54,489 nucleotides of DNA from a virus. The stretch covers positions 1 to 54,489 of the IMG/VR virus record IMGVR_UViG_3300037427_001697, one strand, 5' to 3'. The stretch's first letter is position 1. Each line of letters begins with the position of its first letter. The translations under genes were made by a program, and so were the position numbers. Positions 1-54,489 of this stretch are shown piece after piece. The notes beneath the pieces are model-generated. The model ran no database searches and was not told the origin of the DNA. It saw only the letters and a program-made list of their open reading frames with translations.

Positions 1-880
1 TTCTTCCAAGATTTGCTATTTCCCTAATTGGGTTTTGCTCATTAGGTTTAACAGTAAAAGTAGTTGCTTGTAGTTCTCGTCTAAGTTTATTAACAAGAAG
101 TTTTCCACCTGCGCTCCAAAAAGCAGTATTCTTAATTACACCGTTAAAGAACTTCTCAACAGAATCAATCTCATCAATATCAACTTCATCAACTCCGCTT
201 GGTATTGTATCAACTTCAACCTCTAAATCGGTTTCTTGTTCCATGTTTTCTGCGTCTTTCATAATATACAGAAGCCCTTTGGGTTTAGCATATTTATTTG
301 CGGTTTCGGAAAACAATGCTTGATGTGGAGGATTTTCTCCGGCCAACCATGCTTTAGGAACTGCACTAACACCTTCATTTCTTTCAGCATACCATTCAGT
401 CGCATAATGTCCTTGAACTTCTTTTACTGCAAGTGTTTCTCCGGTTGCGCTTTTTGGCTTTTCAGTAAATAAAATAAATGCAGGGTCATAAGCCGGAGTG
501 TCGCCTCCTATGTCTTTTCCTGTATCTTTCATTTTTTCTAAAGTATTAGCCATTCTTGCTATTAGTTGTGCTTGTTGAACAGTAAATAGATTATCGGGAT
601 TATCTACAAATCCCTCTATAACATTCAAAAATTGAACTGCTCCTTCACCATCTCTTCCATCATTACGACTACCGCCTCTAATGTATGGGTCTTTCAAATG
701 ATTCTTTAGCATATTGTAAAGATTAGGTATATTCTTTACTTGAAGGTCGCCACCACTAATTTGCTGACAATTAGTTCGCCACTTGTTAAAATTTTCAATA
801 AATGGAAAATCTTGAGTCTGCTTCACTTTGTTTCCTTTGTGATTTTGGAACTCCTTCTTTCTCTTAGTTTCTTTTACCAT
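1..880 (-). CDS. Hypothetical virion-region protein, C-terminal part cut by window edge
   Basis: The frame is open from an ATG at 880 to the left edge, giving about 293 residues with no stop, so the C-terminus is missing. A strong GGAGG lies nine bases before the ATG. The first 17 bases overlap the end of the metallopeptidase gene, so the two are probably translated together. The start is very basic (MVKETKRKK); the middle is mixed and an acidic stretch rich in Glu, Asp and Val lies around residues 205-230. I recognise no domain. Its place in a leftward block with other virion-type genes suggests a capsid, scaffold or portal-associated role, but that is only inferred from position. Confidence 0.75.
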   Translation of the reverse strand, partial: MVKETKRKKEFQNHKGNKVKQTQDFPFIENFNKWRTNCQQISGGDLQVKNIPNLYNMLKNHLKDPYIRGGSRNDGRDGEGAVQFLNVIEGFVDNPDNLFTVQQAQLIARMANTLEKMKDTGKDIGGDTPAYDPAFILFTEKPKSATGETLAVKEVQGHYATEWYAERNEGVSAVPKAWLAGENPPHQALFSETANKYAKPKGLLYIMKDAENMEQETDLEVEVDTIPSGVDEVDIDEIDSVEKFFNGVIKNTAFWSAGGKLLVNKLRRELQATTFTVKPNEQNPIREIANLGR

Positions 881-1724
881 CTTCTTCTTCCTCCTTTTTC
901 TTACCATATCTCGGTCTGCTTTCAAATCCGGCAGTTGTGGACATTACTGTTGTTGCCTGTTTCTCAAAGTCTTTAGCCCTTTCCCGACTAAAATCTGTTT
1001 CTTTAGCATCATAGGAAAGAATACTCCTAAACATTTCCATAAGAACATCTTTGAACTTTTTACCATACCTATCAATTAAAACTGATATGTCTTGAATATC
1101 AATTTCTCTAATATGTGGCTTTCCGGCCTTTCTTGCTAAAACCTCTAATCTTGTTAAAAGTTCCTTTGCCTCTTCTTTTTGCGCCTTGTTTTTAATTTCA
1201 TCAGTCAAAGAATCAACAAATGACATTATTTCTCTTATTACCCTTGTAGAGTTCTTTTGGTAAGCCCCCATATCATCAAGACCCAAAAGCATCGCTCCCA
1301 ATGGGTCTATTATTTTCTCTCTTGTTGCAGGGTGTTGTAAATATTGTTTTAATCTTAGATATGTGCTATCAGGGAATTGGCCTGTAAATGCTCCATATTC
1401 TGTTTGTTGTTCGGCCATTTCAAATTGTTCTTCTGCCATACCACCATGAATTGCTTCATGCATAATGGTTCTTTTTACCCATTCCATTAATTGTTTATCT
1501 GTTGGTTCTTTACCTAATCTTTCTTTTAGATAGGAATAGATATTAGCCGGATTAATTCTAATTTTCTTATGTAAAAAATCCAATACTGTTTTGTTTGGCT
1601 TTTCTAATATTTCCTCAAACTTATCCGGACTAATAGGTTCAAAGGAAAAATACCCAAAACCTCTTGCGTTGTTATCTAACTCAAAATCAATATCTTCAAC
1701 TTTTATAATTTCAAACCAATCCAA
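864..1724 (-). CDS. Putative zinc metallopeptidase (HExxH) in the structural cluster
   Basis: This 286-residue protein carries HEAIHGG, an HExxH zinc-peptidase signature, near residue 92. Glutamates follow in the next helix (EQFEMAEQQTEYG) and could supply a third ligand. I chose a TTG start at 1724 because a perfect AAGGAGGA lies six bases upstream and the protein then begins M-D-W-F-E-I-I-K, matching the N-terminal motif of its neighbours; the frame is open further upstream, to 1793. The C-terminal third is charged and ends in a Glu/Lys-rich tail. A peptidase among virion genes could be a maturation protease or act on host proteins. The family is not identified beyond the motif. Confidence 0.65.
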   Translation of the reverse strand: MDWFEIIKVEDIDFELDNNARGFGYFSFEPISPDKFEEILEKPNKTVLDFLHKKIRINPANIYSYLKERLGKEPTDKQLMEWVKRTIMHEAIHGGMAEEQFEMAEQQTEYGAFTGQFPDSTYLRLKQYLQHPATREKIIDPLGAMLLGLDDMGAYQKNSTRVIREIMSFVDSLTDEIKNKAQKEEAKELLTRLEVLARKAGKPHIREIDIQDISVLIDRYGKKFKDVLMEMFRSILSYDAKETDFSRERAKDFEKQATTVMSTTAGFESRPRYGKKKEEEEDGKRN

Positions 1725-1726
1725 GA

Positions 1727-1903
1727 TTATTCCTCCTTCATTGGGCAAAATGGCTTTATTCCTGCTTTTGGTGATGGTAAGTTTAAATCGCACCTTTGGT
1801 ATTTAGTCACCATTTTTTGACACCTGCGACAATATCCTGTCTGTTGGACTCTATGCTCAATATCCTTTTCAGTGTATTTAGCCACAACATCTTGCCAAGT
1901 CAT
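1727..1903 (-). CDS. Small zinc-ribbon protein with M-x-W N-terminus
   Basis: A 58-residue protein that begins M-T-W-Q-D-V-V-A-K. It has CRRC followed by two further cysteines, a likely four-cysteine zinc site. A longer reading from TTG at 1912 is possible, but the ATG at 1903 aligns with the other M-x-W proteins. The end abuts the metallopeptidase gene and supplies that gene's Shine-Dalgarno sequence. Function unknown. Confidence 0.6.
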   Translation of the reverse strand: MTWQDVVAKYTEKDIEHRVQQTGYCRRCQKMVTKYQRCDLNLPSPKAGIKPFCPMKEE

Positions 1904-1908
1904 ATTAA

Positions 1909-2073
1909 TCAATCCTTTGATGTAAATGCGCTTCGGCTTCCTCTTCTTCTTCCTCTAAGGTTTGAATGATAGCCTTTCATATCACAATGCTCACAACCCT
2001 TTCCTTTACATTTAGGGCATTCAACTTTATTTTTTTCAAACTGTTCTTTTGCTACAATATCTCTCCAACTCAT
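1909..2073 (-). CDS. Small zinc-knuckle protein with M-x-W N-terminus
   Basis: A 54-residue protein reading M-S-W-R-D-I-V-A-K at its start. It contains CPKCKGKGCEHC, a DnaJ-like cysteine-rich knuckle, then an Arg/Ser-rich tail (RGRRRGSRS). It is closely similar at the N-terminus to the next gene in the block. It probably binds zinc, and the basic tail could bind nucleic acid. Precise role unknown. Confidence 0.6.
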   Translation of the reverse strand: MSWRDIVAKEQFEKNKVECPKCKGKGCEHCDMKGYHSNLRGRRRGSRSAFTSKD

Positions 2074-2085
2074 TTAATCACTTCC

Positions 2086-2541
2086 TTAAAATTTGTTTTC
2101 TTGTCCTCTAAATTTATACGATGTGTAAGTGGCAGGTCTTACAGAAGGCGGTTCACCTGCTTTACTTCCCCTTGTGTCTTCTTGTTCTGCCATTCTTTCA
2201 TCATATTCTTCCTTAAATCTACCAAGACCGTATGTTTTCATATAATGACGCACCATTATTCCAAATTTCTTTTGAGTCATTTTATGGTCGAAAGGCGGTT
2301 TTCCACTTTCTATATCTTCTAAAAATTGAACAATTTTTTCTTTGGGTTCTTCTCCACCCCTTAACAAATTATCTCTTTTTAGCGACTCCCATTTACTACC
2401 TATATTTCCTCTCATATTTTGTTGATATATTTGATAATCATTTTCATCTTTATTAGACCACTCTTCAAGAGTCATAGGTTTTCCATCTTCATCAAAAGTA
2501 AAGGTGTCTTTATCCTCTTTTAGAATACTACGCCAATTCAT
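2086..2541 (-). CDS. Hypothetical acidic protein with M-x-W N-terminus
   Basis: A 151-residue protein starting M-N-W-R-S-I-L-K-E, with a Shine-Dalgarno-like GTGATGAG before the ATG. It is charged throughout, with no membrane segment. A region near residues 90-120 (KKFGIMVRHYMKTYGLGRFKEEY is the core, given here only as landmarks K, Y and F) looks helical. I recognise no family. It is bracketed by other M-x-W genes, so a shared virion-assembly role is inferred. Confidence 0.65.
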   Translation of the reverse strand: MNWRSILKEDKDTFTFDEDGKPMTLEEWSNKDENDYQIYQQNMRGNIGSKWESLKRDNLLRGGEEPKEKIVQFLEDIESGKPPFDHKMTQKKFGIMVRHYMKTYGLGRFKEEYDERMAEQEDTRGSKAGEPPSVRPATYTSYKFRGQENKF

Positions 2542-2547
2542 TTCTCA

Positions 2548-2883
2548 TCACTTCTCAAGGGTTATGGTTTTATGTGAAAAGTCTAACATTATATCTCCCA
2601 CATCATATTCGTCTTCTAAGTATATTTCTATATCATTATTCTTTAGACCTCTTGAAAGCAACTGATTTATCGCCATGAAAAAATCATCACTTTTTACCGT
2701 ATAGGCTCTTTCTTGTGGATTTCTATGTATTTGTTGCTTCAATGGTTCATCAATATACTTTACTAAAAGGGCATGTAATTCCTCTAATAGTCTATGTTTT
2801 AATTGTTCTTGCACCTGTTCGCCTACTGCTTGTTCCGCACCCAAATTAAATGGGGCTTTTCTTAATGTTCTTTTCCAATTCAT
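2548..2883 (-). CDS. Hypothetical protein with M-x-W N-terminus
   Basis: A 111-residue protein starting M-N-W-K-R-T-L-R-K. The middle is helical and Gln/Glu/Leu-rich. The C-terminal part has alternating acidic and hydrophobic residues, ending in a short beta-like stretch (DIMLDFSHKTITLEK). The start codon overlaps the stop of the small upstream gene (ATGA). No family recognised. Confidence 0.6.
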   Translation of the reverse strand: MNWKRTLRKAPFNLGAEQAVGEQVQEQLKHRLLEELHALLVKYIDEPLKQQIHRNPQERAYTVKSDDFFMAINQLLSRGLKNNDIEIYLEDEYDVGDIMLDFSHKTITLEK

Positions 2884-2987
2884 TTCTCATCACCTGTAAT
2901 TAAGTCCTTTTTGGCTTTAGATTCTGCTTCATCTAACTCTTTTGACTTAGAATCAAACCATGAATCAAGGTAATTGCATCTTGTCAT
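2880..2987 (-). CDS. Very small charged protein, first gene of the leftward virion operon
   Basis: A 35-residue reading frame (MTRCNYLDSWFDSKSK at the start, then alternating Glu, Ala and Lys) that ends in a four-base ATGA overlap with the next gene. AAGGGTGG lies upstream of the ATG. The overlap and ribosome site support translation. It could mainly serve translational coupling. Function unknown. Confidence 0.45.
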   Translation of the reverse strand: MTRCNYLDSWFDSKSKELDEAESKAKKDLITGDEK

Positions 2988-3142
2988 TAAACCACCCTTT
3001 TTAATTCGCACTAAGTTTAATCGTTTATACCTTTCTATTTCCCAAAAAAATGGCCGGAATTTTTTTTCAGCATAACCCTTTAATTTCTCAAAAAATATGG
3101 GGTAATTTATTTGGCACTAGCGTTCTCATTTTTTTCTATAGA

Positions 3143-3152
3143 TTTATATAAA
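3143..3152 (-). promoter_or_regulatory. Candidate TATA box of the leftward virion operon
   Basis: The self-complementary sequence TTTATATAAA lies about 155 bases upstream of the first leftward virion gene. It is the best archaeal TATA-like element in the gap. The long leader between it and the first start codon holds no clear gene. Confidence 0.4.
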
Positions 3153-3385
3153 CAGAATAAAATGATATAATTTAAATATAAACGGCTGGCTGTTTGAATT
3201 AAATGCTAATTGTTTCACGATTAAGATTAAATGTTTAATATATTATTGTTTATCAGTATTATCCTCAGTATCTCTTATTATGGTTAAAGTAGTGGCCAAA
3301 CTGCTATAAAGTTTAAATTTAATGGTTCAAAATAGGTGGTTTAGAACGATTTCATTTAAACTTGTATAAATAAAAAATTTTGATA

Positions 3386-3404
3386 CAAAGCCATATGGTT
3401 GTAT
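3386..3404. promoter_or_regulatory. Composite palindrome copy 1 (degenerate)
   Basis: CAAAG is joined directly to the core CCATATGGT, and the CTTTG arm is replaced by GTATA. This is the weakest of the ten copies and lies leftmost, in the non-coding gap. Confidence 0.45.
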
Positions 3405-3615
3405 AACAGGATATGCAAAATGCATAAAGGGCTATTATTCTGAAGATTGTAGATTGATTGTTTATAGCGGTTAATAGATGAATAAAAAAGGCATTACGCA
3501 ACTGTTCAATGTTTAATTCTAAAGGCTATATCCTTCGCCATTAATGCCTCTATTCAATGTTTCGTGATTATGCACTATGAATAGTCTCGCTGATGTTCTC
3601 ATAAGCCTCATAACA

Positions 3616-3634
3616 ACCATATGGTAATGCTTTG
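3616..3634. promoter_or_regulatory. Composite palindrome copy 2
   Basis: Perfect core ACCATATGGT (3616-3625), spacer AATG, then CTTTG. The left CAAAG arm is absent. It lies just beyond the end of the basic-protein gene and its hairpin. Confidence 0.7.
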
Positions 3635-3643
3635 CACTTACCG

Positions 3644-3665
3644 CAACTAAGCGGGGAGTTTTAAC
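3644..3665 (-). terminator. Hairpin over the stop of the basic-protein gene
   Basis: GGAGTT and AACTCC form a short perfect stem around the stop codon of the leftward gene ending at 3661. Other genes in this array also end in a hairpin. Whether it terminates transcription or stabilises the RNA end is not known for archaeal systems. Confidence 0.4.
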
Positions 3666-3918
3666 TCCAAAGGCTTGATAAAGATGCATTACCTTTAACT
3701 TTCTTATTTTTCATCTTCTTGACTCTCGCCTTAATTTGTGTTGGAGTTTTATATCCATTGAATCTAACTTGAGCATATGAATTTCTGCTAAAATTAGTTG
3801 GGTCTTGCCACAACTTTTTCAATTCTCTTCTACGCTCTTGTTTCAAACCAGCCATTAGTTTTTGTTTGTTTGAATTATTCGCAACTCTTTTTAGTCCGTG
3901 TTTTTGTGCTTTTCTCAT
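3661..3918 (-). CDS. Small highly basic protein
   Basis: An 85-residue protein very rich in Lys, Arg and Asn (MRKAQKHGLKRVANN at the start, KARVKKMKNKKVK near the end). I chose the ATG at 3918 because AAGGTG lies seven bases upstream; a GTG at 3927 is also open. The charge suggests nucleic-acid binding. It resembles ribosomal-protein-like or condensing proteins in composition only, and no family is recognised. It may have a long leader starting near 4100 or 4370. Confidence 0.6.
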   Translation of the reverse strand: MRKAQKHGLKRVANNSNKQKLMAGLKQERRRELKKLWQDPTNFSRNSYAQVRFNGYKTPTQIKARVKKMKNKKVKGNASLSSLWS

Positions 3919-4400
3919 TTTAATCACCTTGAATAGAAGAAACTCCGCCTACTACATACATATCCGAATAACCGCACTACATCTTGTTTCCTTGTCTAAG
4001 TCAGCATGCCTCATTAGATTTGTTGCCCGTTTTGTGTCTTACTACGCTGTGTTTCGGCTTTGTTTCCATTAGTGTTTATGGCCACTAATAAACCAATGGA
4101 ATATAAAGGGTGGAGTTAGGATTTAATTGAATACCTAAATGAGCGTGGTGGTCGTAAAAGAATCAATCTTTGTGGATTTAACACACTCAACACCATATAG
4201 TCACCGATTGCTAATCTACGACCTTAATCACCGTAATTAACCAAGTCAGCGACTAAACCGCTTGATTAACCCTAAATGCGGGAAGCACCCCGATATGGCT
4301 ACCTTAAAACTCTCTTACAAATTCTTATTCAGTCATCTCCGTGTCCGATTGCCACCGAACAGTAATTGGGCTTACGGGGCGTATAGGGTTTAGTTATGTG
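3919..4400 (-). other. Long non-coding leader or structured RNA region
   Basis: No gene on either strand is convincing. Leftward TATA-like boxes lie at about 4102-4109 (TTTATAT) and 4376-4385 (TATACGCCCC). Inverted repeats occur at 4067-4099 (CCATTAGTGTTTAT with ATAAACCAATGG) and in the stretch 4226-4270 (TTAATCAAG with CTTGGTTAA). A leader or separate RNA of 150-450 bases before the basic-protein gene is likely. Confidence 0.4.
4376..4385 (-). promoter_or_regulatory. TATACGCCCC promoter-like box
   Basis: Read leftward this is TATACGCCCC, about 30 bases beyond a composite palindrome. The same box follows the palindrome at 7952 (7915-7924, leftward), and a rightward copy lies at 9575-9584. 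A variant (5958-5969) follows the palindrome at 6000. The fixed order palindrome then box suggests an upstream regulator site plus TATA element. Confidence 0.5.
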
Positions 4401-4435
4401 CAAAGCAATAACAACCATATGGTTCGGCAACTTTG
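4401..4435. promoter_or_regulatory. Composite palindrome copy 3
   Basis: CAAAG, eight bases, perfect core ACCATATGGT (4414-4423), seven bases, CTTTG. It lies between the leftward leader region and the rightward gene at 4485, so it could serve both. Confidence 0.75.
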
Positions 4436-4484
4436 TTCCGTCTCGACGAGCGAACCCTATTAATGGTTATAATCGCTATATACC

Positions 4485-4727
4485 ATGAGAGCAGTATTAA
4501 CGCAAGATTTGTTTAATGATAAAGCCGATAAGTTGGTAATTACGACCTGTGCAGATGGTTTATTCTGTATTCCGAAGATTACGGAGTTTATTCATGAGTA
4601 TGGATTGCATGCTAAACTTAACAGCGATTTTAGAGGAATGAAAATTACAATCGCAGGTGGCGAAAGGCTGACTAATGCTCTCCCAGCAATTCGCAAATTT
4701 ATCAGTAATCAAGACTATAAACGCTGA
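4485..4727 (+). CDS. Hypothetical small protein, opposite strand to its neighbours
   Basis: An 80-residue frame with a balanced composition (MRAVLTQDLFNDKADK at the start) and a plausible alpha/beta pattern: beta-like LVITTC and KITIAGG segments and helices at FIHEYGL and LPAIRKFI. It is the only rightward gene inside the leftward array. Palindrome copies lie on both sides and a perfect hairpin follows the stop. The Shine-Dalgarno is weak. Function unknown. Confidence 0.5.
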   Translation: MRAVLTQDLFNDKADKLVITTCADGLFCIPKITEFIHEYGLHAKLNSDFRGMKITIAGGERLTNALPAIRKFISNQDYKR

Positions 4728-4739
4728 TAAACACCGCTT

Positions 4740-4757
4740 GAACCGCTTTTGCGGTTC
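4740..4757 (+). terminator. Perfect hairpin after the rightward small gene
   Basis: GAACCGC, loop TTTT, GCGGTTC: a seven-base-pair perfect stem just after the stop at 4727. It lies between this gene and the leftward units, so it could act on either strand. Confidence 0.5.
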
Positions 4758-4767
4758 TCGCTTATCA

Positions 4768-4800
4768 CAAAGTTATACTCAACCATATGGTAGGACTTTG
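4768..4800. promoter_or_regulatory. Composite palindrome copy 4
   Basis: CAAAG, nine bases, perfect core ACCATATGGT (4782-4791), AGGA, CTTTG. Confidence 0.75.
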
Positions 4801-4806
4801 GATATA

Positions 4807-4818
4807 CCCCGAAGGGGG
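4807..4818 (-). terminator. Short GC hairpin with UUCG-type loop
   Basis: Read leftward, CCCCC TTC GGGG follows the stop of the gene at 4821-4970 almost at once; it can fold with a C(UUCG)G loop. It is followed by a composite palindrome, the same order seen after several genes in the array. Confidence 0.45.
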
Positions 4819-4820
4819 CT

Positions 4821-4970
4821 TTAAAAGCCACATTTCTCATTGACTAAACGCCAATATTCGTCATGTTCCTCATTTGTTAGGTGTGAAATGACATATTGCC
4901 ATTCAGCCTCATTTAAGTATAGTTCAATCGCTTTATCTTCTAATTCTCTTATTCTCTTATGTTTATTCAT
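4821..4970 (-). CDS. Small hypothetical protein
   Basis: A 49-residue frame starting MNKHKRIRELEDKAIEL, largely helical and charged, with AGGTGATA before the ATG. It lies 10 bases after the gene 4981-5268 and probably shares its transcript. No family recognised. Confidence 0.55.
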   Translation of the reverse strand: MNKHKRIRELEDKAIELYLNEAEWQYVISHLTNEEHDEYWRLVNEKCGF

Positions 4971-4980
4971 ATTATCACCT

Positions 4981-5268
4981 TCACACTAAAACCCAATCGC
5001 CTGTCCACGCTTCACCGTTCAAATACCATTGAAAATTCTTTTGATGAATTGAAACATTTGGCAAGCCGTTTAAGCGTTCTTTTGTTGTGTTGCTTTGCCA
5101 CCCACCGTCATTAATCCATAGTCCACCATCAGCGACATATTCAGCCAACATATTGCCGTGTAGGTATAATGCAACCGAATTATCAAATACCTTTACTTGA
5201 GTATTTCCTCGCTTGAATGTTTGTCTATTTCTTAAAGCCCTTATTGCGTCGCTTGTTATCTTTCGCAT
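4981..5268 (-). CDS. Hypothetical protein of a type common in marine phages
   Basis: A 95-residue protein. The pattern (start MRKITSDAIRAL, then YLHGNMLAEY, GGWQSNTTKERLNGLP and FQWYLNGEAW) matches a small family I recall as frequent in marine viruses, always without known function. The middle is beta-rich with many aromatic residues, and no membrane segment is visible. A composite palindrome lies 38 bases upstream. The family match is from memory, not a search. Confidence 0.7.
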   Translation of the reverse strand: MRKITSDAIRALRNRQTFKRGNTQVKVFDNSVALYLHGNMLAEYVADGGLWINDGGWQSNTTKERLNGLPNVSIHQKNFQWYLNGEAWTGDWVLV

Positions 5269-5305
5269 GACCTAATAGAAATAATCCATAGATAAGGTTA
5301 TGCAA

Positions 5306-5337
5306 CAAAGCCGTCATAACCATATGGTTGTGCTTTG
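5306..5337. promoter_or_regulatory. Composite palindrome copy 5
   Basis: CAAAG, eight bases, perfect core ACCATATGGT (5319-5328), TGTG, CTTTG. It is upstream of the gene starting at 5268. Read leftward, an ACCTTATC box follows about 10 bases after the far arm. Confidence 0.8.
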
Positions 5338-5351
5338 CCAATGAAATGAAA

Positions 5352-5366
5352 CCCCAACTTTGGGGG
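5352..5366 (-). terminator. GC hairpin after gene 5387-5893
   Basis: CCCCAA and TTTGGGG form a compact stem 20 bases past the stop of the leftward gene, just before a composite palindrome. Confidence 0.45.
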
Positions 5367-5386
5367 CTTCAGGGGCTAAAAGAGCA

Positions 5387-5893
5387 TCATTCCTCTTCTT
5401 CGCCTCCTTCTTTGGTTTTAACCGGAGGTGGGGTTAATGCTGGGATTTCACCGTTCATAGTGCCATCCCAACGACCTTCCTTATGGCCTTTTACAAGGTT
5501 ATCATAAGCAGTTTTCGCCATTTTCTCCGCATATTCTTGTATTGAAGTATATGCTCCACCTGTTCTACCGTGTGGCAGTATTACGGTCATTAGTAATTCA
5601 TCATTAGTAATACCCGCAAAGGCAGTATAAACCGCATTCTTCACAGAAACCGCATGTGCTTCCATTTCTTCCGGTAATGCTGATTCTCGGCCTCTTCTCG
5701 CTTTTGGGAAGTCTTCAAATAAACTCCCAATACTTCTTATTGCCGTCCAATATGTTGAACGCAAATCATCATTTCCACATGCATTACCTAATGTCATAGA
5801 TAACGCAATCGCTTGTCCAGCATCGCCTCTATCTTCACGATTCAGCCATACCTCTACTTCTCCTATATTCTTATTCCAATTTTCTATTTTCAT
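5387..5893 (-). CDS. Member A of a three-copy paralogous protein family
   Basis: A 168-residue protein, clearly paralogous to the one at 7330-7848. Shared landmarks are LRSTYWTAIRSIGS, ARRGRES, LPHGRTGG or VPHGRTGG, and a C-terminal KEGRWDG or KDGRFDG. A more distant relative is encoded at 8682-9149. The tail is proline-rich then poly-Glu. GAGGTG precedes the ATG. The family is not known to me. The helical core with conserved Arg and His suggests a nucleic-acid or nucleoprotein role, but nothing proves it. Confidence 0.75.
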   Translation of the reverse strand: MKIENWNKNIGEVEVWLNREDRGDAGQAIALSMTLGNACGNDDLRSTYWTAIRSIGSLFEDFPKARRGRESALPEEMEAHAVSVKNAVYTAFAGITNDELLMTVILPHGRTGGAYTSIQEYAEKMAKTAYDNLVKGHKEGRWDGTMNGEIPALTPPPVKTKEGGEEEE

Positions 5894-5957
5894 GTTTTTT
5901 CACCTCAAATAAAGTAAATCCGCACTTTTAGCCCCTGTGCCGAATATAGGGCTTGAT

Positions 5958-5969
5958 GGGCGGATAAGG
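5958..5969 (-). promoter_or_regulatory. Variant of the TATA-CGCCC promoter box
   Basis: Read leftward, CCTTATCCGCCC lies about 20 bases after the far arm of the palindrome at 6000 and upstream of the paralog gene at 5387-5893, with a 65-base leader. It resembles the boxes at 4376 and 7915. Confidence 0.4.
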
Positions 5970-5986
5970 TTGTAATTAAACAAGGG

Positions 5987-6018
5987 CAAAGCCATTACAA
6001 CCATATGGTCGTGCTTTG
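5987..6018. promoter_or_regulatory. Composite palindrome copy 6
   Basis: CAAAG, eight bases, perfect core ACCATATGGT (6000-6009), CGTG, CTTTG. It lies between the hairpin of the next gene and a promoter-like box. Confidence 0.8.
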
Positions 6019-6026
6019 TCTTTTCG

Positions 6027-6036
6027 GCCCGAAGGC
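6027..6036 (-). terminator. Short UUCG-loop hairpin
   Basis: Read leftward, GCC TTCG GGC folds as a tight C(UUCG)G tetraloop hairpin two bases past the stop of gene 6039-6308. Confidence 0.45.
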
Positions 6037-6038
6037 AC

Positions 6039-6308
6039 TCAAATTGGCATATTGTCTCTCCAACATTCCAATTCTTCCATCAACCAAGCATGGTTTCCTA
6101 CTTTTTCATGCATATCTGCCATAAGTTTCTTCATCTTGGTCGGAGTATTATTCCATGTTTCTTCGTCAATTCCATAATCTTCTTTGAGAGCAACCTCAAA
6201 CTTCTGTATTTTTTCTGCTTCCATGAATACTTCCATATCAGCAAAAAACTGCATATGTCCTTCTGTTCCTTCATAATCTTCTATCTTCGGTCTTCTCAAC
6301 TCACTCAT
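6039..6308 (-). CDS. Hypothetical acidic helical protein
   Basis: An 89-residue protein (MSELRRPKIEDYEG at the start), mostly helical, acidic, with several Met and Trp residues and no cysteine pair apart from one Cys near the end. It has its own upstream palindrome (6357) and downstream UUCG hairpin. The Shine-Dalgarno is weak. No family recognised. Confidence 0.6.
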   Translation of the reverse strand: MSELRRPKIEDYEGTEGHMQFFADMEVFMEAEKIQKFEVALKEDYGIDEETWNNTPTKMKKLMADMHEKVGNHAWLMEELECWRDNMPI

Positions 6309-6346
6309 GGTAATAGGTAAATAGCCCTATTTATCTTGGCTATTCA

Positions 6347-6375
6347 CAAAGTTACTACCATATGGTAATGCTTTG
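6347..6375. promoter_or_regulatory. Composite palindrome copy 7
   Basis: CAAAG, five bases, perfect core ACCATATGGT (6357-6366), AATG, CTTTG: the most compact version, 29 bases in all. Confidence 0.8.
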
Positions 6376-6382
6376 TATTTAT

Positions 6383-6392
6383 CCCCGAAGGG
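6383..6392 (-). terminator. Short UUCG-loop hairpin
   Basis: Read leftward, CCC TTCG GGG follows the stop of gene 6394-6747 immediately and precedes a palindrome. Confidence 0.45.
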
Positions 6393-6393
6393 C

Positions 6394-6747
6394 TTAATTC
6401 CCCACAAAGGTATGACCTTTGTAAGTTTCTGATTCTCTATCCCAATGAAAAACCTGAAACAGAACATCACATTTTGTTGATTCATGTAATTTGAAAGCCT
6501 CCGATAAAACAATTGTCAGGGCTTGACTTAATCCGGTGACATAAAGATTAATGCAATTTCCATGATTCCACATCAAGTCCAATTTTTCAGATGCGATTTT
6601 TCTTAGTGCTTTAAAGTCATTAGGATTTTCAATAGGTTCTGTAAAAATGTAATCTCCAACTCCTGTAATATCGTGCCTTCCTGCACACAGACCAACATTA
6701 ACTAAAACTCCTTCCCATTCTCCATCTCCTATACTCTTTGTAAACAT
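6394..6747 (-). CDS. Hypothetical alpha/beta protein
   Basis: A 117-residue protein. The second half reads as strand-helix-strand: INLYVTGLSQALTIVL, then KCDVLFQVFHWDRES. This looks like a small Rossmann-like or nucleotide-binding alpha/beta unit, but no catalytic motif is obvious. The start has several glycines (SIGDGEWEGVLVNVGLC). It forms a one-gene unit with an upstream palindrome and a downstream hairpin. Function unknown. Confidence 0.6.
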   Translation of the reverse strand: MFTKSIGDGEWEGVLVNVGLCAGRHDITGVGDYIFTEPIENPNDFKALRKIASEKLDLMWNHGNCINLYVTGLSQALTIVLSEAFKLHESTKCDVLFQVFHWDRESETYKGHTFVGN

Positions 6748-6784
6748 GGTTAAAGAAATATATCCCCTTAAAATAGGCTAATTA

Positions 6785-6813
6785 CAAAGACATTACCATA
6801 TGGTCTTACTTTG
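6785..6813. promoter_or_regulatory. Composite palindrome copy 8
   Basis: CAAAG, five bases, perfect core ACCATATGGT (6795-6804), CTTA, CTTTG. Read leftward, TAATTAG and TATTTTAA follow, a TATA-like stretch before the gene at 6747. Confidence 0.8.
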
Positions 6814-6818
6814 CTAAG

Positions 6819-6851
6819 ACCCTCACGATTTTTTAAAATCGGTCATAGGGG
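6819..6851 (-). terminator. Hairpin after gene 6859-7197
   Basis: CGATTTT and AAAATCG form an AT-rich stem inside a CCCCTATGA / GTGAGGG outer pairing, just past the stop of the leftward gene. Confidence 0.4.
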
Positions 6852-6858
6852 AACTTAT

Positions 6859-7197
6859 TCACCAATAATAAGTTCTTTCGCCATCATCAGCAAAATTATG
6901 ATAGCCGGACTCCATCGCCCTCATTCGCATTTCTGCTTTGTGTTCTTTGATGTGGCCGGTAATATCTTTTTGAGTATATTCAAAGGGTTTAGCAGTTTTA
7001 GCCCAATTATCCCAAATAGGTTTCAGCACTTCAAAATTATCTTCTTCTACTTGTTCTTCCGTCACATCAGCACTACAAACAAAATTATCCCATATGTAGT
7101 CCTCGCTGAAAAAATAGCGTAAGCCTGTATCTTCTTTACACCAATTATTATTATTATCTACTTGCATTTCAAACCATTTCCAAAAACTTCTTTTCAT
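6859..7197 (-). CDS. Hypothetical acidic Trp-rich protein
   Basis: A 112-residue protein with nine Trp residues (start MKRSFWKWFEMQVDNN, end GERTYYW). I chose the ATG at 7197: AAGGAG lies eight bases upstream, whereas the GTG at 7206 has no spacing. It forms a one-gene unit with its own palindrome (7267) and a TTTATAAA box at 7227-7234. No family recognised. Confidence 0.65.
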   Translation of the reverse strand: MKRSFWKWFEMQVDNNNNWCKEDTGLRYFFSEDYIWDNFVCSADVTEEQVEEDNFEVLKPIWDNWAKTAKPFEYTQKDITGHIKEHKAEMRMRAMESGYHNFADDGERTYYW

Positions 7198-7226
7198 TTT
7201 TATCACTCCTTAGTGCTACAAAGGCT

Positions 7227-7234
7227 TTATAAAC
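7227..7234 (-). promoter_or_regulatory. TATA box of gene 6859-7197
   Basis: TTTATAAA lies about 30 bases upstream of the start codon and about 20 bases from the arm of palindrome copy 9. It is the clearest example of palindrome-TATA-gene order. Confidence 0.5.
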
Positions 7235-7251
7235 GGCTATGGTAGTAATTA

Positions 7252-7285
7252 CAAAGTTAATCTCCTACCATATGGGTTTGCTTTG
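7252..7285. promoter_or_regulatory. Composite palindrome copy 9
   Basis: CAAAG, ten bases, core ACCATATGGG with one mismatch (7267-7276), TTTG, CTTTG. Confidence 0.75.
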
Positions 7286-7291
7286 CATTAA

Positions 7292-7307
7292 CCCCCACAT
7301 GGGGGGG
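7292..7307 (-). terminator. GC hairpin after gene 7330-7848
   Basis: CCCCCAC and GTGGGGG form a strong stem about 20 bases past the stop of the leftward gene, followed by palindrome copy 9. Confidence 0.5.
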
Positions 7308-7329
7308 CTACAGGGCTGAATCTGTAGTC

Positions 7330-7848
7330 TCACTCTTCTTCCGAAACCTCCATATCAGCCTTAGTAGGTCTTGGGGTTATTTGTGGAATACCGGCCTTAT
7401 TAACCGCTACACCGTCAAATCTTCCGTCCTTGATTGATTGCATCATATAGTTATGAGCAGATTTCTTGTAGTAAGCAACCAATTCGTCGTAGTTATCATA
7501 AACTCCGCCCGTTCTTCCATGTGGAACGATGACAGAAAGTAATAGTTCATGGTAGTCAGTAGGGATTTCCGCAAAAGCATCTATAACTTTTTGCTCCACA
7601 GTCGCCAAAACAATTTCCTGTTCTTCTGTCAATGTTGATTCTCGGCCACGACGGGCTGACGGAAAACCATCCATTGTTGAACCTATTGAACGAATTGCTG
7701 TCCAATAGGTGCTTCTTAATTCATCAGTATTTGCAGAATCTCCAAGAGTTAGAGATAGCATTACTGCTTGTAGGTTATCACTTGGGGGTTGATTTTCCGC
7801 CCAAACTCGCACTTTATTTGTATTTAATTTCCAATTTGCTTGTTTCAT
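7330..7848 (-). CDS. Member B of the three-copy paralogous family
   Basis: A 172-residue protein starting MKQANWKLNTNKVRVW. The ATG at 7848 has AAGGTG upstream and makes the length match paralog A (168 residues); the frame is open to 7956 but that extension is not supported. Landmarks are LRSTYWTAIRSIGS, ARRGRES, VPHGRTGG and KDGRFDG. It is the first leftward gene after the control region, while a third relative is the first rightward gene. The position suggests early expression or a role at the control region. Biochemical function unknown. Confidence 0.75.
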   Translation of the reverse strand: MKQANWKLNTNKVRVWAENQPPSDNLQAVMLSLTLGDSANTDELRSTYWTAIRSIGSTMDGFPSARRGRESTLTEEQEIVLATVEQKVIDAFAEIPTDYHELLLSVIVPHGRTGGVYDNYDELVAYYKKSAHNYMMQSIKDGRFDGVAVNKAGIPQITPRPTKADMEVSEEE

Positions 7849-7914
7849 ATTTTTCACCTTTTCGTTTGTTGGTAAAGCCACAGTTTCAGCCCTTGTAGCG
7901 ATATATGGCGTAAA

Positions 7915-7924
7915 GGGGCGTATA
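7915..7924 (-). promoter_or_regulatory. TATACGCCCC promoter-like box of paralog B
   Basis: Read leftward, CCATATACGCCCC follows palindrome copy 10 by about 15 bases. A second TATA-like stretch, CCATATATCG, lies 20 bases closer to the gene. Confidence 0.45.
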
Positions 7925-7938
7925 TGGTTGCCTTCATG

Positions 7939-7961
7939 CAAAGCAGAATGAACCATATGGT
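7939..7961. promoter_or_regulatory. Composite palindrome copy 10
   Basis: CAAAG, eight bases, perfect core ACCATATGGT (7952-7961). The CTTTG arm is replaced by a longer spacer and TAAAG. It is the rightmost copy and faces the control region. Confidence 0.7.
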
Positions 7962-8155
7962 TGTATTATATCGTAAAGCGCAGGTTTGGCTAAATAATCA
8001 CTATATATTCAAACAACAACAGGTTCAATTAATTGGGTCAGAATAAACTGCCAGCAGAAGAGGGTCTTTTTCAATTGGCCTTATATTAATTCATATTCTT
8101 ATTCATATACCTATATTATAGTAATCTAATCAATGTGTCTCATCGAAGCCAACAA

Positions 8156-8442
8156 TGAGACGAGACAGATGAGGGGGGAATCTTGGTAGTTATAGTGTAT
8201 AACTATAAAGAATATTAATACTTCTCATAATCTCATATATCTCATATCTATCTATCTATCTCTCTCTCTCTCTTGGGAGAGTATAAGAGGCATATTTAGA
8301 GAGAAATATATATGGGATTTTCATGAGACGAGATGAGACGAATTATTTTTCCCACTTCTCCGTAGATTCTTAGGGGTTATGGGTCATAACTCATTATTCT
8401 CATGATGAGACGAATGCGAGAAACATTGGAAAGTGTGAGACG
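8156..8442 (+). repeat. Five direct repeats of TGAGACG
   Basis: Copies lie at 8156-8162, 8324-8330, 8334-8340, 8406-8412 and 8436-8442. Several are extended to ATGAGACGA. Two near copies (GAGAC at 8162, and the inverted TCTCATCG at 8138) add to the cluster. The 10-base spacing of two copies is about one helical turn, fitting protein binding sites (iterons). Confidence 0.6.
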
Positions 8443-8624
8443 CAAAAGTTGTTTCATTGGCGAATCATTATAGTTAAATAATTTTAATTCATGTTATTAG
8501 ATTTAATTTAGAACATTTAATTTAATTTAGAAAAATGTGAAATAACCCCTACTTCTTTTAGGCCCGCCTCCAATTCTAATGAAAAACTTGTAAAAACCTT
8601 CATTGGCCATCAATGCTGAACTCC

Positions 8625-8634
8625 TTTATATATG
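8625..8634 (+). promoter_or_regulatory. TATA box of the first rightward gene
   Basis: TTTATATATG lies about 50 bases upstream of the ATG at 8682, leaving room for a short leader with AAGGAG. Confidence 0.5.
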
Positions 8635-8681
8635 GTAATCAATTGTCTAAAATAGCCCACAAGGGCAAGGAGTAAGATAAT

Positions 8682-9149
8682 ATGGATAACACACAATGGG
8701 ATAGCCTCGTAATAGAGGTTAGAGAATACCTTGAAGCAGACACAGGTTTAGATGCAGGACTTAAACAAGTCGTTGAACTAAACCTTCAAATCGGAACAAA
8801 CAACCCAAACGAAAGAGTAGCGGCTAAAGGCGCACTAAAGGCTCTTTTGAAGGGAAGAGACGGAACACCTTTCAAGAGAGGTCAAAAGTCAGCAGTTCCA
8901 GCAAGCGTTAGAGTATCAATTGACAAAATATGCGGAGTAGTAGAAGAAGCGGCTATGAATTATTATAACCACGACGCTATTATTGGCGCAATCACCATGA
9001 AACACATTAAGAGTGGTGGCGGTCATTATGATGATGCAAGCGATTATGCTTCGGCAGTTGTTAAGAGAACCCGTAATAACCTAAGTAAAATGTATAAAGA
9101 TGGCACTTGGGATGGAACGGTTGATTCTTTATTGGGAACGGCTGAATAA
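8682..9149 (+). CDS. Member C of the three-copy paralogous family
   Basis: A 155-residue protein with AAGGAG nine bases before the ATG. It is a more distant relative of the two leftward paralogs. It shares the central Arg-Gly plus Ser motif (FKRGQKSAVP), a His followed by Gly-Gly (KHIKSGGGHYDD), and the C-terminal YKDGTWDGT. It lacks their poly-Glu tail. It has its own TATA box upstream and a strong UUCG hairpin downstream, so it is probably transcribed alone and highly. Function unknown. Confidence 0.7.
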   Translation: MDNTQWDSLVIEVREYLEADTGLDAGLKQVVELNLQIGTNNPNERVAAKGALKALLKGRDGTPFKRGQKSAVPASVRVSIDKICGVVEEAAMNYYNHDAIIGAITMKHIKSGGGHYDDASDYASAVVKRTRNNLSKMYKDGTWDGTVDSLLGTAE

Positions 9150-9150
9150 G

Positions 9151-9165
9151 CAAAGTCTAACTTTG
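9151..9165. repeat. Arm-only relic of the composite palindrome
   Basis: CAAAG, five bases, CTTTG directly after the stop codon of paralog C. The ACCATATGGT core is missing. It could be a simple hairpin or a remnant of the element found beside paralogs A and B. Confidence 0.3.
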
Positions 9166-9232
9166 TATAGATGCACATTTTTAATGCGTTAAAGATATAT
9201 AGGCTGACCTTGCGTTAGCGGAATGAAACATT

Positions 9233-9256
9233 GGGAGGTTCGCCTCCCTTTGTTTT
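9233..9256 (+). terminator. Intrinsic-type terminator with UUCG loop
   Basis: GGGAGG, TTCG, CCTCCC, then TTTGTTTT: a perfect stem, tetraloop and U-tract, as in bacterial intrinsic terminators. It lies about 85 bases beyond paralog C. Confidence 0.65.
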
Positions 9257-9277
9257 CAATTTAAGTGATGTGATAAA

Positions 9278-9526
9278 ATGAGACTTGTTGAAGAAGTATA
9301 TGTAAAAGCCGAGAAGGATTTGATATGCCAAAGTTGCGGGTGTGATATACCCGAAGGTTCTAATCACCTATTGGAATCTTATGTTCATAAGGGAAAAATA
9401 TCAACAAGTCATTATTGCTTGAAGAAGAAATGTAATCCCCCAAACAATGTCCGACTAAGACTATTTTGGGGCAGTATTATTGTTGGCCTTGCATCATGGG
9501 TCATTTACCTTTCTTTCTTCAATTGA
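9278..9526 (+). CDS. Small membrane protein with zinc-binding head
   Basis: An 82-residue protein. Cysteines 17, 20, 22, 47 and 52 (CQSCGC, CLKKKC) probably bind zinc. Residues 61-81 form one hydrophobic helix at the C-terminus, so the cysteine domain would face one side of the membrane. Only a weak ribosome site (AAGTGATG) precedes the ATG. Viral tail-anchored zinc proteins of this size are common but of unknown function. Confidence 0.6.
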   Translation: MRLVEEVYVKAEKDLICQSCGCDIPEGSNHLLESYVHKGKISTSHYCLKKKCNPPNNVRLRLFWGSIIVGLASWVIYLSFFN

Positions 9527-9894
9527 GAATTTTTAGGGGTTAGTCAAAACTCAAAGGGGGGTGAGCCGACCCCTTATACGCCCCGACATGCACAGGTTGA
9601 TTCAAACAGTTGTAAAGCGGATTCATTTCACTTTCACAACTTAATTATGTCGTGAATTAATTTAGTTCATGGTATTGAGAATCATTCTTGAGAGAGGGTT
9701 GAGTCAAGGGGGCTACTAATGTAAATGCGAATTAATTTTCGCTGACTCCCCTCTCTCTTCATATTCACGAAAGTTTTCAGGATAAAAATGAAAACTTTCT
9801 GGACTCTTTTCACCTTTTCATTAAGGTGCATTAGTCGTATTTCTTTTCATTATAAAGAAATAAAATCATATTCCCTTTAAGGGAGGTAAAATAA
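9527..9894 (+). other. Non-coding region with two hairpins before the helicase gene
   Basis: No gene is seen. A TATACGCCCC box lies at 9575-9584. A large stem pairs GAGAGAGGG..GAGTCA (9690-9706) with TGACTC..CTCTCTC (9743-9757). A second perfect stem pairs GAAAGTTTTC (9769-9778) with GAAAACTTTC (9790-9799). They may be terminators, RNA-stabilising elements or a short RNA. Confidence 0.5.
9838..9862 (+). promoter_or_regulatory. TATA box inside an inverted repeat, helicase promoter
   Basis: TATTTCTTT and AAAGAAATA flank TCATTAT, so the TATA-like ATTATAAAG is embedded in a perfect nine-base inverted repeat about 33 bases upstream of the helicase start. A dimeric regulator bound here would cover the TATA box. 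Confidence 0.45.
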
Positions 9895-11328
9895 ATGGAA
9901 CATACAAAACAGCAAAAAGCAATATTTGATTGCATAGAAAATACAGACCACCACATTATAATTAATGCAGGTGCAGGAACAGGTAAAACTACTACTATTG
10001 TAGAAGCCGCTAATAAAATTGGTAATGATAAGGCCGCTTTTTTAGCATTCAATAAATCAATAGCAACAGAACTTGCAGAAAGACTACCCGAAGGCGTAGA
10101 AGCAAAAACATTTCATGCGTTTGGGTTTGCAGCGATTAGAAATGCAGGTATTAAAACAAGAGTCAATAACTTCAAACTTAACAATATCATTAAGGATTTC
10201 TTAGGTAAAGATTTCAATATTGCTCCGGTCAAGAAGTTGGTATCTTTAATCAAAGGTTCTCTAATTGACCCTTCTAATAAAAGGGAAGTCAATAGACTAA
10301 TTGACGAATATAATATTCAATTCTATTCCGAGCGTGAAGAAGAAATAGCAATTGCTCATCTAACTACACTACTCAAGGCTTGTGCAAATAAGACAAGCGA
10401 AGTTGATTTTGATGATATGATTTGGCTACCTTTAGTAAATAACTATCCTTTTCCTAAGTATGATATATTATTTGTAGATGAAGCGCAGGATTTTAACGAA
10501 AGCCAAAGAGAAATGATTAGTAAATGCGTGAATGGTGGCCGATGTATTATTGTTGGTGACAAAAATCAAGCGATTTATGGATTTAGGGGAGCAGATTCTA
10601 ATAGTATTGGGCTATTTAGAGAGAGACTTCTAAAAGGTTCAAGAGAAATAAGCGAATTTCCTCTAAGCATTTCTTGGAGATGCCCTTTATCAGTTGTTAA
10701 GGAAGCCAATAGATATGTAAAAGATTTTCAAGCGGCTGAAAATGCAATTGAAGGTAATGTTATGGTTGGTGCTGAATTTACTCCTAATGAGAAAGATATG
10801 GTTTTATGTAGATATAATGCACCATTAGTCGGTGCTTTCTATGATTTAATTAGTCAAGGTAAATCAGCATATATTCTTGGTCGTGATATGACTAAAGGAT
10901 TAGTTAATGCAGTTCAAAAGATTTCTAAGAATAATCATATGGGAACAGAAGAGTTTTGGCAATTATATATGCAAGACTTTAATTACAACTATAACAAATT
11001 ATTGAATGATAATAAAAAGAATCAAGCGATGGCTCTTGAAGATAAAAGAGACTGTATCAGTATCTTTGTAAATAAAGCATCAACTGTTGGTGGAATTATT
11101 GAAGAAATCAAGAGAGTATTTGACGGTAATGATAACGGAGAAATTATGCTTTCAACAGTTCACAAGGCTAAAGGTCTTGAGGCTGATAATGTGTATATCT
11201 TAGCAACTGATAGAATGCCACACCCGTTAGGTGGATTAGAAGAAAACAACATTTGCTATGTAGCAATTACAAGAGCAAAGAAAAACCTCTTTTTAGTAGG
11301 ACAAAGAACCGGAATTGTTGGGGAGTAA
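9895..11328 (+). CDS. UvrD/Rep-like superfamily 1 DNA helicase
   Basis: A 477-residue ATP-driven DNA translocase/helicase. Motifs in order: Walker A GAGTGKTT (26-33), Walker B DILFVDEAQD, motif III GDKNQAIYGFRGAD, motif IV SISWRCP, motif V STVHKAKGLE, and motif VI CYVAITRAKK near the C-terminus. It is shorter than cellular UvrD (about 700) and closer to Dda or small viral SF1 helicases. GGGAGG precedes the ATG. It probably acts in replication initiation, recombination or repair. It has its own promoter and starts the long rightward region. Confidence 0.92.
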   Translation: MEHTKQQKAIFDCIENTDHHIIINAGAGTGKTTTIVEAANKIGNDKAAFLAFNKSIATELAERLPEGVEAKTFHAFGFAAIRNAGIKTRVNNFKLNNIIKDFLGKDFNIAPVKKLVSLIKGSLIDPSNKREVNRLIDEYNIQFYSEREEEIAIAHLTTLLKACANKTSEVDFDDMIWLPLVNNYPFPKYDILFVDEAQDFNESQREMISKCVNGGRCIIVGDKNQAIYGFRGADSNSIGLFRERLLKGSREISEFPLSISWRCPLSVVKEANRYVKDFQAAENAIEGNVMVGAEFTPNEKDMVLCRYNAPLVGAFYDLISQGKSAYILGRDMTKGLVNAVQKISKNNHMGTEEFWQLYMQDFNYNYNKLLNDNKKNQAMALEDKRDCISIFVNKASTVGGIIEEIKRVFDGNDNGEIMLSTVHKAKGLEADNVYILATDRMPHPLGGLEENNICYVAITRAKKNLFLVGQRTGIVGE

Positions 11329-11329
11329 A

Positions 11330-11464
11330 TTGACAGACAGATTAACTGTTGAGTTTTATTATATGTTGCCTTTAATTAACGCAACATTGTTTGGACTCTT
11401 CAGTTTGTTTGTCATATCTTTAATAAAAATATATAATTGGTGGAATAAAAATGACAGAATGTGA
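11330..11464 (+). CDS. Possible small membrane protein with TTG start
   Basis: A 44-residue frame from a TTG just after the helicase stop, preceded by GGGGAG. It has one strong hydrophobic segment (LPLINATLFGLFSLFVISLI) and a Trp/Asn/Lys tail, and overlaps the next gene by 14 bases. Small single-span proteins recur in this genome. The unusual start keeps confidence low. Confidence 0.4.
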   Translation: MTDRLTVEFYYMLPLINATLFGLFSLFVISLIKIYNWWNKNDRM

Positions 11465-11663
11465 ATATTTTAACGCATATTGTGAACTAATCAAAAAAGG
11501 CGAAGAAGATTGGAAAACACTATCCACATCTACCCAAGTATGGTTTGAGAAGAGTTTTTTGATGGATATGAAAGAAGAACATGGCTGGCCTTATAATAAT
11601 AAATATTATTGGTTGGGTATGATATTAGGTATAAACGGAAACTGCAATTGTAAGGAGGAATAA
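11451..11663 (+). CDS. Small hypothetical protein
   Basis: A 70-residue protein starting MTECEYFNAYCELIKKG and ending in a Cys-rich NCNCKEE. It is helical and Trp/Tyr-rich. It sits directly before the 431-residue gene and supplies that gene's AAGGAGG. No family recognised. Confidence 0.6.
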   Translation: MTECEYFNAYCELIKKGEEDWKTLSTSTQVWFEKSFLMDMKEEHGWPYNNKYYWLGMILGINGNCNCKEE

Positions 11664-11665
11664 AA

Positions 11666-12961
11666 ATGGAAAATATAGTAGCAAAAAGACGACTTGGTGA
11701 AGGTCGTTGGGATAGAGCATTAAAAAGAAAAATGACTGAATTATCAGTAGCAGATAATTATGATGAGGCTAAACATGAATGGTTAGCCACAGGTAATGTT
11801 TGGTGGAGTGGTAATGATGTTATGCCGGATTGGGTTAGAAATTCTCAAATGGGCGTTGGAAAATGTCTATGTGGGCATATAGTAGTTTATCACTTTGAAA
11901 TAAGAAACACAGAAAATGGAACTGTTGAATGTGTTGGTAGCGACCACATTAACTCATATCTAATTATGCGAGCAATTGCAGAAGATGAAGGAGTTAATAT
12001 TGATACTATTACTGATGAACAAATCCAAGAATGGATTAGTGTTAGAACCAAGTCTATGAAAGCGGAAGCGTGGTGGAAATCAAATGGTGAGGCTTTCACT
12101 ATGATGTTTGATTCAATAAAAGAATTAGATTTGCACTTTAACATTCACAAAAGAGATTGGTATTATGACCGTGATACACAACAAAACCATAGAAGAAGAG
12201 TTTTGAGAAAAAGAGGCGAAGGAAGTTATGGTTCACCTAACTACAAAATGGCTTCTCTTGTATGGCGTTGGAATCACCCCGATAATCCTAAAGCACAAAT
12301 CAATACAACAGGTTTTCCTAATGATAATCTAATGAAAGACTTGGCTTTGTTTTACATAAAGCGTGAGCAGTATCAAAATCAATTGGATAAATATAATCAA
12401 ACAAGAGCAAATAGAATAGAGGCTCTTAGAATTGCTTTAGAAGAAAGACGACGACAACAAGAAGAAAGACAAAGACGCTATCGAGAACAAGAAGCAGAAA
12501 GACAAAGAATTTACAATCTACCGGAAAATGTAGAAGCAAGAAGAATAGAAGCAGAAGAAGCAGAAGAACAACGCAGACTTTGGAGAGAACAACAAGAAGC
12601 AGATAGAATCGCAAGAGAAATAGCACAAAGACAAAAACAAGAAGAAATCTTAACTAAAGATTTTGGCGGAGACCATTTCTTACAAGTATGCGACTATTAT
12701 GGTGTTCCTGAATTTGATGAATCATTTGCTGGGAATGAATGGGAGCGTTCTTTCCTTGCGGATATTAAAGAACAAATGATGGGTAGTAGAGAATTATCTC
12801 AACGCCAACTGCACACTTTAAAAAGAATATTTGATGTGGATTTAGCAACGCCTAAACAACTTGGATTCTTAGAAAACTTAGGTTATAATGGAACAGTTTC
12901 CGCTTTAACCAAAAGAGAAGCGAGCAACATTATTTCTCAACTTTTGGAGGAAAGAAATTAG
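11666..12961 (+). CDS. Coiled-coil protein with N-terminal zinc-type domain
   Basis: A 431-residue protein in three parts. Residues about 1-130 contain CLCGHIVVYHFEIRN..TVECVGSDHI, a cysteine/histidine motif seen in many phage proteins, here with Asp-His at the usual last ligands. Residues about 240-330 form a long Arg/Glu/Gln coiled coil. Residues about 370-431 contain LSQRQLHTLKRI and TPKQLGFLENLGY, a small helical repeat that I associate with phage nucleic-acid-processing proteins. The order suggests a nucleic-acid-binding scaffold; function unproven. Confidence 0.7.
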   Translation: MENIVAKRRLGEGRWDRALKRKMTELSVADNYDEAKHEWLATGNVWWSGNDVMPDWVRNSQMGVGKCLCGHIVVYHFEIRNTENGTVECVGSDHINSYLIMRAIAEDEGVNIDTITDEQIQEWISVRTKSMKAEAWWKSNGEAFTMMFDSIKELDLHFNIHKRDWYYDRDTQQNHRRRVLRKRGEGSYGSPNYKMASLVWRWNHPDNPKAQINTTGFPNDNLMKDLALFYIKREQYQNQLDKYNQTRANRIEALRIALEERRRQQEERQRRYREQEAERQRIYNLPENVEARRIEAEEAEEQRRLWREQQEADRIAREIAQRQKQEEILTKDFGGDHFLQVCDYYGVPEFDESFAGNEWERSFLADIKEQMMGSRELSQRQLHTLKRIFDVDLATPKQLGFLENLGYNGTVSALTKREASNIISQLLEERN

Positions 12962-13250
12962 ATTCAATGGTAGGTTAAAGCCTCATTTGAAACCGCAGGT
13001 TTAAAGGTAAAAATATACAAATCTCAATCTGTCAAATTATGGAATGACGACTCCAACCGTAAGGTCGTAGTCATTTTCATAGGCATAAGTATATTTTCCT
13101 GCATAGAGGGTTTGCATGGTAATACGGATAAAGTTGCTTGTCTTGGCAAGAATTAATTCTTAGTGAACTTTGTATGTGTTCACTAATTGTTCATATGAAT
13201 AGTGTTCTAATCAACACGAAGTCCGTTCCCTCGCCTTTAAGGTGATTTAC
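12962..13250 (+). other. Non-coding gap with hairpins
   Basis: About 290 bases with no gene. A hairpin at 13045-13077 pairs AATGACGAC with GTAGTCATT (one mismatch) around an AACCGTAAGGT loop, and GTGAAC and GTTCAC (13162-13180) pair nearby. Transcription probably ends and restarts here, because the next gene group starts with a fresh ribosome site (AAGGTG). Confidence 0.4.
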
Positions 13251-13505
13251 ATGATAGATTGGATAAAGAAATTCTTTGTCAGTAAAAACAAAGAAAAGAC
13301 ACCAAAATGTGATATATGCGCTTTAGGTGCTAAATATCATATGTTAATTGAATTTCAAACAATAGAATTAACAGAAATAGAAAATAAAATATTAATTAAA
13401 ATATGTGATGGTTGTTATGAAGAAGTATATGAAAAATACAACCCCGAAAGAAAACCACCGCCAATACGAAGCGGGATTTTTGAAAACAAATTAAAAGGAG
13501 AATGA
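13251..13505 (+). CDS. Small zinc-finger protein
   Basis: An 84-residue protein with CDIC near residue 21 and CDGC near residue 56, a four-cysteine zinc site. It starts MIDWIKKFFVSKNK. I chose the ATG at 13251 because AAGGTG lies seven bases upstream. It heads a run of small overlapping genes to 15823. Function unknown. Confidence 0.6.
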   Translation: MIDWIKKFFVSKNKEKTPKCDICALGAKYHMLIEFQTIELTEIENKILIKICDGCYEEVYEKYNPERKPPPIRSGIFENKLKGE

Positions 13506-13509
13506 AAGA

Positions 13510-13752
13510 ATGAAAATAACAAAGAAATATGGAAATACAATTTATGGTGATAACACCATATCTGAAACAGTGACTTATCATTTTGATAAGATGAAAGACC
13601 TGCACGAATTTTGGCAAGATAATTTAGATGCAGGAAATGTAGGAAATTGGACAGCGCATTTGGATAGAATGACTATTGAACATAGTCAATTTGTTGATGC
13701 AGAACAATATCTAAATGACTTTACAGAATTTTGTGAAGGTGAAGAAGAATGA
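13510..13752 (+). CDS. Small acidic hypothetical protein
   Basis: An 80-residue protein starting MKITKKYGNTIYGDNTIS, beta-rich at first, then helical, with an acidic end (CEGEEE). AAAGGAG precedes it and its stop overlaps the next start (ATGA). No family recognised. Confidence 0.6.
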   Translation: MKITKKYGNTIYGDNTISETVTYHFDKMKDLHEFWQDNLDAGNVGNWTAHLDRMTIEHSQFVDAEQYLNDFTEFCEGEEE

Positions 13753-13865
13753 TTAAAGGATTATTAAAAGGAATTGCTTTTACGGCAGGATATATTATTG
13801 TTGGAGGCGTTGGTATAGCAATATTGGCTGAACTTGCGACAAATGAAGGAGGGGAAGAAATATGA
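13749..13865 (+). CDS. Very small glycine-rich membrane peptide
   Basis: A 38-residue peptide with one hydrophobic Gly/Ile/Ala-rich span (residues 4-29) and an acidic tail (NEGGEEI). It overlaps both neighbours by four bases, which supports translation in the operon. It could be a membrane-active peptide; nothing more can be said. Confidence 0.5.
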   Translation: MIKGLLKGIAFTAGYIIVGGVGIAILAELATNEGGEEI

Positions 13866-13975
13866 AAGAAATATACAGATGCATAAATTGTAATGTAAGA
13901 ATAAGTAAAGACAGACATTATTGCTACGGTTGTTTTACCGAAGCGGAAAAGAAAGCGGGTGAAACTAATGAGTAA
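13862..13975 (+). CDS. Very small zinc-ribbon protein
   Basis: A 37-residue protein with CINC and CYGC pairs, a complete minimal four-cysteine zinc ribbon. It starts inside the stop of the preceding gene and overlaps the next, with AAGGAGGGG upstream. Probably a nucleic-acid or protein-binding zinc module. Confidence 0.55.
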   Translation: MKEIYRCINCNVRISKDRHYCYGCFTEAEKKAGETNE

Positions 13976-14120
13976 TTATCCCGATAATATGTGTTGGGCG
14001 GCATTAGACGACCACTTAGACCCTAAATTAGAATGCGGTTGTTATGCAAGTATGGACTGTGAATGTTATTTAGAATGCGGTTGTTTTGTTGATGGCGATT
14101 GTGAGTGTGAAGAAGAATGA
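13968..14120 (+). CDS. Cysteine-rich acidic peptide with repeated Cys-x-Cys
   Basis: A 50-residue peptide with nine cysteines, eight of them in four C-x-C pairs (ECGCY, DCECY, ECGCF, DCECE) in regular spacing, with acidic residues between. The layout resembles metallothionein-like metal-binding peptides rather than a zinc finger. It overlaps both neighbours, so it is part of the operon. Function unknown. Confidence 0.55.
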   Translation: MSNYPDNMCWAALDDHLDPKLECGCYASMDCECYLECGCFVDGDCECEEE

Positions 14121-14491
14121 GATTTAAATTAGGACAACCATTAACGGAAAAAGAATGGCAAAACCTTAGTAGAGAAGATGATAAATGGCTACAAGATAAC
14201 AACTTGTGTTATTGTAATGGCTTTAATAAAATAATGAGTGAAGATGACTTTGATAGCGACGGTGATTGGGAATACTCAAAACAATGGCTAACTGATATGG
14301 AAGCCTTGAACACTTTTGATTTGTTGTGGTATGCTTGGATGAACTCCGGCTCGGCATCAATTGATGAAGTATTAGACGAAGCGCATAGAGATGTTTGTCG
14401 CATGTCAAGAAAGGAATGGAATGAATGGGTTGATGAGATGGATAAGAGAAAGATAGACTTCTCATTAACTAAACAGGAAGTGATTGAATGA
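14117..14491 (+). CDS. Hypothetical acidic protein
   Basis: A 124-residue protein starting MRFKLGQPLTEKEWQN, very rich in Asp, Glu and Trp, predicted helical, with one CYC near residue 31. It overlaps the genes before and after by four bases. No family recognised; a DNA-mimic protein is one possibility given its charge. Confidence 0.6.
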   Translation: MRFKLGQPLTEKEWQNLSREDDKWLQDNNLCYCNGFNKIMSEDDFDSDGDWEYSKQWLTDMEALNTFDLLWYAWMNSGSASIDEVLDEAHRDVCRMSRKEWNEWVDEMDKRKIDFSLTKQEVIE

Positions 14492-14799
14492 ACAAAGATT
14501 GTAATATTTGTGAAGGTAAAGGTCATTATGAAGTTGCTAATTATAGATTAGAACAGATGGAATGGGTTGAATGTATAGAATGTCTATTAACAGAACAATA
14601 CAAAGACCACATGACGGAACAGTTAGCAGATTTATTAACAAAGTCAAGTAAGCAACAGTTAGCGTTATTAGTTGCTACATTTACAGTAAGTCAAATGGAT
14701 AAAAATGACAATGATGATATAGCGAGACTTGAAGGAATGATTCAAACTAAGAATTTCGTCAATGCTATTCATGTAGCAAAAGCATACGCAGGTGAATAA
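14488..14799 (+). CDS. Small protein with DnaJ-type zinc knuckle
   Basis: A 103-residue protein starting MNKDCNICEGKGHYE, with a second pair CIEC near residue 30, so a DnaJ-like CxxCxGxG zinc site at the N-terminus. The rest is helical (LADLLTKSSKQQLALLVATF). It sits in the overlapping operon. Function unknown. Confidence 0.6.
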   Translation: MNKDCNICEGKGHYEVANYRLEQMEWVECIECLLTEQYKDHMTEQLADLLTKSSKQQLALLVATFTVSQMDKNDNDDIARLEGMIQTKNFVNAIHVAKAYAGE

Positions 14800-14800
14800 T

Positions 14801-15166
14801 ATGATTTATATGTTTAGAGAATTAGCAGAAATAACAGTGCTAAATAACATCATTAAATGGCACAAAGACCAAACGCATAATGTTGAAGCGAGCGTTGCAT
14901 CTGTTTTATTACAAGCAGGGCTTAAGGACATAGGCGATAATACAATCAAGATGAATGCAGTTTCATTACAACGGCAATTTAAGAAATTAGGTGTGCAGTT
15001 GTTTGAAACCAATGCAGTAATAAAACAAGATAATTATATTCTTACGGAAGAAGCATGGGATTTTATTGTGGCTAATTTGCACGATACAATCTATGATGAA
15101 AACGGAGAAAAAGCGGGTGAGTATTTCCTTCACCCAAATAAACTAACAGGAGATATGATAATATGA
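14801..15166 (+). CDS. Hypothetical protein, possible winged-helix domain
   Basis: A 121-residue protein. I chose the ATG at 14801 after AGGTGAATA. The region from about residue 25 to 85 (EASVASVLLQAG, SLQRQFKKLGV) alternates helices and short strands as in winged-helix or phage primase-associated domains. Its acidic end precedes a four-base overlap with the next gene. Assignment is tentative. Confidence 0.55.
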   Translation: MIYMFRELAEITVLNNIIKWHKDQTHNVEASVASVLLQAGLKDIGDNTIKMNAVSLQRQFKKLGVQLFETNAVIKQDNYILTEEAWDFIVANLHDTIYDENGEKAGEYFLHPNKLTGDMII

Positions 15167-15405
15167 ATACAAATGTAGAATTTAGAATAGTAGATAGCCC
15201 CGATTTACCACCTTTGGTAATATCGCAGAATGAAGATGATAACCCAAAGGTAGTAATTAACACTCATCATAGACTATGGATTAGTCTTAATCGTAGAGTA
15301 ATTGCAGGAATTATGGAAGCATTACAAGAAAAGATGGATATGATTCTAACAAGTTATTTAGAAGAAAACTATGCTTTTGAAAAACAAGACAGGGAGTTTG
15401 TTTGA
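15163..15405 (+). CDS. Hypothetical small protein
   Basis: An 80-residue protein starting MNTNVEFRIVDSPDL, beta-like at first (PPLVISQ, PKVVINTHHRL) then a helix (IAGIMEALQEKMDMIL). GGAG lies upstream. Gene overlap with the preceding frame supports it. No family recognised. Confidence 0.6.
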   Translation: MNTNVEFRIVDSPDLPPLVISQNEDDNPKVVINTHHRLWISLNRRVIAGIMEALQEKMDMILTSYLEENYAFEKQDREFV

Positions 15406-15406
15406 A

Positions 15407-15823
15407 ATGACAGTTCAAAAAGAATGTCAAATGTGCAAAACACTTTTTGTTGCGAGAAGTGCTAAATCAGCAAGATGGCAAAAACACTGTCTTGATTGTT
15501 ATTTAAAGGTTAAAAATAATAAAACTTTTCAACTTAAAAGGTATGAAGAGTTTGAAGAAACTAAACTTAAAGTGATTAAAATTGATATTGCTAAACTTCA
15601 ACAAGAAGTTGATTCAATACCAAGTATAATCAAAGGAGAGTTAAATAACTCATTAAATACATTAATAGATGCAGACTTTCTTAAAACAGTAAAGGAAGAA
15701 ATGCATACTCAACTTTTTTCTTTATGGTTAGAAAAACAAGAAGAAGATAAACAATTCAAAGAGAAGATGCAAAGGCAACTTCTTACACTCAACAACAAGA
15801 TTTTGGAGTTGATGAAAAAATAA
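15407..15823 (+). CDS. Zinc finger plus coiled-coil protein
   Basis: A 138-residue protein. CQMC and CLDC near the N-terminus with a basic stretch between form a zinc finger; the remainder is a long helical coiled coil (LQQEVDSIPSII, later LLTLNNKILELMKK). I chose the ATG at 15407 because AGGGAG lies upstream, whereas the longer frame from 15371 overlaps the previous gene. A hairpin follows, so this is the last gene of its operon. Confidence 0.6.
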   Translation: MTVQKECQMCKTLFVARSAKSARWQKHCLDCYLKVKNNKTFQLKRYEEFEETKLKVIKIDIAKLQQEVDSIPSIIKGELNNSLNTLIDADFLKTVKEEMHTQLFSLWLEKQEEDKQFKEKMQRQLLTLNNKILELMKK

Positions 15824-15832
15824 AGTCAAGGC

Positions 15833-15875
15833 TTAAAGGAGGCCGACAAAACTTATTTGTGAACTCCTTTAAATA
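15833..15875 (+). terminator. Hairpin ending one unit, with TATA-like box of the next
   Basis: TTAAAGGAG (15833-15841) and CTCCTTTAA (15864-15872) form a perfect nine-pair stem after the zinc/coiled-coil gene. Its 3' arm runs into TTTAAATA (15868-15875), a TATA-like box about 35 bases before the ubiquitin-like gene. The ubiquitin-like gene therefore seems to be a separate transcript. Confidence 0.5.
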
Positions 15876-15910
15876 GTTAAGAGGAATAGCAAGAACGGAG
15901 AGGATTAATT

Positions 15911-16120
15911 ATGTCAATTAAATTAAGAATTATGAATGAAACAGGCCACACAGAACTGATGATGGCCTCAAGCGAGATTATAGAACAGATAGATACACAC
16001 CCTACACATTGGGCTATCATTGATGGTGATATTGTATCAAGAGAAGATATTAGAGGTATCAATTGGGAAGAAGTATCTTCCGTTGATTTGATTCCGGCAA
16101 TTGTCGGAGGACAGGAATAA
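15911..16120 (+). CDS. Ubiquitin-like beta-grasp protein, ThiS/MoaD/SAMP type, ending Gly-Gly-Gln-Glu
   Basis: A 69-residue protein. The layout is beta-grasp: strand 3-9 (IKLRIMN), strand from 13, short helix 21-27 (SEIIEQI), then WAIIDGDIVSREDI (34-47) and the last strand VDLIPAIVGG (58-67). The middle and end resemble ThiS (NGEIVPRxxW, then IIPAVAGG). Gly66-Gly67 is the carboxyl end that E1 enzymes adenylate in ThiS, MoaD and SAMP proteins. Here Gln-Glu follows, so trimming would be needed, as in QbsE, which the JAMM enzyme QbsD processes. GGAGAGG precedes the start; its own TATA and a strong terminator surround it. An E1-like gene and a JAMM gene lie downstream. Fold is inferred from sequence, not modelled. 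Confidence 0.6.
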   Translation: MSIKLRIMNETGHTELMMASSEIIEQIDTHPTHWAIIDGDIVSREDIRGINWEEVSSVDLIPAIVGGQE

Positions 16121-16154
16121 GCGGAAGTTTGCTAACTCCCTCTAACTACTCTTT

Positions 16155-16203
16155 GGGGTAGCACATAGTTTAGTTCCATTTACTATGTGCTATCCCTTTT
16201 TTT
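16155..16203 (+). terminator. Strong hairpin terminator after the ubiquitin-like gene
   Basis: GGGGTAGCACATAGT (16155-16169) pairs with ACTATGTGCTATCCC (16182-16196) with one wobble, followed by seven T residues. It looks like a bacterial intrinsic terminator and makes the ubiquitin-like gene a one-gene unit. Confidence 0.7.
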
Positions 16204-16227
16204 AATAAACAAAAAATGGACTTTATT

Positions 16228-16245
16228 CCTTATTTAAACATAAGG
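16228..16245 (+). promoter_or_regulatory. TATA box inside an inverted repeat, reductase promoter
   Basis: CCTTATTTAAACATAAGG is an inverted repeat (CCTTAT / ATAAGG) around TTTAAA, about 50 bases before the reductase start. The design repeats that of the helicase promoter at 9838, suggesting a dimeric regulator over the TATA box. Confidence 0.45.
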
Positions 16246-16293
16246 GATATATTTATGCCGGCAACTTAAGTCGGAGAAATGCAGGTGAAAAAT

Positions 16294-18156
16294 ATGGAAC
16301 AAGCCCCCAATAAGAAAATTTTATCAGATATAACAGTGCATATGAAATATGCAAAATTTAAGCCCGAACTTCTAAGAAGAGAAACTTGGGAAGAGATTTG
16401 TGAAAGAAATATGAATATGCATATTAAGAAATATCCAATGTTAGAACAAGACATTAGAGATGTTTATGCACATTTTGTAATACCTAAGTTAGTATTACCA
16501 TCAATGCGCTCAATGCAATTTGCAGGAAAGCCAATTGATATATCACCAAATAGAGTATATAATTGTGCATATATGCCAATAGATTCACACTTAGCCTTTA
16601 GCGAGGCTATGTTTTTATTACTTGGTGGAACAGGAGTTGGATATTCTGTTCAAAGACACCATGTAGAACAATTACCCGAATTGATAATGCCAAATCCGGA
16701 TAGACAAAGAAGATATTTAATTGCCGATTCAATTGAAGGTTGGGCTGATGCAGTTAAAATTCTTTTAGAGTGTTATATGGGAATTAGGAAATCAACTCCT
16801 ATTTTTGATTATTCCGATATAAGAGAGAAAGGAGCATTATTAATTACTTCTGGTGGTAAAGCACCCGGTTCTCAACCATTAAGAGAATGTTTAGTTAAAA
16901 TAGAAGGAATCTTACAAAGATGCGGTAATTATCAACTTAATCCTATATATTGCCATGATATTATGTGTCATATTGCTGATGCAGTATTAAGTGGTGGAAT
17001 TAGGAGAGCCGCTATGATTAGTTTGTTTTCTGCTGATGATATGGGAATGATTGCCGCTAAATCCGGTAAATGGTGGGAAAATAACCCACAAAGGGGCAGG
17101 GCAAACAATTCAGCAGTTTTACTTAGACATAGAATAACTAAAGATTATTTCTTAAATCTATGGAATAGAATTAAAGCGTCAGGAAGCGGAGAACCCGGAA
17201 TTTATTTCAATAATGACAAAGATTGGGGAACAAACCCTTGTTGTGAGATTGCTTTACGACCATATCAATTTTGTAATTTAACAGAAGTTAATGCTTCTAA
17301 TGTAAAAGACCAAGCGGATTTAGAAGCAAGAGTTAGTGCAGGAGCATTCTTAGGAACATTACAAGCAGGATATACTGATTTTCATTATTTAAGAGAAATA
17401 TGGAGAAAGAATACAGAAAAAGATGCACTATTAGGAGTATCTATGACAGGTATTGCCGCTAATAAAGTAGCGGAATTAGATTTACACATGGCCGCAATTG
17501 AGGTAGTTAATGAAAATAAGAGAGTAGCAGAAATAATAGGAATAAAACCTGCCGCAAGAACAACTTGCATAAAACCTGCTGGAACAACTTCTCTTGTTTT
17601 AGGAACAAGTAGTGGTATTCATGCTTACCACGATGAGTATTATATTAGGAGACTAAGAGTTGGTAAGAATGAAGCAATTTATGGCTATCTTTCCAAAGAA
17701 CACCCATCGTTAATTGAAGATGAGTATTTTAAGCCACACGAACAAGCGGTTATTTCAGTTCCTCAACAAGCACCATTAAATGCTATTACTCGTAATGAAT
17801 CAGTATTTGATTTATTAGAAAGAATTAAGGAATTTAGCATTAGTTGGGTTAGAGCAGGACACAAAGATGGGCTAAATACCCATAATGTTTCAGCAACAGT
17901 TTCTATTAAAGAAGATGAATGGGAGTCTGTTGGAGATTGGTTTTGGCTTAACCGGCATTATTATAATGGTCTTTCAGTCCTTCCTTTTGATGGGGGAACA
18001 TATACTCAAGCACCGTTTGAAACTTGCGATAAAGACAAGTTTGAAGAATTAAGCGGGGCATTGACAAATGTTGATTTAACGAAAGTTATTGAAACTCAAG
18101 ACAATACTGACTTGTCGGGTGAATTAGCCTGTGCAGGTGGGTCTTGCGAAATATAA
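16294..18156 (+). CDS. nrdJ: Class II (B12-dependent) ribonucleoside triphosphate reductase
   Basis: A 620-residue enzyme making deoxyribonucleotides with adenosylcobalamin. It resembles the monomeric Lactobacillus-type class II reductase in length and motifs: YNCAYMP (redox cysteine), NPCCEI (thiyl radical cysteine and catalytic Glu), QFCNLTEV (second redox cysteine), KPAGTTSLVLGTSSGIH, and the C-terminal swinging pair CAGGSCEI. No oxygen or second subunit is needed. I prefer ATG 16294 (AGGTG six bases upstream) over 16279. It has its own promoter, fitting a need for nucleotides during replication of an AT-rich genome. Class II use implies a host that makes or imports B12. Confidence 0.92.
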   Translation: MEQAPNKKILSDITVHMKYAKFKPELLRRETWEEICERNMNMHIKKYPMLEQDIRDVYAHFVIPKLVLPSMRSMQFAGKPIDISPNRVYNCAYMPIDSHLAFSEAMFLLLGGTGVGYSVQRHHVEQLPELIMPNPDRQRRYLIADSIEGWADAVKILLECYMGIRKSTPIFDYSDIREKGALLITSGGKAPGSQPLRECLVKIEGILQRCGNYQLNPIYCHDIMCHIADAVLSGGIRRAAMISLFSADDMGMIAAKSGKWWENNPQRGRANNSAVLLRHRITKDYFLNLWNRIKASGSGEPGIYFNNDKDWGTNPCCEIALRPYQFCNLTEVNASNVKDQADLEARVSAGAFLGTLQAGYTDFHYLREIWRKNTEKDALLGVSMTGIAANKVAELDLHMAAIEVVNENKRVAEIIGIKPAARTTCIKPAGTTSLVLGTSSGIHAYHDEYYIRRLRVGKNEAIYGYLSKEHPSLIEDEYFKPHEQAVISVPQQAPLNAITRNESVFDLLERIKEFSISWVRAGHKDGLNTHNVSATVSIKEDEWESVGDWFWLNRHYYNGLSVLPFDGGTYTQAPFETCDKDKFEELSGALTNVDLTKVIETQDNTDLSGELACAGGSCEI

Positions 18157-18166
18157 GGTGAAAACT

Positions 18167-18541
18167 ATGAAGAAACTCTTTGCTACATACAAGGAGTATC
18201 TTTCAGCAGTAATAATAATGATTAGGGATTATTCGCCAGTGAATATCCATAGAGTAAAAATGGCAATAAATGTCTGTGAGTCTTTGATAGATGATAGAGA
18301 CAAAATGTATAGAATGAATGATACTCTTATGCTTTGTTTTTGGGATATTAGAGAAGCAATTGAAATGGGCTTCCCTCAATATCTAAAGCAGGAATTAAAA
18401 CTCTCTAAAGAAATAGTTGAGTATCACAAATATAATTGTGAAGGTGAACCGGATTGTAAGGTTTGCCAAGTTCAAATAAAAATTAAAGAACAATTGAGGA
18501 ATAACAATGAAAGAAAAAGACCCGAACTATACCTTGTCTAA
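18167..18541 (+). CDS. Hypothetical helical protein after the reductase
   Basis: A 124-residue helical protein starting MKKLFATYKEYLSAV. AAGGTG lies upstream of the ATG. Three cysteines and a His (YHKYNCEGEPDCKVCQ) near residue 95 could bind a metal. The gene starts 10 bases after the reductase, so co-transcription is likely. No family recognised. Confidence 0.6.
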   Translation: MKKLFATYKEYLSAVIIMIRDYSPVNIHRVKMAINVCESLIDDRDKMYRMNDTLMLCFWDIREAIEMGFPQYLKQELKLSKEIVEYHKYNCEGEPDCKVCQVQIKIKEQLRNNNERKRPELYLV

Positions 18542-18668
18542 TAGGACAAAGAAAAGAATAGCCACACGATGCCGTGTGTGCGGAGGGCAGTTATTAAACG
18601 CCCAAGAAATTAAAAATGAAATTCACGCAGAATGCGATAAAGATAATAACAATATATATTTGATGTGA
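18507..18668 (+). CDS. Very small protein with partial zinc motif
   Basis: A 53-residue protein starting MKEKDPNYTLSNRTKK, with CRVCGG and a later His..Cys (HAEC), a CxxC-H-C zinc site. It overlaps the previous gene by 35 bases and has GAGGA upstream. Confidence 0.5.
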   Translation: MKEKDPNYTLSNRTKKRIATRCRVCGGQLLNAQEIKNEIHAECDKDNNNIYLM

Positions 18669-18672
18669 TAAT

Positions 18673-19908
18673 ATGAGTAGAGAATGTAATTTAAATATAG
18701 CAAGACCTGACGATTCAAGGATAACAGATACGACAACAATAAGATGTGAAACACATGATTTTGGAAATCAAAGGTCTGTTGGTATTCAAAGAGGAAAGAA
18801 AGACCCTGTTCATGCAGGATTAGAAGATTTTTGGAGAGGTATTATTTCCCCAAGAAATAGATATAGTAGTGGATTTGGTTACAAATTTAATCATGTTGTT
18901 ATGGTTAAAACCTGCCCTGTTGTATTAAGCCGAGAAGGTATTAGGTATCAACTAAATGGTAAATCATATAGCCTTGCTACCATATGTTCAGCATTAGCAA
19001 GACTAACCTACAAATCTTGTTTTGAAGATAATCCGGAAGTATTGTTGAGTAGTTTGTATTCAACATTATCACTACCGGAAAATGTTAGATATTGTTTAGA
19101 GAATCGTGCGCCATATCATTTTATTCATGACTTTGAAAAAATAGAAGTTAGACTAAATGTTGTGCAAATAGATGATAATATGCTCGCTATGGAAATAAGC
19201 GACGGTATTTGGGGAGAAATAACCCCAAGACAATTAGATACTTTTTGTAATTTTTATCATCTTGGTAAATCAAGAGGTTCATGGAAAAAACTTGGCCCAA
19301 AATATTTATTCAAGAAACTATTGGGTAGAGAACCAACAACTGCTGAAAAGAAAGTTATGAGAGCATTTCTAATGCAGAACAGAACTCAAGATATGGTTGA
19401 AGAAAGAGCATTACAATTAGTAAAGGATTTATGCAATCAACATGATGGTCGCATTCATGCAGTTTATGATGAAGAAGGAATATTAACTACAATGTATGTT
19501 AGAGGTAGAGGCTACGATTGGAAACTAACTAATAACAGATATAAGACAGGAATACAAATGGTATCAACTTATATTTGGCAACCAAAGAAAGATGTTGTTG
19601 CTGAATTTGAAGAAAGCAATTGGATGCTTGGGAACATTAGTGTAGTTGAGGGAACAAAGTATTTCAATATCAATGAGAGTAATGAAGAAGATTTCAAGTT
19701 TTGGAGTGGGCCGATTTGTATAGACAATGTGGCGAATAATTCACCATTAGGCGACCAATTCGCAGGTAGAGCATTAGCACTTCTAAATGATTTAATAACA
19801 GTAAAAATGGTATCAACTATCAAGGGATATATGATACACGATGCGAATAAATATAGGATTGAGGGGAATGAAATTAATTTGCGAAGAATGCAGAAGCCAA
19901 AACAATGA
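18673..19908 (+). CDS. Large hypothetical protein, no recognised domain
   Basis: A 411-residue soluble protein starting MSRECNLNIARPDDSR. There is a Trp/Gly/Arg-rich region (EDFWRGIISPRNRYSSGFGYK), and around residues 215-255 a helical LGREPTTAEKKVMRAFL that could be a DNA-binding helix-turn-helix-like part. The C-terminal half is beta-rich. GTGATA precedes the ATG. It overlaps the TFB gene by 41 bases. I recognise no family; the size and place next to TFB make it worth a structural prediction. Confidence 0.65.
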   Translation: MSRECNLNIARPDDSRITDTTTIRCETHDFGNQRSVGIQRGKKDPVHAGLEDFWRGIISPRNRYSSGFGYKFNHVVMVKTCPVVLSREGIRYQLNGKSYSLATICSALARLTYKSCFEDNPEVLLSSLYSTLSLPENVRYCLENRAPYHFIHDFEKIEVRLNVVQIDDNMLAMEISDGIWGEITPRQLDTFCNFYHLGKSRGSWKKLGPKYLFKKLLGREPTTAEKKVMRAFLMQNRTQDMVEERALQLVKDLCNQHDGRIHAVYDEEGILTTMYVRGRGYDWKLTNNRYKTGIQMVSTYIWQPKKDVVAEFEESNWMLGNISVVEGTKYFNINESNEEDFKFWSGPICIDNVANNSPLGDQFAGRALALLNDLITVKMVSTIKGYMIHDANKYRIEGNEINLRRMQKPKQ

Positions 19909-20716
19909 GTTTAATGAACGGCTTGGCGAAACAGTTTGTAAAGACTGTGGACTTGTTTTGATAACAGAAATGTTTGAAGAGACAGTTCATATTCTTGATT
20001 CAACAGGTGAGTTAGTTCATTCACCGGACAGAAATAAATTAGGTTCTGTAATAACGGGTAAAGGTTCTTTCAAGTATAATAAGTATGGAATGAATAGTGT
20101 TTTACCTAAGCATATCCAAAATGGAATTAGATTCTGTAATATGGTATTAGCAAATGTAGCACCTAATAGTTCTCTCCAAGCGAGAGTTGAAAAACTATAC
20201 ATTGATTGTCTAAATAGAAGCCTATTTGGAAGAAGCCAATACGAAGCAAGAGCAACCGCAGTTGTTTATTATGCACTAAAGGAGAACGGAACTCCGCACA
20301 CTATCAAAGATGTATGCGCTGAATTTAGCCCTAATGTCAAATCAGTTAAAAGATTAGTAAGGAAGATTAATCAGTTTCATAGAAATAGTATTAATTACAA
20401 ACCGATTAATCCGCAGTATGCTTTGATACAGACATTAATAAAAATAACAGATGACATAACTTTTAGAAGTCAATGTATTCATGTGTTAGAGTATTTTGAA
20501 ACAGTAGTCTTAAACTCTACCTTCAATAAAGGTAGGTCATACTACGCCTCTATTATTTGGATAACGGCTAATGTATATGTTAAGGATAATATTACTAAAG
20601 AGAGAATATGTGAGAAAACAGGATTCTCAAGATGGATTGTTTGGAAACAAACAAAAGCAATACTGAATTTAATCGGTGTTGAATTAGTTGAAGAACTAAA
20701 AGGAAAAGAATTATGA
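19868..20716 (+). CDS. tfb: Archaeal transcription initiation factor TFB homolog
   Basis: A 282-residue factor like archaeal TFB / eukaryotic TFIIB, which binds TBP at promoters and recruits RNA polymerase. An N-terminal zinc ribbon (Cys5, Cys8, Cys24, Cys27) is followed by a linker with TGKGSFKYNKYG and two cyclin-like repeats, whose cores are RATAVVYYALKENGTPHTIKDV and ASIIWITANVYVKDNITKERI (landmark residues only). The last repeat ends in a likely helix-turn-helix (CEKTGFSRWIVWKQ) that would read the BRE element. GAGGGG precedes the ATG. A viral TFB could redirect host polymerase to viral promoters such as those listed here. No viral TBP is seen. Confidence 0.85.
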   Translation: MKLICEECRSQNNEFNERLGETVCKDCGLVLITEMFEETVHILDSTGELVHSPDRNKLGSVITGKGSFKYNKYGMNSVLPKHIQNGIRFCNMVLANVAPNSSLQARVEKLYIDCLNRSLFGRSQYEARATAVVYYALKENGTPHTIKDVCAEFSPNVKSVKRLVRKINQFHRNSINYKPINPQYALIQTLIKITDDITFRSQCIHVLEYFETVVLNSTFNKGRSYYASIIWITANVYVKDNITKERICEKTGFSRWIVWKQTKAILNLIGVELVEELKGKEL

Positions 20717-20727
20717 GAGGAATAACA

Positions 20728-20961
20728 ATGTGGAAAGGAACAGAAGAAGAATTTAAAAAACTAAAAGAGAGCAGACATAAAATAGAAATGGCTTTCTTAG
20801 AGAATAAAGATAGAATAGTAAAGGAAATAAATCAAATGTATCAAAATGATTTAGAACATGATATGACTATTCTAAAGAAAGATGATTGGCTAACTAATTT
20901 CTTTATGGAATTATATATGGCACTCAATATAGTTAGATTAGAAGAAGAAAGCAAGGAGTGA
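20728..20961 (+). CDS. Small helical hypothetical protein
   Basis: A 77-residue charged helical protein starting MWKGTEEEFKKLKES, with AGAGGAA before the ATG. It sits between TFB and the E1-like gene, 6 bases before the latter, and so is probably co-translated with the ubiquitin-like pathway genes. It could be an accessory protein, but nothing identifies it. Confidence 0.55.
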   Translation: MWKGTEEEFKKLKESRHKIEMAFLENKDRIVKEINQMYQNDLEHDMTILKKDDWLTNFFMELYMALNIVRLEEESKE

Positions 20962-20967
20962 ATAAAA

Positions 20968-21531
20968 ATGAAAAGAAAAATATTAGTAATTGGAGCAGGT
21001 GGTATTGGGAGTTTCTTGATACCGCTTTTAGATAAAGTAGAACTGTATAACATATCAGTGGCAGACCCCGATACGGTAGAAACAAAGAATCTACCATATC
21101 AAAACTTTACAGAAGAAGATGTTAATTTATACAAAGTAAGTAGTATGAATGCTCGGCATAACAGTGTTAGTAAGGCGAGTCAATTTCCTATTCTAACAGA
21201 AAAACAAATGCAAGGATATGACTTGGTTATTTGTTGTGTAGATAACTTAGGCGTGAGAAAGACTTTATACAACACAAGTATTAAATGGCTTGATTTACGA
21301 GCGCAAGGCAGGAATGCCGCTTTAGTAAGTTATAAGGCCGACCCGAAAATGTATGATATGCTTTTAGCGGGTGAAGAACGGTCTTTTTCTTGTCAAGGTG
21401 ATTCTTGGAATGGTTCAAATGAGGGAGTTCACTTTATGCAAGTTGCTATTGCAGGAATGGGCGCACAATGGACTCAAAGATGGTTTCAAAATAATGATGA
21501 AGTTAGAGATTATATGGTGGTGAATCTATGA
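20968..21531 (+). CDS. E1-like adenylyltransferase (ThiF/MoeB/UBA superfamily)
   Basis: A 187-residue protein made of little more than the Rossmann core of E1 enzymes, which adenylate the C-terminal Gly of ubiquitin-like proteins. Motifs: GAGGIGS (9-15), ADPDTVETKNLPYQ (32-45) matching ThiF DxDxVxxxNLxRQ, and CCVDNLGVR (89-97). The arginine of NLxRQ is Tyr44 here. A cysteine after the core (SCQGD, Cys142) could form a thioester. ThiF is about 250 residues, so this is a short form lacking the usual zinc cysteines. GGAG precedes it. It overlaps the Myb-like gene, with the JAMM gene next. Confidence 0.75.
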   Translation: MKRKILVIGAGGIGSFLIPLLDKVELYNISVADPDTVETKNLPYQNFTEEDVNLYKVSSMNARHNSVSKASQFPILTEKQMQGYDLVICCVDNLGVRKTLYNTSIKWLDLRAQGRNAALVSYKADPKMYDMLLAGEERSFSCQGDSWNGSNEGVHFMQVAIAGMGAQWTQRWFQNNDEVRDYMVVNL

Positions 21532-22670
21532 GTTGGATTGATAAATGGTCTAATCAAGAAATAGCATATGTTGTTTCAGCATCAGCAAGGCATGTATCTT
21601 GGGATAGAATGGCAAGAAACTTTAACAGAAAGTTTGACACAACTGTTTCGGGCAACACTCTTAAAAAATTATATAGAATGCTGACTGAAAATAATGTAGA
21701 TTATCCCCAAGAAGAAATTGATTTTATACATAAGTGCCATCATAATCTTATGACTGAAAAACAAACTATAATGGCTTACGGAGAAGTATTTGGTAAGCCT
21801 CTCAACATTAAAAGATGGGAAAATCTTTTGAAACAAACCCCATCGAAAGAAATTCAAGAGGCAATTAAACCTCAAAAAGAAAATAAAAATAAGGAAGTGA
21901 AAAATATGAAAAGAAGTAAATATACGAAAGAAGAAATTAAGCAAATAAGGGCTTGTAAAAGTGCAAAAGAAGCAAGAGTTCTTGCTAAATCATTTGGCAG
22001 AAACCCACCGGCAGTTGAACGCCAATGGTATATTGTTAGAAAGAAGCCTAAAAGCAGTTCTAAGAAAGAAAAACAAATGCAGACTATTAATGCCAAATTG
22101 CTTAAAGCCGGATTATCCGATAATAATGGCTATTCAAAGAAGCAAAGAGAATTACTTGGCCTTGATTATTGGCCTCCAAGAAGATTTGATATGGAATCTA
22201 AAATTGGTGATAAGATAACAAAGGAAGATGCAGAAAAGTTTGTAGCACTAAAGAATGCTCATATTAAAAATATGGGAACAAGAAAAAGAAGAACTGAATC
22301 TAAGTATTTAGATGTAGAAACAGTAAATCGTTCTATTGTTGTAAAGCCTAAGAAATCTAAAAAGGTTCTTTGGACAGAAGAACAAGATTTTGATATTCTT
22401 TGTAATTTTTATGAATTATCAATAGATGAAGCAAGAGAGAAATTCAATAAATCTTATGCTGAAATAGCAGGTAGATTAGAATACATCGTTGATAGCACAG
22501 AACCTCAACACCATTCAATGCTTATAGAAGCCTCTAAGGTCATTAACAAGCGTAAGGCTAAGTCGGCCAAGCCGTCAAAACCAAGCCGTAGAGAGCGAAG
22601 GATAGCAAGAAAACAGGCAAAATTACAGAAGAGAATTGATAAGATTAAGAAACAACTAAGGAGAGATTAA
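21528..22670 (+). CDS. Myb/SANT-like multi-repeat DNA-binding protein
   Basis: A 380-residue basic protein with at least three helix-turn-helix-type repeats, each starting with an aromatic residue and Glu pairs: WSNQEIAYVVSASAR (7-21), KYTKEEIKQIRACKS (near 130), and WTEEQDFDILCNFY (near 285). These recall Myb/SANT repeats. Linkers are Lys-rich and the C-terminus (residues 345-380) is extremely basic (RRERRIARKQAKLQKR). It overlaps the E1-like gene by four bases and the JAMM gene follows after one base. It may bind viral DNA or be a substrate or target of the ubiquitin-like pathway; that link is from position only. Confidence 0.65.
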   Translation: MSWIDKWSNQEIAYVVSASARHVSWDRMARNFNRKFDTTVSGNTLKKLYRMLTENNVDYPQEEIDFIHKCHHNLMTEKQTIMAYGEVFGKPLNIKRWENLLKQTPSKEIQEAIKPQKENKNKEVKNMKRSKYTKEEIKQIRACKSAKEARVLAKSFGRNPPAVERQWYIVRKKPKSSSKKEKQMQTINAKLLKAGLSDNNGYSKKQRELLGLDYWPPRRFDMESKIGDKITKEDAEKFVALKNAHIKNMGTRKRRTESKYLDVETVNRSIVVKPKKSKKVLWTEEQDFDILCNFYELSIDEAREKFNKSYAEIAGRLEYIVDSTEPQHHSMLIEASKVINKRKAKSAKPSKPSRRERRIARKQAKLQKRIDKIKKQLRRD

Positions 22671-22671
22671 A

Positions 22672-23256
22672 ATGGGTAAAATAAAAGACCACTATTTCAA
22701 AGAAATTAATAGTGATGATGATGGATATGATAAATATTTAGAAGAAATAGAAATAGCAAGAGTGGAGGCTGAATATCATGTAATGTCAGCATATGAAGAT
22801 ATTGTTAAAGAAAGATTAGATGGTGTTCCACATGATGATAAAGCATTATTAGAGATGGTAGCATTTCATAATATAGAATTTCATGATGCTATTTGGCATG
22901 CTTCAACTAACATACTACCGGCTTTAGAAGTTCAAGTTGTTATTGATGCAAAGAATGATTGTTATGTTTCATCCGGTTCATCCGGTTTTGTTGATTTTGG
23001 TTCTGTTCCTAAAGGAATGAAAATGCCTGTTAGATGTTGGATTCATACACACCCATTCGGTAGTGCTTATTTTAGTGGAACAGATATTAGCACAGTATCT
23101 ATTTGGCAACCATTGATGGAAACTGCTTATGTTTTAGGTGGCAAAGGCCACTATGGTTTTTGGGAAAACGATAAACCTAAACAATTAGATATTTATGTTA
23201 ATCACGAATTAGAAAGAACCCAAACATGGAATCAATATGGAAATGAAGAGGAATGA
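22672..23256 (+). CDS. JAMM/MPN+ (JAB) zinc peptidase, deubiquitinase-like
   Basis: A 194-residue protein with a complete JAMM signature: His125-Thr-His127-Pro, six residues, Ser135, two residues, Asp138. The catalytic Glu should lie upstream; Glu69 (NIEFHDAIW) is a candidate. JAMM enzymes cleave after Gly-Gly of ubiquitin-like proteins (Rpn11, archaeal JAMM1, bacterial QbsD and Mec). Residues 1-60 are an acidic helical extension. The gene follows the Myb-like gene by one base and lies in one transcript with the E1-like gene. AAGGAG precedes it. No NlpC/P60 domain is present, unlike lambda tail protein K. Confidence 0.8.
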   Translation: MGKIKDHYFKEINSDDDGYDKYLEEIEIARVEAEYHVMSAYEDIVKERLDGVPHDDKALLEMVAFHNIEFHDAIWHASTNILPALEVQVVIDAKNDCYVSSGSSGFVDFGSVPKGMKMPVRCWIHTHPFGSAYFSGTDISTVSIWQPLMETAYVLGGKGHYGFWENDKPKQLDIYVNHELERTQTWNQYGNEEE

Positions 23257-23258
23257 AT

Positions 23259-23522
23259 ATGTATAATAAAAGAAAACAAAAGAAAAGAGAATATGGAGAA
23301 GTCATTGTAGATGAAGAACCTAAAACTCTTCTTGAAAGACAAAGAAGGCATCAAGAAAGACACCCTAATGATAAAAACATTAGAAGGGAAGATAGAGGCA
23401 TTACTTGGTCTAAAGAAACAGAAAGAGACAAAAGACTGAAACAGTTTTACAAAACTCATACATCAGTATGGGTTTCCGAAACTGCAAGAGGTTGGGTTGC
23501 TTTACCATCGGAGGAAGAGTAA
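23259..23522 (+). CDS. Small basic hypothetical protein
   Basis: An 87-residue protein rich in Lys, Arg and Glu (MYNKRKQKKREYGEV at the start; LERQRRHQERHP). I chose ATG 23259, seven bases after GAGG; ATG 23253 is also possible. It shares one base with the GroES-like gene. Possibly nucleic-acid binding; family unknown. Confidence 0.55.
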   Translation: MYNKRKQKKREYGEVIVDEEPKTLLERQRRHQERHPNDKNIRREDRGITWSKETERDKRLKQFYKTHTSVWVSETARGWVALPSEEE

Positions 23523-23770
23523 TGAGGGCTATTGGAGATTATTGCATAATTAAACTTGAGAACTCAACTTCTTCAAGTGGTATTCAAATTAAAACTGATG
23601 GAAGAGGGCTTGTTGTTTCATGTCCTAAATATCCCGAATTAGAAGGACAAGAAGTTCTATTTGATGATAGACATAGATTCCCAACACATGAAGATATGAT
23701 TTTTGTTCCAACAGAAAACTTGTTGGGAGTATTTTCTAAAACAAAACAAACTAAGTTGGTGAAAGAATGA
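23522..23770 (+). CDS. groES: GroES-like (Cpn10) co-chaperonin
   Basis: An 82-residue protein with the Cpn10 pattern: IGDYCIIKLE, a mobile loop NSTSSSGIQI, GLVVSCPK, GQEVLFDD, DMIFVPTENLLGVF. It is slightly shorter than GroES (about 97). It caps a GroEL ring. GGAGG lies nine bases before the ATG, and the GroEL-like gene follows after one small gene, as in bacterial groESL. The frame from 23468 is longer but unsupported. Confidence 0.8.
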   Translation: MRAIGDYCIIKLENSTSSSGIQIKTDGRGLVVSCPKYPELEGQEVLFDDRHRFPTHEDMIFVPTENLLGVFSKTKQTKLVKE

Positions 23771-23934
23771 AGGAAATAAATATTAATTCATTACCATTTA
23801 CGGAACAACAATGGAGTTTCATAATGAAGATGAGAGACGACCTAAATATGACAACAAATGAGATTCTTGTTTATTTACTACAAGAAGGAATTAAAGAAAC
23901 ACAATATAGGAGAGGAAAGAATGATACTGAATGA
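23767..23934 (+). CDS. Small protein between GroES-like and GroEL-like genes
   Basis: A 55-residue protein starting MKEININSLPFTEQQWSF. It overlaps the GroES-like gene by four bases and the GroEL-like gene by 14. GGTGA precedes it. Residues 19-45 read as a ribbon-helix-helix-like helix pair (MKMRDDLNMTTNEILVYLLQ). It might be a small DNA-binding regulator; tentative. Confidence 0.5.
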   Translation: MKEININSLPFTEQQWSFIMKMRDDLNMTTNEILVYLLQEGIKETQYRRGKNDTE

Positions 23935-25435
23935 TAGAATAGAAGTTAAAAAGAAATTGTTAGAAGGAATTAATTTAGTTGCTAATACAGTAAAACCTAC
24001 ACTTGGCCCACAAGCCAAAACAGTTATACTGCAAGGTAATCCACCCATTATTATTAATGACGGAGTTACCATTACAAAGTATATTTCTCATGAAGACCCG
24101 TATGTTCAAATGGGAATACAATTAGTTCAAAACTTAGCAAGTAAAGCACAAGATAATTCGGGCGATGGAACAACTACCGCTTGTATTTTAGCACAGGCTT
24201 TTTGTAATAATTTAGTTGATTTTGGAGAAGATATGTCAATTCATGATTTTAATAACTTAATTAGCGATTTAAGAGATACGATGATTAATTATTTAGATAC
24301 TTATGTTGTTGAAGTAGAAAACGACGATGTTCTTAATGTTGCTACAATAGCGGCAAACAATGACAGGCATCTTGGTAGTCTAATTAAAGGAGCAATTGAT
24401 GAAGTAGGAAGAGACGGTATTATCACCGTTGAAGAATCTAATAATTATAATACAGAAATTGAGATTAGAAAAGGTATGGAAATCAATGAAGGCTATCTAA
24501 GTCATTTGATGTGCAATACTGAAAATGGCCGTGTTGAGTTTGATAATCCATTGGTGTTTATGTCTAATGTTTCTATTAGAAAGTTTAGCGATATTATGCC
24601 ACTATTAGAATTTAGTTCAGCAAACAACCGGCCTCTTGTTATTTTCTGTAAAGGGTTTGATGGTTCAGCCATGAATAATTTAGTTATGAATCTTTTACAA
24701 AAGACTATTCAATGTGCAGTTGTCCTTTCACCTAATTTTGGTGATGAACAAATAAATGAATTAGGAGATATGGCTTGTGCATTAGGTGGAAGAGTTTTTG
24801 TTGAAGAAAGCAAAGACGACCCTAAAGTTTTCACTCTTTTAGATTTAGGAACTTGTAAGAAAGTATCTATTACCAAAGAATCAACTACCTTTATTGGAAC
24901 AAATGAAGAAAAAGAATATGAGATTCTAAGTAGAATTGAAACGCTTAAGAAACAGGCTAAAGATACTAAAGGACATCAAGTAGCAAGAATCAAAAACAGA
25001 ATAGCAAAACTTAGCGGGGGAGTTGCCACAATTAGAATTGGTGCTTCTTCATCTATTGAAATGCGAGAAACTAAAGAAAGACTTGATGATGCTTTACATG
25101 CAACAAAGGCCGCATTAGAAGAAGGAATTGTAGTTGGTGGAGGAACATTATATGCTAAATTAGCAAAAGACGATACTTTACCGAAGTGGTTCACATATTC
25201 TTTAAAACAACCAATGCTAACATTGATTGAAAATAGCGGTGATGTTTCATCAAAATTAGAAATTGATGTTTCTTCCGGTATGGGCTACAATGCTCTTACT
25301 AATAAGATAGAAAACTTAGAAGAAGCAGGAGTCTTTGACCCATATAAGGTAGTTAAGAATAGTTTCTTGGCGGCATTATCAATAGCATCTTTATTCTACT
25401 CAACAGATGTAGCAGTATTATTGCCGGAGGCTTAA
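23921..25435 (+). CDS. groEL: GroEL-like group I chaperonin
   Basis: A 504-residue chaperonin of the bacterial/organelle group I type, not the thermosome type. Landmarks: TVKPTLGPQAKTV near residue 21, GDGTTTA near 83, DGIITVEES, the apical region FNNP-equivalent stretch, ERLDDALHATKAALEEGIVVGGG, and VFDPYKV near the end. It lacks the Gly-Gly-Met tail and is shorter than GroEL (about 540). The ATG at 23921 has AGGAGAGG upstream. With the GroES-like gene it forms a viral folding machine, as described for some large phages, perhaps for capsid or tail proteins. Confidence 0.92.
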   Translation: MILNDRIEVKKKLLEGINLVANTVKPTLGPQAKTVILQGNPPIIINDGVTITKYISHEDPYVQMGIQLVQNLASKAQDNSGDGTTTACILAQAFCNNLVDFGEDMSIHDFNNLISDLRDTMINYLDTYVVEVENDDVLNVATIAANNDRHLGSLIKGAIDEVGRDGIITVEESNNYNTEIEIRKGMEINEGYLSHLMCNTENGRVEFDNPLVFMSNVSIRKFSDIMPLLEFSSANNRPLVIFCKGFDGSAMNNLVMNLLQKTIQCAVVLSPNFGDEQINELGDMACALGGRVFVEESKDDPKVFTLLDLGTCKKVSITKESTTFIGTNEEKEYEILSRIETLKKQAKDTKGHQVARIKNRIAKLSGGVATIRIGASSSIEMRETKERLDDALHATKAALEEGIVVGGGTLYAKLAKDDTLPKWFTYSLKQPMLTLIENSGDVSSKLEIDVSSGMGYNALTNKIENLEEAGVFDPYKVVKNSFLAALSIASLFYSTDVAVLLPEA

Positions 25436-25437
25436 GT

Positions 25438-25635
25438 ATGGGATATAGAGAAATGAAAAACTTAGCGTGTTATATTGCTACTAATATTTATGATTGGGAT
25501 AAGCAAGATATAGAAGATATGGTAGAACAGGTAGGTTGTATTGAAACCGTAGTTGATTTTCTTATGGCATATGAACACAGATTCGGTGTTGATTTGAAAG
25601 ATAAAATTGAATGGGCGTTATTGTCGGAGGCTTGA
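25438..25635 (+). CDS. Small acidic hypothetical protein
   Basis: A 65-residue helical acidic protein starting MGYREMKNLACYIATN. CGGAGG lies upstream, inside the end of the chaperonin gene. Its own end supplies the ribosome site of the next gene. No family recognised. Confidence 0.6.
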   Translation: MGYREMKNLACYIATNIYDWDKQDIEDMVEQVGCIETVVDFLMAYEHRFGVDLKDKIEWALLSEA

Positions 25636-25637
25636 TT

Positions 25638-25742
25638 ATGGAAAAAGAAATCGTAAGAATGACAACTGTTTATTCCGATGGTTCAATGATTATTCTTGTT
25701 AAAGACGGGAATGTATTTAGAATTGAACGGAGGAACAAATAA
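25638..25742 (+). CDS. Very small beta-rich protein
   Basis: A 34-residue frame (MEKEIVRMTTVYSDGS at the start, then MIILVKDGNVFRIERR) resembling a beta hairpin. CGGAGG lies eight bases before the ATG, and the stop overlaps the next start. Translation is likely; function unknown. Confidence 0.5.
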   Translation: MEKEIVRMTTVYSDGSMIILVKDGNVFRIERRNK

Positions 25743-25843
25743 TGGACTGTTCAAGATGTAAAAGGCGTATAAGACCAACAGATGCTTATTATGTAAGACG
25801 ATACGGTGTATGTGAGAAGTGCATAAAGGTGATGAGAAAATGA
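25742..25843 (+). CDS. Very small zinc-finger protein
   Basis: A 33-residue basic protein with CSRC and CEKC, a complete minimal zinc site, and many Arg residues. CGGAGG precedes it. Likely nucleic-acid binding. Confidence 0.5.
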   Translation: MDCSRCKRRIRPTDAYYVRRYGVCEKCIKVMRK

Positions 25844-26238
25844 AAAAGAAAGCAATAACAGTTAATTTACCTGCTCCGCATAAAGCAAGAGTAAAGTGTC
25901 CTATTTGTTTAGGAAACAAATGTAATGTCTGTAAAATGACAGGTGAATTAGCAATAGAAGTTGCTCCTAAAATACCTATTCAAAGAGCGCATATCATAAA
26001 ATATGTTGCTGAAAACATACATGAAGTTGCTCAAGAATTAACTCTTAAGTGGGGATTAGTTCCTAAAATAAATACTAAAGAAGTTATAGAAGTAAATAGC
26101 GGTCAATATGAAGTGGTTCAAGTTTCTTCATTAGGAGGCGCATGTTGGATAGTTAATCGTATTGATGAATTAGATACACCAAGATACTTTACATCAAGAC
26201 AGGATTTAGATAAATTCAAACAGGGGTGGCTAACATGA
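25840..26238 (+). CDS. Protein with zinc knuckle and beta-rich C-terminus
   Basis: A 132-residue protein. CPICLGNKCNVCKMTGE (19-35) is a DnaJ-like four-cysteine knuckle. The C-terminal half has IEVNSGQYEVVQVSSLGGACWIVNR-type strands (named by first and last residues only). AAGGTG precedes the ATG at 25840, and the gene overlaps its neighbours. Function unknown. Confidence 0.55.
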   Translation: MKKKAITVNLPAPHKARVKCPICLGNKCNVCKMTGELAIEVAPKIPIQRAHIIKYVAENIHEVAQELTLKWGLVPKINTKEVIEVNSGQYEVVQVSSLGGACWIVNRIDELDTPRYFTSRQDLDKFKQGWLT

Positions 26239-26435
26239 CAGATGGATTAGAAGTTATTGGAACTATTATCCGTGATGATAGCATGGAATGTAAAATTAAA
26301 AGAGGTAAATACAGGAATATTGAAGTCTTGGATATTCGCTGGTTTAAAGATAATTTACCAACAATGAAAGGTGTTCGGGTGAACATGGAAGAAGCAAAAT
26401 TATTATTACAAATATTAGGGAGAGAGATAGAATGA
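26235..26435 (+). CDS. Small beta-rich hypothetical protein
   Basis: A 66-residue protein starting MTDGLEVIGTIIRDD with alternating strands (CKIKRGKYRNIEVLDIRW) and a C-terminal helix (NMEEAKLLLQILGRE). It has a possible small beta-barrel or OB-like shape. AGGGGTGG precedes it. Unknown. Confidence 0.55.
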   Translation: MTDGLEVIGTIIRDDSMECKIKRGKYRNIEVLDIRWFKDNLPTMKGVRVNMEEAKLLLQILGREIE

Positions 26436-26704
26436 AAAGAATAAGCGTAGTTCAAGCCAAAAAGAGTTTGAAGAAAGCAAACGAAGATAGACAGTATGGA
26501 CATGGTTCAGTAGATTTATTCATTAACTGTTCAGCAGATTTAATGGATTTATTTGCACAGTATTTGGAAAGTCAAATGACTGTTCCACCAAGAAAAGGGG
26601 CAGGAAGTAGAGTTCAAAGACTTCATGTTGAATTAGCATACAGTAGATTTTACAAAACATTAAGAGATTTTATGGATAAAGGAGTTGAAGAAGATGAACA
26701 ATAA
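26432..26704 (+). CDS. Small hypothetical helical protein
   Basis: A 90-residue protein starting MKRISVVQAKKSLKKAN, helical with a basic middle (PPRKGAGSRVQRL). It overlaps both neighbours and has GGGAGAGA upstream. No family recognised. Confidence 0.55.
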   Translation: MKRISVVQAKKSLKKANEDRQYGHGSVDLFINCSADLMDLFAQYLESQMTVPPRKGAGSRVQRLHVELAYSRFYKTLRDFMDKGVEEDEQ

Positions 26705-27050
26705 ATTATTTTTAATAACAACAAATGATAAGAAGTTTGATGAATGGGCTAAGAAACAAAAGAAAGCACTTAATGATGTTGAATTAGAACATTTTAATAT
26801 GGGATATGCAGGTATCGCTAAAGGTAATTACTTAGCAAGAGCCTCTTTTGTTTGTTATTGGGAGATTTATTCCCATAACGATTTAGCAAGATTAGCACCT
26901 GCTATTACTCAAGCAACTTTTATTCATATGATGCACCGCTTTATTGAAAGAGGCAACCAAGAAGAAATACATACTATACAACAAATCATGGCTAACTTCT
27001 TGAGATTGCTTCAAAGATTAGATGGGGAAGAATCAAATGAAGAAGAATGA
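26694..27050 (+). CDS. Hypothetical helical protein
   Basis: A 118-residue protein starting MNNKLFLITTNDKKFDEW with long helices (LARLAPAITQATFIHMMHRF) and an acidic tail (DGEESNEEE). ATG 26694 follows AGGAG. Function unknown. Confidence 0.6.
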   Translation: MNNKLFLITTNDKKFDEWAKKQKKALNDVELEHFNMGYAGIAKGNYLARASFVCYWEIYSHNDLARLAPAITQATFIHMMHRFIERGNQEEIHTIQQIMANFLRLLQRLDGEESNEEE

Positions 27051-27255
27051 ATGGATTTACTTAGCAAATGCTATGTGGACATATGCTGAAAAGCATGACG
27101 GGAAAATCAGTAGCCTGTTAAAAGAACTGATAAAAAATATAAATGAAAATATGGAAGTGATTATAGATGACATGGGAACGAATGGCAAGGTTATTAGAAG
27201 CGAGCGATACTCTAACACCAACGCAACAGATAAAAATGATAGGAAACGCTCTTGA
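27037..27255 (+). CDS. Hypothetical small protein overlapping the ligase start
   Basis: A 72-residue frame starting MKKNEWIYLANAMWTYAEK. The first 43 residues look like a normal helix; the last 29, where it overlaps the ligase by 89 bases, are low in hydrophobic residues and may be random. GGGGAAG precedes the start. The real stop or ligase start could differ from this. Confidence 0.4.
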   Translation: MKKNEWIYLANAMWTYAEKHDGKISSLLKELIKNINENMEVIIDDMGTNGKVIRSERYSNTNATDKNDRKRS

Positions 27256-28702
27256 GAATTTTGAAAATAAAGGATTAGTATTATCTATTTTAGATAAAGA
27301 TAACCTTACTGCTAATAACTTAGGTTTAGCAAAGGCTAAGAAATGGTTAGCGAAGATATTTGATGTATTTGAAAGTGAAATAGATGGACTGTTAGCGGCT
27401 CATAATGATTTAGGAGATGCGATATATTATCTTGATGTTTCAGCAGAAACAGAAATAAAAGACGGTATGCCTTTACTAAGTGCTAAACTAATATTGGAAT
27501 TTAATTGTGGTAAAATTGATTCCGATGTTTTTACAAATGTAGAAACGGCTTTAGTCGGTATGTCTGCTAATGGCCGAAGATGGTTCATTAGGTATCTTCT
27601 AAGAACACCAAGAAACGGTATCAATAGAGGAACAGTCACGAAAATTATGGCTCATTACTACAAGAAGAAAGTTAAAGAGGTTAAGAAACACTTGAACTTT
27701 AATTCTATTGAAGTAGTTTGTTCTGCCTATGAAAGAGGAATAGAACCTCCATGTAATTTAACACACGGAAAGTTTGTAGCACCTATGTTAGCAAAAGAAG
27801 TGCCTATGAATAAGTGGCCAACTAACTTTGTTGTTGATTACAAGTATGATGGTAATAGGTATCAAATTCATATTGAAGATGGCAAGGTAATGATTTTTAA
27901 TCGTAAGGGTAAATTGGTAACAGTTCAATTCCCCGATATTGTTTTATTATGTGCAAAGTATGATATTAAGAACGCAATACTTGATGGTGAAATATATCCA
28001 ATAAAAGATGATGGAACACCTGCACCACATAAACTAATGGCTACAAGAGTTCATTCTAAGAATCATTTAGAAGCGGCAGAAAAGGTAAAGGTTGAATGGG
28101 TTATCTTTGATTGTCTTATGCTAAACGATGAAACTATTATGGATTTACCATACAATGAAAGGCTTGAGAAGATGAAAGATTTACCGAATCAAGCGCACCG
28201 AATAACAGAAGGCGATATTATGGCTTTTTATCATCAAGCAATTAATGATGGTTTTGAAGGTATTATCGTCAAAGATTCTTCAATGGCTTATGAAGCAGGG
28301 AAAAGAAGTGTTGGTTGGGCTAAATACAAACCACCACAAATTAATCTTGATGTAGTTATATTATCTACTAAGTATGGAGAAGGTAAAAGAGCAAATGTAT
28401 TCGGCACATTTGAATTAGGAGTAAAGTCCGACAATGGTTATCAAAGCGTTGGTTGGTGTGGTAGTGGTTTTTCCGATGAGGATTTAATCACACTAACAAA
28501 TACGCTAAGAAGAAATGTTGAGAAATTTGAGAATGGGCAGTTCTTTGTTTCACCTGTTGTAGTTTTAGAAGTTAAGGCTGATTTAGTTTCAAGAGATGAA
28601 AAGGACAACTTAGGCTTAAGATTCCCAAGATGTGTTAGAATTAGAGATGATAAGTTTGTTGCGGATATTAATACCTTAGAAGATGTGGAGAGATTAGAAT
28701 GA
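27167..28702 (+). CDS. lig: ATP-dependent DNA ligase
   Basis: A 511-residue ligase, typical for archaeal/eukaryotic type I. It joins nicks using ATP. Nucleotidyltransferase motifs: I KYDGNR with the adenylated Lys226, III ILDGEIYP, IV EGIIVKD, V WAKYKPP. An N-terminal helical DNA-binding domain (about 1-200) and a C-terminal OB domain are present. It would seal Okazaki fragments with the PCNA and polymerase encoded downstream. The ATG at 27167 sits after GGAAGTGA; Met6 is an alternative. Confidence 0.93.
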   Translation: MTWERMARLLEASDTLTPTQQIKMIGNALENFENKGLVLSILDKDNLTANNLGLAKAKKWLAKIFDVFESEIDGLLAAHNDLGDAIYYLDVSAETEIKDGMPLLSAKLILEFNCGKIDSDVFTNVETALVGMSANGRRWFIRYLLRTPRNGINRGTVTKIMAHYYKKKVKEVKKHLNFNSIEVVCSAYERGIEPPCNLTHGKFVAPMLAKEVPMNKWPTNFVVDYKYDGNRYQIHIEDGKVMIFNRKGKLVTVQFPDIVLLCAKYDIKNAILDGEIYPIKDDGTPAPHKLMATRVHSKNHLEAAEKVKVEWVIFDCLMLNDETIMDLPYNERLEKMKDLPNQAHRITEGDIMAFYHQAINDGFEGIIVKDSSMAYEAGKRSVGWAKYKPPQINLDVVILSTKYGEGKRANVFGTFELGVKSDNGYQSVGWCGSGFSDEDLITLTNTLRRNVEKFENGQFFVSPVVVLEVKADLVSRDEKDNLGLRFPRCVRIRDDKFVADINTLEDVERLE

Positions 28703-29088
28703 AAGGTGCATCATGGAATACTAAATACATGACAGATATATTTGGTAGAAGTATAAAGATAAGTGATTTATCAATGAACCAAACTAATCGTGAAATTAGG
28801 AATATCATGAGAAGAATAAGAACTCAATATGTTCATCTTCTTGGTTTATATCAAAGAAGATTTATTCTTTTACATCAACAAGGCGAAACAAACTATCAAA
28901 GAAAAGATGCCAAAAAGAAGATTGCTCAAACTTTAGGTATGCTTGAGAATGATAAATACGCTCTTGACGACCAAAGACATAAGCACATCATACTAACTGC
29001 TCTTAATTTTATAGAGAATGGAAATGATGATATTGGCTTAATTAAAGCAGTATTACAACAGGCGTTAGAACCAATGGAAGAGGAATGA
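28699..29088 (+). CDS. Hypothetical basic helical protein
   Basis: A 129-residue protein starting MKGASWNTKYMTDIFG, Arg/Gln-rich in the middle and helical throughout, with an acidic end. It shares four bases with the ligase gene and has GGAGAG upstream. A co-factor of ligase or a nucleoid-type protein is possible, but no family is recognised. Confidence 0.6.
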   Translation: MKGASWNTKYMTDIFGRSIKISDLSMNQTNREIRNIMRRIRTQYVHLLGLYQRRFILLHQQGETNYQRKDAKKKIAQTLGMLENDKYALDDQRHKHIILTALNFIENGNDDIGLIKAVLQQALEPMEEE

Positions 29089-29090
29089 TT

Positions 29091-29534
29091 ATGATTCAAG
29101 CAGGAGAAATGACAATTATTGATACCATAACTTATAGATGTATTAAAATTGATAAAGAAGGTTATGCTCATCTTAAAAATATATTACATGAGCAAGGCAG
29201 ACCTAAATTAGTATTACAGAAGTATTGTCCTTATATCAAAGATAATGCAATTGTTATTCCGGAGAAACCACAAATACCAAAACATAAACCAAAAACAAAG
29301 GTGAATATAACAAAACTGTTTAAGGAAAATACAGATTTACAAGTTTCTAATCAAGCAAGGTATTTCGTGGGTGAATGGGTTGAAACGGCTTTATGCAACT
29401 TAATAGCCAACGCAGAAGAAAATGCTATAAGCAGGGGCGATAGTCGAATAACTGCTGCACATTTCTTTTGGTTAGAAACAAATACTGCACCTAATGGATA
29501 TTGGCCGTCAAACATGGAATACATGAAGGAATGA
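29091..29534 (+). CDS. Protein with C-terminal histone fold
   Basis: A 147-residue protein. Residues about 71-130 match the histone-fold pattern of archaeal HMf: a short first helix (NITKLFKEN), DLQVSNQAR (like the helix entry RVSDDAR), a long central helix (YFVGEWVETALCNLIANAEENA), then SRGDSRITAAHFFWLE (like RHAGRKTIKAEDIELA). An N-terminal domain of about 55 residues and a Lys/Pro linker (KPQIPKHKPKTK) precede it. It could package viral DNA or act as a transcription factor subunit. AGAGG precedes the ATG at 29091. Confidence 0.55.
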   Translation: MIQAGEMTIIDTITYRCIKIDKEGYAHLKNILHEQGRPKLVLQKYCPYIKDNAIVIPEKPQIPKHKPKTKVNITKLFKENTDLQVSNQARYFVGEWVETALCNLIANAEENAISRGDSRITAAHFFWLETNTAPNGYWPSNMEYMKE

Positions 29535-29539
29535 TTATT

Positions 29540-29896
29540 ATGTTCAATGACCTTCATATTCAAGAATGGATAGAAAGTCATGGAACGGCTACGAGTTTTA
29601 CATTTGTAGTATTTGGGGATTTGAAAGAAGAAGAAGTGGAACTGTTGATTAAGGGAGTAGTTATTCATCTTCAACAGATTAAGAAATACTCGGAAATGGC
29701 AGTATTTTTTGACCCAATAGATGAGAAGCAAGCGGTTGCTTGGAATACTTATCAAGGAACAAGTTTAGCGTTTATCTTTGCAGGAGACGCTTCGGAAACA
29801 GAAAATACCATCAAAGGAATAATCTTAGATGGGCTAAATTTTCTTAGATACAAATGCGAATACTTAGGAATAAAAGTAAGTGAGAATTATGTTTAG
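29540..29896 (+). CDS. Hypothetical alpha/beta protein
   Basis: A 118-residue acidic protein starting MFNDLHIQEWIESHG, with strand-helix alternation (FTFVVFGDL, VELLIKGVVIHLQQ, SLAFIFAGD, GIILDGLNFL). Two similar halves (FVVFGD and FIFAGD, each followed by Glu-rich helix and a Lys-Gly-Ile/Val) suggest an internal duplication. It overlaps the next gene by eight bases. Family unknown. Confidence 0.6.
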   Translation: MFNDLHIQEWIESHGTATSFTFVVFGDLKEEEVELLIKGVVIHLQQIKKYSEMAVFFDPIDEKQAVAWNTYQGTSLAFIFAGDASETENTIKGIILDGLNFLRYKCEYLGIKVSENYV

Positions 29897-30287
29897 TAAA
29901 GATATGTTAGTAGGAATTTTATTATCATGTGCAAAAGTTCAGTTCAAGATTATTAGAACAGATGAATTAAAGATTGGCTACAAACCAATAATAGGTTTGG
30001 CCATAAGAGGAAAGGCTAAGTTTCTACATGGTGTGCAACGGTCTTTGTTGCATTGGGGAGTATATTCTTCTTATCACAACGAAGAATCCTCTTCAAGACC
30101 AAAACCAATAATGTATATTAGCGGGATAAGGAATCTTGAGAAAGTAATAAATAACATTCCCGACAATTTAGAAAGTCGTCAAGGAGAGTGGACTACGGTT
30201 GATACGGTAGTTAAAATGTTGGTGAACAAAGAACATTTGACACAAAAAGGATTAGATAAATTATTAGAATTAAAAGGGGTAATTTAA
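29889..30287 (+). CDS. Possible domesticated LAGLIDADG-fold DNA-binding protein
   Basis: A 132-residue protein. The order of parts resembles a single LAGLIDADG homing-endonuclease domain: a first helix LVGILLSC where LAGLIDADG would be, paired strands (IIGLAIRGKAKF), an amphipathic helix, MYISGIRNLEKVINNIP, and a final KEHLTQKGLDKLLELKG. The catalytic acidic residue of the signature is missing (Ser-Cys instead of Asp-Ala-Asp/Glu), so it is unlikely to cut DNA. Such inactive forms act as DNA-binding regulators, for example WhiA. Tentative. Confidence 0.4.
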   Translation: MFSKDMLVGILLSCAKVQFKIIRTDELKIGYKPIIGLAIRGKAKFLHGVQRSLLHWGVYSSYHNEESSSRPKPIMYISGIRNLEKVINNIPDNLESRQGEWTTVDTVVKMLVNKEHLTQKGLDKLLELKGVI

Positions 30288-31129
30288 TGGGATTAACAAC
30301 AATGAATCAAAATAGAGCAATTTTAATAACAGGCAAAATAGGAACAGGAAAATCAACTCAAGCATTAACATTAGTAAAAGAACCAATGATTGTTTTTGCT
30401 AATGATATTAATATTGATGTAGGTTCTTTTCCTATGGAAAATGGTATTATCATAGAAGATGTTCACTATAAACCTGATAAACAAGCAATTCTATTTATTT
30501 TAAGGAATTATAGAGGACAAATTGTATTAACTTCTATTAATGAGAAATCCGTTCCCAAAGAAATAAAAGATATGTGTCGTATAAAACGGGCAGGTTCTTA
30601 TAACTTTCTTGAAGAGTCAATTAAATCAATTGCCCCTAATTCAGAAAAACCGTTTTCTTTTGAAAGAGATACCTATTCCCTCGTAAGGGGCTACCTGAAG
30701 GAGAGAGATAGAGATTTAGTTGCTAAGTTATTAGTTTATAACAAACCTCCGGACACTCAAATAGTATCTTGGTTAAGTGAAAATATGCACCCGCATAGAT
30801 TAATCTTTGTTGATGGTGTAGTAAAGAGAAGATGGAGTCAAGACTATTTTTATCAAATGTTAGCCTATGCACATGAAGGCGGTTCTTTTGATAGATTAAA
30901 TATGCCTAAAAGAAGAAAGTATTCGGTATTACCTAAGTTAGCAAGAAGGCTTGGAGTAAGAAATCCAAGATTATTAAAGCAACTTTGTAAGGATGAAATA
31001 GTTGTTTCACAATTCAAAAAGAAACTAAACAACGGGGAATGTCGTCTTTTAGGTTTAGGTGAAAAAAGAAAAAGAAAAAAGACAGACCCGATAAGAGCAA
31101 AACAAACCTCTTTGGAGGACTATTTATGA
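30287..31129 (+). CDS. RFC-large-subunit-like P-loop ATPase with PCNA-binding tail
   Basis: A 280-residue protein. Walker A GKIGTGKST is at 16-24; IIIEDVHY may be Walker B, and QIVLTSINEKSVP resembles the RFC sensor-1 region. After a basic stretch (GEKRKRKKTD) it ends in KQTSLEDYL, a PIP box (QxxLxxYL) that binds PCNA, as at the C-terminus of archaeal RFC large subunits. It is much shorter than RfcL (about 480). The next genes are a winged-helix protein and RFC small, so it is probably the clamp-loader large subunit. Confidence 0.65.
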   Translation: MGLTTMNQNRAILITGKIGTGKSTQALTLVKEPMIVFANDINIDVGSFPMENGIIIEDVHYKPDKQAILFILRNYRGQIVLTSINEKSVPKEIKDMCRIKRAGSYNFLEESIKSIAPNSEKPFSFERDTYSLVRGYLKERDRDLVAKLLVYNKPPDTQIVSWLSENMHPHRLIFVDGVVKRRWSQDYFYQMLAYAHEGGSFDRLNMPKRRKYSVLPKLARRLGVRNPRLLKQLCKDEIVVSQFKKKLNNGECRLLGLGEKRKRKKTDPIRAKQTSLEDYL

Positions 31130-31386
31130 AAACAAGAAAATTAATTTATAGAATAGAATCTGTTTTACAAGATAAAGAAATGACTTGTAGGCAGATAATG
31201 GATGAATTAAATAAAGAAAATTCAAGGAAGCGCAGTTCTTCCAATAGGTCATATTCATTTACCTCAAATCAAATTGCACAACTACTTAGAAATAAAAGAT
31301 TTGAAAAGATTGGAAAATGTAAAATAAAAGATGTTAATATATGGAGGAATAAAAATGTTATGGACAGAAAAATACAGGCCAAATAA
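31126..31386 (+). CDS. Small winged-helix-like protein
   Basis: An 86-residue basic protein starting MKTRKLIYRIESVLQD, with a winged-helix pattern (MTCRQIMDELNKE, then FTSNQIAQLLRNKRFEKIG). It overlaps the RFC-large-like gene by four bases and the RFC small gene by 32. Possibly a DNA-binding partner of the clamp loader or a regulator. Confidence 0.55.
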   Translation: MKTRKLIYRIESVLQDKEMTCRQIMDELNKENSRKRSSSNRSYSFTSNQIAQLLRNKRFEKIGKCKIKDVNIWRNKNVMDRKIQAK

Positions 31387-32263
31387 GTTAAATGACTTAA
31401 TAGGACAAGAACACTTTAGTTTAGACGCTAAAACATGGATAGAAGAAAGAAACATGCCTAATGTTTTAATTCATGGAAATCCGGGAAATGGGAAAACAAG
31501 TGCTTCTTTAGTATTAGCCAAAGAAATACTTGGTGAATCTTTTATTGATAATTATATAGAAGTAAATGCTTCCGATGATAGAAGATTAGAAACAGTAAGA
31601 ACAACAATAAAGAATATTGCTCAAAGTGCAACAATAGGTGATGCACCATTTAGAATCGTATTATTAGATGAAATGGATGGAATGACTAATGATGCTCAAA
31701 ATGCATTGAAAAGAATTATGGAAAGATATTCAAGTAATATAAGATTTATTATTACTTGTAATGATAGAAATAAGATTATCTTTGCATTACAAAGTAGATG
31801 TGCCAACTATCATTTTAAGCCATTGAGTAATGAATCATTATTGGAAGTAATACAATCAATTCTTCAAAAAGAAGGTATAACTCGTTTTGAAACCAATGAT
31901 TTGAACTCCTTTATATATGCTATGAACGGTGATATGCGGAGGGCGATTACAGAATTACAGGCCGCAAAAGCAAGTGATTCTTCCCTCAAGGCACAGGTGG
32001 ATAACAGTTTAGATGAATATAGCAAAATACTAATGAAAATAATTGATAAACAGGCAGATTCTTTACAGGCAATACATAACTTACTTTACGATGGATATAC
32101 TATCCGTGAAATTTGTATTGGCTTGCATGACGCAGTATTAATTGCTGAATTAGATAGCAATTTGAAATTTAAAGTCCTTAGAACGATAGGAGAAAGTGAA
32201 TGGCGTTCAACCACTATGACTCCTAAAGTATTAGCCTCATGGTTAATTGGCCAACTATCATAG
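31355..32263 (+). CDS. rfcS: Replication factor C small subunit, clamp loader
   Basis: A 302-residue AAA+ ATPase that opens the PCNA ring. It has the classic RFC start WTEKYRP, Walker A GNPGNGKTS, Walker B LLDEMDG, sensor 1 FIITCNDRNKI, and the arginine-finger motif LQSRCANY. The C-terminal collar helices are present (length near the usual 320). ATG 31355 has TGGAGG upstream; the frame from 31331 overlaps the gene before it and is not needed. Confidence 0.93.
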   Translation: MLWTEKYRPNKLNDLIGQEHFSLDAKTWIEERNMPNVLIHGNPGNGKTSASLVLAKEILGESFIDNYIEVNASDDRRLETVRTTIKNIAQSATIGDAPFRIVLLDEMDGMTNDAQNALKRIMERYSSNIRFIITCNDRNKIIFALQSRCANYHFKPLSNESLLEVIQSILQKEGITRFETNDLNSFIYAMNGDMRRAITELQAAKASDSSLKAQVDNSLDEYSKILMKIIDKQADSLQAIHNLLYDGYTIREICIGLHDAVLIAELDSNLKFKVLRTIGESEWRSTTMTPKVLASWLIGQLS

Positions 32264-32313
32264 AATTGAACAAAAACAAAAACAAAAAAACAAAAAATAG
32301 GAAAGTGAAAAAT

Positions 32314-33537
32314 ATGAATGAAGATATGAAAGCAGAAGTGATTAAAAGCGCACAATATATTGGTTTGAGCGAAGAAGAAGCGTTAGCAAAATTCGTTGAA
32401 GTTTGCGAAGAAAACGGAATTGAAACAACCGCCCCAATTGCTAAAGGTGTATGGAGAAACTATGTTGCGAATGTTAGAAGAACCCAAGAGGGAGATTCAA
32501 ATAATAACAATAACAACAGTAATGATTCTTTTTACAAGGCAGCATTTGGATTCTTTGTTGCTTTAGAAGAACCAAGAGATATGATGGCGTGGAACAGAAT
32601 GAAAGCAAAAGAAGAGTTTATGCGTGATGCTGATAATGCCCTTGAAAAAGGAATTGTAGCAATAGCAAATGAAAACGCTTTAGGTAAGTGGGTTATTTCC
32701 CGTTATCAACATGGAGAATATGAAGAAAAAACCATTTCATCTCTACCTGCGGGAGCAGAAGAAACAGAAGATGGCCGATATTATGTTCCTTTAGATAACA
32801 CGCCCGTTTATATGAATGGCGGAAAGAATGCACAATACGGAAAACCACTACCACCACAACAAATGAGAAGAAGCGGTATATTTTATGGTTCTGTTGGAAC
32901 AAGTGAAATGAAACCTTATTTCTTTTCTTATAAGAATCAAGGCGGAGTAGATTTTGCACCTAATACATTTGAATGGGTGCATTTCCTTTGTGTTGCTAAT
33001 GATGCAGGAACAGATATTTATGGGGCTAAAGATTTAACATTCAATAGCCTTTCATTAAATAGTGAAATGAGTCCGGACAATGAATTATTTAGGGATATGT
33101 CTAACTTTGACTTTGAAGATTGTCTAAGAAATAACTTTGGTTCTCATCTAACTCCACTTATGGAATTAGATAGAGCGCATATTCAAAGACAGGAATTACC
33201 TTCTAAAGAAAGATTTGTAATTACAGATGGAACAGTCACTAATATGAATATGACTCCAACAAAGAACGGTAATAGAATTATCAATATAACAGATATTGAT
33301 TATGAATTGGATTATTCCGATGGTTCGGGAATTGTCACTTGTTGGATTCCCCCACATTTGAATATTGATTTCGGTATTCAATCATCAGTTATTATTGTTG
33401 GCCGAACAAGCCAAAGAACAACCGATGAAGGAGTTGAACCAACAACAATTAATGCTTCGGGTATTTATTGCACCCTAAAGCATGGTTCAGCCGTTGAAGT
33501 TTCCCAACCCGTTGAGGATAACTTTGATTGGTTTTGA
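32314..33537 (+). CDS. OB-fold single-stranded DNA-binding protein (RPA-like)
   Basis: A 407-residue protein. The C-terminal part (about 310-395) reads as an OB fold: RFVITDGTVTNMNMTPTKN, RIINITDID, GIVTCWIPP, SSVIIVGRTSQR, TTINASGIYC. A helical N-terminal region (1-60) and an Asn-rich linker (SNNNNNNSN) precede a middle domain with aromatic residues. It ends DNFDWF, an acidic aromatic tail as in SSB proteins that recruit partners. AAGTGA precedes the ATG at 32314. Probably coats single strands in replication. Confidence 0.7.
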   Translation: MNEDMKAEVIKSAQYIGLSEEEALAKFVEVCEENGIETTAPIAKGVWRNYVANVRRTQEGDSNNNNNNSNDSFYKAAFGFFVALEEPRDMMAWNRMKAKEEFMRDADNALEKGIVAIANENALGKWVISRYQHGEYEEKTISSLPAGAEETEDGRYYVPLDNTPVYMNGGKNAQYGKPLPPQQMRRSGIFYGSVGTSEMKPYFFSYKNQGGVDFAPNTFEWVHFLCVANDAGTDIYGAKDLTFNSLSLNSEMSPDNELFRDMSNFDFEDCLRNNFGSHLTPLMELDRAHIQRQELPSKERFVITDGTVTNMNMTPTKNGNRIINITDIDYELDYSDGSGIVTCWIPPHLNIDFGIQSSVIIVGRTSQRTTDEGVEPTTINASGIYCTLKHGSAVEVSQPVEDNFDWF

Positions 33538-33581
33538 TTGATTATTCAATCATTGTGTAGTCGTTGGCGTTAATGACGGTC

Positions 33582-33602
33582 ATATAGGTGCGAAGCCTAT
33601 AT
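33582..33602 (+). terminator. Hairpin between SSB and the next gene
   Basis: ATATAGG and CCTATAT form a perfect seven-pair stem with a TGCGAAG loop, about 45 bases after the SSB stop and 8 bases before the next ribosome site AAGGAG. It may act on RNA stability or translation rather than as a full terminator. Confidence 0.4.
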
Positions 33603-33618
33603 TTAAGGAGAAATTATT

Positions 33619-33843
33619 ATGATAAGAATTTTTAAAAATGCACTAAAAACAGATAGAGCGTTTATTCACTACGATAAAATCCAACACATTTCATGGAACT
33701 CAAATGGAGTGTTAGGTATGGAATTGAAAGTGTATTCAAGCGCAGGAACAATAATCCAATATTTAGAACTTGAAGACCTTGAAAGGTTTTTAGATTCTTA
33801 TGTTCGTGATTGGTTAGGAGTAGGGGGATTTACCTATGAATGA
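33619..33843 (+). CDS. Small protein, first of a tandem paralog pair
   Basis: A 74-residue protein with the pattern IHYDKIQHISW, a strand pair, then LEDLERFLDSYVRDW. The next gene has the same layout (IDLSKVDFITW, IEDLKTVLETW). AAGGAG lies upstream. The fold looks like three strands plus a helix, as in PH-like small viral proteins. Function unknown. Confidence 0.6.
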   Translation: MIRIFKNALKTDRAFIHYDKIQHISWNSNGVLGMELKVYSSAGTIIQYLELEDLERFLDSYVRDWLGVGGFTYE

Positions 33844-34093
33844 ACTAAAAGAAGATAAGTATTTAATAAAGACCAATAGTTATATGATTGACTTGTCTAA
33901 AGTAGATTTTATTACTTGGAAAGAAAATGACAAGAAAGAAAATACCTATTGGGCTAAGTTCCATATTGGAACTAAAGAAGCAAGATATGTTTGTAATAAT
34001 ATTGAAGATTTAAAAACAGTATTGGAAACATGGTCTAAACTTAATGGAAAGAAAATAAATATAGAAGATGAAGATATAATAGAGGAATGGTGA
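33836..34093 (+). CDS. Small protein, second of a tandem paralog pair
   Basis: An 85-residue protein with the same order of parts as the preceding gene, plus an acidic tail (NIEDEDIIEEW). It overlaps that gene by eight bases. A local duplication is the simplest explanation. Confidence 0.6.
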   Translation: MNELKEDKYLIKTNSYMIDLSKVDFITWKENDKKENTYWAKFHIGTKEARYVCNNIEDLKTVLETWSKLNGKKINIEDEDIIEEW

Positions 34094-34097
34094 TATA

Positions 34098-34919
34098 ATG
34101 AGTTTAACAAGTAAGAATAAACAACCGGCAGTAGCGAATGAAATGATAGAGAACCAAAGAGTTGTCGCATTTCAGGATAAATTAAAGAAACAAACAGAAG
34201 GTAGATTAGCAAGAAGTAATCGTTTAGTTTGTGGTATTTGGGGAGAACCCAAAACAGTCAAAAGTGGATTAGCCCTTGATTTCCCTAATAAACAAATTTA
34301 TGTTTTAGATTGGGATAATGGTTGCGAACCTACATGGAGACAAAACCATGAGATGACTGAAAGAATTACTTTGTGGAATCCCGAAGTAAGAAATGAAAAT
34401 GGCGAATTAGATATTCAAAAGTCGGAAGCAAATTCCGAAGATTTTGTTTTATTCGTTAAGTCTAAAATAGCAGAAGGAGAAGATGTTTTGTTTGTATTTG
34501 ATGGAGTAGATAAGTGGCTTGACTGTTGCACATTAAATGTGACCGGAAGTTCTAAAATCGGCAAACCACAAAAGATGAAGTTTGAATGGGGCAAAAGAAA
34601 TGCACCATTTTATTCTCTATTGATGATGTGTAAGAATTTAGATTGCGACCAAATCTACATTACTCATGCTAAAGCAGATTATGGAGCAACAGGAGAAGTA
34701 ATTGGTTCTAAACCTAATTGGCACAATTGGGGAGATTATATGTTCCAAATTATTTCAACAAGAAGAACTCGCAAGAAAAACGATGTAGTGTATAAGGCTG
34801 AATTACTAAGTAGTAAAACCAATACTGCACTTGTCGGTAAAACTTGGGAATCATTAACTGTCGGAACAGGTAAAGTTTCTTGGACAGGTATTCCCGAATT
34901 GCGAGAGGGATTGATTTGA
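34098..34919 (+). CDS. RecA-like P-loop ATPase (Sak4 / phage AAA type)
   Basis: A 273-residue protein. Walker A-like GIWGEPKTVKSG at 46-57 with Lys-Thr and Lys-Ser, YVLDWDNG strand, and Walker B VLFVFDGVDKW near 135. This fits the RecA-like ATPase found beside SSB in phages (Sak4 / AAA_24 type), which helps strand annealing or recombination. It lies between the small paralogs and PCNA. GTGATA precedes the ATG. The family is assigned from motifs only. Confidence 0.7.
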   Translation: MSLTSKNKQPAVANEMIENQRVVAFQDKLKKQTEGRLARSNRLVCGIWGEPKTVKSGLALDFPNKQIYVLDWDNGCEPTWRQNHEMTERITLWNPEVRNENGELDIQKSEANSEDFVLFVKSKIAEGEDVLFVFDGVDKWLDCCTLNVTGSSKIGKPQKMKFEWGKRNAPFYSLLMMCKNLDCDQIYITHAKADYGATGEVIGSKPNWHNWGDYMFQIISTRRTRKKNDVVYKAELLSSKTNTALVGKTWESLTVGTGKVSWTGIPELREGLI

Positions 34920-35689
34920 AATTTACAATAGAAACAAATGAACTAAAGAACGGATTAGAGAGTGTCCAAGTTAAAGGAAAGGGAACAACTAATAATGGAT
35001 TTGGTAATACCAATCTTGGAACATACGCTCTTTTAGAAGTTAAAGATAATAATTTGAGTATTTGGAATGGAAACCAAACTTTCTTTGTATCACTAACTAT
35101 TCCATTAGAAGGTGAATCCGAAGAAGGCATTTGCTGTCTTGATAGCGCAAATGTTCTTCCTTATTTGAAATCATTTTCTAATGAGATAACATTTTCAGTT
35201 GGTGATTTTATTACCATTACAAGTGGTGATTCAAAGAAGGCTTCAATACCTTTAGTTGTCAATCACCCTCAAATTCAACCATTAACAAGAATTAAGGGAA
35301 TGCTAAGTCATGTTAGATATGAAGTAAATCCGAATAGACTATGGACTTTCGGCAAAGGACAATTTGAAACTGCATTTACTATTACACACGCACAATTACA
35401 GAATGCACTTAAAGCATGTGAATTGGTTAAGAGTGGCATATACAAGTTAGATAAGAATGAAACAATAACACTTTCAACAAGACAAAGCATTACTAACAAG
35501 TATGAAGAAACGCTAACTCCGTTGTTTATTACTAATCCAAATGAAGGGGCAACTATTGAATTTAGTAGCCCTCTTTATGCTTTCTTTGAGAAAGACCAAA
35601 TGTTAAACATATACATGAAAGATGAATTTCCGCTTTTGATAGTGGCTAATGATAGAATACTATTGAAAGCACCACATATAGGTGCGTGA
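34916..35689 (+). CDS. pcn: PCNA-like sliding clamp
   Basis: A 257-residue protein, the usual PCNA length, starting with TTG at 34916 (GAGAGGG upstream, overlapping the stop of the previous gene). It has two similar beta-rich halves, a middle linker (RYEVNPNRLWTFGKG), and a C-terminal half with PLYAFFEKDQMLNIYMKDEFPLLIV (cited by landmarks), where ITMKDEFPL-like residues match the archaeal PCNA motif near the C-terminus. It encircles DNA and holds polymerase, ligase and RFC. Place beside PolB and RFC supports the call. Confidence 0.8.
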   Translation: MKFTIETNELKNGLESVQVKGKGTTNNGFGNTNLGTYALLEVKDNNLSIWNGNQTFFVSLTIPLEGESEEGICCLDSANVLPYLKSFSNEITFSVGDFITITSGDSKKASIPLVVNHPQIQPLTRIKGMLSHVRYEVNPNRLWTFGKGQFETAFTITHAQLQNALKACELVKSGIYKLDKNETITLSTRQSITNKYEETLTPLFITNPNEGATIEFSSPLYAFFEKDQMLNIYMKDEFPLLIVANDRILLKAPHIGA

Positions 35690-35695
35690 ATATTA

Positions 35696-37351
35696 ATGAT
35701 AATAAGTAAGATGAATGATGGTAAAAGAATCTATAAATCTTGGAGAGAGAACGGTGAAAAGAAGTTTGAAATGGTGGAAGTTAAACCTTATTTTTATGTT
35801 AAAGAAGATGAGAAAGAACCTTCCAAGTATAAGGCATCAAAGTATATTGATAGAGACTTTGAGTATATTCGTGGTGATTGGGTTAATATTGATAATGAGC
35901 CGTTAAAGAAAGTTGTAGTTGATACTTCTTTTGATATTAGAAAGGCTAAAGATATGTTCAAGAAAACCTATGAGGCTGATGTGCCTTTTCACTTTAGATA
36001 TGCAGTTGATGAAGTAAAAGAAATGCCGGAGTATAAAATGCGTAAATGGTATTGGGATATGGAATGGCAACAAGGCGGAGAATATCACGATTGTATTACT
36101 ACTATTGTAGTGTATGATAATTATGAAGAGAAGTATCATCAATGGGTATGGTTTCCTGAAAAGGCAATGCGTAAAATTATGCACACTTATCCTCTTGGGA
36201 ATGCTAAAATATTCACTAATGAAAAAGACATGCTTGAAAACTTTATGACAACAATGGTTGTAAAAGACCCCGATATGTTAATTGCATGGTTCGGTCATTT
36301 TGCAGATATACCTAAGTTATTAGAAAGAACCTGCGCTCTTGGTCTTAATCCACAAATAATGTCGCCAACAGGACACATTAAAGGTATAAAGAAAAAGAAA
36401 GATAGTTTTTCCTTTGCATATGGTGAAAAGGGTTTTAGCCCTATTGAACAACCTATTAATGGAAGAATTACTTTATCTTTAGATTTAGCATTTGAAAGAC
36501 AATGGAATGATTCACAAAGAGGAACATTACCTTCTTTGTCTCTTGATTATATTGGTGAAACAGTTCTAAACAAGAAGAAACTTGTCTCGGAGAAGTTTCC
36601 CGATACAAATGAATTTTATCGCAGGGCTTGGTTAGAAGATACTCAAACTTATCTTGACTATGCTATACAAGATGTAAAGTTGATAGTCGAGATAGATGAA
36701 TCAAACTATTGTAGTGAAGCAATATTATCACTACAAAGATTACTAAAAGCACCATTTGATGCTTGTTTCTACGCTTCTCACATGGGTTCTATTTACTTTA
36801 TGAGAAATGCTTGGTGGAAATGCAAGACAGGAAGTAAAGTAGAGAAAAGAGAAACTTATGAAGGGGCTATGATATATGACCCTTTAAGTGAACAAACTCA
36901 AGGATTACATCTTAATGTTGCGGCTTTTGATTTTGCAGGTCTATATCCTTCAATGATGATAGCAAGAAATATATCTTGGGAAACCATTAGTGAAGAACCA
37001 ACAGAATTTGCAGTTAATATTCTAACACCAAGAGATTTTAGCCCCGTTGAAAAGAAACATATGTTGTATTTTAAAACAGATGAATTAGGACTATTACCAA
37101 GAGCAGTATTAGAATTAAAAGAGTTAAGAAATGACTATAAGAAAAGAATGAAAGCCTCTAATGATAGTGGCGAGTATCAAAAATGGCATAATAATCAAAT
37201 GGCAGTAAAGCGTTTAATGGCTTCATTTTACGGAATTATTGCCTTTCAAGGATTTGGTTGGGCTAATGTTAATTTAGCGGCTTCTATAACGGCAAGTGCA
37301 AGAGAGGCTATTAGATTAGCCGCATTTAAGGCGAAGGAGATGGAAATATGA
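35696..37351 (+). CDS. polB: Family B DNA polymerase, N-terminal part (exonuclease plus motifs A and B)
   Basis: A 551-residue part of a replicative polymerase. Exonuclease motif I is WDME (Asp121), motif II WFGHFADIPKL, motif III YLDYAIQDVK. Polymerase motif A DFAGLYPSM is near residue 412 and motif B KRLMASFYG near 504 (Asn replaced by Ala). The gene stops after KAKEMEI, exactly where motif C should follow; the rest is at 38611. Neither end carries intein residues (no Cys/Ser at the break, no His-Asn), so the parts probably assemble as two chains, as in Methanothermobacter PolB1/PolB2. Confidence 0.9.
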   Translation: MIISKMNDGKRIYKSWRENGEKKFEMVEVKPYFYVKEDEKEPSKYKASKYIDRDFEYIRGDWVNIDNEPLKKVVVDTSFDIRKAKDMFKKTYEADVPFHFRYAVDEVKEMPEYKMRKWYWDMEWQQGGEYHDCITTIVVYDNYEEKYHQWVWFPEKAMRKIMHTYPLGNAKIFTNEKDMLENFMTTMVVKDPDMLIAWFGHFADIPKLLERTCALGLNPQIMSPTGHIKGIKKKKDSFSFAYGEKGFSPIEQPINGRITLSLDLAFERQWNDSQRGTLPSLSLDYIGETVLNKKKLVSEKFPDTNEFYRRAWLEDTQTYLDYAIQDVKLIVEIDESNYCSEAILSLQRLLKAPFDACFYASHMGSIYFMRNAWWKCKTGSKVEKRETYEGAMIYDPLSEQTQGLHLNVAAFDFAGLYPSMMIARNISWETISEEPTEFAVNILTPRDFSPVEKKHMLYFKTDELGLLPRAVLELKELRNDYKKRMKASNDSGEYQKWHNNQMAVKRLMASFYGIIAFQGFGWANVNLAASITASAREAIRLAAFKAKEMEI

Positions 37352-37785
37352 GTGGTATAACTTTAAGGACTTATATTTTAATTAAGGACTTATTACCCAT
37401 GAGTGAAGCATTAAGTTTTACAGAAAAAGAAGCCCTCGTTCTTTTAAAATATAAAGAAGTTAGAGAAGGGCATTCCCATATTTTAGAGAAAGAAATAAAA
37501 CAATCTCCTATTCATTCAAGAAATTGGGTGGTTTGGAAATGCCCTGTTCAATTAGAAGATAATAAGTTAAAACCTGCTGGTAGAACACCAAAAGAAGGTT
37601 GCGGTCAATATAATATTATGTCCACTAAGCATGGTGAACATAAATTAAAAAATGGTATTTTTCAATCATCGCCTTGTGAAAAGTGCGGTAAAAGAACTCG
37701 GCAAAATGGTTTGTTTAAGTTTTTTAGTTCTCAAATCCAAGCACTAAAATACGCACAAAATAAAAATAAGGAGTTAGAAGTATGA
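37348..37785 (+). CDS. Zinc-binding protein inserted between the polymerase halves
   Basis: A 145-residue protein. The first half may be a winged helix (SFTEKEALVLLKYKEV); the second has WKCP, GCGQYN, SPCEKCGKRTR, which could form a zinc site. It overlaps the polymerase N-part by four bases. It could be what is left of a mobile gene, but no HNH or GIY-YIG motif is visible. Confidence 0.55.
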   Translation: MSGITLRTYILIKDLLPMSEALSFTEKEALVLLKYKEVREGHSHILEKEIKQSPIHSRNWVVWKCPVQLEDNKLKPAGRTPKEGCGQYNIMSTKHGEHKLKNGIFQSSPCEKCGKRTRQNGLFKFFSSQIQALKYAQNKNKELEV

Positions 37786-37904
37786 AATGTAAAACACCAC
37801 TAAGATGTAGGCCGGAATTTGAAGGCAAATACCATTGTAAAAGATGTGCCGAAGAAGCAAGAATTGAGGCTGAAAAGTTCTTGGATTTAATAGATAAGAG
37901 ATGA
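37782..37904 (+). CDS. Very small cysteine-containing protein
   Basis: A 40-residue basic protein with CKTPLRC and CKRC, a probable zinc site, then a helix (EEARIEAEKFLDLI). It overlaps the preceding gene by four bases and has AAGGAG upstream. Confidence 0.5.
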   Translation: MKCKTPLRCRPEFEGKYHCKRCAEEARIEAEKFLDLIDKR

Positions 37905-37908
37905 TAAT

Positions 37909-38136
37909 ATGAACACACACATTAAAAGATGGATAGATGAATTAGTTTTATCCCTTGATATTGGCGAAGAATTTTTCGCTATGTCAATAAAAGAAAAACT
38001 AATTGAAACAAGAGGAACAACATTTGTTTGTGATAATGCCGCTATTGGTTGGTATTTGAATAGACAAAAATATGTTGAGCCTATTAAAACATCTAAAGGA
38101 AGAAAGATTTACAGGAGGATTAAACATGAGAACTAA
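37909..38136 (+). CDS. Small winged-helix-like protein
   Basis: A 75-residue protein starting MNTHIKRWIDELVLSL. The helix pattern (FFAMSIKEKLIE, NAAIGWYLNRQKYVEP) and the final KGRKIYRRIKHEN fit a winged helix-turn-helix, perhaps DNA-binding. GTGATA lies upstream. Tentative. Confidence 0.5.
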   Translation: MNTHIKRWIDELVLSLDIGEEFFAMSIKEKLIETRGTTFVCDNAAIGWYLNRQKYVEPIKTSKGRKIYRRIKHEN

Positions 38137-38299
38137 AATTGTAAGTGTAAAGGTATCGTATGATACCGAAGAAACATGGGATATTACTTTAAAAGAAGTA
38201 AAGGAGATATTTCAAATGATGAATAATTTAAAGCGTAATGCGGTCATTATTGATATTGAGCAAGGAGCGAATAAAAATGATGATGGACAAAACAAATGA
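38126..38299 (+). CDS. Small beta-then-helix protein
   Basis: A 57-residue protein starting MRTKIVSVKVSYDTEE with helix LKEVKEIFQMMNNLK and an acidic end. AGGAGG is six bases before the ATG at 38126, which is inside the end of the previous gene. Unknown. Confidence 0.5.
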   Translation: MRTKIVSVKVSYDTEETWDITLKEVKEIFQMMNNLKRNAVIIDIEQGANKNDDGQNK

Positions 38300-38408
38300 A
38301 TTATTAGAAGAATTGCTGGCTATGATAGCAAAATCAAATAAGATATTAATGATGGTAAATATCGTGAACATAGCGACCATTATAACAATTATGACGGTGA
38401 TAGTATGA
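38277..38408 (+). CDS. Very small membrane protein
   Basis: A 43-residue frame starting MMMDKTNELLEELLAM and ending in a hydrophobic span rich in Ile, Val, Met and Thr (residues about 23-43). AAGGAG precedes it and both ends overlap neighbours. Possibly a membrane peptide. Confidence 0.45.
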   Translation: MMMDKTNELLEELLAMIAKSNKILMMVNIVNIATIITIMTVIV

Positions 38409-38611
38409 ATGATATAGATAAATTACAAAAAGAAATAGAAGGATTAAAAAAGACAATCAAGGGCTTACAAAAAGACTTAGATGTATTATTTGAAATAAAT
38501 ACTGCTAAGTTAGAACGAGCAGTATGCGAAATGCAAGAATATCTTGGAGAAAATAGAGACTTTTATGTTATTAATAAGATAAATGCACCAACAAGGGTGG
38601 GTATGAAATAA
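38405..38611 (+). CDS. Small coiled-coil protein
   Basis: A 68-residue protein with a strong leucine/isoleucine heptad pattern in residues 3-35 (LQKEIEGLKKTIKGLQKDL), then a short globular end. It sits directly before the polymerase C-part and shares one base with it. It could join the two polymerase chains, which is speculation from position. Confidence 0.55.
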   Translation: MNDIDKLQKEIEGLKKTIKGLQKDLDVLFEINTAKLERAVCEMQEYLGENRDFYVINKINAPTRVGMK

Positions 38612-39501
38612 TGAAAGTAGTTTATGGACATACTGATTCTATTTATGTTCAAATAGATTCTGTTGAAAAAGCGCAGACGGCTATCAAGGAGATAGAAGAA
38701 AGCGTAAGAGAACACTTTCCAAATGTAATGGGATTAGATGAACACCCCGTAGTATTAGAGTTTGAAAAGTATTTTTCAGCATTAGGTGTCGGAACTGTTA
38801 GAAATAGAAATGCGGGTTTGGTGTCTTGGGAAGATGGAGAATGGCTTGATGAGCCTAAATTCAGCATGACCGGATTTACTGCCAAAAGAGTTAGTGAAAC
38901 TAAGTTGGCTAAAGAAGTTCAAACAGATGTATTGAAAATGTGGGTAAATCAAAAGTCACAAGCAGAAATAGTGCAATTTCTTTACTCTAAGTATGCCGAT
39001 GTTTTAGATGGAAAGTTAGGACTAACGCCTCTTATTAAAAGAAGTAGATTAAGAACTAATAGGCTCATGGTTAAATGTCCGGATTGTAATGCTAAATATC
39101 ATCTAAAAGAATGTTTAGAATTAGAGCATTCTGTATGTAGTAAATGCGCTACACATACAAAGAAATTCACAACTCTTGAAGGTAAAAAACCGACAATAGG
39201 TTCGGGTATCGCAGGAGTTATTTATGCTTGGAGTAAAGATACTGAATTTGATGATTCATATATCTTTATGAAAGTATTAAACAATAGTGAGTATTATATT
39301 CACCCTTTAACAAAGGAAAGAAAAGTAGTTGAGTATGTATCATGCACAACTGCGAAGGAGTTTGAGGGTTGTAATCCCGACCTCAAGCACTATGCCGAAC
39401 AAGTAGTAAAGAAGGCCGAGCCTATTTTTAGTGCGATGGCATGGGATTTAACATCAATAAGAACGGGAACAATACAAAGAAGTTTGGAGGAATGGTTTTG
39501 A
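38611..39501 (+). CDS. polB: Family B DNA polymerase, C-terminal part (motif C, thumb)
   Basis: A 296-residue part starting MKVVYGHTDSIYV. YGHTDS is polymerase motif C with the second catalytic Asp. Then follow KKY-like FEKYFSALG (KYF), GFTAKRVSETKL, a zinc-like insertion CPDCNAKYHLKECLE...CSKC (near residues 150-190), and a thumb with LTSIRTGTIQRSLEEWF. The C-terminus QRSLEEWF resembles a PIP box (QxxLxxWF), fitting binding to the viral PCNA. It would pair with the product of 35696-37351. Confidence 0.88.
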   Translation: MKVVYGHTDSIYVQIDSVEKAQTAIKEIEESVREHFPNVMGLDEHPVVLEFEKYFSALGVGTVRNRNAGLVSWEDGEWLDEPKFSMTGFTAKRVSETKLAKEVQTDVLKMWVNQKSQAEIVQFLYSKYADVLDGKLGLTPLIKRSRLRTNRLMVKCPDCNAKYHLKECLELEHSVCSKCATHTKKFTTLEGKKPTIGSGIAGVIYAWSKDTEFDDSYIFMKVLNNSEYYIHPLTKERKVVEYVSCTTAKEFEGCNPDLKHYAEQVVKKAEPIFSAMAWDLTSIRTGTIQRSLEEWF

Positions 39502-39704
39502 GAGAAGATGAAATATTATTAGAAAGAGAAAGATTAGAAGAGGTAAGAGACGGTTTATATTTAGATTATAAATCCGAAAAAGACGATTATGAACAGTTTA
39601 GAGATTATACTTTTGAAGAGTATTTAGTTTTTTTATACGACCATATGTGCGCTGAATTAAGAGCGTCATTTCAAGAAATTAAACAATTACAAATAGACAG
39701 GTGA
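39498..39704 (+). CDS. Small acidic hypothetical protein, TTG start
   Basis: A 68-residue acidic protein. TTG at 39498 has GGAGG seven bases upstream; ATG 39492 is only two bases from it, so TTG is preferred. Helical and Glu/Tyr-rich (LLERERLEEVRDGLYLDY). It overlaps the polymerase end. Unknown. Confidence 0.5.
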   Translation: MREDEILLERERLEEVRDGLYLDYKSEKDDYEQFRDYTFEEYLVFLYDHMCAELRASFQEIKQLQIDR

Positions 39705-39708
39705 TAAT

Positions 39709-40638
39709 ATGAATACAGATGAGAAATATAAAGCAAGAATAGCAAGCATGCAGGATTTTACATATAAATGGGAATGGGAAAATTTTGATGACCCATCTAA
39801 ACCAATATTGAAGATTAGTAAATCTTCTTTAGGTTCATTTAATTGGTGTCCTAAAAAGTATCAATTTAATTATATTGAGAGAAGGCCACAAGACCAAACC
39901 GAAGCCATGCGTAAAGGAACGGTATTACATAATCATCGTGAAGATTTCTTTAATGATTTTGATATTAAAAAAGCCGAGAATATGAATAATAGTGAAGTCT
40001 TAGAATATTGCACAAGTTTAATGCCCGTTGATGATTATTTTGACATTACATTAAATGTGGCGGCATTTGAAGCACAACGATTTATTGAAGCAAAATCTGA
40101 AGATAAACTACATGAGTTTCTTCCTATTGTTAATGAAGAAATGTTTGATACAGAAATAGTTATTCCAATTGGCCCATATAAAGGCGGAGCATGGAATAAT
40201 TATCAAGAATTTACTCTTAACAGACCATATACGGTTAGACTTCAAGGTATTATTGATAGAATATTTATAGAAAATGGTAATTTAATTCCTTTTGAATATA
40301 AAACAGGAGGTTGGAAAGATTACAAAACAACTTCTATGCGTCAAGAAATGGCGTTTTATCAACTAATGATAGAGAATTGTAGTGAAGAAGTTTTGGCTAA
40401 ACATGGTTTAAACAAAGATATGAAGGTCACTCATTGGGGTTGGTATTATCCTGCGGCTAATCATATTACAGTTGAAGAAGTAAAGAAAAGGTCTATGACT
40501 TCTGTTAAACTAAATATTGCTAAACTGATAAAAGCATATGAAATAAAAGAATTTACACCAACTTTCTTTTACAAGATGTGTGCTTCATGCTCTTATTTTG
40601 GTATTTGTCCTGCGGCTCAAGAAGACACATGGGGTTGA
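39709..40638 (+). CDS. Cas4/RecB-like PD-(D/E)xK exonuclease with iron-sulfur cysteines
   Basis: A 309-residue nuclease. SKSSLGSFNWCPKKYQF opens the domain with Cys47. LQGIIDRIF and IPFEYKTGG supply the Asp and Glu-x-Lys of the active site, followed by QEMAFYQLM (the QxxxY motif). Near the end CASCSYFGIC gives Cys291, Cys294 and Cys300. The one-plus-three cysteine layout is that of the 4Fe-4S cluster in Cas4, AddB and Dna2. It probably processes DNA ends in recombination or replication. No cas genes or CRISPR array are nearby. GTGATA precedes the ATG. Confidence 0.85.
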   Translation: MNTDEKYKARIASMQDFTYKWEWENFDDPSKPILKISKSSLGSFNWCPKKYQFNYIERRPQDQTEAMRKGTVLHNHREDFFNDFDIKKAENMNNSEVLEYCTSLMPVDDYFDITLNVAAFEAQRFIEAKSEDKLHEFLPIVNEEMFDTEIVIPIGPYKGGAWNNYQEFTLNRPYTVRLQGIIDRIFIENGNLIPFEYKTGGWKDYKTTSMRQEMAFYQLMIENCSEEVLAKHGLNKDMKVTHWGWYYPAANHITVEEVKKRSMTSVKLNIAKLIKAYEIKEFTPTFFYKMCASCSYFGICPAAQEDTWG

Positions 40639-40642
40639 TAAA

Positions 40643-40915
40643 ATGAATACTAATGTAATAGAATGTAAATTATGTAATGAAAAAATGATGGAATTTGAAA
40701 GTAATAATCCACAACCTCTTCTTGAGAATTTTGAAGATAGAGTATGTAGAGACTGTAATGATTATGTTACTGCAAGTAGAATATTACTTAGAGGATTAGA
40801 CCGTGAAGCCCATGAGGGAGTTTGTTCTATAATAGCATCAGTTATACAAATGGCTAATTCATTAAAACAAAGCAGACTACAAGCATATGAACAATTAAAG
40901 GAGAGGGAAGAATGA
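40643..40915 (+). CDS. Small zinc-finger helical protein
   Basis: A 90-residue protein with CKLC and CRDC near residues 8 and 35, a zinc site, then helices (LLRGLDREAHEGVCSIIASVI). It begins five bases after the Cas4-like gene (GTTGAT upstream) and overlaps the next by four. Unknown. Confidence 0.55.
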   Translation: MNTNVIECKLCNEKMMEFESNNPQPLLENFEDRVCRDCNDYVTASRILLRGLDREAHEGVCSIIASVIQMANSLKQSRLQAYEQLKEREE

Positions 40916-41283
40916 AAGAACTAATTAAGAAAAAAGTTTTATCTAAACAATGGTCTTTTGTTGAAGTTAGCGATTTAGCAACTTCTATTGGTTCTTTAGC
41001 CAATGATATTTACATAGAATTGTCTCTTCAAGAAAGATTTGAATTGATTAGAGATATTAGAATAAATGAAAATATGGTAGGAAGAACTTACGAAGATATG
41101 TTTAGAGATATTGGATTAATACAAATACAAGCAGATGTAGCGGAAGTAATTAAACAGATGCTTAATACTGCAACAGTTAATTTTGGAGGTAATAACAATG
41201 AAGTTTCCGAGAATGGTTTGGGCGGGGAGTCAAGTAAAAAACGCTCCGCAAATGAAAAGAAAAAAGATGACAACAAAGAATGA
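40912..41283 (+). CDS. Hypothetical helical protein with disordered basic tail
   Basis: A 123-residue protein starting MKELIKKKVLSKQWSF, helical to residue 90, then a Gly/Asn/Lys/Asp-rich tail (GGESSKKRSANEKKKDD). GGAGAGG lies upstream. The tail overlaps the primase gene by 86 bases, and the overlap may explain its composition. Unknown. Confidence 0.55.
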   Translation: MKELIKKKVLSKQWSFVEVSDLATSIGSLANDIYIELSLQERFELIRDIRINENMVGRTYEDMFRDIGLIQIQADVAEVIKQMLNTATVNFGGNNNEVSENGLGGESSKKRSANEKKKDDNKE

Positions 41284-42238
41284 ATACTTTGAGTTTGTTA
41301 AATCTCATAACAACCGAACTAATGTATATACTACCGTTTATGATTTTGAACATTTTACAGAAACTATGCCTGTTGAGGATAGTGTAATTATTGATAGAAT
41401 CTTTTTAGATTTTGATGCTCATGAAGATAATTTAGATATGGCTTGGAGAGATGTTAAGGTTGTAATGGAAATGGTTATTGAAAATAGTTATTTACATACT
41501 TTATTTTTTTCAGGTCGTGGATTTCATTTATTCTTATTTGGTAAGACAACAAAAAACATGAGAAATGTTCAAACCTTATTTAGAGAAATAAAACAATTGT
41601 TAGATTTAAAAGTCGGTAAGAAAAATTCATTAGATGAAAGAGTTGGACAGAAAACAAGATTGAGAAGAGTTCCCAATACTGTTAATATGTCCTCTTCCGA
41701 TGGTAAAGGAAATGCTCGGTATTGCATACCTTTAACAATTGATGACTTACGATTAGATATTGAAGAAATACTAACAATGGCTCTTGAGCCACGCCTTTTA
41801 CCGTTCAAAAAAAGCGGGAAAAAAGAGGTAGTTTTCCCCGAAGCACCCCCTATTGAGGCTATGGAAGGCTCGGTTTCTGTGCCTTCAACAGTTGGTAATT
41901 TGCCTATGTTGCCTTGTTTGCATAATGCCGTTATGGTAGAAAATCCTACGCATTTAGCAAGAGCATATTTGGTATCTTGGTATCGAGATTTATTATCGGG
42001 CTATACTGATTTAGTAAATCAAGCAGATAAAACGCAAGTGCATAAATTAGTAGTTGAAGAATTAGAAAGAGTATTTGCTGAATCCGATTCAGTATGGTTG
42101 GATTGGGATAAAAGTGAAACTATCAAACATTCTAAATTTACTGTATATAATAATTACAACACCCCTCATTGTGATAAACTGATTAGTGATGGGTTTTGTG
42201 TTGGGAAATGTTGGAGGTATTCAAATGCTAATAATTGA
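41198..42238 (+). CDS. Archaeo-eukaryotic primase, small- and large-subunit features in one chain
   Basis: A 346-residue primase. The catalytic part has FLDFDA (Asp-x-Asp metal site), FSGRGFHLFLFG (the conserved S-G-x-G-x-H motif) and RLRRVPNTVNMSSS near 160. The C-terminal half resembles the iron-sulfur part of PriL: LPCLHNAV, NPTHLARAYLVSWYRDLL, then HCDKLISDGFCVGKCW, four cysteines in all. A PriS-PriL-type fusion makes RNA/DNA primers without a separate large subunit. GGAGG precedes the ATG at 41198. It lies among replication nucleases. Confidence 0.85.
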   Translation: MKFPRMVWAGSQVKNAPQMKRKKMTTKNEYFEFVKSHNNRTNVYTTVYDFEHFTETMPVEDSVIIDRIFLDFDAHEDNLDMAWRDVKVVMEMVIENSYLHTLFFSGRGFHLFLFGKTTKNMRNVQTLFREIKQLLDLKVGKKNSLDERVGQKTRLRRVPNTVNMSSSDGKGNARYCIPLTIDDLRLDIEEILTMALEPRLLPFKKSGKKEVVFPEAPPIEAMEGSVSVPSTVGNLPMLPCLHNAVMVENPTHLARAYLVSWYRDLLSGYTDLVNQADKTQVHKLVVEELERVFAESDSVWLDWDKSETIKHSKFTVYNNYNTPHCDKLISDGFCVGKCWRYSNANN

Positions 42239-42914
42239 TTCAAGAGAAAAGTCCAAGTTAGCCGACTTAGTAATGAAAAAGGCAAAAGCCCTATTCATTC
42301 CACATGAGAAAAAATGGATTGAGATAGGCGACTATGTTTATGATGATGTTTGCTTTGAAGCAAAATCCACTATTGATTTCATCGGGTCTGTAATGTCAAA
42401 AAGGCTTTGGACTCAACTTGATAACATGGATAGACATTACCAAACCAATGTAGTAATCATCTATGGCTCGCTTAGTGAGGCCATACTAAATATAATTGAA
42501 CATTCCAGCAGTAAATTGCCCGTAGCCGCAAGAAGCGTGATGTTAAACAATAAGTTTCTTGGAGCATTAGGGAGAATAGTATTAGACACGGACATAAAAC
42601 CCTTTTGGGTAAAAACAGAAGAAGAAGCGGCATCAATAATAACAGCAGTAAGTAAAATGAAACCAAGAACAAGAGAAACAATAGCACCACAAGTATTTAA
42701 AAGATTAACAACAGATGATTTAAGATTAGATTTATTAACAAGTATTAAAGGAATATCAGTAAAAAAGGCAAAAGAACTAATAAAGCAATTCGGCTCTATT
42801 ATGGAAATTGGTGAATGTTCAGTTTTTGAACTGCAAGCAATTGAAGGTATTGGGGAAACCTTAGCCAAAAGAATAATCTCCACATTAAACTCGGAAGAGA
42901 AGGTGAAAATATGA
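42225..42914 (+). CDS. XPF/ERCC4-type structure-specific nuclease with helix-hairpin-helix
   Basis: A 229-residue protein. The nuclease domain has IIDSREKS, IEIGDYV and FEAKSTIDFIGS (the ERKxxxD motif, here EAKxxxD). The C-terminal (HhH)2 has LTSIKGISVKKAKELIKQFGS and LQAIEGIGETLAKRI (landmarks only). This is the short XPF layout without helicase, like crenarchaeal XPF, which works with PCNA on forks and flaps. TTGGAGG is upstream of the ATG at 42225. It overlaps the primase by 14 bases and the next gene by four. Confidence 0.88.
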   Translation: MLIIDSREKSKLADLVMKKAKALFIPHEKKWIEIGDYVYDDVCFEAKSTIDFIGSVMSKRLWTQLDNMDRHYQTNVVIIYGSLSEAILNIIEHSSSKLPVAARSVMLNNKFLGALGRIVLDTDIKPFWVKTEEEAASIITAVSKMKPRTRETIAPQVFKRLTTDDLRLDLLTSIKGISVKKAKELIKQFGSIMEIGECSVFELQAIEGIGETLAKRIISTLNSEEKVKI

Positions 42915-44374
42915 ATGAAGAATATAATGAAGAAGAATATATGGAAATGCTTGAAACTAATGCAGGTGTTTTCAGTGAAGCCCTACCGAGAGTCGTTAGA
43001 GACTTTCAAAAATCAGCAATTGAAGTATCACACTATAATGAGATACCTGCCGCAATAAGTTTCTTTACTATCTTAGGACAGATTTGTAAAGATTTTATTA
43101 CTATTCCTAACGGAAGAAACCATGAAGATACAAGAATACACTTTTGTTGGATTCAAACTTCAGGAACGGGTAAATCAACTCTATGGAATTTTGTTGGCCC
43201 TGTTGCTAATAGAGTATTTAAGAGAATAAATGCACAAAACGCACACCCACCATATTTAAATGAAAACAATATACCTATGAATAGAATCTTTGATACTTTT
43301 GGTATTACTGATTATACCGATTCTGTTCTAATTGGTGGTTTTACTAAAGAACAAGATGATGATGGAGAAAATGTATATGAAAGAAATCCGGGCGTTTTAG
43401 AAGGAAATGGTTTAGCCCATTGGGATGAATTTGAATACTCCGGTATCTTTAAACAAACTCAACATAAAGAAAATTCAATTGTTTATCTAAACACTTTAAT
43501 GAACTCATTATCGGGTAATTCTTGGATAATATCAAAAGCATTAACTTCTTTTGGTGGTATGGTTATGGAATGTTTTTGTGAGCGTTCAGTAATTGCTATG
43601 ACTTACCCTCCAAGTAATCTTAATCAAGTAATGGCTGAAAAAGGAGTATTACAAAGAATGCTTGTTTATTGTTGGGAAGTTCCCGAATTTATCCAACATA
43701 AAATGAGACTTGAGCAAATAGCAAAAGCAGGAACAATAGAAGAAGTAAATGCACCAATTGATAAATATGTTGAGGCTTTAATGACTATTTACAACATGAC
43801 TAAGAAAAGATGGGAAGATGCGAATAAGAACTCCCTTGAAACAATGACATTTACTCCGGACTTTAACCAAGTTTTAACATTAGAATATGAAACATTAAGA
43901 AAAATCATGCAAGATGCAAGAGAAGATGTTGCGGTTATTGCAGGAAACTTTACTACTCGTTTAATGAAAATATTGTATAAAATGTCTGTTCTTTGTAGCG
44001 TTGCTTCCGCACCATCTATTAACAATGAAGAAGATAGATTCAAAGTGACAGGACATAATGTGCGTCAAGCCGCAACTATTATCAAACAATGCTACATGAC
44101 ATTAGTTGATTGGCTTGAAAGAACCATGAGACAGAAGAAGCGAAGCATCGCAGAAAACAATTTAGAGCCGATTTTCGTCGAAATCTACGATAAGTTAAAT
44201 AAAGATGATGAGGGATTCGTGAATAAGACCAACCTCTTAACCGAAGTCAAGACCAAAGCAAAGAAGTCAAGGGCGCAGATTTACAGATATTATGAAGTTA
44301 TTAGACATAAGTTTGCAGAAAAGAAGGAAGGCAGAACAACATATATTAGAATGATAAAAGGTGATGATGAATGA
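42911..44374 (+). CDS. Putative replicative helicase-type ATPase with C-terminal winged helix
   Basis: A 487-residue P-loop protein. Walker A QTSGTGKST is near residue 82 and HWDEFEYSG near 175 could be Walker B. FGGMVMECFCERSVIAM follows as a sensor-like strand. The last 70 residues (NKTNLLTEVKTKAKKSRAQIYRYYE) look like a winged helix, as at the end of MCM. The layout recalls phage DUF3987-type or MCM-like helicases. No MCM or DnaB family motif is clear, so replicative helicase is an inference from size, ATPase and context next to primase. Confidence 0.6.
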   Translation: MNEEYNEEEYMEMLETNAGVFSEALPRVVRDFQKSAIEVSHYNEIPAAISFFTILGQICKDFITIPNGRNHEDTRIHFCWIQTSGTGKSTLWNFVGPVANRVFKRINAQNAHPPYLNENNIPMNRIFDTFGITDYTDSVLIGGFTKEQDDDGENVYERNPGVLEGNGLAHWDEFEYSGIFKQTQHKENSIVYLNTLMNSLSGNSWIISKALTSFGGMVMECFCERSVIAMTYPPSNLNQVMAEKGVLQRMLVYCWEVPEFIQHKMRLEQIAKAGTIEEVNAPIDKYVEALMTIYNMTKKRWEDANKNSLETMTFTPDFNQVLTLEYETLRKIMQDAREDVAVIAGNFTTRLMKILYKMSVLCSVASAPSINNEEDRFKVTGHNVRQAATIIKQCYMTLVDWLERTMRQKKRSIAENNLEPIFVEIYDKLNKDDEGFVNKTNLLTEVKTKAKKSRAQIYRYYEVIRHKFAEKKEGRTTYIRMIKGDDE

Positions 44375-44601
44375 AATGGGAAAATACATATTTAGTTTTT
44401 CAAGTAGAAAAAGGGCCAAAAGTAATAATTGACACATTAAATACTTATGGAGATGATGGTTGGGAATGTTGTTCTCAACTAATTGTGGCTAATAAACAGA
44501 TAGTTTGTTTCTTAAAAAGAAGAACTGACATAGATGAAAAACCTAAAGTAAATAAAGAAGAGGAAAAAATTAGCAAACTTTGGTCTAATGCTGGTGAATA
44601 A
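44371..44601 (+). CDS. DUF4177-like small protein
   Basis: A 76-residue protein with the DUF4177 pattern: KWENTYLVFQV, LNTYGDDGWECCSQL, CFLKRR. The domain occurs widely in bacteria, archaea and phages with no known role. It overlaps the helicase-type gene by four bases. Assignment from memory. Confidence 0.6.
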   Translation: MKWENTYLVFQVEKGPKVIIDTLNTYGDDGWECCSQLIVANKQIVCFLKRRTDIDEKPKVNKEEEKISKLWSNAGE

Positions 44602-44603
44602 GT

Positions 44604-45197
44604 ATGTCAGTATTGGCTATTGACTTAGAAACTAAAAATATGTCTTTTGACATAGGCGGTTTTGGTAATACCCATATGTTCCAAGTATCTACTGTTGCTA
44701 CTTGGGATGGTAAAACCGGAACAGTTTATGTTGATGAGAAAATGGATAGTTTTGCTAAATCCGGCCATATTATTAAATCGTTATCCGAACTAAAATACGA
44801 CTTAGATGAGCATTTACAAAAAGGCGGGGTTTTGTTAGGGCATAACATTAAGGCTTTTGATTTACCTATATTGAGAGATTCTATGGATATTTATTGCATT
44901 AATAAGTATTTAAAAGAAGAAAAATTTATAGATACAAGTCGCATCTTAATGAAAGAACATAAAGAAAGATTCCAACTTAAAAATTTAGTTAAATGCACCA
45001 TGAATGATGCAAAACTAATGGATAGTGCAGATGCACCTAAATTATGGAAAATGGGTCAATATGATGAAGTTGTTGAGTATTGCATGAAAGATACACAATT
45101 AGTCTATGACCTTTGGAAATATGGACAAGATAATGGAATAGTAAAAGCCTTTTCTATGGAAAAGGGAGAACATAAAGAATTGGAGGTTGATTGGTGA
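44604..45197 (+). CDS. DnaQ-like 3'-5' exonuclease (DEDD)
   Basis: A 197-residue nuclease. ExoI AIDLETK (Asp7, Glu9), ExoII LLGHNIKAFDLPIL, ExoIII YCMKDTQLVYDL with Tyr four residues before Asp, so the DEDDy subtype. It may proofread for the polymerase or degrade host DNA. The split polymerase has its own exonuclease domain, so this is an extra one. It overlaps a small membrane-protein gene by one base. Confidence 0.88.
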   Translation: MSVLAIDLETKNMSFDIGGFGNTHMFQVSTVATWDGKTGTVYVDEKMDSFAKSGHIIKSLSELKYDLDEHLQKGGVLLGHNIKAFDLPILRDSMDIYCINKYLKEEKFIDTSRILMKEHKERFQLKNLVKCTMNDAKLMDSADAPKLWKMGQYDEVVEYCMKDTQLVYDLWKYGQDNGIVKAFSMEKGEHKELEVDW

Positions 45198-45346
45198 TGA
45201 CTGGCTGGGAATGGTTTGGCTTGTTTGTTTTCGTCGTAATTCTTATGCTTCTTTTCTTTGCCGCTTTCGGTGGAACTAATATCACCGATGAAAGCGTCGA
45301 AGAATATATGAAGCGTTTGATGAGCGAAGATAACAAAAACAAGTGA
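45197..45346 (+). CDS. Very small membrane protein
   Basis: A 49-residue protein. Residues 3-24 are hydrophobic (WEWFGLFVFVVILMLLFFAAF), followed by an acidic-basic soluble tail. GATTGGTGATG overlaps the exonuclease stop. Single-span protein, function unknown. Confidence 0.55.
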   Translation: MTGWEWFGLFVFVVILMLLFFAAFGGTNITDESVEEYMKRLMSEDNKNK

Positions 45347-45350
45347 TTGT

Positions 45351-45494
45351 ATGAGTTTAAAACAAGAATGTCGCTACTGTGGCGAAAAAACAGTAGCGAG
45401 AAGGCTATTAGGTTTCTATGTAGGTTCTCCCGAACAAGTAAAATTGTGGGAATGCAGGGCTTGTAATGGAATATGGTCGGATAAAACTAAATGA
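45351..45494 (+). CDS. Very small zinc-ribbon protein, last gene of the rightward block
   Basis: A 47-residue protein with CRYCGEK and CRAC, a complete zinc ribbon, and Trp-rich ends. The ATG at 45351 follows GTGATTGT, a weak site. A strong terminator starts at its stop. Confidence 0.55.
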   Translation: MSLKQECRYCGEKTVARRLLGFYVGSPEQVKLWECRACNGIWSDKTK

Positions 45495-45527
45495 GGGGGG
45501 CTTCGGCCTCTCTCATTTTTTTTTGGT
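45493..45527 (+). terminator. Strong UUCG-loop terminator at the convergence point
   Basis: GAGGGGGGC, TTCG, GCCTCTCTC with two wobbles, then ATTTTTTTT and a second T-run. It marks the end of the rightward block, where the leftward tail block converges. Confidence 0.65.
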
Positions 45528-45555
45528 TTTTTAAAAATCACGATTTTTTGTTCGC

Positions 45556-45705
45556 TTATTTTGAATCTTGTTCGACTAAATCAAAATCATTTTCTTGAAC
45601 AAAAATAACTCCGACTTTTTCATTATCGCTTAATAATAATGACATAGTAAAATAGCCAAAAATAAAACTAAGGAAAAATGCGATTAAGTAATTCACCACT
45701 AACAT
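45556..45705 (-). CDS. Very small membrane protein, last gene of the leftward tail block
   Basis: A 49-residue frame with a hydrophobic N-terminal span (LIAFFLSFIFGYFTMSLLL, residues 7-25) and an acidic tail (ENDFDLVEQDSK). It overlaps the end of the methyltransferase-like gene by 38 bases in another frame. No good ribosome site is seen. The hydrophobic pattern supports a real protein. Confidence 0.5.
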   Translation of the reverse strand: MLVVNYLIAFFLSFIFGYFTMSLLLSDNEKVGVIFVQENDFDLVEQDSK

Positions 45706-46177
45706 TCCAAAAACCTATTTTATCACAATAAGAGTCATATTTATGTTTCATAGCGGCCATATAGCCATTATAAGACAATGGATTATCTCCTATCCAAGAA
45801 TCAAACCAACCAATATCCCAATGTGAACCTGCTGGGATATTCCAAGTTTCTATATCTTCTTTAATTAAAGTAAATCTACTATCCTTTGCACAATAAGGCC
45901 AAACCATATCTATTACATCTTGTGAATTTTCTATAATAGTAATTGAATTAAAACTATGATTATCAATTAATTCTTTATTTAGAAAACCTATTCCTAAACC
46001 CGCTACTAATATATCCCCCGTAGCATTATCCCAAAGCCATTTATGTGTATCATATTCCCATTGACTGTCTTTCATAATAGAATTACCAATGCTTAATTTA
46101 ACTAATGAACATTCCCCATTATCCACTTCTATTTTCCAATTGCCTTTTTCATCTTCGGGTATATTTATTCCTAACAT
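45668..46177 (-). CDS. Rossmann-fold methyltransferase-like protein
   Basis: A 169-residue protein. ILVAGLGIGFLNKEL resembles the SAM-binding glycine motif, ITIIENSQDVIDMV the following acidic strand, and LIKEDIETWN a third motif, with WDIGWFDSW in the active-site position. This is the core order of spermidine-synthase/SAM methyltransferases, in a compact form. It sits downstream of the fibre genes, where such proteins may modify virion or host components. Substrate unknown. Confidence 0.55.
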   Translation of the reverse strand: MLGINIPEDEKGNWKIEVDNGECSLVKLSIGNSIMKDSQWEYDTHKWLWDNATGDILVAGLGIGFLNKELIDNHSFNSITIIENSQDVIDMVWPYCAKDSRFTLIKEDIETWNIPAGSHWDIGWFDSWIGDNPLSYNGYMAAMKHKYDSYCDKIGFWNVSGELLNRIFP

Positions 46178-46186
46178 TTTATCGCC

Positions 46187-46993
46187 TCATGTTAATGTTA
46201 TTTCTACTGTGTGATATGCAGTTTCCGTTGCTCCTGCGCCATTAACTGCTATTGCTTTATATCTAAAAGTTGCCGTTTGTCCTGCTGATGGACTCGCTCC
46301 CCTTGCCCGAATATCAAATATATATACTAAATCAATTGCATAATTGGCTGAAAAATTTAAGGTTAATACGCCCGAATTACCGAGTATTCCCCAATCACCG
46401 CTATTTCCTGTTGCTGGATTAAAATTAACATTAGTATTTGATGGATAATCAGTTGAAAGTCCTAATGAATTTTGTTGAGGAAAATTAGGAGTATTATTCG
46501 CTATAAACGGAAATTGTGAGATAACTCCACCCCAACCTATCGTCATATTATCAAGTTCATATTGAGTAATACTATTTAATCCGTTAGGGGCTTGTAAAAA
46601 CATACCAATATTTAAGAGTATTTGGCTTGGTTCGTTATTATTTGTATATGGGCTTGTTTGCCCTGTGACTGCAAGATTCATAAAAGAAATTAATGTGCTT
46701 GCAGGTAGAGTATATGCACTTTTTGTTTCTGTTGCTGATAATGCAGAAACAGTAGGTGTGCTTAATAACTGTGCTATTGACTGTGCCGAACCATATGACC
46801 TGTTAATAGGTTGAGTGCCAATTTGAAGAAACATATTATTTTGCCAAAATTCAATAGTATTACCTGCACCTGCTCCCCCTGTTGCGCTATCGGAAAAATA
46901 AATTTGATTTAAAGTAATTCCCGCAGGTGGAGAACCACCACCACCCGCATTAGCCTCTTGTTCAGCACAAGAACCCGCAATAGCGTTATACAA
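46187..46993 (-). CDS. Putative tail or surface protein, beta-rich
   Basis: About 268 residues. After a short start it has EANAGGGGSPPAGITL, a Gly/Pro-rich linker, then Ser/Thr/Asn-rich beta sequence ending HTVEITLT, typical of tail-fibre or receptor-binding tips. The start is uncertain: TTG 46993 lies 10 bases after TAGGAG; the frame is open to 47020. It follows the fibre-like gene and is probably part of the host-binding apparatus. Confidence 0.6.
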   Translation of the reverse strand: MYNAIAGSCAEQEANAGGGGSPPAGITLNQIYFSDSATGGAGAGNTIEFWQNNMFLQIGTQPINRSYGSAQSIAQLLSTPTVSALSATETKSAYTLPASTLISFMNLAVTGQTSPYTNNNEPSQILLNIGMFLQAPNGLNSITQYELDNMTIGWGGVISQFPFIANNTPNFPQQNSLGLSTDYPSNTNVNFNPATGNSGDWGILGNSGVLTLNFSANYAIDLVYIFDIRARGASPSAGQTATFRYKAIAVNGAGATETAYHTVEITLT

Positions 46994-46998
46994 AGTAA

Positions 46999-48825
46999 TC
47001 AAACTCCTAATACAATCCAATCATTACTACCAATAGCAATACAAGTCACCGCATTAAAAGTAGAAACCGTAGCATCCGAACCTGCGCCATTAATATTATT
47101 ACCATTTCTTCCAACAGTAATATTACCATTTGTTGTGTTTAAAATAGTATAATGTTCCCCATCGGAAGAAGTAGCAGGTAAAGTTACATTTCCTGCACAT
47201 TTTAGATATGCTCCTGCGTGAGTTGCTTCTGTTAAAGTAGTGGAGGCTGAAACAGAAACCATTGGTAGTCTTGGGCTTCTAAAAGTTCCTCCGGTAGCAA
47301 CTTCTAATGTTGCAGATGGAGTATTAGTTCCAATTCCAACTTTATTATTTGTTCCATCAACAAATAACATATTTACATTACTATCGCTTTCAACTCTAAA
47401 ATTTAATGCTTCCCCATTATCATTAATATTAACTTCCGTTGGCATTATAGCCATCCTATTTTTATCATTACCCGCAGTTTCAGTAGTAAATATAAGTGAC
47501 CCATCTTCATTATTTGCAGTTGTGTCTCTAATACTTGCATACATGGCCGCATACATTATATCGGCATTATTGGCTGCATTTCTTCCTAAAAATTTAATGT
47601 GGCCTATTCCATCACTTGCCGCAGGAGAAGCAGAATTTCTATGAAATATTAAATCCGGTGCAGTTGTAGCGGTAGCGTCATCGGATTGTAGCCTTAATGT
47701 TTCATCTGTATTACTTGTCATTACATGAAGAGGCGCAACAGGTGTTGCAGTTCCTATTCCTATTCTATCAGTTGAAGCATCAACAACAAACATATTTTGG
47801 TTAGTGTCGCTTTCAACTCTAAAATTTATATCTTTTGAAGTTTCATTAACTACTATTTCATCATCATTTATGTCTAATGCACTTACCAAACTACCTGCTT
47901 TTGATATACGAAAATTCATTCTTCCGTGTTCTGCACTATTTGTTGTGTCTTTTGAATATACCATTATATCAGCATAAGTATGGTCTGCACTCAACGCACT
48001 TTCGGATTCAAAAATAATTGTTCCTATTTTGTCATTATTAGCGGGTGAACTTCCATCTTTAAGAAAATGAATAGCCCCTGCATCAACTCCGTTATTTCTG
48101 TTTTCTAAGGTAAGTTTAGGTGCTTCTCCGGCATCATCGCTTTTAAGATGAAGATAACCCTTGTCCAAATATACCTCTTTATCGCTCGCATCAATTCTTA
48201 AAATTTCTTGACTTGGGCTTCCTCCATCATTTACTTTGAAAACAATATCTTTATCCTGTTCAAAAGATTCTATTATAATATCTCCTATACTATTCCCGCT
48301 TGGCGTGGATTTGATACTAAGTCCTTCTAAATACTGATTTGTATTGGTATCTAATCTACCAATGCTTAAAGATTTATAGGTTTGATTAAAAGTTAAATAT
48401 TGTATTTGCATAGGGTCGCTACCTGTATATTTTAGAAGGGCTATAATTACATCTCCATCAACAAAAGGAGGAACTTCATTATCAACAGTTCCTTGAATTA
48501 AAACTATCGCACCTGCTCTTGCTACGAGTAAATGATGAGTTTTAGGTGAATTACCGGAAATTGTCACTGTTGTAGGCCCACTTATTGGGGTAAGTGTTCC
48601 TTTTAAGAAAACAGCACCGCCAGCAAATGTAGCCTGTGTAGCGTTAATATTTGTTCCATTAAAACCACGAATAGCATAACTTCCCGCACATGCTAAATTA
48701 AATACTTTGATTAATCCTGTATGTGGAAAATCAAACCCATCAAGTATCTGTCCTGTTATTGGTGCAGACCCCTCCGGACTATCGTTTGTGGCTATAAAAT
48801 TTGGATTATTAATTGCTTTACTCAT
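46999..48825 (-). CDS. Putative tail fibre, repeat-rich
   Basis: A 608-residue protein of beta-rich sequence. Two copies of a module are visible: NFRVESDTNQNMFVVD with RIGIGTATPVAPLHV, and NFRVESDSNVNMLFVD with KVGIGTNTPSATLEV. The G-I-G-T-x-x-P motif is common in phage tail fibres and bacterial adhesins. Further repeats (SSPANNDKIGTIIFES, SPAASDGIGHIKFLG) also occur. The ATG at 48825 has GAGGTTGAG upstream. Likely receptor binding at the tail tip; no chaperone domain is obvious. Confidence 0.75.
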   Translation of the reverse strand: MSKAINNPNFIATNDSPEGSAPITGQILDGFDFPHTGLIKVFNLACAGSYAIRGFNGTNINATQATFAGGAVFLKGTLTPISGPTTVTISGNSPKTHHLLVARAGAIVLIQGTVDNEVPPFVDGDVIIALLKYTGSDPMQIQYLTFNQTYKSLSIGRLDTNTNQYLEGLSIKSTPSGNSIGDIIIESFEQDKDIVFKVNDGGSPSQEILRIDASDKEVYLDKGYLHLKSDDAGEAPKLTLENRNNGVDAGAIHFLKDGSSPANNDKIGTIIFESESALSADHTYADIMVYSKDTTNSAEHGRMNFRISKAGSLVSALDINDDEIVVNETSKDINFRVESDTNQNMFVVDASTDRIGIGTATPVAPLHVMTSNTDETLRLQSDDATATTAPDLIFHRNSASPAASDGIGHIKFLGRNAANNADIMYAAMYASIRDTTANNEDGSLIFTTETAGNDKNRMAIMPTEVNINDNGEALNFRVESDSNVNMLFVDGTNNKVGIGTNTPSATLEVATGGTFRSPRLPMVSVSASTTLTEATHAGAYLKCAGNVTLPATSSDGEHYTILNTTNGNITVGRNGNNINGAGSDATVSTFNAVTCIAIGSNDWIVLGV

Positions 48826-48826
48826 A

Positions 48827-49162
48827 TTACTCAACCTCTACTGTTAAAAAAATCTGTATTCTTTCTGTTCCGCTAAATGGCCCAACTGCTTCAAAATTGA
48901 CCCTGCCAAGCATATCTGTTCCATCAAAAAAAGCCATCTCTCTTATCAGTTTCCCTGTTATATTAGACCCGACTTCCTCAACCATTATTTGAACCACATT
49001 AGCATTTGATTTTTCAACACTAATTGTCGGCGTTCCTGTAATTGGCACATCTAAGTCAAGTGCTACGGGGCTTGTAGTATTTCCACCCAATCCTAACTTG
49101 CCTCCATCAACAATGTCTTTTATCCGTGTTGCTAATATTTCTTTTAGTTTATCTGTTATCAT
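48827..49162 (-). CDS. Small tail-associated protein
   Basis: A 111-residue protein starting MITDKLKEILATRIKD. The middle is beta-rich (TPTISVEKSNANVVQIMVEE) and ends FLTVEVE. AAGGAGGA lies upstream, and the ATG overlaps the stop of the hub-like gene (ATGA). It sits between hub and fibre genes, so it may be an adaptor. Family unrecognised. Confidence 0.6.
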   Translation of the reverse strand: MITDKLKEILATRIKDIVDGGKLGLGGNTTSPVALDLDVPITGTPTISVEKSNANVVQIMVEEVGSNITGKLIREMAFFDGTDMLGRVNFEAVGPFSGTERIQIFLTVEVE

Positions 49163-52100
49163 AAATCTTCCTCCTTTAAAGTAGTGTAAGTAGTGCTTCC
49201 GCCATTAAAACCAAGTTGGCTTGTGTTTGTATTTAACGGTGTCTGCATTCCTAAAGTGCTTCCTACTGTTTCCCTTTTTCTAATCAACAAGTGCATTTCA
49301 TTTATTTTCATACTGTCAAAGAAATCAAAAGCGTTTTCATTAACATTGAAGTTCTTTTTTCTTATATATGATTTAGTTTTCTTATTATCAAGAAGTAAAT
49401 CAGCGAGGGTGTCTTCTATTCCCTTAATATATTTACCTAATTTTAGTTGGACTAACCCACTAAAAGTTTGTATTTTCTCTAATAACAAGAAAGGTCTTGG
49501 TTTTATACCTGCCACTTTAGATTCTATGATAACGGTTTCCCCTATATCCAAGCATTTTACTTTAGAGACAGGTAGTTTGCATTCAATTAGGTCTTGTAGT
49601 TGAGTATGCATAATCAATTTTTCTTGTGCTTCTCTCTCTACATCTTCTTTAGTTCCTAATTTATCTTCAAAAATTTCTAATGTCTTTTTTCCATTTTTCT
49701 TTATTTCTCTAAAGTCTTTTCTAATAGCCTTATGCTTGCTTCCATAAACTATTACTTCATTAAAATAATTAAAATTAGATTTAGTTAATTGGATTTCTAC
49801 TATATCATTATCATCAAAAGAGTATTTAGCCTGATAATCGGAATCATCATAGTTTATTATTTTAATTTTACCTGCTATATTAACCATTTTTTTATCTTTT
49901 AATTTTAATAAATAATTAAGTAAGTTAAATAAATTAGTTCCTTGAAAATCAGGCGAAGCGAATAACTTATAATCTTCCTTTGTTAAATCAAAATCAATAT
50001 CATTTTCTATCAATAGTTCTTCAACACTTTCCTCTATTTCCTTGCATATATCAACAGTTGTGCCTATTACTGCTCTTGTTGCTTTTTCATCTATGTCGCC
50101 ATTAACTATTAATTCAAATATTTCGGAAACAGAAATAATTCCATTTAATTTTTTTATTTCTGCTAATTCTAAATAATATCCTAAAGTATCGTTTTGGTCT
50201 ATCCCTCTTAAATTACAAACTAAAGAATTATCTCCATCGGATAAACAAAATTCACCTTCTAAATTGTTTAAAATAGCAGATAAAGCAGAAGTTGTTCTTA
50301 CCACTAAATCACCTTGTCCTCCTAAAGTATCTAAATCGGCTATTACATACATTGATTGAACACCTTCTTTAGAGGAATTTCCATCTCCTTCGGAATTTAG
50401 ATAATTACTCCATGAAGGCGGTTCGGAAATCATATTTTCATTATCCATGTTTTTTGTATATGCAGAACTTAATGTATTAAGTTTTATTTCTTTTGGTGTT
50501 TTATCCCAAAAACAAACAGGATTAGGTTGTAGAATTTTATACTTTAGTGCCGATAATGCTTTATCTGTTATAATACGGCATCTATTACCATAAACAAATC
50601 CCGTTGGCGCAGATAAATTACCTTCCGTAGTCATATCATTTTCATGAGCAACCACATATATTAGTTCATTATCGTTGTGCATTAATTCATGGTCGGAAGA
50701 AAATGATGAAGATGAAGAAACATCGCCTCGTTTGTATTTTTTTCCTTTTCCTACGGGAACAAGATAACAACCTGTTAAATCAACATTTTTCAAAAAAGTG
50801 TTTTCTTCATTCATTATAATTGGATGATTAAAATTAGTATTTGCTCCGGTTGAAGAAATAGGCAGACCTTGTTGATTCGTCATATCTAAATGAAATTTAA
50901 TACCCATATATCCACTTATAGTAGTTGCTTCTTTATCTGCTGATTCTGTTGGTATTCCAAATCCAGCATCCGTAGTAGTTCCGAGCATTGGATAAACAAT
51001 ACTGCGCCCTGTGTTAATAGCAACATCACCGTGTCTAAATACATAACCTAATGAAGCATATGTGCAAAATGGGCTTACCATGTGTGAATTAATATCGGCC
51101 TGTTGGCTTTCTGTTCCTATTGGTTTAAGATTAACAACTTTTATTGACGACACTAACTTATCATCTGTTTTTGCTCCCTGCTTAAATTCTAATCTATCTA
51201 AAAACCAAACTATATCGAAATCATTTATGTCTCTAAATAAACGATTTAATTGCTGACCTTGTTGATTATACAAATAATCTCCATAATAATCCCAATGTTC
51301 AATAGTATTATTAGAAGAAGCATCAACTGTTTCAACTCTCCAAAAACCTTCGGGGTCGGAAGCGGAAGCATTTGTAGGGGCAGGACTTCCCGAAGCATTA
51401 GTTGGGTGGTTATTATTTGCTCCAAAAAAGGCGTAAGGAAGTAATATGCTTTGCTTATCATAAATAGTAGTTTTTCTTATAGTTCTCATGTCTGTTGGAA
51501 AATCTGCCGCAGGTGTTGATTGTTCAATATAATAATCACTCCAAGTTGAGGGAGTTATGCGGTTATCTGCATTACTTTGTCCAAGAGGGTCATTATTTCC
51601 TGTAAATATGTCGTTTTGATTCATTATTGTTCCATATAATAAATGAATATTAGTTGCCTTAAATCTAAAATCTGTAAAATTATTAACACCCATAGGATAT
51701 TCATACAGTATTGAACCAATTTCCCTTCCACCAATAGTTATGGGATTTATTACATCTGCATTCTTAATAAACAATAAATTATCTCCGGCAACATAAGCAA
51801 ATCCTGATAATACTTCTGATGTAGAAGTATAGTGTTGATTTGCAGTTGAGCCACCTGCTCCGTTATTTATACGAGTATAAAATAAACCATCTCCACAAGT
51901 GACTGTTGCTCCATTTATTGCGGTGACTCTTCCTACAATTTTATTAGTTAAACGGTCATAAATAAAATCATTAACGCCAAACCCTACTGCTGGTGGCGAA
52001 GATAAAATAATATCATTACTGCCAATAGCGGGTATTGCAGTTATAGTTTCGGGCGTTTCATGCACTTTTATAGAATTAATAACTGTTGATTCAACGGTAG

Positions 52101-54489
52101 CAGACTCCAAAACATCAAATTCAGGATTTATAGGATTAAAAAATGAATCATAAACACATTCAGTTAGTCTCATTAATGAAAACCTTTTAAGATTAGATAA
52201 AGTTTTATTACTGCTAATAATATTAGAATGTTTATAACTTATGTCAGTATAAATACTTGAAACAGTATTTCCATAAGTGTCGTTTTTATTTACTGAATGG
52301 GAAGACTGAATTGGAGAATCAATAGAAAATAATCCATAAAGATTTAATGTTCTTGTGGCACTATTTAATAAACTATCCGTTCTTCTTGAACTGTAAAATT
52401 CTATATCTCTATTACCATATAAAAACAACCTTGCGGCTTTATTATCAATTTGGTGTAATTTATCCCTTACCAAAAGAGGATTAAATATGCTTTCTATTGC
52501 TGAACCCGCTTTTGGCTTGTGTCCATATATATTACTCGGAGTATTTGGTAAAAGAACTTGATAAGTGTTGTCTTTGGTATTGACCTTGTATTGTTTAATA
52601 AAAACTAAAATGTTAGTGGCACTAACATTAGCATTGGTATCTAAAGTTATTTCTGTTGTATTATTACCATTTATAGATTGAATAGTAGCGGCAAAATTTC
52701 CATTCAAAGGAACACCAACTCCACCAACAGTCATTCCAACAACTAAATTAGATGAATCTTGAACAACTACATCAGGACTTCCATTAGTAGTTGTGCAGGT
52801 TTGTTGAGTTGTTCCTATCAAACTTTTAGATATGGGAGGAATAAACTTTTTATCGGCAAAATTAGAATAGGTGATTGGTCTAACCCCTCTTTGGCCAATT
52901 GGCAAAGACCTATTCAATACAGGGCTTGAGTTCTCGGTTAGACTAATGCTTTCAATCCTATTTGAAACTGCCCATAAAGGGTGCTTATTATATGTATCAG
53001 CATAATAATTAAAAATAGAAGAGAAAGAATAAAATGGCTTATTTATTCCCTTTAGGGGTGTAGAATTTCCTCCAATAGTATCTTCAAGAACATTAACAAG
53101 ATTGTATTTTTTATCTCCTATTTGGCCTTTTTCTAAATTAAATATTCTGTAAAATTGGTCGGAGTATCTTTTTATATTATCTACTTCGGTTGTATAAGTA
53201 TTTTGTCCTATTTGCTGACTTGTGGTTTGGTAGTCTAAATTAAAATTGTATTTTCTAATGCTTCCATTATTTGTATTACCATTTACTCTTTGTCCAATTA
53301 ATCCTATCATTTTGTTTAGGTGTAAGTGCGCCCCATTTACTAAATGCAAGGGTATGTTTTTATTTCCATATCCTGATAAACAACTTATTGTATCTCCCGC
53401 AGTTAAACTTACGGGTCTATCAACAAAAATACGAGTAGAGTCTGCTACATTTCCTATGTTGTTGTTTGCAGAAACTTGCCTTGTTTGATAGCCTGTAAAT
53501 CTACCAATAAATTGATTGTTAGAAAATAAAGGGTCGCCAATTCGTAAATAGTATAAATAGTTCATTTGGGCTGAATACCCAAAACTTTCCGTAGTTAATA
53601 GAATATGTCTATTTCCATTTGTCGCATCTGTTTCAACATAACTGCTAAAACTACCTAAACCTGCTAATGAAGGTGCTTCAAAATTTAAATAATTAACTGT
53701 CTCTCTTCCTAAAGTTAAAGGCATATAAGGAGCAAGTTTCACAGTTGTTAATGATTTATCTTTGCTAACTTCAATAACTGTAAAATCAATCAAAGTATTA
53801 ATTACTTCATCAGTAAATCCATCAATGGTCGCTTGAAATGGTAAATCATTTAGCAGGTTTTCAGTCTTACTAATGTTAAAACCCTGAGCCTTTATGTGAG
53901 TATCTTCGGCAGAACCGACTAATGGTGTTGATTCAACCAAATTATTCATTTTTGTGCCACTAAGTTTTACACCATCATTAAAAAATAAACCTTTATCACT
54001 TGCTCCCGATAAACTTGTGACTGAATTAGTATAAGAATTAGAAGCCATCGCTTTTCCGAAAATATAATGTTTATTTGTTTCTTTATAGACATTTTTATCG
54101 TTAGTAGTTGGCCCGTTTTCATGAGAAATGCCGTTAATGACAGTATAATTCGTTATATTAGAACCACTTGCGACAACTTGCCCTATATATCCACTACTCG
54201 ACCATAAGTGGTCGCCTTCGGATAAAGTCACTCCACTTGTAAAATTAATATTTGTTGCTCCACCTGCTCCACCAATATTACCCCATACGGCCTGTCCAAC
54301 TAAAGAAACATCATTATATGGACTAAACCCTGTTGTAATAAAATCAGCACTAAATAAAGTATCTTTGTTAGTAATAATATCAACTAATTTAGACAATGTA
54401 TTTCTTCCTTGCACTTCAAAAATACTTTGTTGGTTTTCTAAAGTTTTATTTATAGACTCAACCTTCCCAAAGAATATTTGATAATTTAA
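49159..54489 (-). CDS. Very large tail hub/baseplate-like protein, N-terminus cut by window edge
   Basis: The frame is open from the right edge for 1776 codons with no stop, so the N-terminus is missing. The first readable residues (IFFGKVESINKTLENQQ, then VQGRNTLSKLVDI) resemble the start of baseplate-hub or tail-tip proteins. The C-terminal part has NYFNEVIVYGSKHKAIRKDF and REAQEKLIMHTQLQDLIECKL, then KCLDIGETVIIES, which fits phage tail-hub proteins. The middle is long beta-rich sequence with many Asn, Ser and Thr. It probably forms the tail tip and may penetrate the cell envelope. Confidence 0.75.
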   Translation of the reverse strand, partial: LNYQIFFGKVESINKTLENQQSIFEVQGRNTLSKLVDIITNKDTLFSADFITTGFSPYNDVSLVGQAVWGNIGGAGGATNINFTSGVTLSEGDHLWSSSGYIGQVVASGSNITNYTVINGISHENGPTTNDKNVYKETNKHYIFGKAMASNSYTNSVTSLSGASDKGLFFNDGVKLSGTKMNNLVESTPLVGSAEDTHIKAQGFNISKTENLLNDLPFQATIDGFTDEVINTLIDFTVIEVSKDKSLTTVKLAPYMPLTLGRETVNYLNFEAPSLAGLGSFSSYVETDATNGNRHILLTTESFGYSAQMNYLYYLRIGDPLFSNNQFIGRFTGYQTRQVSANNNIGNVADSTRIFVDRPVSLTAGDTISCLSGYGNKNIPLHLVNGAHLHLNKMIGLIGQRVNGNTNNGSIRKYNFNLDYQTTSQQIGQNTYTTEVDNIKRYSDQFYRIFNLEKGQIGDKKYNLVNVLEDTIGGNSTPLKGINKPFYSFSSIFNYYADTYNKHPLWAVSNRIESISLTENSSPVLNRSLPIGQRGVRPITYSNFADKKFIPPISKSLIGTTQQTCTTTNGSPDVVVQDSSNLVVGMTVGGVGVPLNGNFAATIQSINGNNTTEITLDTNANVSATNILVFIKQYKVNTKDNTYQVLLPNTPSNIYGHKPKAGSAIESIFNPLLVRDKLHQIDNKAARLFLYGNRDIEFYSSRRTDSLLNSATRTLNLYGLFSIDSPIQSSHSVNKNDTYGNTVSSIYTDISYKHSNIISSNKTLSNLKRFSLMRLTECVYDSFFNPINPEFDVLESATVESTVINSIKVHETPETITAIPAIGSNDIILSSPPAVGFGVNDFIYDRLTNKIVGRVTAINGATVTCGDGLFYTRINNGAGGSTANQHYTSTSEVLSGFAYVAGDNLLFIKNADVINPITIGGREIGSILYEYPMGVNNFTDFRFKATNIHLLYGTIMNQNDIFTGNNDPLGQSNADNRITPSTWSDYYIEQSTPAADFPTDMRTIRKTTIYDKQSILLPYAFFGANNNHPTNASGSPAPTNASASDPEGFWRVETVDASSNNTIEHWDYYGDYLYNQQGQQLNRLFRDINDFDIVWFLDRLEFKQGAKTDDKLVSSIKVVNLKPIGTESQQADINSHMVSPFCTYASLGYVFRHGDVAINTGRSIVYPMLGTTTDAGFGIPTESADKEATTISGYMGIKFHLDMTNQQGLPISSTGANTNFNHPIIMNEENTFLKNVDLTGCYLVPVGKGKKYKRGDVSSSSSFSSDHELMHNDNELIYVVAHENDMTTEGNLSAPTGFVYGNRCRIITDKALSALKYKILQPNPVCFWDKTPKEIKLNTLSSAYTKNMDNENMISEPPSWSNYLNSEGDGNSSKEGVQSMYVIADLDTLGGQGDLVVRTTSALSAILNNLEGEFCLSDGDNSLVCNLRGIDQNDTLGYYLELAEIKKLNGIISVSEIFELIVNGDIDEKATRAVIGTTVDICKEIEESVEELLIENDIDFDLTKEDYKLFASPDFQGTNLFNLLNYLLKLKDKKMVNIAGKIKIINYDDSDYQAKYSFDDNDIVEIQLTKSNFNYFNEVIVYGSKHKAIRKDFREIKKNGKKTLEIFEDKLGTKEDVEREAQEKLIMHTQLQDLIECKLPVSKVKCLDIGETVIIESKVAGIKPRPFLLLEKIQTFSGLVQLKLGKYIKGIEDTLADLLLDNKKTKSYIRKKNFNVNENAFDFFDSMKINEMHLLIRKRETVGSTLGMQTPLNTNTSQLGFNGGSTTYTTLKEEDL

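Follow-up and report, generated by a model that had tools for sequence, protein, structure and literature searches.

The palindromic element that recurs in this viral genome is most likely, with a probability that we put at about 70%, the joint of a cassette array, coupled to a promoter and a terminator and supporting a structure-guided exchange of the units between its copies. The original prediction took the element for the operator of a viral regulon and named recombination sites that swap cassettes as an alternative; of these two, the alternative is the reading that fits best. By the window we mean the whole stretch of DNA that was analysed, 54,489 bases long, and the relatives with which it was compared are metagenome assemblies throughout.

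The core CCATATGG occurs ten times within 3391-7960 (starts at 3391, 3617, 4415, 4783, 5320, 6001, 6358, 6796, 7268 and 7953) and nowhere else in the 54,489 bases, as had been claimed, and eight of the ten copies are indeed perfect. At up to one mismatch, the 10-base palindrome ACCATATGGT has 12 matches in the window against 1.54 expected, the maximum in 100 shuffles being 6. Ten complete copies of CAAAG-core-CTTTG had been described; the ten cores stand, but both arms are present in seven only, since 3617 is without the left CAAAG, 7953 without the right CTTTG and 3391 without the right arm. The 4-base right spacer is kept in the seven copies counted originally (3617, 4783, 5320, 6001, 6358, 6796 and 7268), and the copy at 4415 has six bases. 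The array and the genes that concern it are laid out as follows, the anchor, its adjoining segment and the junction elements having no strand.

3366-3403: anchor, array end, AAATAAAAAATTTTGATACAAAG-CCATATGG-TTGT; CAAAG abuts the core and a T-rich run lies on the outer side
3395-3620: segment from the anchor to the first ordinary element; no supported gene, 98.7% identity to the closest relative, L204
3616-3634: junction element 2, left CAAAG missing
3621-4418, minus strand: cassette with a manA-like RNA leader (4107-4361) and a small basic ORF (3661-3918)
4401-4435: junction element 3, right spacer 6; the units on either side point apart
4419-4786, plus strand: cassette with a homology-supported gene (4485-4727, plus) and a terminator hairpin (4740-4757)
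4768-4800: junction element 4, where two units converge, with terminators on both sides
4787-5323, minus strand: cassette with genes 4821-4970 and 4981-5268, Kyano_Gp96 family
5306-5337: junction element 5, left half-site foldable as GGTTAT..CAAAG..ATAACC (5296-5321); the predicted minimum-energy single-strand fold instead pairs both arms
5324-6004, minus strand: cassette with family-0 gene 5387-5893
5987-6018: junction element 6, left half-site folds as GGTTGTAAT..CAAAG..ATTACAACC (5968-6002)
6005-6361, minus strand: cassette with gene 6039-6308
6347-6375: junction element 7
6362-6799, minus strand: cassette with gene 6394-6747
6785-6813: junction element 8
6800-7271, minus strand: cassette with gene 6859-7197
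7252-7285: junction element 9, core ACCATATGGG
7272-7956, minus strand: cassette with a family-0 paralogue (7330-7848), 48% identical to 5387-5893
7939-7961: junction element 10, far array end, right arm missing
8682-9149, plus strand: family-0 relative just beyond the array (25% identity, E 5e-6; 90 supporting homologues)
42186-42914, plus strand: ERCC4/XPF-type structure-specific nuclease (PF02732, E 5e-15), a putative actor in the exchange

Each segment between two cores is a self-contained unit, made of a half-site, a TATA-like box, as a rule one or two small genes, a terminator-like hairpin and an inverted half-site. Across 292 units, the distance from the core end to the ATG is mostly 45-65 bases, with a second group at 90-112 bases; the TATA-like box lies about 25 bases upstream of the ATG, and on the gene-end side a G+C-rich hairpin stands between stop codon and core. 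Units thus equipped with their own promoters are found in both orientations. Family 0 is the commonest cassette family, with 64 distinct array copies in both orientations, the family of gene 4485-4727 occurs in other arrays in either orientation with respect to the anchor, and the Kyano_Gp96 family (Pfam PF23790, E 6e-22) has relatives in 427 phage records. The manA-like leader matches Rfam RF01745 at 53.9 bits (E 5e-12), slightly under the gathering score of 55.2.

The order originally described, with the hairpin of one gene followed by the core and then by the TATA-like box of the next gene, holds for most copies but not for 4783, which is flanked by the terminators of the convergent genes 4485-4727 (plus) and 4821-4970 (minus) with a promoter on neither side, nor for 4415, which separates a rightward promoter from a leftward unit's leader. 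The first of these exceptions bears on the regulon reading, in which a dimeric regulator on ACCATATGGT and the CAAAG/CTTTG arms would switch all units, and shuffling would be a by-product. The preferred distance to the ATG, the TATA-like box and the gene-end hairpin speak for this reading, and so do the confinement of the copies to one array, a virus-encoded TFIIB-like factor (19841-20716) and a weak match to a D5-like regulator (21528-22670). Yet the 21 convergent elements, which are flanked by two terminators and lack a promoter, keep core and arms (CTTTG arm, 97%), the spacing between arm and core ranges over 0-12 bases with no single helical phase, and variable, self-complementary half-site stems are needless for a dimer operator. 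We therefore consider it doubtful that control of the units is the main role, although a regulator may bind every copy.

The original prediction had set a test beforehand, namely whether genomes exchange units at the element, and they do, with breakpoints within the core. In 118 arrays, 438 of 1639 homology-block ends lie 0-20 bases beyond the core centre, whereas the 50 bases before it hold about 30. At 70 junctions between shared and unshared DNA, identity stays at 0.90-1.00 as far as the core, drops to 0.40 immediately behind it and is 0.3 farther out. The alignments place the breakpoints of unit exchange inside ACCATATGGT; as old and new DNA meet within this palindrome, every unit retains both of its own half-sites. 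Clean gain, loss or reordering of single units is seen in L209/L210, L205/L206, L207/L084+L123, L061/L071 and the window/L204. In the last comparison the units range from 99 to 78% identity with flanks averaging about 95%, and the L204 partner of cassette 6005-6361 sits elsewhere, with the partner of 6800-7271 on one side and that of 7272-7956 on the other. We rejected misassembly at repeats, because identity at the joints extends over only about 10-20 bases, which should lie under the usual assembly word length.

Is the element a common feature of related viruses? Counting the motif in relatives, as had been proposed, showed that IMG/VR stretches totalling 1.02 Mb contain 616 cores where about 16 are expected, and a reversed-pattern control had no matches in every record but one. 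Array-bearing relatives have a single tight cluster of cores per record, at one common locus. Several records without the element, among them the 75-kb G002, are also without the neighbouring helicase gene, so that they apparently do not span the locus; in G015 the helicase lies at the very edge and the record stops before the array. A search of genome contigs returned 15 stretches, none labelled Poseidoniales. Only one of them, a contig of an 'Altibacter' MAG, carries several cores and an anchor; it is probably a misbinned virus, and a host origin of the array was rejected. The array adjoins both a minimum of GC skew and a non-coding region rich in repeats (7962-8680), a placing that would suit a replication or partition site with origin repeats or packaging marks. 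The number and position of the copies track the units that they separate (2-11 per record), with no fixed iteron pattern, and we regard such a site as the least probable of the explanations weighed here.

One end of the array is bounded by a distinct, conserved anchor. Its form is common to 51 distinct arrays, in 47 of which it marks the end of the array and no further core lies outside it, and TTG follows the core on the right in all 51 anchors, against 304 of 1223 other halves.

The half-sites themselves tend to fold into their own hairpin, GGTnnn-CTTTG-n'n'n'ACC, whose stem differs among copies and pairs within a copy. Exact 6-base stems occur in 97 of 405 promoter halves, where swapped controls have 14 (at most 24), and in 59 of 337 terminator halves, where the controls have 8.3, and they are most enriched in divergent elements (30 of 78 versus 5.6); the share of half-sites with an exact stem is just 17-38%, and the arm spacing is variable. 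Single-strand folding of four joints gave weak z-scores of -1.2 to -2.3, with two joints preferring an arm-to-arm fold. Judging from the covarying stems, half-sites appear to be conserved at the DNA level as pairing structures too, beyond sequence alone, although such stems can also arise without selection, by template switching at imperfect palindromes. Pairing of left and right half-sites with each other was rejected, as the two halves of one element show no excess complementarity beyond the core against a control that mixes promoter and terminator halves. Stem mismatches of the G-T versus A-C kind slightly prefer the CTTTG strand, too weakly for use. Could the hairpins act in RNA, ending or processing transcripts between genes? 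The G+C-rich, terminator-like hairpins that adjoin the element on the gene-end side would agree with this, but half-site pairing peaks in divergent elements, across which no transcript is expected, and the palindromic element is present in both orientations; an RNA-level function is thus very unlikely.

A stronger challenge, directed at the structure-guided mechanism only and compatible with a cassette joint, is passive shuffling: general viral or host recombination at short identity would act at a conserved promoter-terminator boundary with no dedicated site recognition, and selection would keep intact units. We give this somewhat less than even odds. Relaxed homologous recombination can yield phage mosaics (PMC3945230), and there are precedents at composite promoter motifs. 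In T4-like phages, the promoter early stem loops (PeSLs), or 'mobile regulatory cassettes' (Arbiol 2010; Comeau 2014, as cited in PMC4503421), are a composite promoter plus stem-loop or terminator between small accessory genes, with modular shuffling, and both the composite structure and the shuffling of genes at the motif among relatives are present here. In PeSLs the promoter is a T4 early one, for the sigma-70 RNA polymerase of bacteria, whereas the present array has archaeal TATA-type promoters, a palindromic core with breakpoints, two covarying half-site hairpins and a fixed anchor end. Given the TATA-like box and the magrovirus genes with a TFIIB-like protein, the element works like a PeSL, and we do not class it as one. 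Likewise, in the haloarchaeal tailed virus HGTV-1 (Sencilo 2013), an intergenic motif that PMC3950731 likens to PeSLs combines a TATA-like region with an inverted repeat and precedes the majority of genes in one part of the genome; there, shuffling is only suggested, while here it is visible between genomes. The HGTV-1 motif differs (TTTTTATA..GTATACTCCTCGTGGCACGAGGAG..TATATAAA), and CCATATGG is found once in the 49 kb examined. Passive shuffling sits poorly with breakpoints that all fall inside a 10-base stretch when the non-coding spacer from terminator to TATA spans several tens of bases, and with the near absence of block ends from the 50 bases preceding the core, and it leaves the covarying stems and the fixed anchor unexplained.

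Which enzyme might move the units? The window encodes a split PolB, TFB, RFC-S, an ATP ligase, an ERCC4 nuclease and a chaperonin (compared with PMC10768690 and PMC10160649). A sliding clamp gives a weak match only (E 0.0075), and the predicted gene content matches a magrovirus, order Magrovirales. Magroviruses are tailed viruses linked to Poseidoniales, widespread in the surface ocean and known from metagenomes only; hosts of the array-bearing viruses are probably abundant marine archaea. Tyrosine recombinases (PF00589) are absent from all 34 array-bearing or related records, with 14 of 14 controls positive, serine recombinases (PF00239) and HUH Y1 transposases (PF01797, IS200/IS605) from 30 array-bearing records, and RadA and Hjc from 18. 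These absences, which agree with passive shuffling, led us to reject a virus-encoded site-specific recombinase of the tyrosine, serine or HUH Y1 families. Protein 864-1793 weakly matches a PHROG 'integrase' (E 0.034), which is not credible given the zinc-protease-like HEAIH motif of that protein, and the family-0 protein was rejected as a recombinase, being predicted all-helical (pLDDT 88) with no match in the PDB (best E 0.35). With every recombinase family tested absent, no dedicated enzyme was identified, and a role of the ERCC4 nuclease, whose gene is in 18 of 18 array-bearing records, is a guess.

Integrons and CALINs, which include archaeal ones (PMC9668308), resemble the array in having small gene units at one locus with precise gain and loss, and probably also in a distinct fixed end site and structure-conserved joints. 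In contrast to them, the array has no IntI or other tyrosine recombinase, its crossover region is palindromic, and its units have their own promoters and both orientations. The joints, with their covarying hairpins, may correspond to attC, but there are two hairpins per joint, around the palindromic core; the anchor, conserved in 51 arrays, may correspond to attI, but its right half (TTG) is constant. An integron integrase may be supplied in trans by the host.

We infer the following mechanism of cassette exchange. Half-site hairpins would fold once the DNA is single-stranded, during replication or recombination, and their bases would mark the core for cutting or annealing. Any core could join any other, all of them sharing one self-complementary sequence. 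A viral enzyme, possibly the ERCC4/XPF nuclease, would perform single-strand annealing together with a viral exonuclease and ligase, and since the element holds promoter and terminator together, an incoming unit would be expressed immediately. More tentatively, and rather improbably as a whole, we speculate on a dedicated cassette system of archaeal viruses, a separately evolved counterpart of the integron, in which an unrecognised or repurposed enzyme (e.g. of ERCC4/XPF type) cuts or anneals at the bases of the paired half-site hairpins and self-expressed cassettes enter beside the fixed anchor.

A word search of the magrovirus survey PMC10160649 and a reading of two family profiles brought up no mention of repeats, palindromes or motifs, though the founding papers may describe the element. 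If our reading is true, magroviruses hold a standardised exchange platform at one locus for small genes, mostly of unassigned function, and the precise joint lets cassettes be defined and mined from metagenomes. Modular exchange in the accessory regions of viruses would become testable at base resolution, and the array poses the question of which enzyme moves cassettes in viruses without any of the known families tested.

A search of the whole window placed the 10-base core palindrome CCATATGG at 3391, 3617, 4415, 4783, 5320, 6001, 6358, 6796, 7268 and 7953 and nowhere else, and ACCATATGGT with at most one mismatch gave 12 matches against 1.54 expected. Eight of the cores are perfect and full cores are restricted to the array, as originally predicted; the ten complete copies of that prediction become seven with both the CAAAG and CTTTG arms and three partial ones, since both array-end copies and the copy at 3617 lack one arm. 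In some lineages the arms appear to drift while the core is kept, as in the relative L211, where a variant arm (GGTTCACTTT.GGAACC) flanks an unchanged core.

The array lies in a linear virus record of 54,489 b, which encodes the following:

9895, +, UvrD-like helicase
19841, +, TFIIB-like protein
23858, +, chaperonin
27167, +, ATP DNA ligase
31331, +, clamp loader
34880, +, sliding clamp, weak match
35696 and 38611, +, split family-B DNA polymerase
39709, +, RecB/Cas4-like nuclease
41183, +, primase-like protein
42186, +, ERCC4 nuclease

This gene content agrees with what has been published on magroviruses, which are linked to Poseidoniales (PMC10768690, PMC10160649), and we infer Poseidoniales as the host.

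Is the element common among relatives? A pattern scan found the composite pattern in at least 119 IMG/VR stretches, and these 1.02 Mb contain 616 cores against about 16 expected, so that the motif count proposed as a check of the original prediction comes out far above chance. ACCATATGGT is present in 17 of 28 records related via the chaperonin, and those with positions listed each carry a single tight cluster of 2-11 copies spaced by about 0.03-1.2 kb. In several ACCATATGGT-negative records the neighbouring helicase gene is also missing, or the record stops beside it, so these apparently do not span the locus. Among cellular genomes, 15 stretches carry the pattern, none labelled Poseidoniales. 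A contig of a bacterial 'Altibacter' MAG (L186, NZTP01000027.1), with seven cores and the anchor (the distinct conserved element at one array end), is probably a misbinned magrovirus contig. In one record of 184,733 b (IMGVR_UViG_3300021958_000021), a pair of unlike anchored arrays (L074/L124/L015 and L110) is separated by about 94 kb; the record is probably two magrovirus genomes fused in one assembly.

When 118 arrays were compared by blastn, 438 of 1639 ends of homology blocks fell 0-20 b past a core and about 30 in the 50 b before it. At 70 joints with one neighbour in common and the other not, identity held at 0.90-1.00 as far as the core, dropped to 0.40 on the base immediately following GGT and was about 0.3 farther out. 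These joints were selected for low outer-side identity, so what counts as evidence is where and how sharply identity drops, rather than that it drops; the block-end histogram involved no such selection. Where both neighbours were shared (87 joints), identity exceeded 0.9 over roughly 30 b to either side. Among the examples, units 2, 0 in L209 stand against 2, 34, 0 in L210, with the flanking halves unaltered, and 0, 29, 2 in L205 against 0, 2 in L206 and L209. Compared with L084 and L123, L207 shows single-unit differences and an order swap. Outside the array the window is collinear with L204, its closest relative; in L204 the unit 6005-6361 lies between other neighbours, identity shifts at elements (93% to 81-85% to 95%), and units range from 99 to 78% with flanks averaging near 95%. 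Units are gained, lost and reordered between genomes with the breakpoint at the core, which bears out the cassette swapping that had been offered only as an alternative to a regulator. On these comparisons, the element is very probably a joint between cassettes, with exchange taking place in the core (probability about 0.85).

Counted with homology-supported genes, the core lies upstream of the ATG in 292 units, mostly by 45-65 b and in a further group by 90-112 b, and a G+C-rich hairpin 3' of the gene precedes the next core. The closer-spaced units carry an A/T-rich TATA-like stretch centred near -25 from the ATG, as expected of leaderless archaeal transcripts. Relative to the anchor, 133 genes point toward and 74 away, and the commonest cassette family occurs in both orientations (43 and 21). 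The joints made by the elements are thus of three kinds: promoter-terminator (145 classified cases), promoter-promoter (42) and terminator-terminator (21). The window element at 4783 is of the last type, and its retention in that setting speaks for an element that marks the joint instead of being just part of a promoter; the predicted link to promoters holds for the position before TATA-like box and ATG, but not between two terminators. A regulator may also bind the element, besides its role as a joint.

Outward from the core, each half-site has the form GGTnnn..CTTTG..n'n'n'ACC. We searched for the exact complement of its first six bases within 50 b, against a swapped control. Among 405 promoter halves, 97 had a six-base stem (control mean 14, largest 24), and among 337 terminator halves, 59 (mean 8.3, largest 17); eight-base stems numbered 32 and 17 (controls 1.6 and 0.5), and the enrichment covers all four Watson-Crick pair types. 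The effect peaked in divergent elements, whose promoter halves paired in 30 of 78 cases versus 5.6; no transcript should cross these elements, which places the structure at the DNA level. Between the two halves of one element, no complementarity was found beyond the core. Folding energies of single copies beat those of shuffles by a small margin only, and an alternative arm-to-arm fold is favoured in some copies, so the hairpin case rests on covariation. We consider it fairly probable from this covariation that the half-site hairpin is under selection at the DNA level; the matching stems may instead have arisen by mutation, through template switching at imperfect palindromes.

Which enzyme could act on such a joint? 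The profile of one magrovirus family describes its members as lacking any identifiable integrase or transposase (PMC10768690). With positive controls, we found no tyrosine recombinase in 34 records, no serine recombinase or HUH Y1 transposase in 30, and no RadA or Hjc in 18; an ERCC4/XPF-type nuclease was present in 18 of 18. Enzymes of this family cut DNA at the junctions of hairpins and flaps, and they also trim flaps during single-strand annealing, activities that suit cleavage at the base of the half-site hairpin, and we speculate that the virus nuclease would cut there, i.e. at the core. Exchange at the joint by a dedicated, structure-guided process, rather than passive homology-assisted shuffling, is a tentative reading that we regard with some doubt.

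The anchor (window 3366-3403) has the form AAATAAAAAATTTGAAACAAAG-CCATATGG-TTGT, with the arm abutting the core, and stands at one end of 51 distinct arrays, in 47 of which no core lies beyond it. TTG follows its core on the right in 51 of 51 cases versus 304 of 1223 ordinary halves. It is placed like the integron attI, a likeness in position alone as read from sequence, and its outer T-rich run may also terminate leftward transcription. Non-coding blocks at 3078-3182 and 3313-3404, left of and including the anchor, are conserved in several relatives. The non-coding stretch 7962-8680 contains recurring GAGACGAG-like words as well as CT/TATC runs, lies by the GC-skew minimum and is a possible replication origin adjoining the array.

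Cassettes and related loci include:

4107-4361, -, manA RNA (RF01745) in a cassette leader, 53.9 bits, slightly below the gathering score
4981-5268, -, Kyano_Gp96-family cassette gene
5387-5893 and 7330-7848, paralogous cassettes of family-0, the commonest cassette protein family, in the array
8682-9149, family-0 relative just outside the array
L027:7606-7893, L077:4206-4306, L076:9506-9601, L006:7925-8037, L023:8367-8485, L122:13410-13515 and L059:1114-1235, mini-cassettes in array-bearing relatives

The manA RNA has been recorded in marine metagenomes, cyanophages and gamma-proteobacteria; a check of 25 other array loci gave none at the gathering threshold. The Kyano_Gp96 family otherwise occurs in cyanophages and Pseudomonas phages (427 related records, identity up to 49.5%), a gene apparently shared across viruses of different domains. 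The family-0 protein is predicted to be all-helical by an AlphaFold model for which no PDB match was found. Mini-cassettes of about 95-125 b carry a Shine-Dalgarno-like site and an open frame of 6-10 codons with acidic C-terminal residues (MFDDDE, MYCDDE, MFEDDE, MYDDED, VYDDED, MFDEED), and EEE is the C-terminus of several cassette proteins as well.

The virus element resembles integrons in forming an array, and its fixed end and putatively folded joints recall theirs, but the integrase that defines integrons was not found in the virus records here (PMC9668308). Closest in working are the PeSLs of T4 (PMC4503421) and the motif of the haloarchaeal tailed virus HGTV-1 (PMC3950731). We class the element as a variant of composite promoter-terminator shuffling motifs, neither an integron nor a PeSL proper.
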